Source of the DNA: Bacteroidota bacterium
Lineage (GTDB): Bacteria; Bacteroidota; Bacteroidia; JABEUT01
Length of the DNA stretch: 37,197 nt
Direction of reading: 5' to 3'
Assembly: GCA_021823405.1 (NCBI GenBank)
Contig: JAKAOA010000012.1
Span: 1 to 37,197 of the forward strand
The translations under genes were made by a program, and so were the position numbers. Below the pieces are notes generated by a model. It was given only the letters and a program-made list of their open reading frames with translations. It ran no database searches and was not told the DNA's origin. Numbering within the stretch: position 1 is the stretch's first letter; every line of letters begins with the position of its first letter. Below are positions 1 through 37,197 of this stretch, in pieces.

Positions 1-220
1 ATCTATCGAATCCGGAAAATGACGGCGGTTGAAATCCGCCTGCCTGCGCATCGATGGTATAATTCACCTGAAACTGTTGTCCTATCCCAACTGTTGTTTG
101 CGATGCGGTTGCCCTGAAGCTTTGAGCATGTAGAAGTGAAGATACGGAGGTTAAAAATGTAAGAAAAAGAGCAACCCGTTTCAGTTTTTTAATCGACGAT
201 ATTTTTAAATTCCATTTCAT
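1..220 (-). CDS. batD: BatD-like protein, N-terminal part (cut by window edge)
   Basis: This open frame runs off the left edge and is missing from the ORF track. About 73 codons are visible from an ATG at 220-218. The product has a basic N-terminus, a hydrophobic signal segment ending in LLHAQ, then a beta-rich start (ATASQTTVGIGQQFQVNY) typical of the BatD/BatD-like Ig-type periplasmic domain. The ATG lies 2 nt after the stop of the batC-like gene, so it is the last visible gene of the seven-gene Bat operon. BatD is thought to present a large extracytoplasmic region to the BatA/BatB von Willebrand proteins. The family call rests on the N-terminus plus operon position. Confidence 0.8.
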   Translation of the reverse strand, partial: MKWNLKISSIKKLKRVALFLTFLTSVSSLLHAQSFRATASQTTVGIGQQFQVNYTIDAQAGGFQPPSFSGFDR

Positions 221-222
221 CT

Positions 223-969
223 TTACCAATTCTTCACGATTGTATCCTGTTTTGGATTTGCCTTTTTCTTTTGCATTTGCGCCTGAAGGTTTTTCTCGTC
301 ATTATTTAAAGCATCCAAAATACGTTGTGCATCCTGCTGACTGATATTCTGCTGCTGTTGCTGCTGTGGTTGTTTTTGCTGCTGCTTATCATTATCCTGC
401 TTTTGTTGTTGTTGCTGATTTTGCTGCTGATTTTGCTGCTTTTGCTGCTGATTATTCTGCTTCTGTTGCTGTTGTTTAAGTTTATCCTGTGCATACGCAA
501 GATTATAGCGCGTATCGTCGTCCGAAGGGTTATTGAGAAGCGAGTTTTCGTATTGTTTAATTCCTTCTTCATATTTTTTTTGCTCCATCTCGCAGTTGCC
601 TATGTTGTGATAAGCATGCGCCGTTAGTATCTTATCTTTGGTGAGCGACAATGCCTGTTTGTATGCCTCTACTGCCTGGTCATACTGCCCTTGTCGGAAG
701 TACGCATCGCCAAGATTGAATTTACCCTTGACAGCCGCCGATTTATCGTGTAGCGCTTTCTCATAATCGGCTTCTGCATCCTTATAGTTTTTAGCATCAT
801 ACGCTTTATTCCCTTTGCGAAGGTATAAATTACCTTGTTGTTGCGCACGGATTATCACCGGAATAAAAACCAATAACAGCAATGACATAACGGCTGACCG
901 GTATATTTCAAATAAAAAACACCTTTGCTTCCTTTTTAGAAAAAAATTGATTTTTAAAACTCCTTTCAT
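223..969 (-). CDS. batC: BatC-like TPR protein with Gln-rich tail
   Basis: This 248-residue protein has a hydrophobic N-terminal segment (about residues 28-43) that ends in RAQQQ, consistent with export. Three or so TPR motifs follow (about 45-155, e.g. KFNLGDAYFRQGQYDQAVEAY and HNIGNCEMEQKKYEEGIKQY). Residues about 165-213 are almost pure Gln with Lys and Asn. BatC proteins are TPR scaffolds of the Bat aerotolerance complex. The ATG overlaps the batB stop (ATGA), which supports the long N-terminus as the translated start, although Met28 would give a more standard signal peptide. The CAG/CAA run produces Leu- and Ser-rich shadow ORFs on both strands. The low-complexity tail is unusual in degree and may be length-variable. 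Confidence 0.88.
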   Translation of the reverse strand: MKGVLKINFFLKRKQRCFLFEIYRSAVMSLLLLVFIPVIIRAQQQGNLYLRKGNKAYDAKNYKDAEADYEKALHDKSAAVKGKFNLGDAYFRQGQYDQAVEAYKQALSLTKDKILTAHAYHNIGNCEMEQKKYEEGIKQYENSLLNNPSDDDTRYNLAYAQDKLKQQQQKQNNQQQKQQNQQQNQQQQQKQDNDKQQQKQPQQQQQQNISQQDAQRILDALNNDEKNLQAQMQKKKANPKQDTIVKNW

Positions 970-2024
970 TGCTTTTTATTTTTTTCGCCAAACAAATTAA
1001 GTTGATGATACCACTTTGTTTTTCGTTCGGTAACGAACACATCGAGTAGAAGAATAAGAAAGGCAGGTATTATAAAGAATTCAAATTGTTCATCATAATC
1101 CCTGTAAACTTTACTTGATATTAGCTTTTTGCCCATTTTGCGTATCTGGTCCAAAATGGTCTCCAGTCCTGCATCGGAACTAGTCGCTCTCACACATATA
1201 CCTCCTGCTGCATCGGCTATCTGACGGAGCAGGTCAATATTCAGTTTCGTAACAATTGTATTTCCGTCTTTATCCTTCATGTAACCTGATGCCTGTCCGT
1301 CTACCATTACCGGTATGGGAGCGCCTTCGGGTGAGCCCATACCTATGGTATGTATCGTAATTCCCTGTCCGGCTGCATCTTTGGCTGCGCGCAAGGCGTC
1401 GTCTTCCCAGTTCTCCCCGTCGGTTATCAGCACTATGGCTTTATTTCTGCCCTGTGCATTATCCGGCTGGTCATTCAGCATATTAGCCGACATATCAATG
1501 GCGGCACCGATAGCGGTGCCTTGCATCGGTATCATGTTTGTATTGATCGGGTCGAGCAGCATCTTTGCGGCGGAATAATCAGTGGTAATGGGCAACTGAA
1601 TATAGGGTTGACCTGCAAATACCACAATCCCGATGCGGTCTCCGTGGAGTTCACCAATCATTTTTTCAATCGCTTCTTTAGCCCTTTCAAGACGGCTCGG
1701 CTCAATATCTCTGGCATTCATGCTGTTGGACACGTCAAGGGCAATCACAATATCAGATCCCCGCCGCTCCACCGTTTCTTCATGTGAGCCGATTTCGGGG
1801 TCTATAATCGCTCCAATCATCAGAAAAAGGGCAAAAACTGCAAGAATAAACTTCAGGTTTTTCTTCGACAGTGAACTTTCAGGTGCCAAAACATGGAATA
1901 ATGGAAGTTCGGCGAACATCCGAATAGAACGTTTCCGGCTGCGTAGAGCAAGCCAATAGATACCAATAAACAGTGGTATGACAGCTAAGGCATAAACATA
2001 TTTTATATGAGCGAACTGCAACAT
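966..2024 (-). CDS. batB: BatB, von Willebrand factor A membrane protein
   Basis: This 352-residue protein has two N-terminal membrane helices (about 8-26 and 58-75), a VWA domain (about 90-300) and a C-terminal membrane segment (about 315-332). The metal-ion-dependent adhesion site is complete: DVSNS (97-101), the Thr in MQGTAIG and the Asp in ITDGENW. The layout matches BatB, which works with BatA in a membrane complex associated with oxidative-stress or aerotolerance phenotypes. Its ATG overlaps the batA stop (TAATG) and its stop overlaps the batC start, so the three genes are translationally coupled. The VWA domain faces the periplasm by analogy with the family. Confidence 0.93.
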   Translation of the reverse strand: MLQFAHIKYVYALAVIPLFIGIYWLALRSRKRSIRMFAELPLFHVLAPESSLSKKNLKFILAVFALFLMIGAIIDPEIGSHEETVERRGSDIVIALDVSNSMNARDIEPSRLERAKEAIEKMIGELHGDRIGIVVFAGQPYIQLPITTDYSAAKMLLDPINTNMIPMQGTAIGAAIDMSANMLNDQPDNAQGRNKAIVLITDGENWEDDALRAAKDAAGQGITIHTIGMGSPEGAPIPVMVDGQASGYMKDKDGNTIVTKLNIDLLRQIADAAGGICVRATSSDAGLETILDQIRKMGKKLISSKVYRDYDEQFEFFIIPAFLILLLDVFVTERKTKWYHQLNLFGEKNKKQ

Positions 2025-3037
2025 TATGGCACGGTTTTCAGAATAGTATTTTTCAATGTTAATTCAAGTAGAATAAGAATAGATGCTGCTATGGCGAAGG
2101 GCAAAAACTCCTCGCTCTTTTCAGTATAATCCTTCTCCGTAATTTTTGATTTTTCCATCCTGTCTATTTCACTGTAAATTTTTGCCAGTCCCCTATTATC
2201 AGTAGCTCTGAAATATTTTCCTCCTGTCATTAGCGCTATTTGCCTTAGCAGGTCTTCGTCTATCTCTACATCCTGCAACGAATAATGATATTGGCCGTTT
2301 GGCAATATTGCGTCCGGCGTCATGGCTTTACCTATTGTTCCTACACCGATGGTGTATACTCTAATACCGAACACTTTCGCAATTTCGGCGGCTGTAAGAG
2401 GCGGAACCGAGCCCATATTGTTCACCCCGTCGGTGAGTAAGATTATTACTTTGCTTTTTGCAGTTCGGTCGTCTTTCAGCCGGCTCACGGCTGTTGCCAA
2501 CCCGTCTCCTATTGCTGTACCGTCTTCAATCATTCCTGTATGTACTTGTAGGAGCAGATTTTTCAATACTGCATGGTCGGTAGTGAGAGGGCATTGAGTA
2601 AATGCCTGACCGCTAAATACTACAAGTCCTATTTTATCATCGGGGCGGTTATCAATAAATGCCGAGTCCACTCTCTTGGCGGCGCCAATACGGTCAGGAT
2701 GAAAATCGGTAGAGAGCATTGAACCTGAAATATCCTGCGCCAGTATAATGTCTATTCCCTCGCTGCTGATGTTCTTCCAACTCATTGATGATTGCGGCTT
2801 TGCAATGATTACAATCAGTAGAGCAACGGCAAGGACTCGGAAAATAAACAGAGAATGGCGCATATAGTTTTTCCAATCGCGTTTCGGTGCATCAGTAACT
2901 GGAAATGGGAGTGGCATTTGCACAGCAGCCGTATAATAGTTATGCCTGAAATAATAAAATAGACCAAGCAATGGTACTGTAAACAGCAACCATAAATACT
3001 GCGGATGAGCAAATGTTATGGATTTAAAATATTCCAT
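2024..3037 (-). CDS. batA: BatA, von Willebrand factor A membrane protein
   Basis: This 337-residue protein has membrane helices at about 14-30 and 62-79, a VWA domain (about 93-290) and a C-terminal hydrophobic helix (about 313-330). MIDAS residues are visible: DISGS (102-106), DGTAIGDG and LTDGVNN. It is a paralogue of the next gene, batB, as in other Bacteroidota Bat loci. The start overlaps the upstream BatD-like gene by 14 nt, and the stop shares one base with the batB ATG. Its role is inferred from the family: assembly of a periplasmic metal-dependent adhesion complex, probably dependent on the MoxR ATPase upstream. Confidence 0.93.
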   Translation of the reverse strand: MEYFKSITFAHPQYLWLLFTVPLLGLFYYFRHNYYTAAVQMPLPFPVTDAPKRDWKNYMRHSLFIFRVLAVALLIVIIAKPQSSMSWKNISSEGIDIILAQDISGSMLSTDFHPDRIGAAKRVDSAFIDNRPDDKIGLVVFSGQAFTQCPLTTDHAVLKNLLLQVHTGMIEDGTAIGDGLATAVSRLKDDRTAKSKVIILLTDGVNNMGSVPPLTAAEIAKVFGIRVYTIGVGTIGKAMTPDAILPNGQYHYSLQDVEIDEDLLRQIALMTGGKYFRATDNRGLAKIYSEIDRMEKSKITEKDYTEKSEEFLPFAIAASILILLELTLKNTILKTVP

Positions 3038-4133
3038 TTGTATTGTTCACTGATGGTTGATTATTATTACCGCCATTCTGCACGCTTTCATTGGCTGCCG
3101 GCTGAACCTGCTCCTGTTTAGGGATGGTTTCTTTTATAAAGTCGATAGCATCGGATAAACTCTTCTCATGCTCTGCCGCCAATGGCTTTTCTTTCGCAAA
3201 TTTAACCAAATCGGATAGTATCAGAATTTGCTGTAATGACATATAAAAAGGAGTATTGACCACTTCAGTGCGGCGCAGCGCTTGCATAATCTCCGAAGTA
3301 ATCATTTCAGGGGCGGCAATGCTGTATCGCTCACCGATATAGGTGCGTAATATATCGGAAATGGCTGTATGGTATTCCTTAATTCTTCCTTCCTGCCACA
3401 ATTTACGGTCAGCAAGATCCTGCAATGCCTTCAGCGCCTTTACATGTGGCTCTATAGGCGGCGCTTTTATAATTACAGGGGCAATTGTCTTATTTTTCAT
3501 TTTCTTGCGCACGTAGTAGATTATTATCAGGATAATGGCAAGCACTACAACTCCTATCCCTATCCACGGCAATATCTCAAATATGGACCAAGGCGCGCTT
3601 ATCGGACCTTTTATGTCTTTAATGCCTTTAGTGGTATCTACGACTACGGTATGCACTGTAAGCATCATCGGCTCGGTAATGAGAGGATGGGCTGTGTCGC
3701 CATTCACAATAAATCGAAACGGGGGAATTGCATAATAACCCGAATCGAAACATGTGATGAGAATGTCCTGTTTTTGCAACTGTTGTTCAGGGTGCGAACT
3801 ATCGCCCAACACGGTATCGATTTTTGATTTACTTACCACCTTTATTTTGCTCGCTACGGAATCGCCGATTGCGGGCCATTCAATTTTAATAAGCCCTTTA
3901 TGAAGATTGTAAAAGGCAGTAAGATGCAGATGTACCTGCTCCCCAATCAAGATGGTGTTGCTGTCGAGATGCGCTGCAACCTGCACGTTCTGCGCAGATG
4001 CTAATAAACCCCAAAACAAATAACATACCATGCAAAGTATAAGATACCCGCGGTGCAAATGGCGCGCACGCATAAGGGGATATGCCGCTTTCGCCTTGGT
4101 TTTAAATGGATTAATTTCTTTCTCTCTGTACAT
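3024..4133 (-). CDS. BatD-like single-pass membrane protein of the Bat operon
   Basis: This 369-residue protein has an N-terminal signal region (hydrophobic 30-46, likely cleavage after SAQ), an extracytoplasmic beta-rich domain (about 50-180, containing SNTILIGEQVHLHL), one membrane helix (about 187-208) and a cytoplasmic helical region (220-345) with an acidic/Asn tail. It occupies the slot between the DUF58 gene and batA that Bacteroidota Bat operons usually fill with a BatD-like or DUF4381-like protein. The ATG is 8 nt after the DUF58 stop. Met21 would give a more conventional signal peptide, so the first 20 residues are uncertain. Its biochemical function is unknown. Confidence 0.8.
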   Translation of the reverse strand: MYREKEINPFKTKAKAAYPLMRARHLHRGYLILCMVCYLFWGLLASAQNVQVAAHLDSNTILIGEQVHLHLTAFYNLHKGLIKIEWPAIGDSVASKIKVVSKSKIDTVLGDSSHPEQQLQKQDILITCFDSGYYAIPPFRFIVNGDTAHPLITEPMMLTVHTVVVDTTKGIKDIKGPISAPWSIFEILPWIGIGVVVLAIILIIIYYVRKKMKNKTIAPVIIKAPPIEPHVKALKALQDLADRKLWQEGRIKEYHTAISDILRTYIGERYSIAAPEMITSEIMQALRRTEVVNTPFYMSLQQILILSDLVKFAKEKPLAAEHEKSLSDAIDFIKETIPKQEQVQPAANESVQNGGNNNQPSVNNTNGIF

Positions 4134-4141
4134 AACAGTAT

Positions 4142-5011
4142 TTACCTGCCCCGGCGCGCAAACAGCGTGGTTAAAGGTTCTATATAAGATTGATCGGTAG
4201 CTATTGCTACACTATCTGTGCCTGAACGGAGAAATACCTCTTTTAATTCGGCTTCCTTTGTTCTCACCGCTGCAAAGTAACGGTCTCTTACCTTTCGGTT
4301 AGATGTATCCATCCATACACTTTTCCCGCTTTCAGTGTCAAAGAATTGTACTAGTCCGATAGACGGTAACTCCTTTTCGCGTTTATCATAAATCCTAAGG
4401 GCGATCAAGTCGTGTCTTCCAGACGCTATTTTCAGTGCATCCGTAAAATTGGAATCAAGAAAATCGGAGATTACAAAGGCGATACTTTTCTTCTTAATCG
4501 CATTGTTGAAATATTTCAAAGCGCCAGCTATATTTGTTTTCCTTCCTGCGGGCTTAAATTCGAGCAACTCGCGGATAATGTGAAGAATATGTGACTTACC
4601 CTTTTTAGGCGGAATAAATTTTTCAACACGGTCGGTAAAAAAAATCACGCTTATCTTATCGTTGTTCTGTATGGCTGAAAATGCCAGCACAGCGCATAAC
4701 TCCGTAATCATATCCTGTTTCAACTGTTTGCGCGTTCCGAAATGTTCTGATGAACTTACATCTACAAGCAGCATAACAGTTAATTCTCGTTCCTCCTCAA
4801 ATACTTTCACAAACGGGTGATTAAAGCGAGCGGTTACGTTCCAGTCAATATTACGAATATCGTCGCCTACAGAATATTCCCTCACTTCGCTGAAAGACAT
4901 ACCTCGCCCTTTGAACGCGCTATGATATTCCCCCGAGAATAAGTCCTGGGATAATCTGCGTGTTTTTATCTCAATTTTCCTTACTTTTTTTAATAGTTCG
5001 CCAGCTTCCAT
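4142..5011 (-). CDS. DUF58 domain protein of the MoxR/Bat system
   Basis: This 289-residue soluble protein carries the hallmark DUF58 segment GRGMSFSEVREYSVGDD...IDWNVTARFNHPFVKVFEEER at about 35-75. A degenerate VWA-like fold follows (LLVDVSSSEHF, about 81-91; VISDFLDS). No membrane helix is evident. DUF58 proteins are encoded next to MoxR AAA+ ATPases and are assumed to be their partners or clients. The start lies 15 nt after the moxR stop and 8 nt before the next ORF, consistent with one operon. The family call is secure; the molecular role is known only by association. Confidence 0.93.
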   Translation of the reverse strand: MEAGELLKKVRKIEIKTRRLSQDLFSGEYHSAFKGRGMSFSEVREYSVGDDIRNIDWNVTARFNHPFVKVFEEERELTVMLLVDVSSSEHFGTRKQLKQDMITELCAVLAFSAIQNNDKISVIFFTDRVEKFIPPKKGKSHILHIIRELLEFKPAGRKTNIAGALKYFNNAIKKKSIAFVISDFLDSNFTDALKIASGRHDLIALRIYDKREKELPSIGLVQFFDTESGKSVWMDTSNRKVRDRYFAAVRTKEAELKEVFLRSGTDSVAIATDQSYIEPLTTLFARRGR

Positions 5012-5026
5012 TTTTTCGATATTTCC

Positions 5027-6013
5027 TTATGGAACTTCTATGGTGTTCAGTATCTCTGTAATGATGTTTTCGGTTGTGATATTTTCTGCTTCAGCTTCGT
5101 AGGTTAGTCCGATGCGGTGACGCAGCACGTCGTGGCAGATAGCCCGCACATCTTCAGGTATTACATATCCACGGCGTTTGATAAAGGCATACGCCTTAGA
5201 GGCGAATGCCATGCTAATGCTTGCCCTCGGCGATCCACCGTAGCTTATCATGGAGGCGTATTTCTCCATTTTATAATCTTTGGGGAAGCGTGTGGCGAAC
5301 ACGATATCAAGTATATACTTTTCAATCTTCTCATCCATATAAACTACCTTAACAGCATCGCGCGCCTTTAATATATCGGTTGGCTTTAAAATGTGGTTCG
5401 GTTTCGGAAAATCAGAGGCCAGATTTTGTTGCACTATTTTCTGTTCGTCGCTTTTTTGCGGATAATGAATCACCACTTTCAGCATAAAGCGGTCAACCTG
5501 TGCCTCCGGCAACACGTAAGTTCCTTCCTGCTCAATGGGATTTTGAGTTGCCAGCACCAGAAAAGGTTCAGGCAGTTTGTAAGTTTCCTCGCTTATGGTA
5601 ACCTGCCTTTCCTGCATAGCTTCGAGCAGCGCGCTTTGAACTTTGGCAGGAGCGCGGTTTATTTCGTCTGCTAAAATAAAATTTGCGAAGATAGGTCCTT
5701 TGCGAACTGTAAATTCTTCCTTTTTCTGATTATATATCATTGTGCCTATAAGATCGGCAGGCAAAAGGTCGGGAGTAAACTGTATGCGCGCAAACGAAGC
5801 GTCTATGGTAGAGGCAAGGGTTTTAATAGCAAGCGTTTTTGCAAGACCAGGAACCCCCTCGAGCAGTATATGTCCGTTGGCAAGCAAGCCCACAAGCAGT
5901 CGTTCCACCATATATCTTTGCCCTACTATTACTTTCTCCATTTCGAGATTCAGCAGGTCTACGAAGGAACTTTCCTTCTGTATCTTTTCGTTAATTTCTT
6001 TAATGTCAATCAT
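5027..6013 (-). CDS. MoxR-family AAA+ ATPase
   Basis: This 328-residue protein has Walker A GVPGLAKT (53-60), Walker B ILADE (113-117), the MoxR signature EINRAPAKVQSALLEAMQER, sensor 1 LATQNP and the pattern YVLPEAQVDRF. The C-terminal helical lid contains GGSPRAS. MoxR ATPases act as chaperones that mature or activate VWA-domain partners; here these are the downstream DUF58, BatA and BatB proteins. It is the first gene of the operon. A candidate -7 promoter element lies 64 nt upstream, in the divergent region shared with the DUF2905 gene. Confidence 0.95.
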   Translation of the reverse strand: MIDIKEINEKIQKESSFVDLLNLEMEKVIVGQRYMVERLLVGLLANGHILLEGVPGLAKTLAIKTLASTIDASFARIQFTPDLLPADLIGTMIYNQKKEEFTVRKGPIFANFILADEINRAPAKVQSALLEAMQERQVTISEETYKLPEPFLVLATQNPIEQEGTYVLPEAQVDRFMLKVVIHYPQKSDEQKIVQQNLASDFPKPNHILKPTDILKARDAVKVVYMDEKIEKYILDIVFATRFPKDYKMEKYASMISYGGSPRASISMAFASKAYAFIKRRGYVIPEDVRAICHDVLRHRIGLTYEAEAENITTENIITEILNTIEVP

Positions 6014-6076
6014 AGCATTCGGTAGTGATTAGGGATTATTTAATAAATTTTCTGAAAGCGTTCGTTTTTAAGAATG

Positions 6077-6084
6077 CAAATTTA
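6077..6084 (-). promoter_or_regulatory. Candidate -7 promoter element for the moxR/Bat operon
   Basis: On the minus strand this reads TAAATTTG and matches the Bacteroidota primary sigma -7 consensus TAnnTTTG. It sits in the intergenic region between divergent genes, 64 nt upstream of moxR. No clear -33 TTTG is seen at the usual spacing. Confidence 0.5.
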
Positions 6085-6143
6085 CAATACGGCTGCGGTT
6101 TTATAATCCGGATGGCTGTTAAAAATTGTTAACCTTTCGGGCT

Positions 6144-6151
6144 TATATTTG
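6144..6151 (+). promoter_or_regulatory. Candidate -7 promoter element for the DUF2905 gene
   Basis: TATATTTG is a full match to TAnnTTTG, placed 20 nt before the ATG at 6171. Its position downstream of the TTG start used in the ORF track argues that the TTG is not the real start. Confidence 0.6.
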
Positions 6152-6170
6152 CACTTCAAAAATTGAAAGA

Positions 6171-6395
6171 ATGCAGCACGCAGGCAAATTAATGATGATG
6201 ACGGGAGCCCTTCTTTTTATATTCGGACTATTTATATGGGGCGGTGGAAAATATTTTAGGTGGTTCGGCCATCTGCCGGGCGATATTGCCATTGAACGGG
6301 ATAACTTCAAGTTTTATGCTCCGATTGCAAGCATGATACTCATCAGTATTGCCGCAAGTATATTTTACTGGCTAATACGGAAATTTTTTTTCTAA
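6171..6395 (+). CDS. DUF2905 small membrane protein
   Basis: This 74-residue protein has two membrane helices (about 5-22 and 45-67) separated by the family signature GKYFRWFGHLPGDIAIER. DUF2905 proteins are small two-helix membrane proteins of unknown function. I place the start at the ATG at 6171 rather than the TTG at 6126, because the -7 promoter element lies between the two and a purine-rich TTGAAAGA precedes the ATG. It is divergent from the Bat operon and monocistronic as far as can be seen. Confidence 0.85.
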   Translation: MQHAGKLMMMTGALLFIFGLFIWGGGKYFRWFGHLPGDIAIERDNFKFYAPIASMILISIAASIFYWLIRKFFF

Positions 6396-6586
6396 AACAT
6401 CACCCTTACCCATCTTCCTTAGATTGCTCCTAGCAAAAGGCGCTTAACTATGAGTACATTACTTTTCATTTTCGACACTTCGCTTATCCTTTACCGCGAT
6501 ACTGAAGGATATAAGTGTCTAAATTATTCATAATCTTCATATTAACTGTACATCTGTTTTCAACACGTCAAGATAATCCATTTTGT

Positions 6587-6594
6587 TATTTTTG
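6587..6594 (+). promoter_or_regulatory. Candidate -7 promoter element for the M1 peptidase gene
   Basis: TATTTTTG matches TAnnTTTG and lies 25 nt upstream of the ATG at 6620. It falls inside the N-terminal extension of the ORF-track call, so it also supports the shorter gene start. Confidence 0.55.
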
Positions 6595-6619
6595 CATCAT
6601 CCCAAAATCAGCTATTCCT

Positions 6620-8590
6620 ATGAAAACGCTCTTCAGATATACATCAATGCTTTTAATGCTCCAACTTTACGTATTGAACTCCCCCGCGCAAGAGCCGGGA
6701 TATGATCCCGGTCAAGTGTTCGACCCAACGTTTATGTCGCAGCCAGGTAACCCTTATCGCAGCGGGAGCGGTGCTGCCGGACCTATGTATTGGCAAAACA
6801 GAGCTGACTATAAAATAAACGCAACTTTGGATACGGTTATGAATGAGATAATCGGAACAGTAGTGATTACCTATACCAATAATAGCCCTGATGAGCTTGG
6901 GTACATTTGGCTCCAGTTAGACCAGAATCTCTTTACCAACCGTTCGAGAGGGCATAAGACAACACCGATAGGAGGTTACAGGTTTGGCAATGTTGAGTTT
7001 GAAGGAGGCGACAGTATACATTCCATTACAGTAAGCGAACACGGCAAGTCAGTCACCCCCCATTTTACAATTACCGATACCCGCATGCAGGTAATTCTGC
7101 CTGAAACTTTGAAGGCGAAGGGAGATAAAATAACTATGACGATAAACTACAGTTTCAAAATACCGATTTATGGCAGCGATAGGATGGGCATAACAACAAC
7201 AAAAAATGGGAAGATATATCAGATTGCCCAATGGTATCCACGTATGGCGGTATATGACGATGTGGAGGGGTGGAACAACCTGCCTTATTTAGGCGCAGGT
7301 GAATTCTACCTTGAGTATGGCGATATTGACTATTCTGTTACAGTGCCCGCCAATCAGATAGTGGCAGGTTCGGGTGAATTACAGAACCCTTCAGAGGTAC
7401 TTACCGCCGACGAAATCTCAAAATTGAACGCCGCCCGCAACAGTGACCAAAGGGTATATATCATTGGCAAACAGGATGTCGGAAAATCATCAACACATCT
7501 CAAAAACACAGGAGTTCAAACATGGCATTTTAAGATAACCAATACCCGGGATGCAAGTTGGGCAAGTTCTAATGCTTTTATATGGGACGCAGCGCGTATT
7601 AACCTGCCGTCGGGCAAAAAATGCCTTGCCATGTCTTTTTATCCCTCCGAAGTAGCCAGCGATTCGGGCTGGGGAAGGGCAACGGAGTATGTGAAAGGGT
7701 CAATAGAGTTCTATTCGCAGAACTACTATGTCTTTCCTTATCCGGTCGCCTCGAATGTTGCCGGGGATGTGCGCGGTATGGAATATCCCGGTATTGTATT
7801 CTGCGGGATGAATGCAAAAAAAGGCGGCTTGTTCTTTGTCACTACGCATGAATTCGGGCACACATGGTTCCCGATGATTGTGGGCTCAAATGAAAGAAAA
7901 TATGCATGGATGGATGAAGGATTCAACACATTTATCAATAAATATTCAGGTAAAAATTTCAACAATGGGGAATACTATAAGAAAGAAGACCCGAGACAGA
8001 TAGTATCCTTTATGCTTCGCATGAAAATACAGACCATTATGACATATCCGGACGTAATTCAGCCGCGTGATTTGGGACAACTCGCCTACTATAAACCTGC
8101 ACTCGGGCTATATATGCTCCGTGAAAGCATACTCGGACCGGAAAGATTTGACTATGCCTTCCGCACTTACATAAATAGATGGGCTTTTAAACATCCTACC
8201 CCTACCGACTTTTTCAGGAGCATGAACGATGCATCTGGCGAAGACCTGAATTGGTTCTGGAAGGAATGGTTCTATAACAACTGGACATTAGACCAGGCGG
8301 TAGAGGACGTTAAATATGTAAATTCGGATCCTGCTAATGGCGCAGACATCACGATAAGCAATAATAGCGATATGGTAATGCCGGCAGTGGTGGAGGTGCA
8401 GGAGCAAAACGGCAATACAGGGCGGGTTAATTTGCCTGTAGAAATATGGCAGCGCGGCGGAAAATGGACTTTTCACTACAACTCCACCAGCATGATAAAA
8501 TCGGTGGAAATAGACCCCGACCATGCTTTGCCCGATGTGAACCCGGATAATAATATTTGGACATCTGGTACCAATGCCCCTATAAAATAA
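6620..8590 (+). CDS. Secreted M1-family zinc metallopeptidase
   Basis: This protein is 656 residues long from the ATG at 6620. The track start at 6515 would add 35 residues upstream of a promoter-like element, and the shorter form begins with a normal signal peptide ending near NSPAQ. It has an N-terminal beta-rich M1 domain and the gluzincin site HEFGH (410-414), followed 18 residues later by Glu433 in the sequence WMDEGF, completing the zinc ligands. A helical C-terminal region contains the conserved segment [15 protein letters not shown]1 enzymes are aminopeptidases; this exported Bacteroidota type probably degrades peptides in the periplasm or at the surface. The typical GAMEN exopeptidase motif is replaced by RGMEYPGIV, which is common in this subgroup. 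Confidence 0.92.
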
Positions 8591-8636
8591 AGCCGTTAGA
8601 GCCATAGAGGGTTAGCTAATGGAGCGGCTTTTTTTT
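8589..8636 (+). terminator. Hairpin terminator after the M1 peptidase gene
   Basis: A 7-bp stem, AAAGCCG pairing with CGGCTTT, encloses a roughly 29-nt loop that contains the palindrome TTAGCTAA. It is followed by a run of T. It begins in the stop codon and ends 6 nt before the end of convergent trmD. The large loop makes it weaker than a classical intrinsic terminator. Confidence 0.5.
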
Positions 8637-8642
8637 AATGTA

Positions 8643-9317
8643 TTAAGCCAGTAAATCCGGCCTTTTTGTTTTAGTTTTTTCTATGCTTCTGGCAAGGCGC
8701 CACTCTTCAATCTGTTTGGCGTTCCCCGAAAGAAGAACATCGGGAACTTTTAAACCATTATACTCGGCAGGGCGTGTGTAAACAGGCGGCGCTAGCAGGT
8801 TATCCTGAAAGGAGTCGGTTAATGCCGAGGTTTCGTCGGAAATAACACCCGGGAGCAGCCGTATTACAGAATCGCATAAAACTGCAGCGGGCAATTCTCC
8901 ACCGCTCAATACATAATCACCTATTGAAATTTCCTTTGTGATGAAAAGTTCCCTCACGCGCTCATCTATCCCTTTATAATGTCCGCAGAGCAATATTATA
9001 TTATCGAGCAGCGAAAGATTATTGGCGGTTGCCTGATTGAGCAAATCGCCGTCGGGGGTAAGGTATATTATCTCGTCATATTGCCTCGCCGATTTCAGTT
9101 CTTCAATACATCTGGCAATGGGTTCTATGCACATAACCATACCTGCACCGCCGCCAAAAGGGGCATCGTCTACCTGCCTATAATTGCCTGTGCCGTAACT
9201 GCGAAGATTTATGAAATTAACTTCTGCAAGTTTTTTCTCAATAGCCCTTTTTATAATGGAATGACTGAAAGGGCTTTCGAGTAAACCCGGATGCAGCGTA
9301 ATAATGTCTATTCGCAT
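8643..9317 (-). CDS. trmD: tRNA (guanine-N1)-methyltransferase TrmD
   Basis: This 224-residue protein matches TrmD throughout: [13 protein letters not shown] at the N-terminus, [25 protein letters not shown] and [15 protein letters not shown] (the trefoil-knot SAM site), then the short C-terminal tRNA-binding domain with [19 protein letters not shown]. It methylates G37 of tRNAs that read CNN codons, which prevents frameshifting. It is not in the rpsP-rimM-trmD-rplS cluster seen in many bacteria; here it stands alone, convergent with the M1 peptidase gene. A -7 element TATATTTG lies 22 nt upstream. Confidence 0.97.
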
Positions 9318-9339
9318 GTGTAGTAATTTCCTTTGTATG

Positions 9340-9347
9340 CAAATATA
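9340..9347 (-). promoter_or_regulatory. Candidate -7 promoter element for trmD
   Basis: The minus strand reads TATATTTG, a full match to TAnnTTTG, 22 nt upstream of the trmD ATG. Confidence 0.6.
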
Positions 9348-9455
9348 ATGGCATAACGCCTACCGTTTAAATATTTTTATCCGCCTGCCATAAATCATTT
9401 CATTATCGGCTCCTTTTTTGTTTCTTTGTAATATTGTTGAATAAATTGCCCTGTA

Positions 9456-9980
9456 ATGAATCCTGTGTGCTATCTCAACCTCATCTATTTGAGCATTTCC
9501 AATGCCGAAATTCTGATAGCCATACTTGCTTCACTGGCAGCTTCGATAGTAGTTTTCAGCATAACCGAGATAGTGGCTCCCTATTTCAGATACAGCAGAT
9601 TAGCCGGGAAATATGAAATATTCTGGATTAAAAACTGGCGCGAAGGCGGCGATGAAATTGATTTTACGAAACCGATGGGAAATGCCGAACTGACTTACAA
9701 AGGGGGTAACAAGTTAGAGATACTTTACAGGCAGACAAGACACGAAACGGAGTATAGCGAGGTTGACCACCGCTGGAAAGGAACTTTAATTATGGAAACT
9801 CCCCATAACGGCACTATCGCTTTTAATTATACGATGCTTGGCGGCAAACCCCTCGACATGCACAAACACCGTATCGGCTTCAAGAAAGTGATATGCGATC
9901 ACCGGCGCGACAAGAAGGTGATTTACCTTATCGGCTATCGCTCGGAGGGCTATGGCAAAGAGGTTCTGATTGAAAAATAA
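9456..9980 (+). CDS. Unknown protein with one N-terminal membrane helix
   Basis: This 174-residue protein has a single strong membrane helix near residues 17-42 (ILASLAASIVVFSITEIVAP). A soluble domain rich in beta strands and charged residues follows (KYEIFWIKNWREGG, RWKGTLIMETPHNG). I do not recognise the family. A -7-like TAATATTG lies 19 nt upstream of the ATG. The gene is isolated between trmD and a dispersed repeat. Length, clean start and lack of low complexity support a real gene. It is probably a membrane-anchored protein with its domain in the cytoplasm, because positively charged residues flank the C-terminal side of the helix. Confidence 0.7.
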   Translation: MNPVCYLNLIYLSISNAEILIAILASLAASIVVFSITEIVAPYFRYSRLAGKYEIFWIKNWREGGDEIDFTKPMGNAELTYKGGNKLEILYRQTRHETEYSEVDHRWKGTLIMETPHNGTIAFNYTMLGGKPLDMHKHRIGFKKVICDHRRDKKVIYLIGYRSEGYGKEVLIEK

Positions 9981-10133
9981 ATATACTGCTCGTAAACGAT
10001 TTTGCTACCGTGTGCCGCCTTAGCTATAGCGGTGGTGCAACGCGAAATACTTGTGCAAGCCGTTATACCGAAGCTTTGAATTTGTGGACCTTTACAACCC
10101 GATAGCTATCGGGTTCAATTGTGGTCGGTATAG
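9981..10133 (-). repeat. Dispersed double-palindrome element, copy C
   Basis: Read on the minus strand, this shows the same order of blocks as two other intergenic copies (34239-34380 and 36060-36195): ACAATTGAACCC, a first ATAGCTAT palindrome, a CACAAA block, a second palindrome with TAGCTA, and a closing block resembling ACACGGTnGnAAAAnCGnTTA. Its first palindrome, AACCCGATAGCTATCGGGTT, is perfect. The central part is diverged from the other two copies. It starts directly after the stop of the upstream gene and ends 71 nt before tRNA-Gly. Confidence 0.75.
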
Positions 10134-10203
10134 TTACAGGAACAGGAGTACCTACTTCTGAAGCTGACATTTATTTGAAATGCCCTAAAAATCTTAATAC
10201 CAG

Positions 10204-10276
10204 AGCGGAAAACGGGGCTCGAACCCGCGACCCTCAGCTTGGGAAGCTGATGCTCTACCAACTGAGCTATTTCCGC
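10204..10276 (-). tRNA. tRNA-Gly(CCC)
   Basis: This is a 73-nt cloverleaf on the minus strand. The acceptor stem GCGGAAA pairs with TTTCCGC, with U73 as discriminator. The D arm contains GCTCAGTTGGTAGAGC. The anticodon stem TCAGC/GCTGA encloses loop TTCCCAA, giving anticodon CCC, and the T arm contains GGTTCGAGCCC. The CCA end is not encoded. A -7 element TACATTTG lies just upstream. It reads the glycine codon GGG. Confidence 0.97.
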
Positions 10277-10283
10277 TTTTGCG

Positions 10284-10291
10284 CAAATGTA
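10284..10291 (-). promoter_or_regulatory. Candidate -7 promoter element for tRNA-Gly
   Basis: The minus strand reads TACATTTG, a match to TAnnTTTG, 7 nt from the mature 5' end of the tRNA. Confidence 0.55.
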
Positions 10292-10495
10292 GTAATTGTC
10301 GGAAAATAGAACCGAATGTTGACGCTCCGATCAGCGCCATGACCAATGCTCTTTCAATACTACTTTCACTTTTAATCGCAAATTATCCAATTATCTCGCA
10401 TCTCAAATATTTGATTTTTTTACAATCCATAGAACCTTCGCGGTATCATTCTCTTCATCTTGGTTAATTTTGAGAGAGAAATTTACCTATTCCGG

Positions 10496-10888
10496 TTAAT
10501 AAATATTACGTGTTTCCCACTGTTTCATAAGCCATTCAACAGCCTTGTCCTCTTCGGTAAACACCTCCATAGGGTAAGGCGGCTTGCTTACTTCTGTGAA
10601 TGCCTTTACCACCAGGCGCTCCCCTACTCTATTAACCAGTACCGCCTGCGCTACAGCTTTAATTTTCTTCTGGAGTTCTATAGAAATTCTATGCCCTTCC
10701 GAAGTTAAATTTATTTGGATACGGGTATCAACAAAGGCAAGATATGGTTTTAAATTTGTAAAATCATTGGTAATCTCTGTACACTCTAATATCTCCTTCG
10801 GTCCCATGATAATAGATTTAGTGTACCGCCGGTATATAATAGGCGCTTTATACGATATAATAACATACTCCAACTTTACTTCCTTCAT
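10496..10888 (-). CDS. STAS/SpoIIAA-like small protein (tentative)
   Basis: This protein is 130 residues long from the ATG at 10888; the track start at 10903 is a TTG five codons earlier. The alternation IIYRRYTKSIIMGPKEILE, LKPYLAFVDTRIQINLTSEG and PPYPMEVFTEEDKAVEWLMK resembles a Bacteroidota family with a SpoIIAA/STAS-like fold (possibly DUF7793), which ends in the same PxxxxVFTDEEKAxEWL pattern. Such proteins are often single-domain and of unknown role. No partner gene is adjacent. A -7-like TAATTTTG occurs 72 nt upstream. Confidence 0.7.
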   Translation of the reverse strand: MKEVKLEYVIISYKAPIIYRRYTKSIIMGPKEILECTEITNDFTNLKPYLAFVDTRIQINLTSEGHRISIELQKKIKAVAQAVLVNRVGERLVVKAFTEVSKPPYPMEVFTEEDKAVEWLMKQWETRNIY

Positions 10889-10960
10889 AACCCGGTGTTG
10901 CAACTAAAGGTTCTGATAATCCATTAATTTACCCACTATTACTCATATTTCAATCATGAA

Positions 10961-10968
10961 CAAAATTA
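10961..10968 (-). promoter_or_regulatory. Weak candidate -7 element for the STAS-like gene
   Basis: The minus strand reads TAATTTTG, which fits TAnnTTTG, 72 nt upstream of the ATG. The surrounding DNA is AT-rich, so chance occurrence is plausible. Confidence 0.35.
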
Positions 10969-11111
10969 ATAATTGTAAAGAATCTCGGAGGATGTCAATT
11001 GAGAAAATAGTTTAAAATTTTGAGCCATTTAATCTGTCCATTTTGTTACAATACTGTAGGAAATCCTATAAATTTCTATAATTTGTTAAAAAAATACCCA
11101 AATCTGAAATT

Positions 11112-11131
11112 ATATCGTATATTTGCGATAT
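11112..11131 (+). promoter_or_regulatory. arsR promoter with overlapping ArsR operator
   Basis: A perfect inverted repeat ATATCG-N8-CGATAT has a spacer, TATATTTG, that is itself a full match to the Bacteroidota -7 element TAnnTTTG. The arsR ATG follows 12 nt later. Repressor bound to the two half-sites would cover the -7 element, the expected layout for autorepression by ArsR. A second ATCG-N8-CGAT site precedes arsM, which supports the operator reading. Confidence 0.7.
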
Positions 11132-11143
11132 TAAATTTAATTT

Positions 11144-11473
11144 ATGGCAATCGCTAAAACAGACGAATTCATCCTTAGAGATAATAGAATAGCCCAATAC
11201 GCTAAAGCGCTGGCTCATCCGGCAAGGGTTGCAATTATACAATTATTGCTTAAGGAACAGGCATGTATATGCGGCGATATTGTAAACGAGCTACCACTAT
11301 CGCAATCTACTGTATCACAGCATCTTAAAGAACTGAAAAAAGCGGGACTTATAAAAGGTGAAATAGAAGGAAAAAAAATATGCTACTGTATCAATACAGA
11401 GCAATGGAACAGAGCATCAAACTATTTTCATACAATCTTCCGTCCGGTTACCAACAAAAGCGAATGCTGTTAA
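11144..11473 (+). CDS. arsR: ArsR-family metalloregulator (arsenite-responsive)
   Basis: This 109-residue winged-helix repressor contains AKALAHPARVAIIQLL, the metal-site segment ACICGDIV on helix 3 (the two Cys of CxC), the recognition helix SQSTVSQHLKELKKAGLI, and the wing GEIEGKKICYCI. A CC pair sits at the C-terminus. By family, it releases the operator when As(III) binds the Cys residues. It heads an operon with arsM, acr3 and arsC. An inverted repeat spanning the promoter -7 element indicates autorepression. Confidence 0.95.
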   Translation: MAIAKTDEFILRDNRIAQYAKALAHPARVAIIQLLLKEQACICGDIVNELPLSQSTVSQHLKELKKAGLIKGEIEGKKICYCINTEQWNRASNYFHTIFRPVTNKSECC

Positions 11474-11489
11474 AAATTTGCCCTATATA

Positions 11490-11505
11490 ATCGAATTTAT
11501 ACGAT
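11490..11505 (+). promoter_or_regulatory. Second ArsR operator-like site before arsM
   Basis: ATCG-AATTTATA-CGAT has the same half-sites and the same 8-nt spacing as the site in the arsR promoter. It lies between the arsR stop and the arsM ATG. No clear -7 element is embedded in it, so it may tune a secondary promoter or act as a roadblock. Confidence 0.5.
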
Positions 11506-11532
11506 ATTATAAATCAAACTTAAAAATGTAAA

Positions 11533-12372
11533 ATGGAAACAGAGAAAAACATCAAAAAGACAGTAAAAGAAAAGTACAGTGAAATAGCTGTGCAAACAAA
11601 AGCACATAACTCATCATCGTGCTGCGGTTCAGGCGTTTGTTCTACCGAGATATATAATATTATGAGTGACGACTATACTAAAATCACGGGCTATAACCCG
11701 GATGCCGATTTAGGACTAGGATGCGGATTACCCACCCAATTTGCCCATATAAAAGAAGGAGATACGGTAATTGACTTAGGTTCGGGGGCAGGCAATGATT
11801 GCTTCGTAGCCAGAGCGGCAACAGGAGCGAAAGGCAAGGTAATAGGAATTGACTTGACCGAGGATATGATTAACAAGGCAAGGGTTAACGGAGATAAATT
11901 AGGATTAAATAACATAGAGTTCCGGCTCGGAGATATTGAGAACTTGCCTGTAACCGCTAATAAGGCAGATGTGATTGTTAGTAACTGCGTACTTAACCTT
12001 GTCCCCGACAAGAAGAAGGCATTTTTGGAGATATTTCGCGTACTAAAAACTGGCGGGCATTTCAGTATTTCGGATGTGGTGTTAAAAGACCAACTACCGG
12101 AAAGTATCAAAAAGGCAAGTGAAATGTATGCTGGTTGTGTAGCGGGGGCATTGCAGAAGACCGATTACATCAATATAATTCATGAAACGGGCTTTATCAA
12201 TGTAAAAATTCAAAAGGAGAAACCGATCGTTATTCCGGAAGACATTCTTAGCAGGTATCTGAATGAAACTGAATTAAAGGCATACAAAGAGAAGGGCACG
12301 GGTATATTCAGTATAACGGTTTATGGCGAAAAGCCAAAAGAGACATGCGGCGTAAATTGCGGATGCAGCTGA
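11533..12372 (+). CDS. arsM: Arsenite S-adenosylmethionine methyltransferase
   Basis: This 279-residue Rossmann-fold methyltransferase has SAM motif I DLGSGAGND (81-89) and acidic motif GIDLTEDM (about 105-112). The conserved ArsM cysteines are Cys64 in GLGCGLP, Cys152 in VSNCVLNLVPDK and Cys202 in YAGCVAGAL. Two extra Cys clusters occur, CCGSGVC near residue 30 and CGVNCGC at the very end. ArsM converts As(III) to methylated, often volatile species. It is the second gene of the ars operon, with a possible operator in the 59-nt gap after arsR and 24 nt before acr3. Confidence 0.95.
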   Translation: METEKNIKKTVKEKYSEIAVQTKAHNSSSCCGSGVCSTEIYNIMSDDYTKITGYNPDADLGLGCGLPTQFAHIKEGDTVIDLGSGAGNDCFVARAATGAKGKVIGIDLTEDMINKARVNGDKLGLNNIEFRLGDIENLPVTANKADVIVSNCVLNLVPDKKKAFLEIFRVLKTGGHFSISDVVLKDQLPESIKKASEMYAGCVAGALQKTDYINIIHETGFINVKIQKEKPIVIPEDILSRYLNETELKAYKEKGTGIFSITVYGEKPKETCGVNCGCS

Positions 12373-12396
12373 CAAAAATCTCAATTATTAACACCT

Positions 12397-13458
12397 ATGA
12401 ACAGTTCACCCGTCCCGCATAAAAAGAGGTTGACATTCCTGGACCGCTTCTTGACATTATGGATTTTCCTTGCAATGGCAGCAGGTGTGCTGCTTGGTAA
12501 TGCTTTTCCATCAAGCAGTTCATTTATTAATTCGTTTTCAAGCGGCGCCACCAATATCCCTATTGCCCTTGGGCTAATCCTAATGATGTATCCGCCTTTG
12601 ACAAAGGTGCGTTATGAAAAAATAAAGGAGGTCTTTAGTTCTGTGCGAACATTAATGGTTTCGCTTTTCTTGAATTGGGTAATCGGACCAGTCATAATGT
12701 TCTTTCTTGCCATTATCTTTTTACACAACTATCCCGATTATATGATCGGACTTATTATGATAGGTCTCGCCCGGTGTATTGCGATGGTGATAGTTTGGAA
12801 TGAACTGGGCGAAGGCAGCAGTGAATACGCAGCCGGATTAGTCGGCTTAAATAGTATTTTTCAGATCCTTTTTTTTAGCGTATATGCCTTTCTGTTTATA
12901 ACCGTTATACCACCGTTATTCGGAATAAAGAGTGTGGCACTGCACATTACTCTTTCCGAGATTGCAAAAGGCGTTGGCGTATATCTGGGCATCCCCTTTG
13001 CACTCGGCATCGTCAGCCGCTATGTTTTAATAAAATTAAAGGGACAAGAATGGTTTCAGGAGAAATATATTCCGTTTATCTCTCCTATTACCTTAGTTGC
13101 GCTTCTGTTTACTATTGTAGTAATGTTCAGTTTAAAAGGCAGACTGATTGTACATCTTCCCTTTGAGGTAATTCGTATTGCCATTCCGTTGCTGTTTTAT
13201 TTTATAATTATGTTTCTGGTAAGCTTTCTGGCAGGAAAAATTACAGGCGCCGGCTATCCGGAAACTGCTGCGATTGCCTTTACAGCCACAGGCAATAATT
13301 TTGAATTGGCGATAGCAGTCGCTATAGGCGTTTTTGGCATTAACAGCCCCGAAGCGTTTGCCGGGATAATAGGTCCCTTGGTAGAGGTACCGGCTTTAAT
13401 ATCGTTAGTGCATCTTGCCTTGTGGTTGAGAAAAAAATATTTTCAAGCAGTTAATTAA
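12397..13458 (+). CDS. acr3: Acr3-family arsenite efflux permease
   Basis: This 353-residue, roughly ten-helix membrane protein matches Acr3: [23 protein letters not shown] at the start, the catalytic-cysteine helix [15 protein letters not shown] (Cys127) and the conserved Glu helix [20 protein letters not shown]. The C-terminal segment is [17 protein letters not shown]. It extrudes As(III), coupled to the proton gradient. It lies 24 nt after arsM and 9 nt before arsC. Some annotations call this family arsB, but it belongs to Acr3 (BASS fold), not E. coli ArsB. Confidence 0.95.
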
Positions 13459-13467
13459 AAAACCAAC

Positions 13468-13908
13468 ATGAGTAAAATTAAGGTATTGTTCATGTGCATC
13501 CATAATTCTGCGCGCAGCCAGATGGCAGAAGCATTTCTTAACGTTTTTGCCGGGGACAGATTTGAAGCCGAAAGCGCCGGATTGGAGAAGGGACTACTGA
13601 ATCCGCTTGTCATAGAAGCAATGAAAGAAATCGGAATCGATATTTCCCGGAATAAGACCAAAGAGGTATTTGACTTTTTTAAGCAGGGTAAAAATTATCA
13701 TTTTGTAGTAACGGTTTGCGACGAGGCAAGCGCGGAAAATTGCCCCTTTTTCCCTTCCCAGAGAGAAAAAATAAACTGGTCGTTCCCTGACCCGTCAAAG
13801 TTTACAGGCAGCCATGATGAAAAAATAGCGCAAATAAGGATAGTCAGAGATGCTATTAAGAAAAAAGTGGAACAGTTTGTAGCGCAAAAAAGCGGCTTGC
13901 CTCTTTAG
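13468..13908 (+). CDS. arsC: Thioredoxin-coupled arsenate reductase ArsC (LMW-phosphatase type)
   Basis: This 146-residue protein has the phosphatase-like P-loop CIHNSARS (nucleophile Cys10), the redox cysteines Cys84 (VTVCDEA) and Cys92 (ENCPFF), and the catalytic Asp in SFPDPS (Asp108). This three-cysteine arrangement is that of thioredoxin-linked ArsC, which reduces arsenate to arsenite for export by the upstream Acr3. It is the last gene of the ars operon. No clear hairpin terminator is visible in the 58 nt to the convergent gene. Confidence 0.95.
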
Positions 13909-13966
13909 CAATAGTTGTAAGAATAAACATTCGTCAGTTAAAAGTTCAGCGCAATTGAATGTACTC

Positions 13967-14644
13967 CTAATCCCTGTATTCCCTGCCGCTGCCGAATACA
14001 AACCTTAGGCAAAATTCAAACATGGTATTATTACCGTTATTGAAGGAGAGCGGATATGTTGCCAGGGCTTGCGCAGGTATGGCATTACGCTTTATCACCG
14101 GTATTACCGAATTTGAGAAGCGTACTCCGAAGTACCAATTATGAGAAATAAGATAGTTGATACCAAGAAGAACGCAGATATCAACAGAATTCAGATTGCT
14201 TTTGTCCAATGGCAGATTGTAGCCGCTCGAATTATAGCTGTAACTAAACAGGTAACCGCCCGATGCACCAAGTTCCCACTCAAAATTATTGTAAAACTTC
14301 CTGTTCATATTAACCCGTATTCTGTGACGCCAGATAAGAGGCACCTCTACATAATTAAAAACAAGTTTAAAATATCCGTTGTTTGTGGAATCGGGAAGTT
14401 GTTCGGTGCCCTTCTGCACATAGTTAATCTCAAGTTGCAAAATATCGTTCCTTCCGAACGTCCTATTCACAAAAATGCCACCACAATATCCTATTTTCGC
14501 ATAGTCGTTGTCGTAATCACGTGTATCGGTACCCTGTACATCACTTACCAAAGGACCTAAACTTAAGCCGGTGCTAAAATGCTGGGCACGCAATATCGTT
14601 GTCAGCGTAAGGAAACCGGCTACTAAAAATATCCTGTATCTCAT
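13967..14644 (-). CDS. PorT-like outer-membrane beta-barrel protein
   Basis: This 225-residue protein has a signal peptide ending in ILRAQ. Alternating amphipathic strands follow (LQLEINYVQKGTEQ, GYFKLVFNYVEVPLIWRHRI, EWELGASGGYLFSYSYN), and the C-terminal strand is FEFCLRFVFGSGREYRD. The FNYVEVPLIWR pattern is typical of the Bacteroidota outer-membrane barrel family (PF13568-like). It is predicted to be an eight-stranded barrel; no ligand or partner is evident. It is convergent with arsC and appears monocistronic. Confidence 0.85.
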   Translation of the reverse strand: MRYRIFLVAGFLTLTTILRAQHFSTGLSLGPLVSDVQGTDTRDYDNDYAKIGYCGGIFVNRTFGRNDILQLEINYVQKGTEQLPDSTNNGYFKLVFNYVEVPLIWRHRIRVNMNRKFYNNFEWELGASGGYLFSYSYNSSGYNLPLDKSNLNSVDICVLLGINYLISHNWYFGVRFSNSVIPVIKRNAIPAQALATYPLSFNNGNNTMFEFCLRFVFGSGREYRD

Positions 14645-14763
14645 TCCCTATTTTTAAAATAAAAGTAAAATTAAGGAAAATAACAGCATTGTAAACTTCC
14701 CTCCATTTTTAGAATAGGAATTGTTTAAAATTACACGGTTCTGTCAATTCTTGACTTATATGA

Positions 14764-14821
14764 AATATGGGAATATGTAAATAGCTAAACCTCTAATATT
14801 AAGCATATAAATTCCCATATT
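14764..14821. repeat. 11-bp perfect inverted repeat
   Basis: AATATGGGAAT (14764-14774) is exactly complementary to ATTCCCATATT (14811-14821) across a 36-nt AT-rich loop. It lies between the barrel gene start and the end of the pspC-like gene. It could fold at the 3' end of the pspC transcript or serve as a protein-binding site. No T-run follows on either strand. Confidence 0.5.
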
Positions 14822-14857
14822 GCGCCTATAATATAGAAAACAGCTGTCCGTTCTCTT

Positions 14858-16438
14858 TCAATCTGCACTATTTAATTCGCCGTTCGCACCCATAGTCCAT
14901 TTTCTGCCGCCTGTGTGCCTTTGCGCACGGTGTACCGTTCCGCACATAATATTATCTATACCTTCGGGCAACAGGATGCTTTTATTTACAGGGGCTTGAA
15001 GTACCAGTTCCATTTTCTGCTTTCTCCAGGGTGAGCCCTGTTCCAGTTCAAAGTAGGAATCGAGTTTTAGTACGGAGTCGTGCTGGGCGAAGTTGTAGTC
15101 GATACTTTTGGCTGCCTTTTGGGCTTCTGCCAAGGTAATCCCCCTGCCGTATTTTATAATTGTTAGATGATAAAGGGTATCGGGGCTAATTTCAACGCAG
15201 AAGGAAGGATTACCGCGGAAGATATTGTCGTCCGTTATATAAAAATTCAGCGAATCTATGCGTACCGATAACTCCTCCTCATCGGTTTGGGGCATCGATA
15301 TGTAAAGCGTTTTTGAAGGATTAGAAAAATTAATCATGTCAACTGTTCTTCCTGTAACCGAAAAATGACCAAACATGCTCACGGAACCGCCTATTATCAA
15401 AGCCCAGGAAACCACCCACAATATTCCAAGCACAATCGTTACGGCTCTTGAACGCTTATATATGCCTAATACCGCTCTGCCAATTCGTATGATAATGCCT
15501 ACCAATGGGACGCAAATAAAGAGGATAATCCCGGCAAGAATCATGCTCCTTGCCGCGCCCGACAGCGCAAAAAGAGAAAACAGTTTTTGAGCGCTGTAAT
15601 CGAGCCAGCGACCATTCCCGGCGTGAATATGAATAACATTAACGCCGCTGAACAGCGTTATCAGGAGGGCGATAAGGATAATAGAACAGATAAAGACGAG
15701 CAAAAATCCGACAAAGACGAATAAACTCCTGAAAACTGAATTAACTGAATTACCCGCACCGCTACCGAGCGAAACGAATAAATCTTTAAACCGTCTGCCA
15801 AGATTTGCACCTTGCTGCCCATGTTTATTTTGCAAATCGTCTTTTAAGTTATTTACTTTTTTTTTCAGGTATTCTAACTCCTCCTCTACCCTTCTACGTA
15901 TATTATTCACATCTACTGTTTCACCCATCATCTCCAGTTTTTCGCCCGCAGTAACGGCTTTAGGCATAATTACGGCAAGTATCAAATAAAGCAATATACC
16001 GAAACCGAATACAAAAACAGAAAGCGCCCAGCCGAGCCGTATCCAGAAAGGGTCGATGCCGAAATAATGCCCCAAACCTGAACATACTCCGAATAATACC
16101 TTATCGTCTGGGTCGCGGAATATTCTTTTACGAACATATTCGCGCTGATCCTGGGGCGATTGAGTTTGCCGCGCTCCGGAGCCGAACTCATTCGGTTTTC
16201 CCATTATTCCGATCACATCATCCACATCGTCAATGGTAACAACCTGCTTGAAATCCTTTATTTTGGGTAACAATATTTCGGCAATGCGCGACTCTATGTC
16301 ATTCATTATCTCCTTATGCCCTTCGGAGTCCGCTATGGAAGTAGCAATGCCGGCAAGATATTCCGATAATTTTTGATGAGCGTCCTCCTCCAACTGGAAG
16401 ACCACTCCGCCGATGCTTGCTGTTTGTGTCTTTTTCAT
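14858..16438 (-). CDS. PspC-domain membrane protein
   Basis: In this 526-residue protein, residues 1-85 form a DUF1707-like or coiled N-terminal region (HQKLSEYLAGIATSIADSEG). The PspC domain spans about 105-165: RIFRDPDDKVLFGVCSGLGHYFGIDPFWIRLGWAL, then a membrane helix. A coiled coil follows (VEEELEYLKKKVNNLKDDL), then three more membrane helices (about 230-255, 285-315, 330-355), and a C-terminal extracytoplasmic domain resembling the putative adhesin domain of Bacteroidota PspC proteins. PspC family members sense envelope stress. The padR gene lies 97 nt upstream in the same direction, a very common pairing in this phylum. Confidence 0.9.
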   Translation of the reverse strand: MKKTQTASIGGVVFQLEEDAHQKLSEYLAGIATSIADSEGHKEIMNDIESRIAEILLPKIKDFKQVVTIDDVDDVIGIMGKPNEFGSGARQTQSPQDQREYVRKRIFRDPDDKVLFGVCSGLGHYFGIDPFWIRLGWALSVFVFGFGILLYLILAVIMPKAVTAGEKLEMMGETVDVNNIRRRVEEELEYLKKKVNNLKDDLQNKHGQQGANLGRRFKDLFVSLGSGAGNSVNSVFRSLFVFVGFLLVFICSIILIALLITLFSGVNVIHIHAGNGRWLDYSAQKLFSLFALSGAARSMILAGIILFICVPLVGIIIRIGRAVLGIYKRSRAVTIVLGILWVVSWALIIGGSVSMFGHFSVTGRTVDMINFSNPSKTLYISMPQTDEEELSVRIDSLNFYITDDNIFRGNPSFCVEISPDTLYHLTIIKYGRGITLAEAQKAAKSIDYNFAQHDSVLKLDSYFELEQGSPWRKQKMELVLQAPVNKSILLPEGIDNIMCGTVHRAQRHTGGRKWTMGANGELNSAD

Positions 16439-16535
16439 TTTTTAGTATATTAGGGTTAAACATTACTTAAGAATATTAAGCCGGATACCGATTTATTTTG
16501 GTCAATATTTTGTTCTGATTCTTTATTCTATGTTT

Positions 16536-16880
16536 TTAAAGGGTGTTAGGCGAGTATTTCTCTATAATCTCATCCACGGAACCCACAAGTCCTTTCCACG
16601 ATTTATGCACTCCTTTCAGGAATTCTTTGCCCTGCGGAGTAAGCTTGTAGTATTTTCTTGGCGGTCCTGATGTCGATTCCTTCCATTCGTAACTCAATGC
16701 TCCCTCGTTCTTCAATCGCATAAGCAGCGGATAGAGTGTGCCTTCCACCACTATCAATTCCGCTCTTTTCATGGCTTCTATAATGTCTGACGGGTATGCG
16801 TCATTCTCGGATAAAATGCAAAGTATGCAAAGCTCCAGAACTCCCTTTCTCATTTGCGCTGTGGCGTTCGCTGTGTCCAT
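16536..16880 (-). CDS. PadR-family transcriptional regulator
   Basis: This 114-residue winged-helix protein contains AQMRKGVLELCILCILSENDAYPSDIIEAM, then the wing segment VVEGTLYPLLMRLKNEGALSYEW and SGPPRKYYKLTPQGKEFL, which is the PadR signature. A C-terminal dimerisation helix follows. It probably regulates itself and the downstream pspC-like gene. A -7 element TATCTTTG lies 20 nt upstream, and an inverted repeat TAGTAA-N5-TTACTA lies further upstream as a candidate operator. Confidence 0.93.
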   Translation of the reverse strand: MDTANATAQMRKGVLELCILCILSENDAYPSDIIEAMKRAELIVVEGTLYPLLMRLKNEGALSYEWKESTSGPPRKYYKLTPQGKEFLKGVHKSWKGLVGSVDEIIEKYSPNTL

Positions 16881-16900
16881 GTTCTATATTATTGTGACGG

Positions 16901-16908
16901 CAAAGATA
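16901..16908 (-). promoter_or_regulatory. Candidate -7 promoter element for padR-pspC
   Basis: The minus strand reads TATCTTTG, matching TAnnTTTG, 20 nt upstream of the padR ATG. Confidence 0.55.
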
Positions 16909-16949
16909 TATAAATTTTATGATACCTTGTATAACATAGTAGTAAAAAA

Positions 16950-16966
16950 TAGTAAACATGTTACTA
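16950..16966. promoter_or_regulatory. Candidate PadR operator
   Basis: This is a perfect 6-bp inverted repeat TAGTAA-ACATG-TTACTA, 41 nt upstream of the -7 element of padR. It is flanked by a further direct half-site (TAGTA at 16938-16942). Autoregulation by PadR-type repressors is common; the assignment rests on position and symmetry only. Confidence 0.4.
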
Positions 16967-17014
16967 CATATTGATTTTCAATAAATTATAATTTTATACT
17001 CTGGCTAATTTACC

Positions 17015-17575
17015 TTACTTTTCCATTACCGCCTCCACCTCGGGCAGAGACATAACAGTGCGGGCATTCTTCCAATTAATAGTAGGATGTTTCTTGATAA
17101 AGGCGGCAGGAATGGCGGCAATATCAAGGTAAATTGTCCCCTTAGGCGGAACAGTATATCCGGGAAGAAGTATCTTATACTTAACAATCACTTTGCCCAG
17201 TGACCATGTAAAGCCAAGCTGGTCTAATGTATCATTCGGGGCGGAATAATAGATGTCGGACGCTGGTAACACCGTCCATGGACCAGAACGGGAAACTATA
17301 GAATAATAAATTTCCACCACATTATAATTTGTGTCTGCAATTCCTGCATCCGCAATGGTATCGCAATAAGCCGCAGCGTTGGGAGAGCCAATTTGCTTCC
17401 AGCCCGTTTTAGCAATTGAATCTAGCTTAATCGAGACATTGGCGAAACTATTGGCTCCATTAATACCGTTAATTCCGTTAATACCCTGTGGTCCCGCCGG
17501 TCCCTGTGGTCCGGTGCATCCGTAAATGCTATATGCTGCTATTGCTCCAATGGAGACCAACTTCAAGTAATTCAT
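17015..17575 (-). CDS. Collagen-like lipoprotein, paralogue 1
   Basis: This 186-residue protein has a lipobox (SIYGC, Cys20). Seven collagen-type Gly-X-Y triplets follow immediately (GPQGPAGPQGINGINGIN), then a 145-residue beta-rich domain. It is paralogous to the gene at 17717-18244: both share the order lipobox, Gly-X-Y stretch, a Tyr/Ser-rich middle, and a C-terminal HPxxNWKN motif (HPTINWKN here, HPGTNWKN there). Short collagen-like leaders after a lipid anchor are frequent in Bacteroidota lipoproteins, probably as a stalk. The function of the C-terminal domain is not recognised. Confidence 0.82.
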   Translation of the reverse strand: MNYLKLVSIGAIAAYSIYGCTGPQGPAGPQGINGINGINGANSFANVSIKLDSIAKTGWKQIGSPNAAAYCDTIADAGIADTNYNVVEIYYSIVSRSGPWTVLPASDIYYSAPNDTLDQLGFTWSLGKVIVKYKILLPGYTVPPKGTIYLDIAAIPAAFIKKHPTINWKNARTVMSLPEVEAVMEK

Positions 17576-17660
17576 GTCTATTGTATTATCGGTTTACGAA
17601 GGTAAAGATAAACGAATTACAGACCGGTGCGAAAATAGGGCAGATTAAAATTTATGATAA

Positions 17661-17690
17661 ATAAAAAGCCCCATATTGCGTATGGAGCTT
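17661..17690 (-). terminator. Intrinsic terminator between the two collagen-like genes
   Basis: On the minus strand AAGCTCCATA pairs with TATGGGGCTT (one G-U pair) around a 5-nt loop, followed by TTTATTT. It lies 27 nt after the stop of the upstream paralogue and indicates separate transcription of the two lipoprotein genes. A second inverted repeat (CCGGCT/AGCCGG, 17700-17731) spans the stop codon. Confidence 0.75.
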
Positions 17691-17716
17691 AATAGATAAC
17701 CGGCTGCTTAAATCAA

Positions 17717-18244
17717 TTACTGATTAGCCGGCTTTTGAGCTTGAATAATTGCATTCACCTGCGACCAGTTCTTCCAGTTAGTGCCCGGATGCTGTTTCAT
17801 TACGGATGATGCTATATCCACAATCTTTATCTCGCAATTGGCAGAATAATATGTGTTCGGGTCGGGGTAATTAGGCGGTACAAACCCGTTATTATCTGAC
17901 CAAACAACATCAACCAAATTTAAACTTGTAATATAATTCATTGAATAAGCGCCAACAGTAAAAGGCAGTGCCTCAAACGAATTGCCACCGTCAATGCTCA
18001 TGAACACCTCCGTAGCGCCATAGGTCAAGATATTAGCATTCAGGTTATTGTCAGTTAAATCAGCATAATAGGTGCTTGACCCAGCCGACCAGGGATTAAT
18101 TGTCCATGAGGTTGGCAAAACATTGGCGTTGCCATTTAAACCCGCCGGACCCATTGGACCTGAAGGACCTGCCGGACCTTCGCATGAACAGAGTAGCAGA
18201 GTTATCCCTACAGTTAATGTAAAAAGCGCTCTTGATGGTGTCAT
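17717..18244 (-). CDS. Collagen-like lipoprotein, paralogue 2
   Basis: This 175-residue protein has a signal peptide and lipobox LCSC (Cys21), five to six Gly-X-Y triplets (GPAGPSGPMGPAGLNG), and a C-terminal domain related to the neighbouring lipoprotein, including NTYYSANCEIKIVDI and HPGTNWKNW. The two genes look like an old tandem duplication, since only the architecture and scattered motifs are shared. It has its own -7 promoter element (TACTTTTG) and a good terminator downstream. It is probably anchored to the outer membrane; the ligand is unknown. Confidence 0.82.
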   Translation of the reverse strand: MTPSRALFTLTVGITLLLCSCEGPAGPSGPMGPAGLNGNANVLPTSWTINPWSAGSSTYYADLTDNNLNANILTYGATEVFMSIDGGNSFEALPFTVGAYSMNYITSLNLVDVVWSDNNGFVPPNYPDPNTYYSANCEIKIVDIASSVMKQHPGTNWKNWSQVNAIIQAQKPANQ

Positions 18245-18281
18245 AATAATTTATTTGTTAGGATTTCTATTAAAACTGTTG

Positions 18282-18289
18282 CAAAAGTA
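18282..18289 (-). promoter_or_regulatory. Candidate -7 promoter element for collagen-like paralogue 2
   Basis: The minus strand reads TACTTTTG, which fits TAnnTTTG, 37 nt upstream of the ATG. Confidence 0.5.
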
Positions 18290-18333
18290 AAAAAATATGT
18301 TGAATACTCAATCATCATCGGCTCAAATTGATT

Positions 18334-18341
18334 TATATTTG
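18334..18341 (+). promoter_or_regulatory. Candidate -7 promoter element for the 18394-19560 operon
   Basis: TATATTTG is a full match to TAnnTTTG, 52 nt upstream of the first ATG. Confidence 0.55.
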
Positions 18342-18393
18342 TAAAAAAGTAACGAAGGGTATGACTGAATTTAAGTCATAAGGTTTAATATTT

Positions 18394-19137
18394 ATGAATG
18401 ACAAAAATTTATTTTTCTTTAAACGATTACCTCTCTTCTGTGCACTGGCATGTATAAATTATTCTCTTTTTGGGCAGTCAGCCATTATGGTAAACGGTAA
18501 GGTGGTCGATCGCGACGGATTTTCATCATCACTTGTTCACACCATGATAGTTGACCAGAATAACGGTTCGGGTAGTTTTGCAAATTCTGATGGAACATTC
18601 TCCATATCCATGCAACGCAACGACACCCTTCTTATCACCGCCCGCGATTATCAGATTAAGAAAATCTGCTTTCGCGACTCCCTGCCGAAAAGCAGTTACC
18701 GAATTCTTGTACACCTCGACAGTATCCATTACGAACTGAACGAGGTTACCATACACCCTACCCCAAACTTGAAAGAAATTCATAAAGACATTAATACTTT
18801 AGGGATAAGAAATACAGATACCTACAAGGATGCCTCACTCGAGAGCCCCGTTACTTTACTTTATGAACGGTTCAGCAGAATTGAACAATCAAAAAGAAAA
18901 GTAGCCGAGATGGAGGACGAAGACCATAGACGGCAGGTATTGAAAGACCTTTTTCATCTCTATATAAAATATGACATCATCAACCTTTCCGACAAGGATT
19001 TTGACGACTTCATAGATTATCTTAACCTAAACGACGAATTCCTTAGAAAATCGACCGACTATGAGTTGGTAATGTACATCAAACAGCGCTATCAGTCCTA
19101 TATGAGGGATTTCGGCGGCGATTACAACACAAAATAA
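18394..19137 (+). CDS. Secreted protein with carboxypeptidase-regulatory-like domain
   Basis: This 247-residue protein has a signal peptide ending in YSLFGQS. A domain at about 35-125 resembles the CarboxypepD_reg-like beta-sandwich common in Bacteroidota (VNGKVVDRDGFSSS, GSFANSDGTFSISMQRNDTLLITARDYQ). A charged helical region follows (about 150-240) with no recognised fold. The beta-sandwich usually precedes TonB-dependent receptors, but here no barrel follows. The next gene starts 6 nt after the stop, so the two form an operon of exported or periplasmic proteins of unknown role. Confidence 0.75.
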   Translation: MNDKNLFFFKRLPLFCALACINYSLFGQSAIMVNGKVVDRDGFSSSLVHTMIVDQNNGSGSFANSDGTFSISMQRNDTLLITARDYQIKKICFRDSLPKSSYRILVHLDSIHYELNEVTIHPTPNLKEIHKDINTLGIRNTDTYKDASLESPVTLLYERFSRIEQSKRKVAEMEDEDHRRQVLKDLFHLYIKYDIINLSDKDFDDFIDYLNLNDEFLRKSTDYELVMYIKQRYQSYMRDFGGDYNTK

Positions 19138-19143
19138 GCGCCT

Positions 19144-19560
19144 ATGGGAAGAATTCCATTATCATTGTCGCTCTTATTTTTAAACACATTATTTTGCGCC
19201 GGACAATTTCACAAACGGACCTTTAAATTATCCGATACTACAGGGCTTGCCGGCATCGAAGCGAGGATAGGCGACTTTAAACTGGTGCTTAAGGATGACT
19301 CCGATAAAATGGCAACGCTTACAAACTTAGACAATATTAAGATTCTTACCAATATCCATTTGGCGATAGGCGATACGCTTCTCAATCATATATCGAAAAT
19401 CTTCGACGGTTACAACACCCTTCACCCCGACCAGGGGCAGGCGATTAAAGACATCTGCGACCTTTCGGAAAACATCCTTGGAACCAAAAGTTTGACAAAA
19501 GCAAAAAAGTACAATCAGCTTATTGAAAAGGAATATAGCAAGTTGGTGAATGCCAAATGA
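19144..19560 (+). CDS. Unknown small secreted protein
   Basis: This 138-residue protein has a signal peptide (hydrophobic 5-18, cleavage near FCAGQ). A helical, Lys/Asp-rich mature part follows (NIHLAIGDTLLNHISKIFDGY, LIEKEYSKLVNAK). I do not recognise the family. It lies 6 nt after the preceding secreted protein and is presumably co-transcribed and functionally linked with it. tRNA-Asp follows about 140 nt later from its own promoter. Confidence 0.7.
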   Translation: MGRIPLSLSLLFLNTLFCAGQFHKRTFKLSDTTGLAGIEARIGDFKLVLKDDSDKMATLTNLDNIKILTNIHLAIGDTLLNHISKIFDGYNTLHPDQGQAIKDICDLSENILGTKSLTKAKKYNQLIEKEYSKLVNAK

Positions 19561-19674
19561 GAATCGGTCAGATACTCGGCCTACCCGAACGATAATAAAA
19601 GCAGAAAATATCGGCTACCATACTGTCTCTCTCACAATCTTTATAAATATATCGAAGGGTAAAGAGATTTTCTA

Positions 19675-19682
19675 TACTTTTG
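19675..19682 (+). promoter_or_regulatory. Candidate -7 promoter element for tRNA-Asp
   Basis: TACTTTTG fits TAnnTTTG and lies 17 nt upstream of the mature tRNA 5' end. Confidence 0.55.
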
Positions 19683-19699
19683 CAACTCTTTGAAAAAAC

Positions 19700-19773
19700 G
19701 GTCTGGTAGTTCAGCTGGTTAGAATGCCTGCCTGTCACGCAGGAGGTCACGGGTTCGAGTCCCGTCCAGACCG
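19700..19773 (+). tRNA. tRNA-Asp(GTC)
   Basis: This is a 74-nt cloverleaf. The acceptor stem GGTCTGG pairs with CCAGACC, with G73 as discriminator. The D arm is TTCAGCTGGTTAGAA and the anticodon stem CCTGC/GCAGG encloses loop CTGTCAC, giving anticodon GTC. The T arm is GGGTTCGAGTCCC. CCA is not encoded. It is followed 16 nt later by an intrinsic terminator. Confidence 0.97.
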
Positions 19774-20087
19774 CAAATAAAACAAATTAAACCCTTGTAA
19801 ATGTATAACCTACAAGGGTTTTTGCATTTTACTGTGTCGAATTTGAAGTAAAAAGTGGGTAATTTCAGAGTTATGCCAAAACTAAAAAACCAGCCGCCGC
19901 CCTCCTATACTGGTTTAAATAGAATTTAAAATATTGAGATTTGTAATCTGTAATGGACAATCCTTTCTCACTTTGCAAATGATGAGGCAGAAAGTGAACT
20001 TAAACCTGTTCCGCCTTGTTTATTCACCCATATATCTGCCATAACGCTAATCCCACACAAAATGACAAGGTAGATTATTATTCCATT
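19774..20087. other. Intergenic region tRNA-Asp to glycosyltransferase
   Basis: Apart from the terminator at 19790-19823, I see no gene, repeat or convincing regulatory motif here. tRNA 3' flanks are common integration sites, but no integrase and no duplicated tRNA end is visible in the window. Confidence 0.6.
19790..19823 (+). terminator. Intrinsic terminator after tRNA-Asp
   Basis: A perfect 10-bp stem AACCCTTGTA/TACAAGGGTT encloses an 11-nt loop and is followed directly by TTT. It is a strong candidate for the end of the tRNA-Asp transcript. Confidence 0.85.
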
Positions 20088-21788
20088 TTAATACTTCATC
20101 AGAACATACTCGTTTGTAGCGCTTATGCGTGTGGCAGGATTAAGAAAACGCGCGGTGAGCAGTGATACAGTGAAATTCCTGTATCTGCGCACAACTTTAA
20201 TGTCAGGGTGGAGATTTAATACCGACTGCGCATTAGCTGAATCGGCAAAAATAAAGGTGTGCCCTTTTATCAAATTACTGGAAATAGAATTGTCATCAAT
20301 ATCTTCGGAAACCGGTATTTTACTGTAGAATGCCATTGTATTTGAGGGATAATCTTTATATATAAGCAAATGCGATTGCAGGTCAGCCAACTTATTCATT
20401 TCCTTTACAGCCTCGGCGCCGGATTCATACCGCAGTACACGGGGATAAAAGACGAATGCAAGTATGAATCCAACTGTGATATAGGTAAGAACAGTGCCAG
20501 AGAACGCCTTGTATCCGTAGCTTATTTTTTTGTTAAAAAAAATATATGCAAACAGAGTTAAAGAAACGGTAATTGGAATATTGAAAAATATATTAGACGG
20601 GAAAATATAATTGATAAGAAGATAGATTGCGGCATAGAGGACTACCATCAGCGCAAAATGAATTCTATATGTAATATTAAAGACACTTACGGCGGATATT
20701 ACTTTTCCTTTGCTTGCCCCTTGATCGGATAAAAAGGGAATTAGGTACTTCGCTGTAATCACCGCCGCCAGAGGATGAATAGCAAATGTATAGTGCGGCA
20801 GCTGATATCGCGAGCGCATGAGAAAGAGTAGAATAAGAACAAATCCGCCAACAGTAATAGCCTCGGTTTTGAGAGCGCCGGCATACTCCTTAATTTTGCT
20901 CCGTATCTCCGATATGAGGGCGACTATAAAAAGGGCTGTCCATGGCAGAAATGTCCATAGAAACGAATGAAGAAGAAAAAAGGTATCGGGATTGTTAGAC
21001 CATGCACTTTCACCTGTGATTCTTCCAAAACTTTGCGTCCAGTAATAAAAACGTAACCCGGAAACGCCCCTTCTACCTTCAAATATCTTTTCAGGATGCA
21101 TATCGAATTGTTCATATAATCCGTAGCTCATCGGCAGGAGGATTATTGCAATTATTAACACACCTATTAGGTATTGCCAGCGCAAAAATGATTTCCATTG
21201 GCGGGTATAAATAAATTGGATAGAGAAAGCGGTAACAGGAATTACGAGCCCGATCGGTCCTTTGGTAATCATTACCAGTCCTATTCCGGCTGCACCAAGC
21301 GCAAGGTTCTTTAGCTTTAAGTTTATATTGTATTCCGCAAGTTGCCACATGGAAAACATTACCCAACCGGTTAGCATGGTATCAATCCGGACATCAAAAC
21401 ACATAAGGAACGCCGCCATGCAGGATGCCATTATCAGCGCTGCTATTTTGCCGGCAAGTTCGCCATAAAATAAACGGGCATACCTATAAGTGGAATAAAT
21501 ACCAAGCGCAAGGCAAAGAACAGAAGGCAGCCGGAAGGACCAATCATGAATGCCGAAAACTTTGAAGGAAAGACAACTCATCCAGAAAACAAGAGGTGGC
21601 TTATCAAGGTAATCGCGTCCATTAAGATGAACTTGCAGGTAGTTTCCTGTCCGGAACATCTCTTTGCTTATATACGCGTATTGGCTCGAATCCAGGTCGA
21701 GCAATGGTAGGTTAATGCAGACAACGCAAATTATAGTAAGCGCTGCTATGGCTGAATAAAAAAATATGTTAAAGTATTTCGGCTGCAC
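20088..21788 (-). CDS. ArnT-like family 39/83 glycosyltransferase (GT-C fold)
   Basis: This 566-residue multi-pass membrane protein has at least ten predicted helices. The N-terminal catalytic loop of the ArnT/PMT superfamily is present: LDLDSSQYAYISKEMFRTGNYL, then RDYLDKPPLVFWMS and WSFRLPSVL. These enzymes move sugars from polyprenyl-phosphate donors to lipid A or other acceptors on the periplasmic side. The start is a GTG at 21788. A histidine kinase and response regulator lie immediately upstream in the same direction, with a 109-nt gap, suggesting regulated envelope modification. The substrate is not deducible. Confidence 0.88.
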   Translation of the reverse strand: MQPKYFNIFFYSAIAALTIICVVCINLPLLDLDSSQYAYISKEMFRTGNYLQVHLNGRDYLDKPPLVFWMSCLSFKVFGIHDWSFRLPSVLCLALGIYSTYRYARLFYGELAGKIAALIMASCMAAFLMCFDVRIDTMLTGWVMFSMWQLAEYNINLKLKNLALGAAGIGLVMITKGPIGLVIPVTAFSIQFIYTRQWKSFLRWQYLIGVLIIAIILLPMSYGLYEQFDMHPEKIFEGRRGVSGLRFYYWTQSFGRITGESAWSNNPDTFFLLHSFLWTFLPWTALFIVALISEIRSKIKEYAGALKTEAITVGGFVLILLFLMRSRYQLPHYTFAIHPLAAVITAKYLIPFLSDQGASKGKVISAVSVFNITYRIHFALMVVLYAAIYLLINYIFPSNIFFNIPITVSLTLFAYIFFNKKISYGYKAFSGTVLTYITVGFILAFVFYPRVLRYESGAEAVKEMNKLADLQSHLLIYKDYPSNTMAFYSKIPVSEDIDDNSISSNLIKGHTFIFADSANAQSVLNLHPDIKVVRRYRNFTVSLLTARFLNPATRISATNEYVLMKY

Positions 21789-21897
21789 GGGTTATTAAAT
21801 ATCGTGTAGACATATATGATTCGGAGTCATGAATGGGGAATTGACCCGCAGCATTAACATTACAAAATTATGAATTATTTAAGAGCGGAGGTACATA

Positions 21898-23217
21898 TCA
21901 ATTTAGGTGAAAACTGACCGTAAATTTCGACCCTTTACCAGGTTCCGACTCTGCACTTACTTCGGCTCCATGGAATTCGGCAATAGTTTTCACCATAGGC
22001 AGCCCCAGTCCATAGCTCTCTTCGCCCGAAGCATTGAACTTCTTAAACCTGTGAAATATCGACCGTAAATTTTCAGGGGCTATGCCGATGCCGGTGTCCT
22101 GTATGCTCACTTCATACGCACTCGCTGTTCTATTGGTTTCTATAAGAATGGAGCCGTTCGGTTTGTTGTATTTTACTGCATTATTCACCAGATTGAAGAA
22201 CATAGTGAATAAAAGCGACCGGTTGCATGGCGATAAAATATAATCGGGTCCCGGCGCTAATGAAACAGTAAGATTTTTCTCTATAAGGCGGTCTTCTATT
22301 TCTTCCGTTACTTCATTCAATATTTCCCGTACATGCGCCGTATCTTCTTTAGGGGGCTGATTATTTTCAATTTGCGATATGAGCAGGAGTGAACGTATGA
22401 TTTGTTTTAGGCGTCCTAGAGTATGCTGCGATTCTATAATTTTCATCTGCGCCTCGTCGTCAAGATTACCCTTCGCGAGCATATTCTCCAGTCGCGTCTG
22501 TAAGATAGATATGGGGGTAAGCAATTCGTGCGACACATTGGCTATAAATTCCTTTTCTATGTTAAAGGCATCCTGTATTTTTATCATCATATCACTGATG
22601 GTATTATCCAGATACCTGAAATCGGAGGTGGTAGTGGCAATCGGCTGGAAATTGAATTTTTCCGGATGGCGGGTAGCTGCAAGTTTTGATTCCAGTTTCC
22701 GCAAAGGATAAAAGAGGTATTGAGTTATTCCGAGGTCGAGAATTGCTGTAATAATAATTACGGCGAGCATTATATAAAGCCCCATACGTTTCAGTATCGA
22801 ATTTATATCGCGCGCGTATTGAACGCTCTCACCTATCTCAAGAAGAAATATATCTCCGTTATGATAAAAACAATGTTGAAGAACCCTGCACTGAACAATA
22901 TCTCCCTCAATATCTCTTGGCGAGGTAAAAATGGTGTCTTCTCTGAACTCTTTATCCGGTTCTACCGAAATATAATTTTCCTTGAATATGGTGTAATCCG
23001 AATAAGTACTATCTGCCGCTATTTTCGACATAAACTCGTTCATGCCGATGCGGGCGACAATATAATCGAAGAACTTGGTCTTCTTTTTTACGAGATTGGA
23101 ATCTACCTGGGTTACAGCTGCTTTATAGATAACGCCCGGCGCAAAAACTAAAAAAGCGGCTACTATCAGAATCCGCGTTACCGAATTAATAAGGGCGAGC
23201 TTGTAATAAAGCTTCAT
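21898..23217 (-). CDS. Sensor histidine kinase
   Basis: This 439-residue protein has membrane helix 1 (about 14-32), an extracytoplasmic sensor domain of about 110 residues, and membrane helix 2 (about 146-168). A linker follows in the HAMP position. The HisKA domain has FIANVSHELLTPIS (phospho-accepting His230), and the HATPase domain has the N box NLVNNAVKYNKP, G1 QDTGIGI and G2 YGLGLPMV. The sensor region has two Cys (VQCRVLQHC). It lies 6 nt after the response regulator, forming a classical two-component pair. The signal is unknown. Confidence 0.95.
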   Translation of the reverse strand: MKLYYKLALINSVTRILIVAAFLVFAPGVIYKAAVTQVDSNLVKKKTKFFDYIVARIGMNEFMSKIAADSTYSDYTIFKENYISVEPDKEFREDTIFTSPRDIEGDIVQCRVLQHCFYHNGDIFLLEIGESVQYARDINSILKRMGLYIMLAVIIITAILDLGITQYLFYPLRKLESKLAATRHPEKFNFQPIATTTSDFRYLDNTISDMMIKIQDAFNIEKEFIANVSHELLTPISILQTRLENMLAKGNLDDEAQMKIIESQHTLGRLKQIIRSLLLISQIENNQPPKEDTAHVREILNEVTEEIEDRLIEKNLTVSLAPGPDYILSPCNRSLLFTMFFNLVNNAVKYNKPNGSILIETNRTASAYEVSIQDTGIGIAPENLRSIFHRFKKFNASGEESYGLGLPMVKTIAEFHGAEVSAESEPGKGSKFTVSFHLN

Positions 23218-23223
23218 TCCTTT

Positions 23224-23904
23224 TTATTGCGATAAATTAACTCTATAGCCAATTCCTCTGACGGTCTCCAGCCAGTCCATACTCGCAAACTGTGACATTT
23301 TTTTTCGCAGGTTTTTTATATGAACATCAACATAATTGGAATCATAGTCCGCCTCAAGACCGTTCTCCCAAATATGTTCGGTAAGCTGTACGCGGGTTAC
23401 TACACGGCTCTTGTTAATAACCAGATACTGGAGTATGTCGAACTCCTTTTTAGTAAGACCGATAATCTGGTTTTTGAACAAAACCGACCTGTTTGTCAAG
23501 TCAATTTGAAAGTCGCCTATCTCTGTAACACTCTTCTTAATGCCATGTTTACGCCTTACGATCGCCTGCATGCGAGACGAAAGTTCGAGAAGGGAAAATG
23601 GTTTCGCAAGGTAGTCGTCGGCGCCCATATCGAGCCCCTTTACCTTATCGCCGGTGCTGCCACGGGCTGTAAGTATTATTACAGCTGCTTCCTGGTTCGC
23701 CTCCTTGGCCTCCTTCAGTAGGTCGAGCCCTTCGTAATCAGGTAAACCGAGGTCGAGGAGCATGAAATCGTAAGGATTCACAAAAACTTTCTCCGATGCT
23801 TCTTTACCCGTGTGGGCTACATCGCATACATATCCCTCATCCTTCAGGAATGTTGCCATCTCTTTGGCAAGCGATTTCTCATCTTCTACAATCAATACGT
23901 TCAT
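23224..23904 (-). CDS. OmpR/PhoB-type response regulator
   Basis: This 226-residue protein has a receiver domain with the acidic pocket VEDE, the phospho-acceptor Asp51 in LLDLGLPD, Thr in LTARG and Lys101 in DYLAKPF. A C-terminal winged-helix domain includes LTKKEFDILQYLVINKSRVVTR and VDVHIKNLRKKM with ETVRGIGYR. It is the cognate regulator of the histidine kinase encoded 6 nt downstream and possibly of the glycosyltransferase beyond. A -7-like TATCTTTA (last base off consensus) lies about 28 nt upstream. Confidence 0.96.
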   Translation of the reverse strand: MNVLIVEDEKSLAKEMATFLKDEGYVCDVAHTGKEASEKVFVNPYDFMLLDLGLPDYEGLDLLKEAKEANQEAAVIILTARGSTGDKVKGLDMGADDYLAKPFSLLELSSRMQAIVRRKHGIKKSVTEIGDFQIDLTNRSVLFKNQIIGLTKKEFDILQYLVINKSRVVTRVQLTEHIWENGLEADYDSNYVDVHIKNLRKKMSQFASMDWLETVRGIGYRVNLSQ

Positions 23905-24341
23905 AACAGGCTATTCGGCTCTAAATAGAAGGTAAAGATAAACAATCGCCCGATTTGAAACCTTTCTGCCGGTAATACTGATATGCCTCTGCTTTCCAAA
24001 TGGCGGACATTAGCGTTTATAAGGCGATTAATGGCATCCATCAGCAGCAGGACTTGTATAAGGAGCCGCAACTAATGCCTTGACATGGACGCTCTTTAAC
24101 AATACCACAAAGAATACACTTAACCCCTTGAAACTCTAATTCTGATTGGCCGACTTTCGGGAAACTTACAGTACAATTTCAGATTTTGATAGTATAACTT
24201 CCTTTTTTTTAAAGCATTCATTTTTATTCTTTTCTTTCGTTTAGCTTGGCTTAACACGTCATTTTATGGTGCGAGTAGATGATAGGGTAATTTTGTTCAT
24301 AATTAATTTAACTTAATATAAATTATGTAATATAAAATGTA

Positions 24342-24349
24342 TATATTTG
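24342..24349 (+). promoter_or_regulatory. Candidate -7 promoter element for the HTH gene
   Basis: TATATTTG is a full match to TAnnTTTG, 83 nt upstream of the ATG at 24433; the leader contains the short direct repeat at 24379-24412. Confidence 0.5.
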
Positions 24350-24378
24350 ATTTCAGAATCAAGGATTGAGAAGTTACA

Positions 24379-24412
24379 AATTACGAAACCCGAATTACGA
24401 ATTACGAAACCC
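24379..24412 (+). repeat. Short direct repeat in the leader of the HTH gene
   Basis: AATTACGAAACCC occurs at 24379-24391 and 24400-24412, with a partial third unit (AATTACGA) between them. It is a simple low-complexity repeat; no function is evident. Confidence 0.6.
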
Positions 24413-24432
24413 CAAAAAACATCTAAACCATT

Positions 24433-24876
24433 ATGAACCAACAAGACAGTTCCGGAACGGAGAAGTACGAAAACGAACGCACAGTGCAAAGCACTGCGGA
24501 GGAGTGGAAGTTTACCGAGCCCAAAAAAGCGCTAATGATAGAACTTCTTAAGAAATCCTTGGGTGTGGTATCGCTGGCAGCCGAACAGGCAGGGATAGGC
24601 AGACGCACCCACTATAACTGGATTCATACCGACGAACTATATAAAGCCGCCGTTCAAAGTATCAACGAAACAACTCTCGACATGGCAGAATCCAAACTCT
24701 TCGAATACATTAAGCAGAGCGATTTCAAAGCCATCACCTTCCTGCTGCGCTTTAAGGGCAAGTCGAGGGGCTATACCCTGCACAACGAGAACGATATGGA
24801 GAAAAATATAGTCAACTACATTTTTAAGAATCGGGAGAGCTTTGAAGCGTTAATGAAAACTAAATCAAACCCGTAA
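24433..24876 (+). CDS. Orphan terminase-small-subunit-like HTH protein
   Basis: In this 147-residue protein, residues about 30-65 form a homeodomain-like helix-turn-helix (MIELLKKSLGVVSLAAEQAG followed by IGRRTHYNWIHTDELY). A helical segment follows that is typical of phage terminase small subunits (DMAESKLFEYIKQSDFKAIT, then FLLRFKGKSRGY). No large terminase, portal or capsid gene is nearby, so this is not part of a prophage in the window. Such solitary copies are widespread in Bacteroidota; whether they are phage relics or domesticated DNA-binding proteins is unknown. A small inverted-repeat element lies 2 nt after the stop codon. Confidence 0.75.
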   Translation: MNQQDSSGTEKYENERTVQSTAEEWKFTEPKKALMIELLKKSLGVVSLAAEQAGIGRRTHYNWIHTDELYKAAVQSINETTLDMAESKLFEYIKQSDFKAITFLLRFKGKSRGYTLHNENDMEKNIVNYIFKNRESFEALMKTKSNP

Positions 24877-24878
24877 AA

Positions 24879-24926
24879 ATGGACACTTTTTACCGTGAAC
24901 CTGTGCCAATGTGTGCCATTTTTATA
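24879..24926 (-). repeat. Small inverted-repeat element, copy E3
   Basis: On the minus strand this contains GCACAGGTTCA followed after three bases by TAAAAAGTGTCCA, the same core as the two copies at 31673-31731 and 31759-31817. Its ends ATGGCACA and TGTCCAT pair with one bulged base, as the ends TTTGGACA/TGTCCAAA do in the other copies. It starts 2 nt after the stop of the terminase-small-subunit-like gene. Confidence 0.7.
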
Positions 24927-25059
24927 CGACTCGTACAAGTATTTTACATACGTAAAATCGCTAAGGGGCAGTACAGTTGAGGTGATAGCGAGAACAGCTC
25001 CGGTAGAACATCTGTAAGATTGCTAAATTTACGCATCTTTGTATAATTTTCATAAGACG

Positions 25060-25776
25060 ATGAGAAATACGATTGAAGTTTGTTTTTCGCCCCACTCATT
25101 CCGGCTTTATTCTCACGAGGATAAGCTGGTAGTTATAATTGACGTTCTACGTGCTACAAGCTGTATCTGCACCGCCCTGCATCATGAGGTAGGCAGAATA
25201 CTGCCGGTTGAGTCGATAGCCGAAGCCCGCGAATACCAGAACAGGGGCTTTCTTGTGGCTGCCGAACGCCAGGCGCAAAAGGTGGAGGGTTTTGACTTAG
25301 GTAACTCTCCTTATGAATATATGAAACCTGAACTGCGTGGCAAAATAATAGTATTCACTACCACTAACGGAACCCAGGCGATACGAGCGGCACGCAACTC
25401 GCACAAAATAGCAATTGGTTCCTTTCTGAACCTTTCAGCATTGAGTTTGTGGCTGGTAAAACAACATAATAACATTGTTCTGCTTTGCGCCGGTTGGAAG
25501 GATTTTTTTAACATGGAAGATACCCTCTGCGCAGGAGCCATAATCGACAAACTGGAACGCACCGGTTCGTTCGAGATAAGCGGCGACTCTACACTTGCTG
25601 CAAAGTATCTTTATGAGCGGGCGGGTGACAACCTATACGGATTCCTTGCCGAATCATCGCATTTCAACCGGCTTTCCAAGCTAAATCTCGACAATGAAAT
25701 ACGCTACTGCCTTACTCCCGATGCGGCGCCGGTAGTCCCTGTCCTCGAAGGCAACTACCTGGTAAGAGCAATCTAA
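25060..25776 (+). CDS. comB: ComB-family 2-phosphosulfolactate phosphatase
   Basis: This protein is 238 residues long from the ATG at 25060; the track start at 25039 is an upstream TTG and less likely. Family signatures are VVIIDVLRATSCICTAL (acidic metal site), VAAERQAQKVEGFDLGNSP, FTTTNGTQAIRAA and LLCAGWKDFFNMEDTLCAGAI. ComB removes phosphate from 2-phospho-3-sulfolactate, a step of coenzyme M synthesis in methanogens and of sulfolactate formation in some bacteria. No comA, comC or other sulfonate gene is visible here, so the physiological substrate is uncertain. The next gene starts 10 nt downstream. Confidence 0.9.
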   Translation: MRNTIEVCFSPHSFRLYSHEDKLVVIIDVLRATSCICTALHHEVGRILPVESIAEAREYQNRGFLVAAERQAQKVEGFDLGNSPYEYMKPELRGKIIVFTTTNGTQAIRAARNSHKIAIGSFLNLSALSLWLVKQHNNIVLLCAGWKDFFNMEDTLCAGAIIDKLERTGSFEISGDSTLAAKYLYERAGDNLYGFLAESSHFNRLSKLNLDNEIRYCLTPDAAPVVPVLEGNYLVRAI

Positions 25777-25786
25777 AACATGCTGC

Positions 25787-26692
25787 ATGAAGACGGCGGA
25801 ACAGCATAGAATGAAACGGCTTATCGGTCTGGTTTTAATATTGGTTCTTATTCCCTTCTACCTTATTCCCCGTATGGCATATTCATGGGGGTTTTATGCT
25901 CACCGAAACATTAACCGCGAAGCGGTTTTAGCTCTACCGGAGCCGCTCGGTGACTTTTACAAAAAAAATATCGATTACATTACACTTCATGCTACAGACC
26001 CCGATAAAAGGCGCTATGTTGATTCAACCGAAGCGCCCCATCACTTTATAGACCTCGACCATTACGGTAGCAAATCTTTTGATAAGATACCTCACTACTG
26101 GTCGGCGGCTGTAGATATGTATTCTGCTGACACGCTTCAAAAATATGGTACTCTCCCATGGGCAACTCTTGAATGGGAGAACAAACTTATGCTCGCATTC
26201 AAAAAAAAGGATGTTACAGAAATATTGAGGGCATCATCATACCTAGGGCATTACGTTGCCGATGCACACGTTCCGCTGCATACCATAGCGAATTATAATG
26301 GTCAAAAGACCGAACAACAGGGGATTCATGCATTATGGGAGACGGCGATACCTCAAACATACGGCAACGACTACAATTACAATAATTGCAAAGCCGTTTA
26401 TATTAAGAATCCTGAAGAGGAGATATGGAACATTCTTCGTCAAAGTTATGCACTTGCACCGGCAACGCTGAAAGCGGAGAAAGCGGCAAGGTCTGCATTT
26501 ATGGGCAAAGATATTTATTTGGATTCGCAACACAAAAAGTTTTTACCCGGATACATCGAGACGTTTAACAAGGACCTGAACGGTATGGTTGAAAAACAGA
26601 TGCGGGCTTCAATATCCGACGTGGCTTCGTTCTGGTACACAGCATGGGTAAATGCCGGTCAGCCCGATATAACCAAAATAAAGGTTCAATAG
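25787..26692 (+). CDS. S1/P1-nuclease / phospholipase C-like zinc enzyme, exported
   Basis: This 301-residue protein has an N-terminal signal or anchor helix (about 12-28). The mature part begins WGFYAHRNINREAV, with the Trp and His pattern of the trinuclear zinc site. Further ligands are in ATDPDKRRY, EAPHHFIDLDHYG, and the double motif LGHYVADAHVPLHT with HALWET. This arrangement is that of the S1/P1 nuclease and zinc-dependent phospholipase C superfamily, which cleaves phosphodiester bonds in nucleic acids or lipids. Which substrate applies cannot be told. The start may be Met9 (25811) instead. It lies 10 nt after comB and is possibly co-transcribed. Confidence 0.82.
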   Translation: MKTAEQHRMKRLIGLVLILVLIPFYLIPRMAYSWGFYAHRNINREAVLALPEPLGDFYKKNIDYITLHATDPDKRRYVDSTEAPHHFIDLDHYGSKSFDKIPHYWSAAVDMYSADTLQKYGTLPWATLEWENKLMLAFKKKDVTEILRASSYLGHYVADAHVPLHTIANYNGQKTEQQGIHALWETAIPQTYGNDYNYNNCKAVYIKNPEEEIWNILRQSYALAPATLKAEKAARSAFMGKDIYLDSQHKKFLPGYIETFNKDLNGMVEKQMRASISDVASFWYTAWVNAGQPDITKIKVQ

Positions 26693-26707
26693 AAGGCAGT
26701 TCTTAAA

Positions 26708-28615
26708 TCACTCCTTCCAAATCAACATTTTATTCTCATCGTAACGTAATTTGCCGTTATCAATCAGCCATTGAACGGTTTTTAATATTTTATCTTCCCG
26801 CAACTGATGAACCCCGCGTATCAGTTCAGTTAATGACAAAGGGTGTTTCATAAGCTGTTCTTTGAGTTGCATAGAAATATTTTCAAATTCAAGGTTGTTT
26901 ACCTCAAGTTTGTTCATTTCTATGCATACATCGCAAATACCGCAACGTACCGTTTCCTTTTCGCCAAAATAGGAAAGCAGGAATTCGCTCCGGCATCGGT
27001 TTTTTTCCACGGCGTAAGCAATCACCCATTCCATTCGCCTGATGGCATTCTCTTTAAGGTTGGTATAGTGCAGCCGCGAGATAGTTATGTTTCCGGGATG
27101 CAGCGCTTCCTCCGTAAATATTATCTGCGGTTTACTGCTGCGGGGTATGTAAGAGATTACGCCGGTTTTATCCAGCTTATTCAGCAATTTGAGTACAGCT
27201 TCTTCGGGCAAAGCGGACAACCTTGACAATTCCTTTTCGTTAATTTGCGCATAATTGCCGAAGAGTCCGCCGTAGGTACGCAGTAGAAGTTTGATAAATG
27301 CATCATACTGCGGATATTCCACCTGAAATTTATAAAGGTCCTTATGGTGGATAATTACCTGCACCTTAGAGGGTCGGTAAAATGATTCAGTCGCATTTAT
27401 ATAGCCCTCCCGTTCAAGAATCTTTATGCAGCTTTTGGTTTGATGCCGGTCAAAGGAGTATCGATGACAAAAATCGGCGATGTCGAAATCGAAACCGACT
27501 CCTTTAGCATTACCAGGGGCAAGCCGGAAATAGTTACACAGCGCCGAATAGGTCCTTTTTATTTCCTCAACAGGTGGAAATGACTGTTCAATATTCCGTT
27601 CTAAGGTGAGCCGGTCGTGTTCATTATATAATAGAACGGCGTACGCACGTTTCTCATCGCGACCTGCCCTGCCTGCTTCCTGAAAATAAGATTCTATACT
27701 GTCGGGCAGGTCTAAATGAACTACAAAGCGTACATTGGGTTTATTTATTCCCATGCCGAAAGCATTCGTAGATACCATTACTCTTATCTTGTCGCGGGAC
27801 CATTCCTCCTGTTTCCTGCTTCTCTCTTCCTGCGTTAATCCTGCATGATAAAAGTCGGCATTGATGTTATTTTGTTTCAGGAACCCGGCTATCTCCGCTG
27901 CTTTATTGCGGCTGCGCAGGTAAATTATTCCGCTCCCTTTCACATTATTTACAATGCGTAGCAACCGCTCGTTTTTCGATTGTTCATTAAGAACTATGTA
28001 TGCAATATTTTTTCTTTCGTAGCTTATCTGGAATACGTTTTCCGTTCTGAAGCAAAGCTGTTTCTGGATATCTTCCACAACATCGGGCGTAGCGCTTGCG
28101 GTGAGCGCCAGCACAGGGATTTTTGGAAACAGATCGCGTATTGCCGCTATTTTCAAATAGGCAGGTCGGAAATCGTAACCCCACTGTGAGATACAGTGCG
28201 CTTCGTCAACGGCAATCAGGTTCAATTTCATTTCCTGCACGCGTGCAAGGAATAAATCGTTGGCAAGCCGTTCGGGCGATACATAAAGGAACTTATAACC
28301 GCCGTGAATGGCATTATCAAGCGTTATATCTATCTCCTTCCCGGTCATAAAGGAGTTAATCATGGCGGCGCGTATTCCTTTCCCGATAAGAAATTCCACC
28401 TGGTCCTTCATTAACGCAACCAGTGGCGAAACAACGAGGCATAAGCCCGGTATGGCAATACCGGGTAACTGAAAACAGACCGATTTACCGCCTCCGGTCG
28501 GCATAAGGGCAAGCGTATCTTTCCCTTCCATTACCGACTTAATAATATCTTCCTGAATAGGGCGGAAGTGGGAATGCCCCCAGTAGCGGGTAAGTATTTG
28601 TTTCAGGTCTTCCAA
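26708..28615 (-). CDS. recQ: ATP-dependent DNA helicase RecQ
   Basis: In this 635-residue protein, helicase domain 1 has Walker A MPTGGGKS (Lys44) and DEAH (VDEAHCISQWGYDFRP). Helicase domain 2 has VSTNAFGMGINKPNVRFVVH and QEAGRAGRDE. A zinc-binding region follows with Cys residues in CRSEFLLSYFGE and VRCGICDVC, then a winged-helix RQC region. No clear HRDC domain is seen at the C-terminus, as in many Bacteroidota paralogues. It unwinds recombination and replication intermediates. It is convergent with the zinc enzyme gene (15-nt gap). Confidence 0.96.
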   Translation of the reverse strand: MEDLKQILTRYWGHSHFRPIQEDIIKSVMEGKDTLALMPTGGGKSVCFQLPGIAIPGLCLVVSPLVALMKDQVEFLIGKGIRAAMINSFMTGKEIDITLDNAIHGGYKFLYVSPERLANDLFLARVQEMKLNLIAVDEAHCISQWGYDFRPAYLKIAAIRDLFPKIPVLALTASATPDVVEDIQKQLCFRTENVFQISYERKNIAYIVLNEQSKNERLLRIVNNVKGSGIIYLRSRNKAAEIAGFLKQNNINADFYHAGLTQEERSRKQEEWSRDKIRVMVSTNAFGMGINKPNVRFVVHLDLPDSIESYFQEAGRAGRDEKRAYAVLLYNEHDRLTLERNIEQSFPPVEEIKRTYSALCNYFRLAPGNAKGVGFDFDIADFCHRYSFDRHQTKSCIKILEREGYINATESFYRPSKVQVIIHHKDLYKFQVEYPQYDAFIKLLLRTYGGLFGNYAQINEKELSRLSALPEEAVLKLLNKLDKTGVISYIPRSSKPQIIFTEEALHPGNITISRLHYTNLKENAIRRMEWVIAYAVEKNRCRSEFLLSYFGEKETVRCGICDVCIEMNKLEVNNLEFENISMQLKEQLMKHPLSLTELIRGVHQLREDKILKTVQWLIDNGKLRYDENKMLIWKE

Positions 28616-28695
28616 ATCAGAATCTTCGCTTTACCGGTTCACGCTTTTAAAGGGTTGACCATACGATTTCATACCATCAATATAAAAAATGCTCT

Positions 28696-28977
28696 TCAGC
28701 GGCGAACGAACCAAACTATGAACATCATGAATAGCAACGGTGCGGAATTAAGCAGAAGAGATAGAATGAGTAATCCTGTTGATGCTTGTTCGGTATCTTC
28801 GGTCCGCTGCGCCGCCACTATGTGGATACAGCAGAAGACAAAACCTGCAAAACCGCAGAATAACGACCCGATAATAAGAAGGTGCATAAAATTAGCCGCA
28901 GCGCACAGAAGCGAGGCAAGGGCGCCAAGGAGGATGGATAAAGTGAACGAAAGTTTTATAAATTTTGTTTTACTCAT
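28696..28977 (-). CDS. Small three-helix membrane protein, unknown
   Basis: This 93-residue protein has hydrophobic helices at about 8-30, 32-54 and 66-90 and a basic N-terminus (MSKTKFIK). I do not recognise the family. It sits between recQ and the subtilase on the same strand, 22 nt after the subtilase stop. The overlapping plus-strand ORF 28568-29050 lacks such organisation and is treated as a shadow. Confidence 0.6.
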   Translation of the reverse strand: MSKTKFIKLSFTLSILLGALASLLCAAANFMHLLIIGSLFCGFAGFVFCCIHIVAAQRTEDTEQASTGLLILSLLLNSAPLLFMMFIVWFVRR

Positions 28978-28999
28978 TTGCTACGTTCCCTCTGAAGAA

Positions 29000-31243
29000 T
29001 TAATTTATTGCAAGTTTTTCGGTTTTAAGTCGTTCACCGTTCACCATTAAGGTGTAAAAATATATGCCGGAAGCAAGTGAATTTCTGGCCAGTAACGCTA
29101 CTCCTTTATTGTTGTTAAGGGTTATTGATTGAACTGACTTACCCATTATATCGTAAATAACAACACTCGCCGTATTATAATTTCCAAAAGTGGTAAAATC
29201 GTATGTGATAATAGCGCTGTTATCCATCGGATTAGGATAGGCATCCAGCAGATAATTATTTGCTGCAGTTATAATGGGCTTGATTCCAAGCACGCATTGT
29301 GTAAATGAATTAAAGGCGTTTACTTTACCATAACCCCAAGTATAATCGGGCAAGTGATTGCCCGTAAATGTATCCTCTACTGCCCCGCAGATTATAAGGT
29401 TTTTTATTTCGTTCGCTGTGGCGGTGGGGTATGCCTCGAACAGGAGCGCGGAGGTACCGGTTATAACCGGCGAAGCGGTAGATGTTCCTCCATCCATAAA
29501 ATGCCAAGCGCCCTGGTCCATATTTGCAGTATCACTATGGTTGGCTATATTATATGAACGGTATTGGGTGGCGAGACAGGAAAGCGTATTATTACCGGTG
29601 GCTGCAATATCGGGCTTTACTAATCCGTTTCTTGTCGGTCCCTTGCTGGAATTCAATGCGATAGCGCCGGGAATAAAGCCGGCTGCGGTAACAAGGCGTC
29701 CGTTATAATTAACCCACCACTTTCTGTTGTTGTAATTGGCTACTGTAATTACATCGGGTGAGCATTGAAAACCGCTGCAAACCGTTTCAAGTGAATCCGG
29801 CATCTTATAATGTACCACGGCGGGGTAATTTGCCGGTAAAGGCAGCCCTGAATTTACAATAGGAGCAGGGTTTCCCACCGGGTCGAAACTCCAGCAGTCG
29901 AACTTACCTGTGCCCGCGCTTATCAGCCGCCAGTCGTATGTAGTAGAATCAGGCGTTATATAATTATCAAGAAAATAAACCCCGCCCGAAACGCTTGCGG
30001 TAATACTGTCAATTCCTATAATTTGTCCGGCGCCATTGCGCAGGGTATCTTTACCATAATGCGAAAGATAGGGGAAGATGGAAGAAAATTTGGATTGTCC
30101 GCGTGAAGTAAATGCGGGTGACGTCTGGTCAGCTCCTATGGCGAACTTCACATTACGCAGGTTGGCTGTATCGGCATACACCTGTATATCGATACTTTTA
30201 TTGTCGTAATACGGGAACCATGAGAAGGCGGTATCAGGTGCGGTGAGGTTATATCCGGCGTGATAATCGGTTGCCCCCGAATTGCCTGATGCTGCTACAA
30301 AAGCCCTGCCGCCCTGTGCGGTTATCATGGTGTTCAGCATCTGGGTAGAGAGGTCGAGCCCGTCGTGTGAACCCTCATAATCTCCTAAACTGGCGTTGAT
30401 AACGCAGGGTTCGCCAAGTTGCAACGCCTTTTTGTAAATAAAATCCGCCGCATCGTTCATTTCAGTTATTGACTGGCTATTAAAATTATAAGAAACCACA
30501 ATTATGTCAGCATCGTAAGCCACACCTTTATTAAGTCCGTTACTTCTTGCATTGCCGGTTGCCACTCCCGATACATGACTGCCGTGGCTGAAGTAATATT
30601 GGGCATTGATGTCCATGGTGTCTATTTCAGCAGTATCGGTTGCAGGATTGGCGTAAACGGAATCAAGCTGCTTTTTACTCCACGCCTGTCCGTAACCATA
30701 CGGTGCCGGGGTGAATGAATTATTCGGTCTGTTCATATCCCATAGGTAGCGGATGCGCGTACTGTCAATACTATCGCGGAAATCGGGGTGAATAAAATCT
30801 ATCCCTGCGTCTATTATACCGACCACCACACCTTTTCCGCTGTATCCTTTTAATAGCGGCGCCTGTCCCATCTGTACTTCTACTATGTGATTTCGCATCC
30901 GCATAGAATCATTGAGCGGTCTGATGTGCGGCGGAGCGCCCTCCATCCTGGTAACGAATGGACTTTTCTGAAAAGCCGGGAGGGCAGCTACAGGTATTAT
31001 TACGGCGGCAATATCGCCATAGAAGTATTTAAATGTTCCGTTATTGCTCTCCACGAGTTTCTTTATAGAATTTATGTCACCTTGAACAAGTACGCTTAAT
31101 GTTTTTCCATCTTGCAATGTTCCGTTGGCTACCGCTTGGGTTTTGGCGTTAAGAAATGCATCAAATTTAGCCGTTGTCTGGCAGCGGACTACACCCTGTC
31201 CTATTAACAGGAGGATCAGCAGATTGGATAGATTTCTTTTCAT
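29000..31243 (-). CDS. S8 subtilisin-like protease with type IX secretion sorting domain
   Basis: In this 747-residue protein a signal peptide (1-21) is followed by an I9-like propeptide region (about 45-110). The subtilase domain has the catalytic triad Asp145 (GIIDAGIDFIHPDF), His220 (HGSHVSGVATG) and Ser588 (GGTSTASPVITG), plus the oxyanion region AASGNSG. A long insertion of about 200 residues, with a beta-sandwich look, sits between the His and Ser blocks. The C-terminus (about 670-747) is a T9SS type A sorting domain (LDAYPNPMDNSAIITYDF ... GIYFYTLMVNG), directing secretion through the outer membrane. A -7 element lies about 220 nt upstream, implying a long leader. Confidence 0.95.
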   Translation of the reverse strand: MKRNLSNLLILLLIGQGVVRCQTTAKFDAFLNAKTQAVANGTLQDGKTLSVLVQGDINSIKKLVESNNGTFKYFYGDIAAVIIPVAALPAFQKSPFVTRMEGAPPHIRPLNDSMRMRNHIVEVQMGQAPLLKGYSGKGVVVGIIDAGIDFIHPDFRDSIDSTRIRYLWDMNRPNNSFTPAPYGYGQAWSKKQLDSVYANPATDTAEIDTMDINAQYYFSHGSHVSGVATGNARSNGLNKGVAYDADIIVVSYNFNSQSITEMNDAADFIYKKALQLGEPCVINASLGDYEGSHDGLDLSTQMLNTMITAQGGRAFVAASGNSGATDYHAGYNLTAPDTAFSWFPYYDNKSIDIQVYADTANLRNVKFAIGADQTSPAFTSRGQSKFSSIFPYLSHYGKDTLRNGAGQIIGIDSITASVSGGVYFLDNYITPDSTTYDWRLISAGTGKFDCWSFDPVGNPAPIVNSGLPLPANYPAVVHYKMPDSLETVCSGFQCSPDVITVANYNNRKWWVNYNGRLVTAAGFIPGAIALNSSKGPTRNGLVKPDIAATGNNTLSCLATQYRSYNIANHSDTANMDQGAWHFMDGGTSTASPVITGTSALLFEAYPTATANEIKNLIICGAVEDTFTGNHLPDYTWGYGKVNAFNSFTQCVLGIKPIITAANNYLLDAYPNPMDNSAIITYDFTTFGNYNTASVVIYDIMGKSVQSITLNNNKGVALLARNSLASGIYFYTLMVNGERLKTEKLAIN

Positions 31244-31464
31244 GCAGTGTGGTTTTTCTTGTTACGTTTTACTTTTAAACCGTTTACGATGATAGAGCTG
31301 TCTCCGATACTCTCATTTTATTTGATTTAATGCTCTGAACAGGGAGGCAATTCTTAAAAGTTCCTTTGCTTTAAAGTTAAAATTACTCTGATTGTATAAA
31401 CCTATATGAACGGTTTTTAGATTCTGACCGGTATTTACTCCAAAGCTGTATTCGTTCTTAATTG

Positions 31465-31472
31465 CAAATATA
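31465..31472 (-). promoter_or_regulatory. Candidate -7 promoter element for the subtilase gene
   Basis: The minus strand reads TATATTTG, a full match to TAnnTTTG, 221 nt upstream of the subtilase ATG. I see no equally good element closer to the gene. Confidence 0.45.
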
Positions 31473-31672
31473 CATTATTAGCTCAAAACGTTATAAGGAT
31501 ATATGATAATTACTGATTTACATTGATTTTACCGGATTTTTAACAGCCGTATCGGTACTTGAATGCCGACTGGAAATTGCAGCATTTCCGGTGAAGTAAC
31601 AGAAAAGCCATGTGTACTGTCTTTCGTATGGTGACCAATTCATAATAAAGTTCATAAATACATTACCATATT

Positions 31673-31731
31673 AGTGTGTATATAAATTTTGGACAGTTTT
31701 GCACAGGTTCACTATAAAAAGTGTCCAAATT
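31673..31731 (+). repeat. 59-nt spaced repeat, copy E1
   Basis: Near-identical to 31759-31817 (about four differences in 59 nt). It contains an internal inverted repeat TTTGGACA ... TGTCCAAA around a core GCACAGGTTCA and TAAAAAGTG. The core is shared with 24879-24926. Confidence 0.85.
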
Positions 31732-31758
31732 CTTATTTTCATATCCGCTTCCATATAT

Positions 31759-31817
31759 AGTGTGCATATAAATTTTGGACAGTTTTGCACAGGTTCAGGG
31801 TAAAAAGTGTCCAAATT
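31759..31817 (+). repeat. 59-nt spaced repeat, copy E2
   Basis: Second copy, starting 86 nt after E1, with the same hairpin ends TTTGGACA/TGTCCAAA. Its three bases after GCACAGGTTCA (GGG) resemble the E3 copy (CGG) more than E1 (CTA). Confidence 0.85.
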
Positions 31818-31897
31818 TGCCGCTCTTGTTGTCCCCGACAGGGGTATTCTGTATGAATTGAACCTGCTTAAATCACCTCCTGTAGCTATTAAACTGA

Positions 31898-31988
31898 ACG
31901 GGTTAACACTTTTTTGCCTTCTAAAAATCATAATATGTTGATTAGCAAGTTTATTCAATTTAAAACAGCCCGAAATCTGTTAACCCGT
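31898..31988. repeat. 10-bp inverted repeat with a third related half-site
   Basis: ACGGGTTAAC (31898-31907) and GTTAACCCGT (31979-31988) are exact complements 71 nt apart; CAACCCGTTAA follows at 31991. The function is unknown; it may mark the ends of a small inserted segment. Confidence 0.45.
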
Positions 31989-32007
31989 GTCAACCCGTTA
32001 AATTACT

Positions 32008-32128
32008 CTTAGCTCATAGCTTATATCTCTTAGTTCATCGCTTATAACTCACACCTTATATCTCATCGCTTATAGCTCATAGTTTAAATCTCATCGCTTA
32101 TAGCTCATAGTTTAAATCTCATAGTTAT
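32008..32128 (+). repeat. Imperfect tandem repeats, CTCATAGCTTATA type
   Basis: This is a run of 12-15-nt units of the form CTCATAGCTTATA, CTCATCGCTTATA and CTCATAGTTTAAAT. The last part contains a perfect 28-nt tandem duplication (32062-32089 and 32090-32117). There are no spacers of unique sequence, so it is not a CRISPR array. Confidence 0.85.
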
Positions 32129-32215
32129 AAAATGCAAATATATACATTTATTATTACATAATACATATTAAGTTAAAATAGTTATCAACAACTTGCCTCA
32201 CTTTGTTCTTAACAA

Positions 32216-32319
32216 CCTCACCCCTTTACCCCCACTCCTTGCCCAAGGAGAGGGTTCACTTGAACTCAAAAGACCATTACTCTACCTCACCCTGCCCTCT
32301 CCTTGTGCAAGAAGAGGGT
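32216..32319 (+). repeat. Two copies of a hairpin-forming CCTCACCC...CTCCTTG repeat
   Basis: 32216-32256 and 32285-32319 are related direct copies (CCTCACCC ... CTCCTTGnnCAAG ... AGGGT). Copy 1 folds through CTCCTTG/CAAGGAG, and copy 2 through CCCTCT and CTTG pairing with CAAG and AGAGGG. They resemble non-coding dispersed repeats rather than terminators, since no T-run follows. Confidence 0.6.
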
Positions 32320-32495
32320 AAGAGGTAAAAAAGATTAACTTTGGCTTATTGTAGATGTTGTCATTTTATCTTGTGCTTAATTCTATTGCTAAAATACTGC
32401 TGTAATTGGTGTTAGGCAGCGCAAATGAATAAAGCCAATAAAATTAGATGAAAGGATTTAATTGTACATTAAAGAGATATACCGGCACTGATTAC

Positions 32496-32515
32496 ATCCC
32501 GATTGTTATCGGGAT
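32496..32515. repeat. Isolated CCCGAT palindrome at a truncation boundary
   Basis: ATCCCGAT-TGTT-ATCGGGAT is related to the CCCGATAGCTATCGGG cores of the double-palindrome element but has no recognisable flanks of that element. Toxin-like coding sequence starts immediately after it. Confidence 0.55.
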
Positions 32516-32788
32516 AGCGCCTACGGGGATATAAAGAATGTTTATTTTTATTTTGGTGTTGGACTACATACTTTGCAGGATGTAACTTCCCCGGCTCATG
32601 CAGGTTTTCAGCCGTGGAGTAGTAATGAAAGTACTTATCAAGAATGGCAACACGTAAAACAAGAGTTGTTCTATCCTGCAGCAAATAGTAACCTCCAACA
32701 AGTAACTGATAAATGGCTGGAATGGTTTGAAAGCAATAATTCAACACTTCCAGCAGAAAACCTATTTTTGAATATAAAACACGATTAA
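32516..32788 (+). pseudogene. C-terminal fragment of a polymorphic-toxin-like protein
   Basis: The frame can be read from 32516 with no start codon, so the protein is N-terminally truncated; the track begins at an internal TTG (32573). The visible part includes DIKNVYFYFGVGLHTLQDVT, SPAHAGFQPW and a C-terminus rich in Trp, Glu and Asn. HTLQDxTSPAHxGFQPW resembles C-terminal domains found in Bacteroidota RHS-type polymorphic toxins; this is recognition from memory, not a search. The stop is 2 nt before a small membrane protein gene, the expected place for an immunity gene. A palindrome abuts the truncation point. Confidence 0.6.
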
Positions 32789-32789
32789 A

Positions 32790-33110
32790 ATGAAAGAATA
32801 TTTAGCTGCATTTGTTGTTGTTGCGATTTACATAGGTTTTTCTTTACTGTTTCATCGGAAATTTGTGAGCGGTAAACCCATTTGGCTGGTTATACTGCTA
32901 ATAGTAGTATATGGCATAGTGTCAAAGTATTATTTTGACCTCATTAACTATATCGACAATGAATTAGCAGCTATGGGAATCATATATTTCAATTTTGGAA
33001 CTGCTAATCTTAATTTATTATTGGTGTTTTTATTGTGTATTGTTCTTGGGGTGGCTAATATAGCGTATGCGTTAGGGAAACGATACAAGAACTTTAAGTC
33101 ATCGAAATGA
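32790..33110 (+). CDS. Small membrane protein, candidate immunity protein
   Basis: This 106-residue protein has three predicted helices (about 5-23, 30-48 and 72-95) and a Lys-rich C-terminus. The family is not recognised. Its start is 2 nt downstream of the toxin-like remnant stop, the standard toxin-immunity order, which is the only basis for the immunity suggestion. Retention of an intact immunity gene next to a broken toxin would be normal for orphan immunity. Confidence 0.6.
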   Translation: MKEYLAAFVVVAIYIGFSLLFHRKFVSGKPIWLVILLIVVYGIVSKYYFDLINYIDNELAAMGIIYFNFGTANLNLLLVFLLCIVLGVANIAYALGKRYKNFKSSK

Positions 33111-33114
33111 AATA

Positions 33115-33177
33115 ATGGATAGGATAAGTTGCGTCATACTGGACAACGACACGAAGAGCCGCGAGGTTTTGATATAA
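33115..33177 (+). pseudogene. Response-regulator start fragment, copy 1
   Basis: Twenty codons (MDRISCVILDNDTKSREVL followed by Ile and a stop) match the first 19 codons of 33732-33977 with only three nucleotide differences in 57. They resemble the beginning of a LytTR-type receiver domain. Similarity to copy 2 ends abruptly after the TTG codon at 33169-33171. The next 105 nt carry another open fragment (33171-33275, KYYQMIPAMDNTAVNKNVIP) that could be the tail of a further lost gene. Confidence 0.7.
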
Positions 33178-33306
33178 AATACTACCAAATGATACCGGCT
33201 ATGGACAATACTGCAGTGAATAAAAATGTGATACCATTGAAACCAGTAGTTAATGATCAGCTGCAAAAAAAATAGCAGAGAAGCGGATTAATGTTAAATT
33301 AGAGAT

Positions 33307-33708
33307 ATGATTGAAAAATTAAAAGAAGTGCTCATAGAGCAGGGTAAAAAATTCTTAGAAGAGTTTGGAGAATTTTTCCCTTTTGCGACCGCCATAAGTT
33401 TTGAGGGGAAAATAGTTCCAGTGGGGATATATTTCGGAGAAGATAATCCCTTATCCGAAGAGGTCTTACTCCAGTTAGAGACAGCTTTAAAAGCTGGCAA
33501 AGATGAAAAAAGATATAAAATGGTAGGAATTTGTACCAATGTGTTTGTTACCCCTCCAGGAGAGTCAGATAAGATAGATGCTTTTGAATTGAGAATAGAT
33601 GGTCAAGAAATAGAAAGAATTAATATTTATGTTCCTTATGAAGTGAAAGAGGGACATGTAGACTTTTTGAAATCTTATTCCGAAACTGGAAGTTTAATTT
33701 TATGGTAA
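33307..33708 (+). CDS. Acidic soluble protein, possible immunity protein
   Basis: This 133-residue protein has a mixed alpha/beta composition: an N-terminal amphipathic helix (KLKEVLIEQGKKFLEEFGEF), then strands (ATAISFEGKIVPVGIYFG, KMVGICTNVFVTPPG, DAFELRIDGQEIERINIYVP). The FxPFAxxIxxxGxxxPVGxY and VTPPG pattern recalls small proteins found in Bacteroidota toxin-immunity arrays, but I cannot name a family. It lies between two copies of a response-regulator fragment, in the manner of a cassette. Confidence 0.65.
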   Translation: MIEKLKEVLIEQGKKFLEEFGEFFPFATAISFEGKIVPVGIYFGEDNPLSEEVLLQLETALKAGKDEKRYKMVGICTNVFVTPPGESDKIDAFELRIDGQEIERINIYVPYEVKEGHVDFLKSYSETGSLILW

Positions 33709-33731
33709 CGATTTAAACAGGAATAAAACTG

Positions 33732-33977
33732 ATGGACAGGATAAGCTGCGTCATACTGGACAATGACACGAAGAGCCGCGAGGTTTTGGCAGAATATTGT
33801 CATTCTATTCCGTATGTGGAAGTTGTAGGCAGTTATCACTCATCCGAGCGATTTGTTGAGTCTTTACTAAATGATACTATTATTGTACGATTAAACGGCG
33901 GTATTTGCCAGCCGACAGAAGGTACTTTTTCGACAGGAATATTTCTTTTTAATGCAATAGAATTAACCGAACATTAA
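33732..33977 (+). pseudogene. Truncated LytTR-type response regulator, copy 2
   Basis: This 81-codon ORF begins MDRISCVILDNDTKSREVLA and continues EYCHSIPYVEVVGSYHSSERFVESLL like the first half of a LytTR receiver domain. It then departs into an unrelated tail (NDTIIVRLNGGICQPTEGTF) without the phospho-acceptor region or a DNA-binding domain. Even the acidic pair is altered (DND rather than DDE). It is probably a decayed gene start joined to other DNA. Confidence 0.6.
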
Positions 33978-33982
33978 TTATT

Positions 33983-34228
33983 ATGCTTAAAAAAGCTTTT
34001 CTTATAGGGCTGCTCATTATTATGATTTCCATAGCAATGGCTCAAGATACAACAATGAATACAAATAATTACATCATTGTTTATAACGTTTTCGGACAAA
34101 TGATTTATCAGACGACCACCCCTGAATTCACACTAAATCTTGACTTAAACTCACAGCCACGAGGGCTTAACCTCTTAAGGGTTCAGAGCAGCGGCAATTA
34201 TTTTACCAAAAAGGTAGTAGTGCAGTAA
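33983..34228 (+). CDS. Mini-protein: signal peptide fused to T9SS-like sorting tail
   Basis: This 81-residue protein consists of a signal peptide (MLKKAFLIGLLIIMISIAMA, cleavage before QD), about eight linker residues, then a segment resembling a type IX secretion C-terminal domain: YIIVYNVFGQMIYQTTTPEF with LNSQPRGLNLLRVQSSGN and a terminal KKVVVQ. No cargo domain lies between. It could be a deletion product of a secreted protein or a genuine small protein. It starts 5 nt after the stop of the preceding fragment. Confidence 0.55.
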   Translation: MLKKAFLIGLLIIMISIAMAQDTTMNTNNYIIVYNVFGQMIYQTTTPEFTLNLDLNSQPRGLNLLRVQSSGNYFTKKVVVQ

Positions 34229-34238
34229 ATTCTATATC

Positions 34239-34380
34239 CATACCGACACAATTGAACACGACAAGCTATCGGATTGCAAATATTCACAAACCCCGTTAAG
34301 CGTAGTTTAGCTAAGAGTGGGAGTCGGACGTCCCTATAGCTATAAGGACACGGTTGTAAAACCGCTTAGGGGCAGCATAT
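34239..34380 (+). repeat. Dispersed double-palindrome element, copy A
   Basis: Blocks in order are ACAATTGAACA, a degenerate first palindrome (CGACAAGCTATCGG), CACAAACCCCGTT, AGTTTAGnnAAGAGTGGG, a second palindrome GTCC-CTATAGCTATAA-GGAC, and the closing ACACGGTTGTAAAACCG block. The 64 nt from 34287 match copy B (36104-36167) at roughly 50 positions. The first and last blocks match copy C. It lies between the toxin-related island and the asnS end. Confidence 0.8.
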
Positions 34381-34460
34381 AATTCATTTCTATTCGGGTT
34401 TTGCTGATTCCCTTATGGTGAGCATAATGTATCGCCGCATCTTATTATTCAACTGTCGTG

Positions 34461-35843
34461 CTAAAACTCGGCATTCTTTGGCGTTCTTGGGAATGGAATA
34501 ACATCACGAACATTTGTCATGCCGGTTGTGAACTGCAACAGTCGTTCCAAACCCAAACCAAAACCTGAATGGGGTGCGGTTCCGAACCTACGGGTATCAA
34601 GGTACCACTTCATTTCTTCTGGGGCGACTTTCATTTCCGTCATTCGCTTCAGCAGGGCATCGTAGTTTTCTTCCCGCTGCGAACCTCCGACTATTTCGCC
34701 TGAATAATGGAAGAGTATATCCATTGCCCTCACCGTTTTGCCATCTTCGTTCAGTTTCATGTAAAATGCCTTAATGTCTTTCGGGTAATCGGTCAGTATT
34801 ACGGGTTTATTGAAATGGTCAACGAGGAAATTCTCGTGTTCCTTTTGTAAATCAAGACCCCAATCGGGTTTAAATTCAAATTTTTTGTCGGATGATTTTA
34901 ATACATCTATTGCCTCCGTATAGGTCATTCTCTTAAATGGCGCTTTCAGAATATGATGCAATCTGTGCAGCAATTCCTTGTCATACATATTGTTGAGAAA
35001 CTCCATGTCGTCCTTGCATGCATCGAGAGTATGCGCGATAACATACTTAAGCAGGTCTTCGGCAAGGTCCATATTGTCATTTATATCAAAGAAAGCCATC
35101 TCCGGTTCTATCATCCAGAACTCGGCTAAGTGGCGCGGAGTGTTCGAGTTTTCCGCCCTGAAGGTAGGACCGAATGTATATACCTTCGAGAGCGCCAGCG
35201 CGGCAAGTTCACCTTCAAGTTGTCCGGAAACCGTCAGATAGGCGGGCTTACCGAAGAAATCTTCTTTAAAATTAACGGTTCCGTCAGGATTTATGGGTAC
35301 ATTTTTCAGGTCTAAGGTTGTTACCCTGAACATTTCACCCGCTCCTTCGGCATCCGCACCGGTAATAACAGGCGAGTGGAGATAGAAAAAACCATGGTCG
35401 TTGAAGTATTTGTGTATTGCGTAAGAGAGTGCATGCCGTATGCGGAGCACGGAACCGAACGTATTGGTACGCGGGCGCAGGTGGGCTATCTCCCTTAAGA
35501 ACTCAAGCGTATGTCCCTTCTTTTGCAGTGGATAAGTTTCGTCGGCGGTTCCATAAACCGCTATCTCCTTTGCCTGTATCTCTACGTTCTGCCCTTGCCC
35601 CTGCGATTTTACCAGTTCACCCTTTATGCGCACCGAGGAACCGGTTGTAATTTTTTTTAACAGGTCTTCGCCGAACAATACAATACTGGCAACCGCCTGT
35701 ATGTTATGGATTGTGGAACCGTCGTTTACTGCGATAAACGCAATTTCTTTGCTTCCGCGCTTGGTGCGAACCCAACCCTTAATTTCCACATCTCTGTTTA
35801 ATTCTGTTGAGTTCAGAAGGTCCTTTATTATGTATTTCTTCAT
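34461..35843 (-). CDS. asnS: Asparaginyl-tRNA synthetase
   Basis: This 460-residue class IIb synthetase has an N-terminal OB-fold anticodon-binding domain ([25 protein letters not shown]). Motif 2 is [22 protein letters not shown], with the Asn/Asp-type flipping loop. Motif 3 is [27 protein letters not shown]. The length and the AEFWMIEPE variant identify AsnRS rather than AspRS. It charges tRNA-Asn in the cytoplasm. It is monocistronic, with a -7 element TAACTTTG 30 nt upstream and a dispersed repeat downstream. No clear terminator is seen. Confidence 0.97.
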
Positions 35844-35873
35844 AATTTATTAAGGTATATCAGTAAGGAGACG

Positions 35874-35881
35874 CAAAGTTA
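35874..35881 (-). promoter_or_regulatory. Candidate -7 promoter element for asnS
   Basis: The minus strand reads TAACTTTG, matching TAnnTTTG, 30 nt before the ATG. A GTTG about 17 nt further upstream could be the -33 element. Confidence 0.55.
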
Positions 35882-36059
35882 TAGCATTTCCTTATTGTGC
35901 AACTCCGCGGATATGTGGCATGCATTGTATCCGCCTCTGCGCTTTGTCTCCGGCACTATAATTGTTACCGGAATGCATATACCGCCAATGAATGAAAATG
36001 CAAAACCTTCATGTCGGTATGACTGCCAATAGAGGTATTTTGCATTGAGTCAACGCAAT

Positions 36060-36195
36060 TACGGCTACAATGGAACCCAATAGCTATCGGGCTTCACAAT
36101 GCGCAAACCCCGTTCGGCATAGTTTAGTGAAGAGTGGGAGTCGGGCATCCCGATAGCTATCGGGATGCTGTCGCCAAAGACCTTACGGGCATCAC
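36060..36195 (+). repeat. Dispersed double-palindrome element, copy B
   Basis: Same order as copy A: ACAATGGAACCC, first palindrome CCCAATAGCTATCGGG (one mismatch), GCAAACCCCGTTCGG, AGTTTAGTGAAGAGTGGG, then a perfect 24-nt palindrome centred at 36157 (arms GCATCCCG and CGGGATGC around ATAGCTAT), and a diverged closing block ending CTTACGGGCA. It has the best preserved second palindrome of the three copies. Confidence 0.8.
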
Positions 36196-36307
36196 AAAAA
36201 AATAATTTATAAAACAGGTTCTCCGAACGCCTTGGAAATTCACCAAAAGAAAAACCACAGATGGTTAGGGCAGCGGGATTAGTTTTCCAAATTATAACTT
36301 AATTTAT

Positions 36308-36315
36308 TATCTTTG
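36308..36315 (+). promoter_or_regulatory. Candidate -7 promoter element for the rightmost gene
   Basis: TATCTTTG matches TAnnTTTG. A TTTT about 21 nt upstream may serve as -33. The expected transcription start falls within a few bases of the GTG proposed as the gene start. Confidence 0.5.
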
Positions 36316-36321
36316 TCTATT

Positions 36322-37197
36322 GTGTCAGGCGCGCCGTTACAAGTTAAAACTAAAATCAAAAGGGCTATTCCATTCTGGCTTGGCTTTATATTGGGCTTCT
36401 GGTTTATTACTTTAAATATCACAGGGCATAGCTTTGCATTCTATCCCGGAGATTTAGGCGATGCACGATTCAATAATTATATCCTTGAACATGATTATCG
36501 ATTTTTTATCCGGCAAGATGATTCTTTCTGGAACGCCCCTTTTATGTACCCTGAATCCAGTGTAGTAACCCTTTCCGATAATCTTGTGGGTACTGCTCCT
36601 CTTTACGGTATATTCCGAATATTGGGAATGGACAGGGAGACCGCTTTTCAGGGTTGGTACATTATCCTTGTATTTCTGAATTATTCCTGTTGTTACTGTT
36701 TTTTAGTTAAGCTCTTCGGCAACAGGTACAGCGCGGTATTGGGCGCCATGATTTTTGCTTTTTCAATGGCGTTACAATCACAATTAACCCATGCCCAGAC
36801 ATTTGCCCGCTTTCCGGTGCCGCTGACATTTTTAGCTGCAATGCTTTTTATTAAAGAGCTCAAACCTAAGTACTTTTTCTTAACTATACTAATACTTGTT
36901 TATCAATTATATTGCGGTATATACCTCGGTCTAATGCTCTCCGTTCCTGTGACAATACTGCTGATATCTTGCTTTATTTATAGAAAGGATATATTTTTTA
37001 GAAGGGTCAGGAGTATCAACTGGATAATCAAAATCAGCGTGGCGCTCGCTTTAAATGCCGCTCTTGCCTTGATTATCATGCTCCCATACTACATTCGTTC
37101 CAAAGGATTAGGATATTACGGGTATGAGGAGACACTCCATTCCATTCCTACTGTAAAAAGTTTTCTCTATAGCAAACCGGGAACTGTTAGATCGGAA
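36322..37197 (+). CDS. Multi-pass membrane protein, GT-C glycosyltransferase-like (cut by window edge)
   Basis: This open frame of 292 codons runs off the right edge and is therefore missing from the ORF track. From a GTG at 36322 it encodes VSGAPLQVKTKIKRAIPFWL, a first membrane helix, then an extracytoplasmic loop with GDLGDARFNNYILEHDYRFF. Repeated hydrophobic helices follow (about 95-125, 130-150, 165-210 and 225-250). The acidic loop after helix 1 is placed as in GT-C glycosyltransferases or YfhO-like proteins, but no definitive motif is visible. The GTG lies only 6 nt after a -7 element, so either the mRNA is nearly leaderless or the true start is elsewhere. Confidence 0.72.
   Translation, partial: MSGAPLQVKTKIKRAIPFWLGFILGFWFITLNITGHSFAFYPGDLGDARFNNYILEHDYRFFIRQDDSFWNAPFMYPESSVVTLSDNLVGTAPLYGIFRILGMDRETAFQGWYIILVFLNYSCCYCFLVKLFGNRYSAVLGAMIFAFSMALQSQLTHAQTFARFPVPLTFLAAMLFIKELKPKYFFLTILILVYQLYCGIYLGLMLSVPVTILLISCFIYRKDIFFRRVRSINWIIKISVALALNAALALIIMLPYYIRSKGLGYYGYEETLHSIPTVKSFLYSKPGTVRSE

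Follow-up and report, generated by a model that had tools for sequence, protein, structure and literature searches.

What is the element of about 140-155 bp, with two palindromes, that occurs three times between the genes of this contig? The window (the whole stretch of 37,197 nt analyzed here) is contig C7 (JAKAOA010000012.1) of a 2.8-Mb assembly in 183 contigs of a Bacteroidota bacterium (GCA_021823405.1). A reading made from the sequence alone had proposed three candidates: a non-autonomous mobile element (REP/MITE-like), a structured RNA, or a nucleoid or replication-related site. The first of these holds up best, and the copies probably belong to a family of miniature, non-coding and modular MITE-like elements, rich in hairpins and high in copy number, that target TA and are mobilised in trans.

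The three copies are indeed related, and all are intergenic. With a covariance model (R1) built from 16 sequences, all three window copies included, they score E = 9e-17, 5e-26 and 6e-25, far above chance; independently of the model, BLAST with copy 3 recovers copy 2 (75% identity, E = 5e-16). Further copies in the genome, on which the sequence-only reading had made its case depend, are abundant: a scan with the model gives about 113 at E ≤ 1e-3 in the 2.8 Mb, many dispersed copies in one genome, as in a MITE, and BLAST with copy 3 finds more than 30 separate places. In a 303-kb sample around the copies, analyzed with a crude ORF caller, 87 of the 113 lie between genes, against 16.9 ± 3.8 (maximum 29) when copies are placed at random in this sample, so that the suspected intergenic bias is real.

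The oriented copies have sharp common ends, TATACCGACC...GGGCAGTATA, and unrelated flanks. With up to three mismatches, the 5′ end pattern has 100 sites and the 3′ end pattern 110 (control pattern, 0). The terminal repeats are short and imperfect (TATACCGACC and TATACTGCCC are identical at 8 of 10 positions and unrelated beyond). Pairing of the ends yields discrete lengths of 67, 104, 119, 141 and 151 bp, and longer forms also occur, though more rarely; overall the elements measure 54-241 bp (MITEs are below 500 bp) and have no coding capacity. The consensus of the 104-bp class, in which the palindrome ATAGCTAT is missing, folds into two adjacent long hairpins (z = -10 vs. shuffles), hairpin A (TATACCGA...TTGAATTTGT...ACAAATTCAA...TCGGTATA) and hairpin B (ACTGCCCGTA...ATTTTGC...GCAAAAT...TACGGGCAGT). 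The palindrome would be an add-on. In the 119-bp class, CCCGATAGCTATCGGG is inserted within hairpin A; the 151-bp class has an extra hairpin in the loop of hairpin B; in the 141-bp class the middle is unrelated and a second palindrome is present; and in the 67-bp class both ends are fused via one palindrome. Forms of 164-241 bp appear to us to be combinations of these with a third hairpin, C. In the order of origin that we infer, the 104-bp form would be the basic unit, from which the other classes would arise by gain of a 16-18-bp palindrome in the hairpins, by a swap of the middle, or by fusion at the palindromes. In the 151-bp class, the hairpin in the loop (the ACCACCGCTATAGCTAAGGCGG region; window 10007-10040) has matches of 87-93% identity in four congeners (G010:C242, G002:C108, G008:C3, G008:C52 and G001:C14), where the whole element is absent.

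Copy 1 (9982-10132, minus strand) is a full-length element of the 151-bp class with TATA at both ends. It starts 1 bp past the stop codon of the ORF at 9456-9980 and ends 71 bp away from a tRNA gene (10204-10276; tRNA by Rfam), and its exact 16-bp palindrome CCCGATAGCTATCGGG (10098-10113) lies within the left hairpin. At least five other copies of this class in the genome are 80-85% identical to it. Copy 2 (34239-34379, plus strand), of the 141-bp class, has as neighbours the ORF at 33983-34228 (a secretion-tail protein) and a class-II tRNA synthetase (34461-35843, minus strand; Pfam). Upstream of it, two 71-bp direct copies (33110-33180 and 33727-33797, 87% identical) border small neighbouring ORFs. 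For copy 3, a related element is present at 36057-36196 (plus strand), much as first described, but it is the 141-class part of a longer composite that starts at 35978 (35978-36196, plus strand; nhmmer and R1). There it is preceded by a third-type hairpin (35978-36021) and the left arm of hairpin B (36022-36046); the nhmmer E-values are 7e-15 for hairpin C (with a profile of five sequences, the window copy among them), 0.006 for the B arm and 4e-7 for A. Its second palindrome, at 36149-36164, is an exact CCCGATAGCTATCGGG. A lone right-hand hairpin (hairpin B) at 24924-24973 (plus strand; nhmmer E = 5.6e-9), missed at first, is a partial fourth copy. None of the window copies holds an ORF of 80 aa or more.

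The two palindromes and the common block order attributed to each copy are only partly there. Four of the six palindromes are exact ATAGCTAT (0.84 expected by chance); the other two deviate, the second of copy 1 being TATAGCTA and the first of copy 2 CAAGCTATC. Because the window holds one 151-bp and two 141-bp forms, the block order is shared only in part: the CAAACCCCGTT block is confined to copies 2 and 3, and the middle of copy 1 reads CAAATTCAAAGC...GCACCACCGCTATAGCTAAGGCGG.

Strong predicted hairpins in intergenic positions would also be found in a structured RNA, or in a transcript-processing or terminator element under selection. We hold this to be highly improbable. In the alignment of 16 copies of the 119-bp class, 88% of cells pair, but of the 35 pairs tested only 2 have changed on both sides, a count below that of shuffles; the covariation score is no different from that of shuffles, and no covariation is significant. 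Pairing at 88% without compensatory change is what the hairpins of an old mobile element would show as they decay, and a maintained RNA is thus unsupported. No Rfam family corresponds to the element (an Rfam search of the window gave two tRNAs only), and there are no terminator calls at the copies at 34239 and 36057. The orientation to genes is neutral as well: co-directional, divergent and convergent contexts occur as 34, 17 and 16, without convergent-gene bias, and the strand relative to co-directional genes (12:22) is as expected without selection on orientation. No congener has the element.

The scan of related genomes that had been suggested returned no copy in 394 other Bacteroidia genomes, including ten congeners (covariance model, with stricter filters there). 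Nor was the element found in viral contigs (exact scans) or in plasmids or phages (blastn). The mean identity within classes is 65-83%, which makes the expansion old, and in the genomes sampled it is restricted to this lineage; the copies are probably no longer mobile. An orthologous empty site for copy 1 was sought in the congeners and none was found, synteny not being conserved there.

To see how the copies were inserted, empty sites were sought in the 303-kb sample with the fused left and right flanks of each copy. There is one clean filled/empty case, within a different repeat (ends CACTACTGTCCGG) that contains the element at C100:4938-5039 and lacks it at two other places. The filled site reads CAAAC-TA[TGCC...GGGCTGTA]TA-TTGGG, and the empty paralogues read CAAAC-TA-TTGAG (C91:9117) and CAAAC-AC-TTAAG (C153:49722). 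The insertion is at TA, with TA doubled, at a single independent site with an empty counterpart; this result also fits an element that carries its own TA, and the two cannot be formally separated. The earlier statement that no target-site duplication is visible is thereby corrected from elsewhere in the genome. In the family, the bases outside TATA are not conserved and have an A/T preference only; TATA at both ends, with the next bases free, follows from doubling of TA upon insertion. The unit itself would have TAC(C/T)G(A/C)CC as its ends on both sides, and after duplication of the TA target a copy would read TATAC...GTATA. The position C10:55930, considered as another empty site, is a deletion derivative that retains the right half of the element and was not used.

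Other repeats are present in the same genome. The second miniature repeat, with ends CACTACTGTCCGG...CCGGACAGTA, occurs at C153:49685-49940, C100:4901-5290, C91:9080 and C16:15300-15520; in C153 it is seemingly flanked by a direct repeat, GATTTATAG. The sole IS4-type transposase gene (C164, L226) has an end, CATTATTGTCCGA, weakly similar to this repeat (3 mismatches, a similarity that is not significant by itself). A further repeat region, longer and non-coding (TGGACAGTTTTGCACAGGTTC..., GTTAACCCGTGTCAACCCGTTA..., with a 14-bp tandem CTCATAGCTTATAT), is found in the window at 31670-32160 and at C10:55340-56150, C14:33700-34130, C149:17000-17600, C143 and C64; some of these are at contig ends, and the region sometimes holds a copy of the present element.

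Of all parts of the element, the 16-bp palindrome is conserved best (97% of cells paired), and it is present in 13 of 40 genomes of the class (control, 0), as might be expected if the copies were nucleoid-binding or replication-related sites based on ATAGCTAT. This too is hardly credible, as the palindrome is missing at about a fifth of the 5′ ends (GAAT instead of GAAC) and from many copies, sister species have 0-13 palindrome copies, and the element is absent from all congeners. In this genome CCCGATAGCTATCGGG has 60 sites, and 51 of the 55 within the sampled DNA fall in listed elements; the palindrome also occurs within a second, unrelated repeat. With 12 of 39 relatives containing it (control, 0), the palindrome is distributed more widely than the element. 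In the 20 contexts read it is always TCCCGATAGCTATCGGGA, and the contexts are otherwise unrelated. Alone, TCCCGATAGCTATCGGGA is seen in unrelated contexts in the congeners G007, G008 and G001 and in the class member G023 (L157-L176), several times inside apparent other hairpins (e.g., L168, L170). Within the element the palindrome occupies two places that are empty in palindrome-free forms, TTGAA|TTTG in the 104-bp class and the GGCG|CGC region in the 151-bp class. The perfect 18-bp TCCCGATAGCTATCGGGA might itself be a dispersed Bacteroidia insertion unit that prefers hairpin DNA, a suggestion we consider quite unlikely. No enzyme known to us would mobilise a unit of such small size; where the palindrome stands alone in congeners, inspection by eye of adjacent direct repeats gave no consistent duplication, and a literature search for its sequence found no paper containing it.

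The middle of the 141-bp class brings in another enzyme. The copies could be REP/BIME- or PATE-like units moved by a resident RAYT (REP-associated tyrosine transposase; HUH, IS200-like Y1), which would cut single-stranded hairpins, with the TATA ends as cleavage sites and not as a duplicated target. The genome has one RAYT above the family cut-off (G000:C16:7727-8293; NCBIfam NF047646, 103 bits), whose relatives place the genome in the Bacteroidota, and both its inverted flanks are homologous to the 141-class middle (17.5 and 13.2 bits, where 4000 shuffled flanks reach at most 6.8). In the window this segment lies at 34290-34334 in copy 2 (by nhmmer) and at 36107-36151 in copy 3, both on the plus strand. 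The lead CCCCGTTAAGCGTAG is found also in the RAYT flanks of another Bacteroidota genome (L144), and hairpins adjoin both ends of the element. Such a mode of movement is nevertheless unlikely for the family, since the common ends TATACCGACC/GGGCAGTATA are absent from the RAYT flanks and the RAYT-like segment is missing in four of the five main classes (67, 104, 119 and 151 bp). A target of TA only is also atypical of Y1 enzymes. The GTAG head varies within the 141-bp class (GTAG, ATAG, GCAG and CCG variants), and the middle segment is not itself a GC-rich palindrome, so the combination of GTAG head and GC-rich palindrome of a REP is lacking. In a predicted hairpin, the GCGTC that precedes the second palindrome is paired with GACGC and is not the unpaired tag of a short CGTC-tagged REP. 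PATEs have subterminal hairpins and a fixed target of 4-5 nt without duplication; in the present element hairpins are seen, and the target is TA with an A/T preference only. We read the RAYT-linked sequence as captured by, or shared with, one class, which does not demonstrate that the family is moved by the RAYT. Another Y1 transposase gene (G000:C74:7322-7657; L141) has a stop codon inside and its own, different inverted flanks, TCGCCCTATTTGCCACGCC / GGCAATTAGGGCGA.

The TA-targeting MITE-like family remains the preferred reading. The ends are all that classes with very different insides have in common, and this implies that the mobilising enzyme would recognise the ends and act in trans. The spread would be the work of a transposase that acted on these ends and is now presumably lost or undetected, and the parent transposase gene would be flanked by TACCGACC...GGGCAGTA. 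An autonomous parent with the common ends was not found among the IS630-type and IS4/IS5-type genes searched: the genome has no IS630-type DDE_3 gene (PF13358), and its sole DDE_Tnp_1 gene (PF01609) is without the ends of the family. Where ends pair at 0.5-5 kb, the pairs checked (without C72:6711-9819) are neighbouring separate elements and not an autonomous copy. The parent insertion sequence is often missing for accepted MITEs, and a missing parent is therefore not disqualifying.

As here, Correia elements fall into discrete size classes and sit at TA sites with TATA-like ends. With them and the RUP-type MITEs (Neisseria, Streptococcus), which are non-coding elements of about 100-200 bp, many, intergenic and highly structured (PMC10969869, PMC3049150), the present family shares the size range, the lack of coding, the many intergenic copies and the high secondary structure. 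It differs in sequence, in its shorter imperfect terminal repeats, in the exchange of the inside between classes, and in that no IS630-type parent gene was found in this genome. It is composite, modular and variable in length, as are the BOX elements of Streptococcus pneumoniae (67-637 bp via loss or gain of modules; PMC3049150), but the sequence is unrelated, there is no tandem boxB-like array, and modules are swapped or nested instead of counted. REP units measure 20-40 bp (PMC3733652), and inverted REPs on both sides define RAYTs (PMC2817692). Like REP/BIME/REPIN, the family forms palindromic intergenic mosaics, and in one class a segment is homologous to the sequences that flank the RAYT in inverted orientation; unlike them, it has a longer unit, whose ends are not beside the RAYT, most classes are without the segment, and the GTAG head is unconserved. 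Within the same phylum, Porphyromonas gingivalis has a MITE with internal repeats, described as containing a minisatellite (PMC4596501); by that description, the present family differs in having no minisatellite.

This is a new family of a known kind; what is unusual is the five insides between constant ends, together with the RAYT-linked segment. It accounts for a noticeable share of the repeats that lie between genes in this genome. The same ends with at least five insides, one of them RAYT-flank-like, make it a test case for the exchange of parts between REP-type elements and MITEs. It is also a warning that predicted intergenic hairpins in uncultured Bacteroidota may be debris of mobile elements and not RNAs or terminators.

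Follow-up and report, generated by a model that had tools for sequence, protein, structure and literature searches.

The locus studied here raises the question of why the arms of a palindrome differ between copies and still pair. In the window, the whole 37,197-nucleotide stretch of Bacteroidota DNA that was analysed, a preliminary description had pointed to three copies (A, B and C) of a double-palindrome element in which the second palindrome (palindrome 2) changes in sequence around a TAGCTA core and keeps its arms complementary; selection for a hairpin, a cruciform or a dimeric binding site, rather than for a fixed primary sequence, was proposed. Our results favor, with moderate confidence, another answer, namely that palindrome 2 is probably a copy of a Bacteroidota-wide mobile 18-bp palindromic unit, whose insertion lengthened a MITE-like repeat of one species by a net 15 bp. 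The features on which the argument turns are as follows (palindromes carry no strand).

36057..36196, + strand: copy B, short form of a 143-bp MITE-like repeat, both ends degenerate
36076..36091: palindrome 1 of copy B, CCCAATAGCTATCGGG, one mismatch relative to the unit
36145..36168: palindrome 2 of copy B, GCATCCCGATAGCTATCGGGATGC, a perfect 24-bp dyad made of the 18-bp unit and three stem pairs per side
34240..34379, + strand: copy A, the same 143-bp repeat as B, between two convergent genes
34256..34275: palindrome 1 of copy A, degenerate, one extra base inserted
34328..34351: palindrome 2 of copy A, ACGTCCCTATAGCTATAAGGACAC, pairs 1, 2 and 7 broken, pair 8 compensated (G-C to T-A)
9982..10132, - strand: copy C, sister long form of the repeat, CCGC...GCGG module present, site 2 without the unit
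10098..10113: palindrome 1 of copy C, a perfect CCCGATAGCTATCGGG
10015..10032: copy C palindrome with CCGC/GCGG arms, not the same module as palindrome 2 of A or B
32495..32515: related palindrome CATCCCGATTGTTATCGGGAT, flanked by TATACCGG... and ...GGGGATATA ends

Copies A and B are homologous, since both are copies of one dispersed 143-bp repeat. Their palindromes are real: all 12 pairs of GCATCCCGATAGCTATCGGGATGC are intact in B, and in A, which reads GTCCCTATAGCTATAAGGAC at 34330-34349, 9 of the 12 pairs hold in the 24-bp register 34328-34351. The truly paired differences between A and B number two, at pair 3 (G-C vs A-T) and pair 8 (T-A vs G-C); the arms quoted earlier, 'GTCC' for A and 'GCATCC' for B, consist mostly of identical bases. 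The shared TAGCTA is by itself no commoner than chance predicts, with 10 occurrences in the window against 9.5 expected, whereas the extended palindrome CCCGATAGCTATCGGG has 127 copies at two or fewer mismatches in the 2.8-Mb genome and its reversed control has none. The palindrome at 32495..32515 is possibly a minimal relative of the unit.

The third copy has to be removed from the comparison. C and its sisters L088, L082 and L079 read GCCACCGCTATAGCTAAGGCGGCACGCGGTCGC in the right half, and loci L068, L073, L095 and L126 read, with decay, GCCACCGCTATAGCTAAGGCG-TCCCGATAGCTATCGGGA-CGCGGTCGC, with the 18-bp palindrome in place of GCA after the C module. In these four loci the C module and the CCCGATAGCTATCGGG palindrome stand side by side in one element; therefore, the CCGC/GCGG stem of C, which reads CCGCCTTAGCTATAGCGG on the + strand and contains one wobble and one A-A, is not homologous to the palindrome-2 stem of A and B, and comparing C with them arm for arm is invalid. 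From the same right-half alignment, the GCG/CGC outer pairs of site 2 predate the arrival of the 18-mer. Complementarity outside the core reflects matching letters already present on either side of the unit, and not co-evolution.

The host repeat (consensus TATACCGACCACAATTGAACCCGATAGCTATCGGGTTGCTAAAATTCACAAACCCCGTTAAGCGTAGTTTAGTGAAGAGTGGGAGTTGGGCGTCCCGATAGCTATCGGGACGCGGTCGCAAAATCACTTACGAGCAGTATA) occurs in this genome as about 25 near-full copies of the short form and about 15 of the long form, which have both ends in common and differ in the middle. Copy B has as neighbors asnS, a class II tRNA synthetase gene on the - strand, and an ORF on the + strand. The termini TATACCGACCACAATTGAATTTGC and TATACTGCTCGTAAGTGATTTTGC are imperfect inverted repeats (17 of 24 positions agree) with TATA at the bounds, and the sequence TATA...TATA at both ends would fit a TA duplication. 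The left end has 274 matches at three or fewer mismatches, against 81 for a control. Short, non-coding, multi-copy and bounded by terminal inverted repeats, the element appears from its sequence to be MITE-like, or transposon-like, and amplified in one species. Among the genomes searched it is confined to this species: neither 10 congeners nor 29 other genomes of the class yielded a copy, an empty counterpart of the complete repeat was not found, and a plasmid search returned just two weak partial matches. IS630 was the sole transposase family tested as a partner besides RAYT, and an IS630-type partner was ruled out since no DDE_3 (IS630-type) transposase was matched in the genome.

Other repeats lie nearby in the window. 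Two tandem 60-bp copies at 31672-31817 (93% alike, with ...TGGACAGTTTTGCACAGGTTCA...AAAAGTGTCCA) and an inverted relative at 24875-24926 are probably the ends of another mobile element. A 71-bp repeat at 33110-33180 and 33727-33797 (87% identical) surrounds short ORFs ending in a Por_Secre_tail domain (33983-34228), a stretch that probably represents a broken or duplicated secreted protein gene. At 32006-32131 there is an imperfect 14-nt tandem array of CTCATAGCTTATAT-like words, and solo palindromes elsewhere often lie within word-repeat stretches of this kind.

Covariation among all genomic copies had been proposed as the check. For palindrome 2 the sample was 30 copies (28 distinct) of one genome, and it held 7 compensated cells, 1 other double change and about 66 one-sided changes. 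Column shuffles, which carry a caveat on the relatedness of the copies, gave an expectation of 2.5 compensated cells (P ~0.004), and an independent tool put the cell count at 3/500 and the covariation score at 1/500. Shuffles were used instead of a tree-based null (mean 12, sd 9), which was inflated by events on deep branches. Of the seven compensated cells, three fall at pair 5 and two come from the window copies on which the finding was first based; the signal in this genome rests on about five independent events, two of them picked out beforehand by the preliminary description. Palindrome 1 (78 copies) had 2 compensated cells against 0.7 expected, which is not significant (P 0.16). How far palindrome 1 diverges relative to its flanks was left out of account, as those loci had been selected through matches to the palindrome or to the left end. 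Taken together, these results show a modest excess of compensation atop mostly uncompensated decay.

Could the copies simply have mutated independently, so that the compensations of the window are a coincidence read selectively? The predominance of one-sided changes, the lack of a significant excess in palindrome 1 and the loss of copy C from the comparison count in favor of such ordinary decay. However, palindrome 2 exceeds the shuffles, and the phylum-wide result at pair 2 described below is beyond chance and already contradicts this explanation at the level of the phylum; we regard it as very improbable. Selection on a transcribed RNA hairpin (a regulatory RNA, a terminator or an mRNA 3′ end) that keeps pairing copy by copy would account for the excess of compensated cells, for the folding of copy B, which is better than that of shuffles (z -2.7), and for a unit inside tandem tRNA-Asn genes of Gillisia limnaea whose outer pair is compensated. 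Yet changes are mostly one-sided, and wobble-type changes are no commoner than A-C mismatches in the palindrome pair table of this genome, which argues against selection at the RNA level. Copies A and C fold no better than shuffles on most strands, gene context is not constant (convergent, divergent, next to a tRNA), and no T-run of an intrinsic terminator follows the hairpin (B continues with TGTCGCCAAAG and A with ACGGTTGTAAA). Neither palindrome nor repeat had an Rfam match, two tRNAs being the sole matches in the window at the gathering threshold. An RNA element was rejected on the lack of an Rfam match and of a wobble preference, and the hairpin reading is very unlikely.

The picture becomes clearer across the phylum. 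At least 118 stretches of GTDB genomes carry the 18-mer TCCCGATAGCTATCGGGA without a mismatch, against a chance expectation of about 4 in 257 Gb, and so do 37 stretches of viral contigs. The records listed span Flavobacteriales, Cytophagales, Chitinophagales, Sphingobacteriales, Bacteroidales and Saprospirales; all of those that name a phylum or lower taxon are Bacteroidota, and one is titled just 'uncultured bacterium'. The unit is laid out as T-N-CCGATAGCTATCGG-N'-A. Among the loci listed for 395 genomes of the window's class, pair 2 was compensated at no fewer than 53 loci from 28 genomes, changed on one side at no fewer than 34 from 30 genomes, and doubly changed without complementarity at no fewer than 6 loci; genome counts are the safer measure here, as one genome (G359) holds about 31 copies. 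The inner pair 5 in the same 395 genomes showed 0 compensated, 35 one-sided and 3 double non-complementary changes (Fisher 1e-12 for the contrast with pair 2), and pair 3 in 198 genomes showed 1 compensated and 10 one-sided. In an independent locus set, 9 of 13 two-mismatch variants were perfect palindromes. One-sided decay is similar in size across the pairs tested and symmetric variants occur in force just at the outer pair, which fits propagating symmetric subfamilies and not compensation within a locus. The unit also ends sharply at 18 bp, since the bases just beyond it pair in 15% of cases against 33% expected (142 solo copies, selected as exact 18-mers). These results show that the unit is a fixed 14-bp core, CCGATAGCTATCGG, with symmetric outer arms, and that changes in the core are essentially never compensated. 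Sequence change with preserved pairing is therefore real, modestly in this genome and strongly at pair 2 across Bacteroidota, but the proposal that structure rather than primary sequence is maintained fails on the fixed core.

Two further explanations bear on this pattern. Template switching within quasi-palindromes, in which one arm is copied from the other during replication, is an established mechanism at bacterial quasi-palindromes and would pair one-sided mutations with neither selection nor transposition; the compensated copies B and L126 are indeed perfect palindromes throughout. It should, however, hit every pair, which the counts at pairs 5, 3 and 2 contradict, and it would extend palindromes into the flanks, where bases pair less often than expected, so we consider it unlikely. 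A host dimeric DNA-binding protein conserved in Bacteroidota (a nucleoid, terminus or regulator protein), with copies kept by selection for binding, would agree with a fixed core in distant orders, with symmetric outer pairs and with the location of 91% of solo copies outside long ORFs when about 80% of the DNA is coding. Against this, copy number ranges from 0 to >100 within one genus, position relative to genes is not constant, and copies occur inside leuS, aroA, rnhB, tRNA genes and other repeats; we hold such a role to be quite improbable.

Insertion of the proposed mobile unit is supported by three sites with a readable empty counterpart, at all of which the net gain is 15 bp. Two sites are nested in the 143-bp repeat, where empty and filled forms read TTGAATTTG / TTGAACCCGATAGCTATCGGGTTG at site 1 and GGCGGCACGCGG / GGCGTCCCGATAGCTATCGGGACGCGG at site 2. 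The third lies in a gene of the congener G007 (L134, contig 7) that we take, from its protein sequence, to be leuS (leucyl-tRNA synthetase); here the unit is in frame, adds 15 nt relative to 8 congeners and gives the insert NPDSYREQ directly before FTITVFTTRPDT. Solo copies inside long ORFs (10 of 113) are all in frame and are read as PIAIG or PDSYR, and apparent aroA and rnhB genes are among those that carry them. Among solo copies, 27% lie between direct repeats of 7 nt or more (3.8% expected) and 5.6% between inverted repeats (3.5% expected); the direct repeats thus concern a minority of copies, with no fixed-length target duplication.

In Gillisia limnaea (L266, 1672-2046), at least three tandem tRNA-Asn-like genes have the palindrome as their variable-arm region. 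It reads TCCC...GGGA in the first gene and CCCC...GGGG in the second and third, so that neighboring gene copies differ by a compensated pair; the middle gene is an intact tRNA-Asn by ARAGORN. At four loci (L009 1344, L096 785, L116 228 and L132 649) the palindrome marks the point where two other repeat families (CAAGTCCTCTCCGCCGGATGGCG... / ...GGGCTTTCCGCTTCTATCCCTCAC) meet, as if it were a site at which chimeric repeats arise.

How such a unit might spread can be proposed from its layout. The 14-bp core would be recognized by sequence and the flanking outer pairs would need just complementarity. The unit may be copied or moved as DNA, with an enzyme or dimeric protein that reads both half-sites, or a single-strand hairpin, enforcing symmetry, so that just symmetric variants would seed new copies. 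Variants such as TTCC...GGAA and TACC...GGTA would then form lineages, and single copies would subsequently decay through the usual one-sided mutations. Neither a transposition event nor the machinery for one was seen. RAYT-type (PF01797) loci of the genus have the palindrome nearby in 2 of 20 cases, and a RAYT-driven REP was rejected for this weak association; no copy lies close to either RAYT match of this genome, the stronger match has an internal stop, and RAYT queries had no match in the 118 Bacteroidota stretches listed. The RAYT-type genes with a copy or near-copy within about 250 bp are L283 1269 (G001 contig 59) and L288 1432 (G010 contig 303), which are possible, putative partners of the palindrome.

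A bolder claim, which we put forward tentatively and think possible rather than probable, is that this 18-bp palindrome, autonomous in appearance, ranks with the smallest known mobile DNA units. It would spread across Bacteroidota, add a constant net 15 bp wherever it inserts, be it intergenic DNA, another repeat, a protein gene (in frame) or a tRNA gene, and propagate solely as symmetric variants of the fixed 14-bp core via undescribed machinery. If the unit does move, a palindrome of just 18 bp is mobile throughout a phylum and lengthens genes such as leuS and aroA by five codons, contributing variation in proteins and tRNAs that annotation would treat as ordinary sequence. A core that stays fixed between symmetric outer pairs also yields a testable prediction on what recognizes the unit. 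In addition, a bacterial palindrome can show covariation without any RNA structure behind it, because symmetric variants of a mobile dyad give an identical signal.

In the portions of the open-access literature accessible to our search, no paper carried the two 13-mer parts of the 16-mer, papers with GATAGCTATC did not concern such a repeat, and none described the 18-mer palindrome; within that limit the sequence appears to be new. Comparison with known systems places the two elements differently. Like the MITEs reviewed in PMC10969869 (Correia/NEMIS, RUP, ERIC), the 143-151-bp repeat is non-coding, present in many copies and usually intergenic; it has TATA ends, and its terminal inverted repeats (TATACYG...) are imperfect. 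It differs in having no proven target duplication and, for the IS630 family tested, no related autonomous element or transposase (DDE_3) in the genome, and in harboring a distinct palindromic unit once or twice. HIP1-type octamer palindromes are overabundant in cyanobacteria, and the 18-bp unit is likewise one palindrome overabundant clade-wide; unlike HIP1, it is longer, patchy in copy number and demonstrably inserted relative to empty sites. REP elements are mobilized by RAYT transposases and have GTAG/CGTC-tagged palindromes (PMC3733652). With these the unit shares the form of short dispersed extragenic palindromes in a genus that encodes RAYT-type proteins, but its dyad is perfect rather than imperfect, it has no consistent RAYT neighbor and inserts in frame in genes, and the bases beside 142 solo copies vary, with no conserved GTAG/CGTC tag (CGTC occurs just at site 2 of this genome's repeat). 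Rickettsia palindromic elements (RPE) are likewise palindromic in-frame insertions in unrelated protein-coding genes, as in the ORF-borne solo copies and leuS of G007. The unit differs from them in its length (18 bp with sharp limits, against ~100-150 bp), in its occurrence in Bacteroidota, in being mostly intergenic and in its fixed core with symmetric outer pairs. Taken together, the 18-bp unit works like a palindromic mobile repeat of the REP or RPE kind, yet it fails the defining features of each, standing outside REP by its lack of a tag and of RAYT neighbors and outside RPE by its length.
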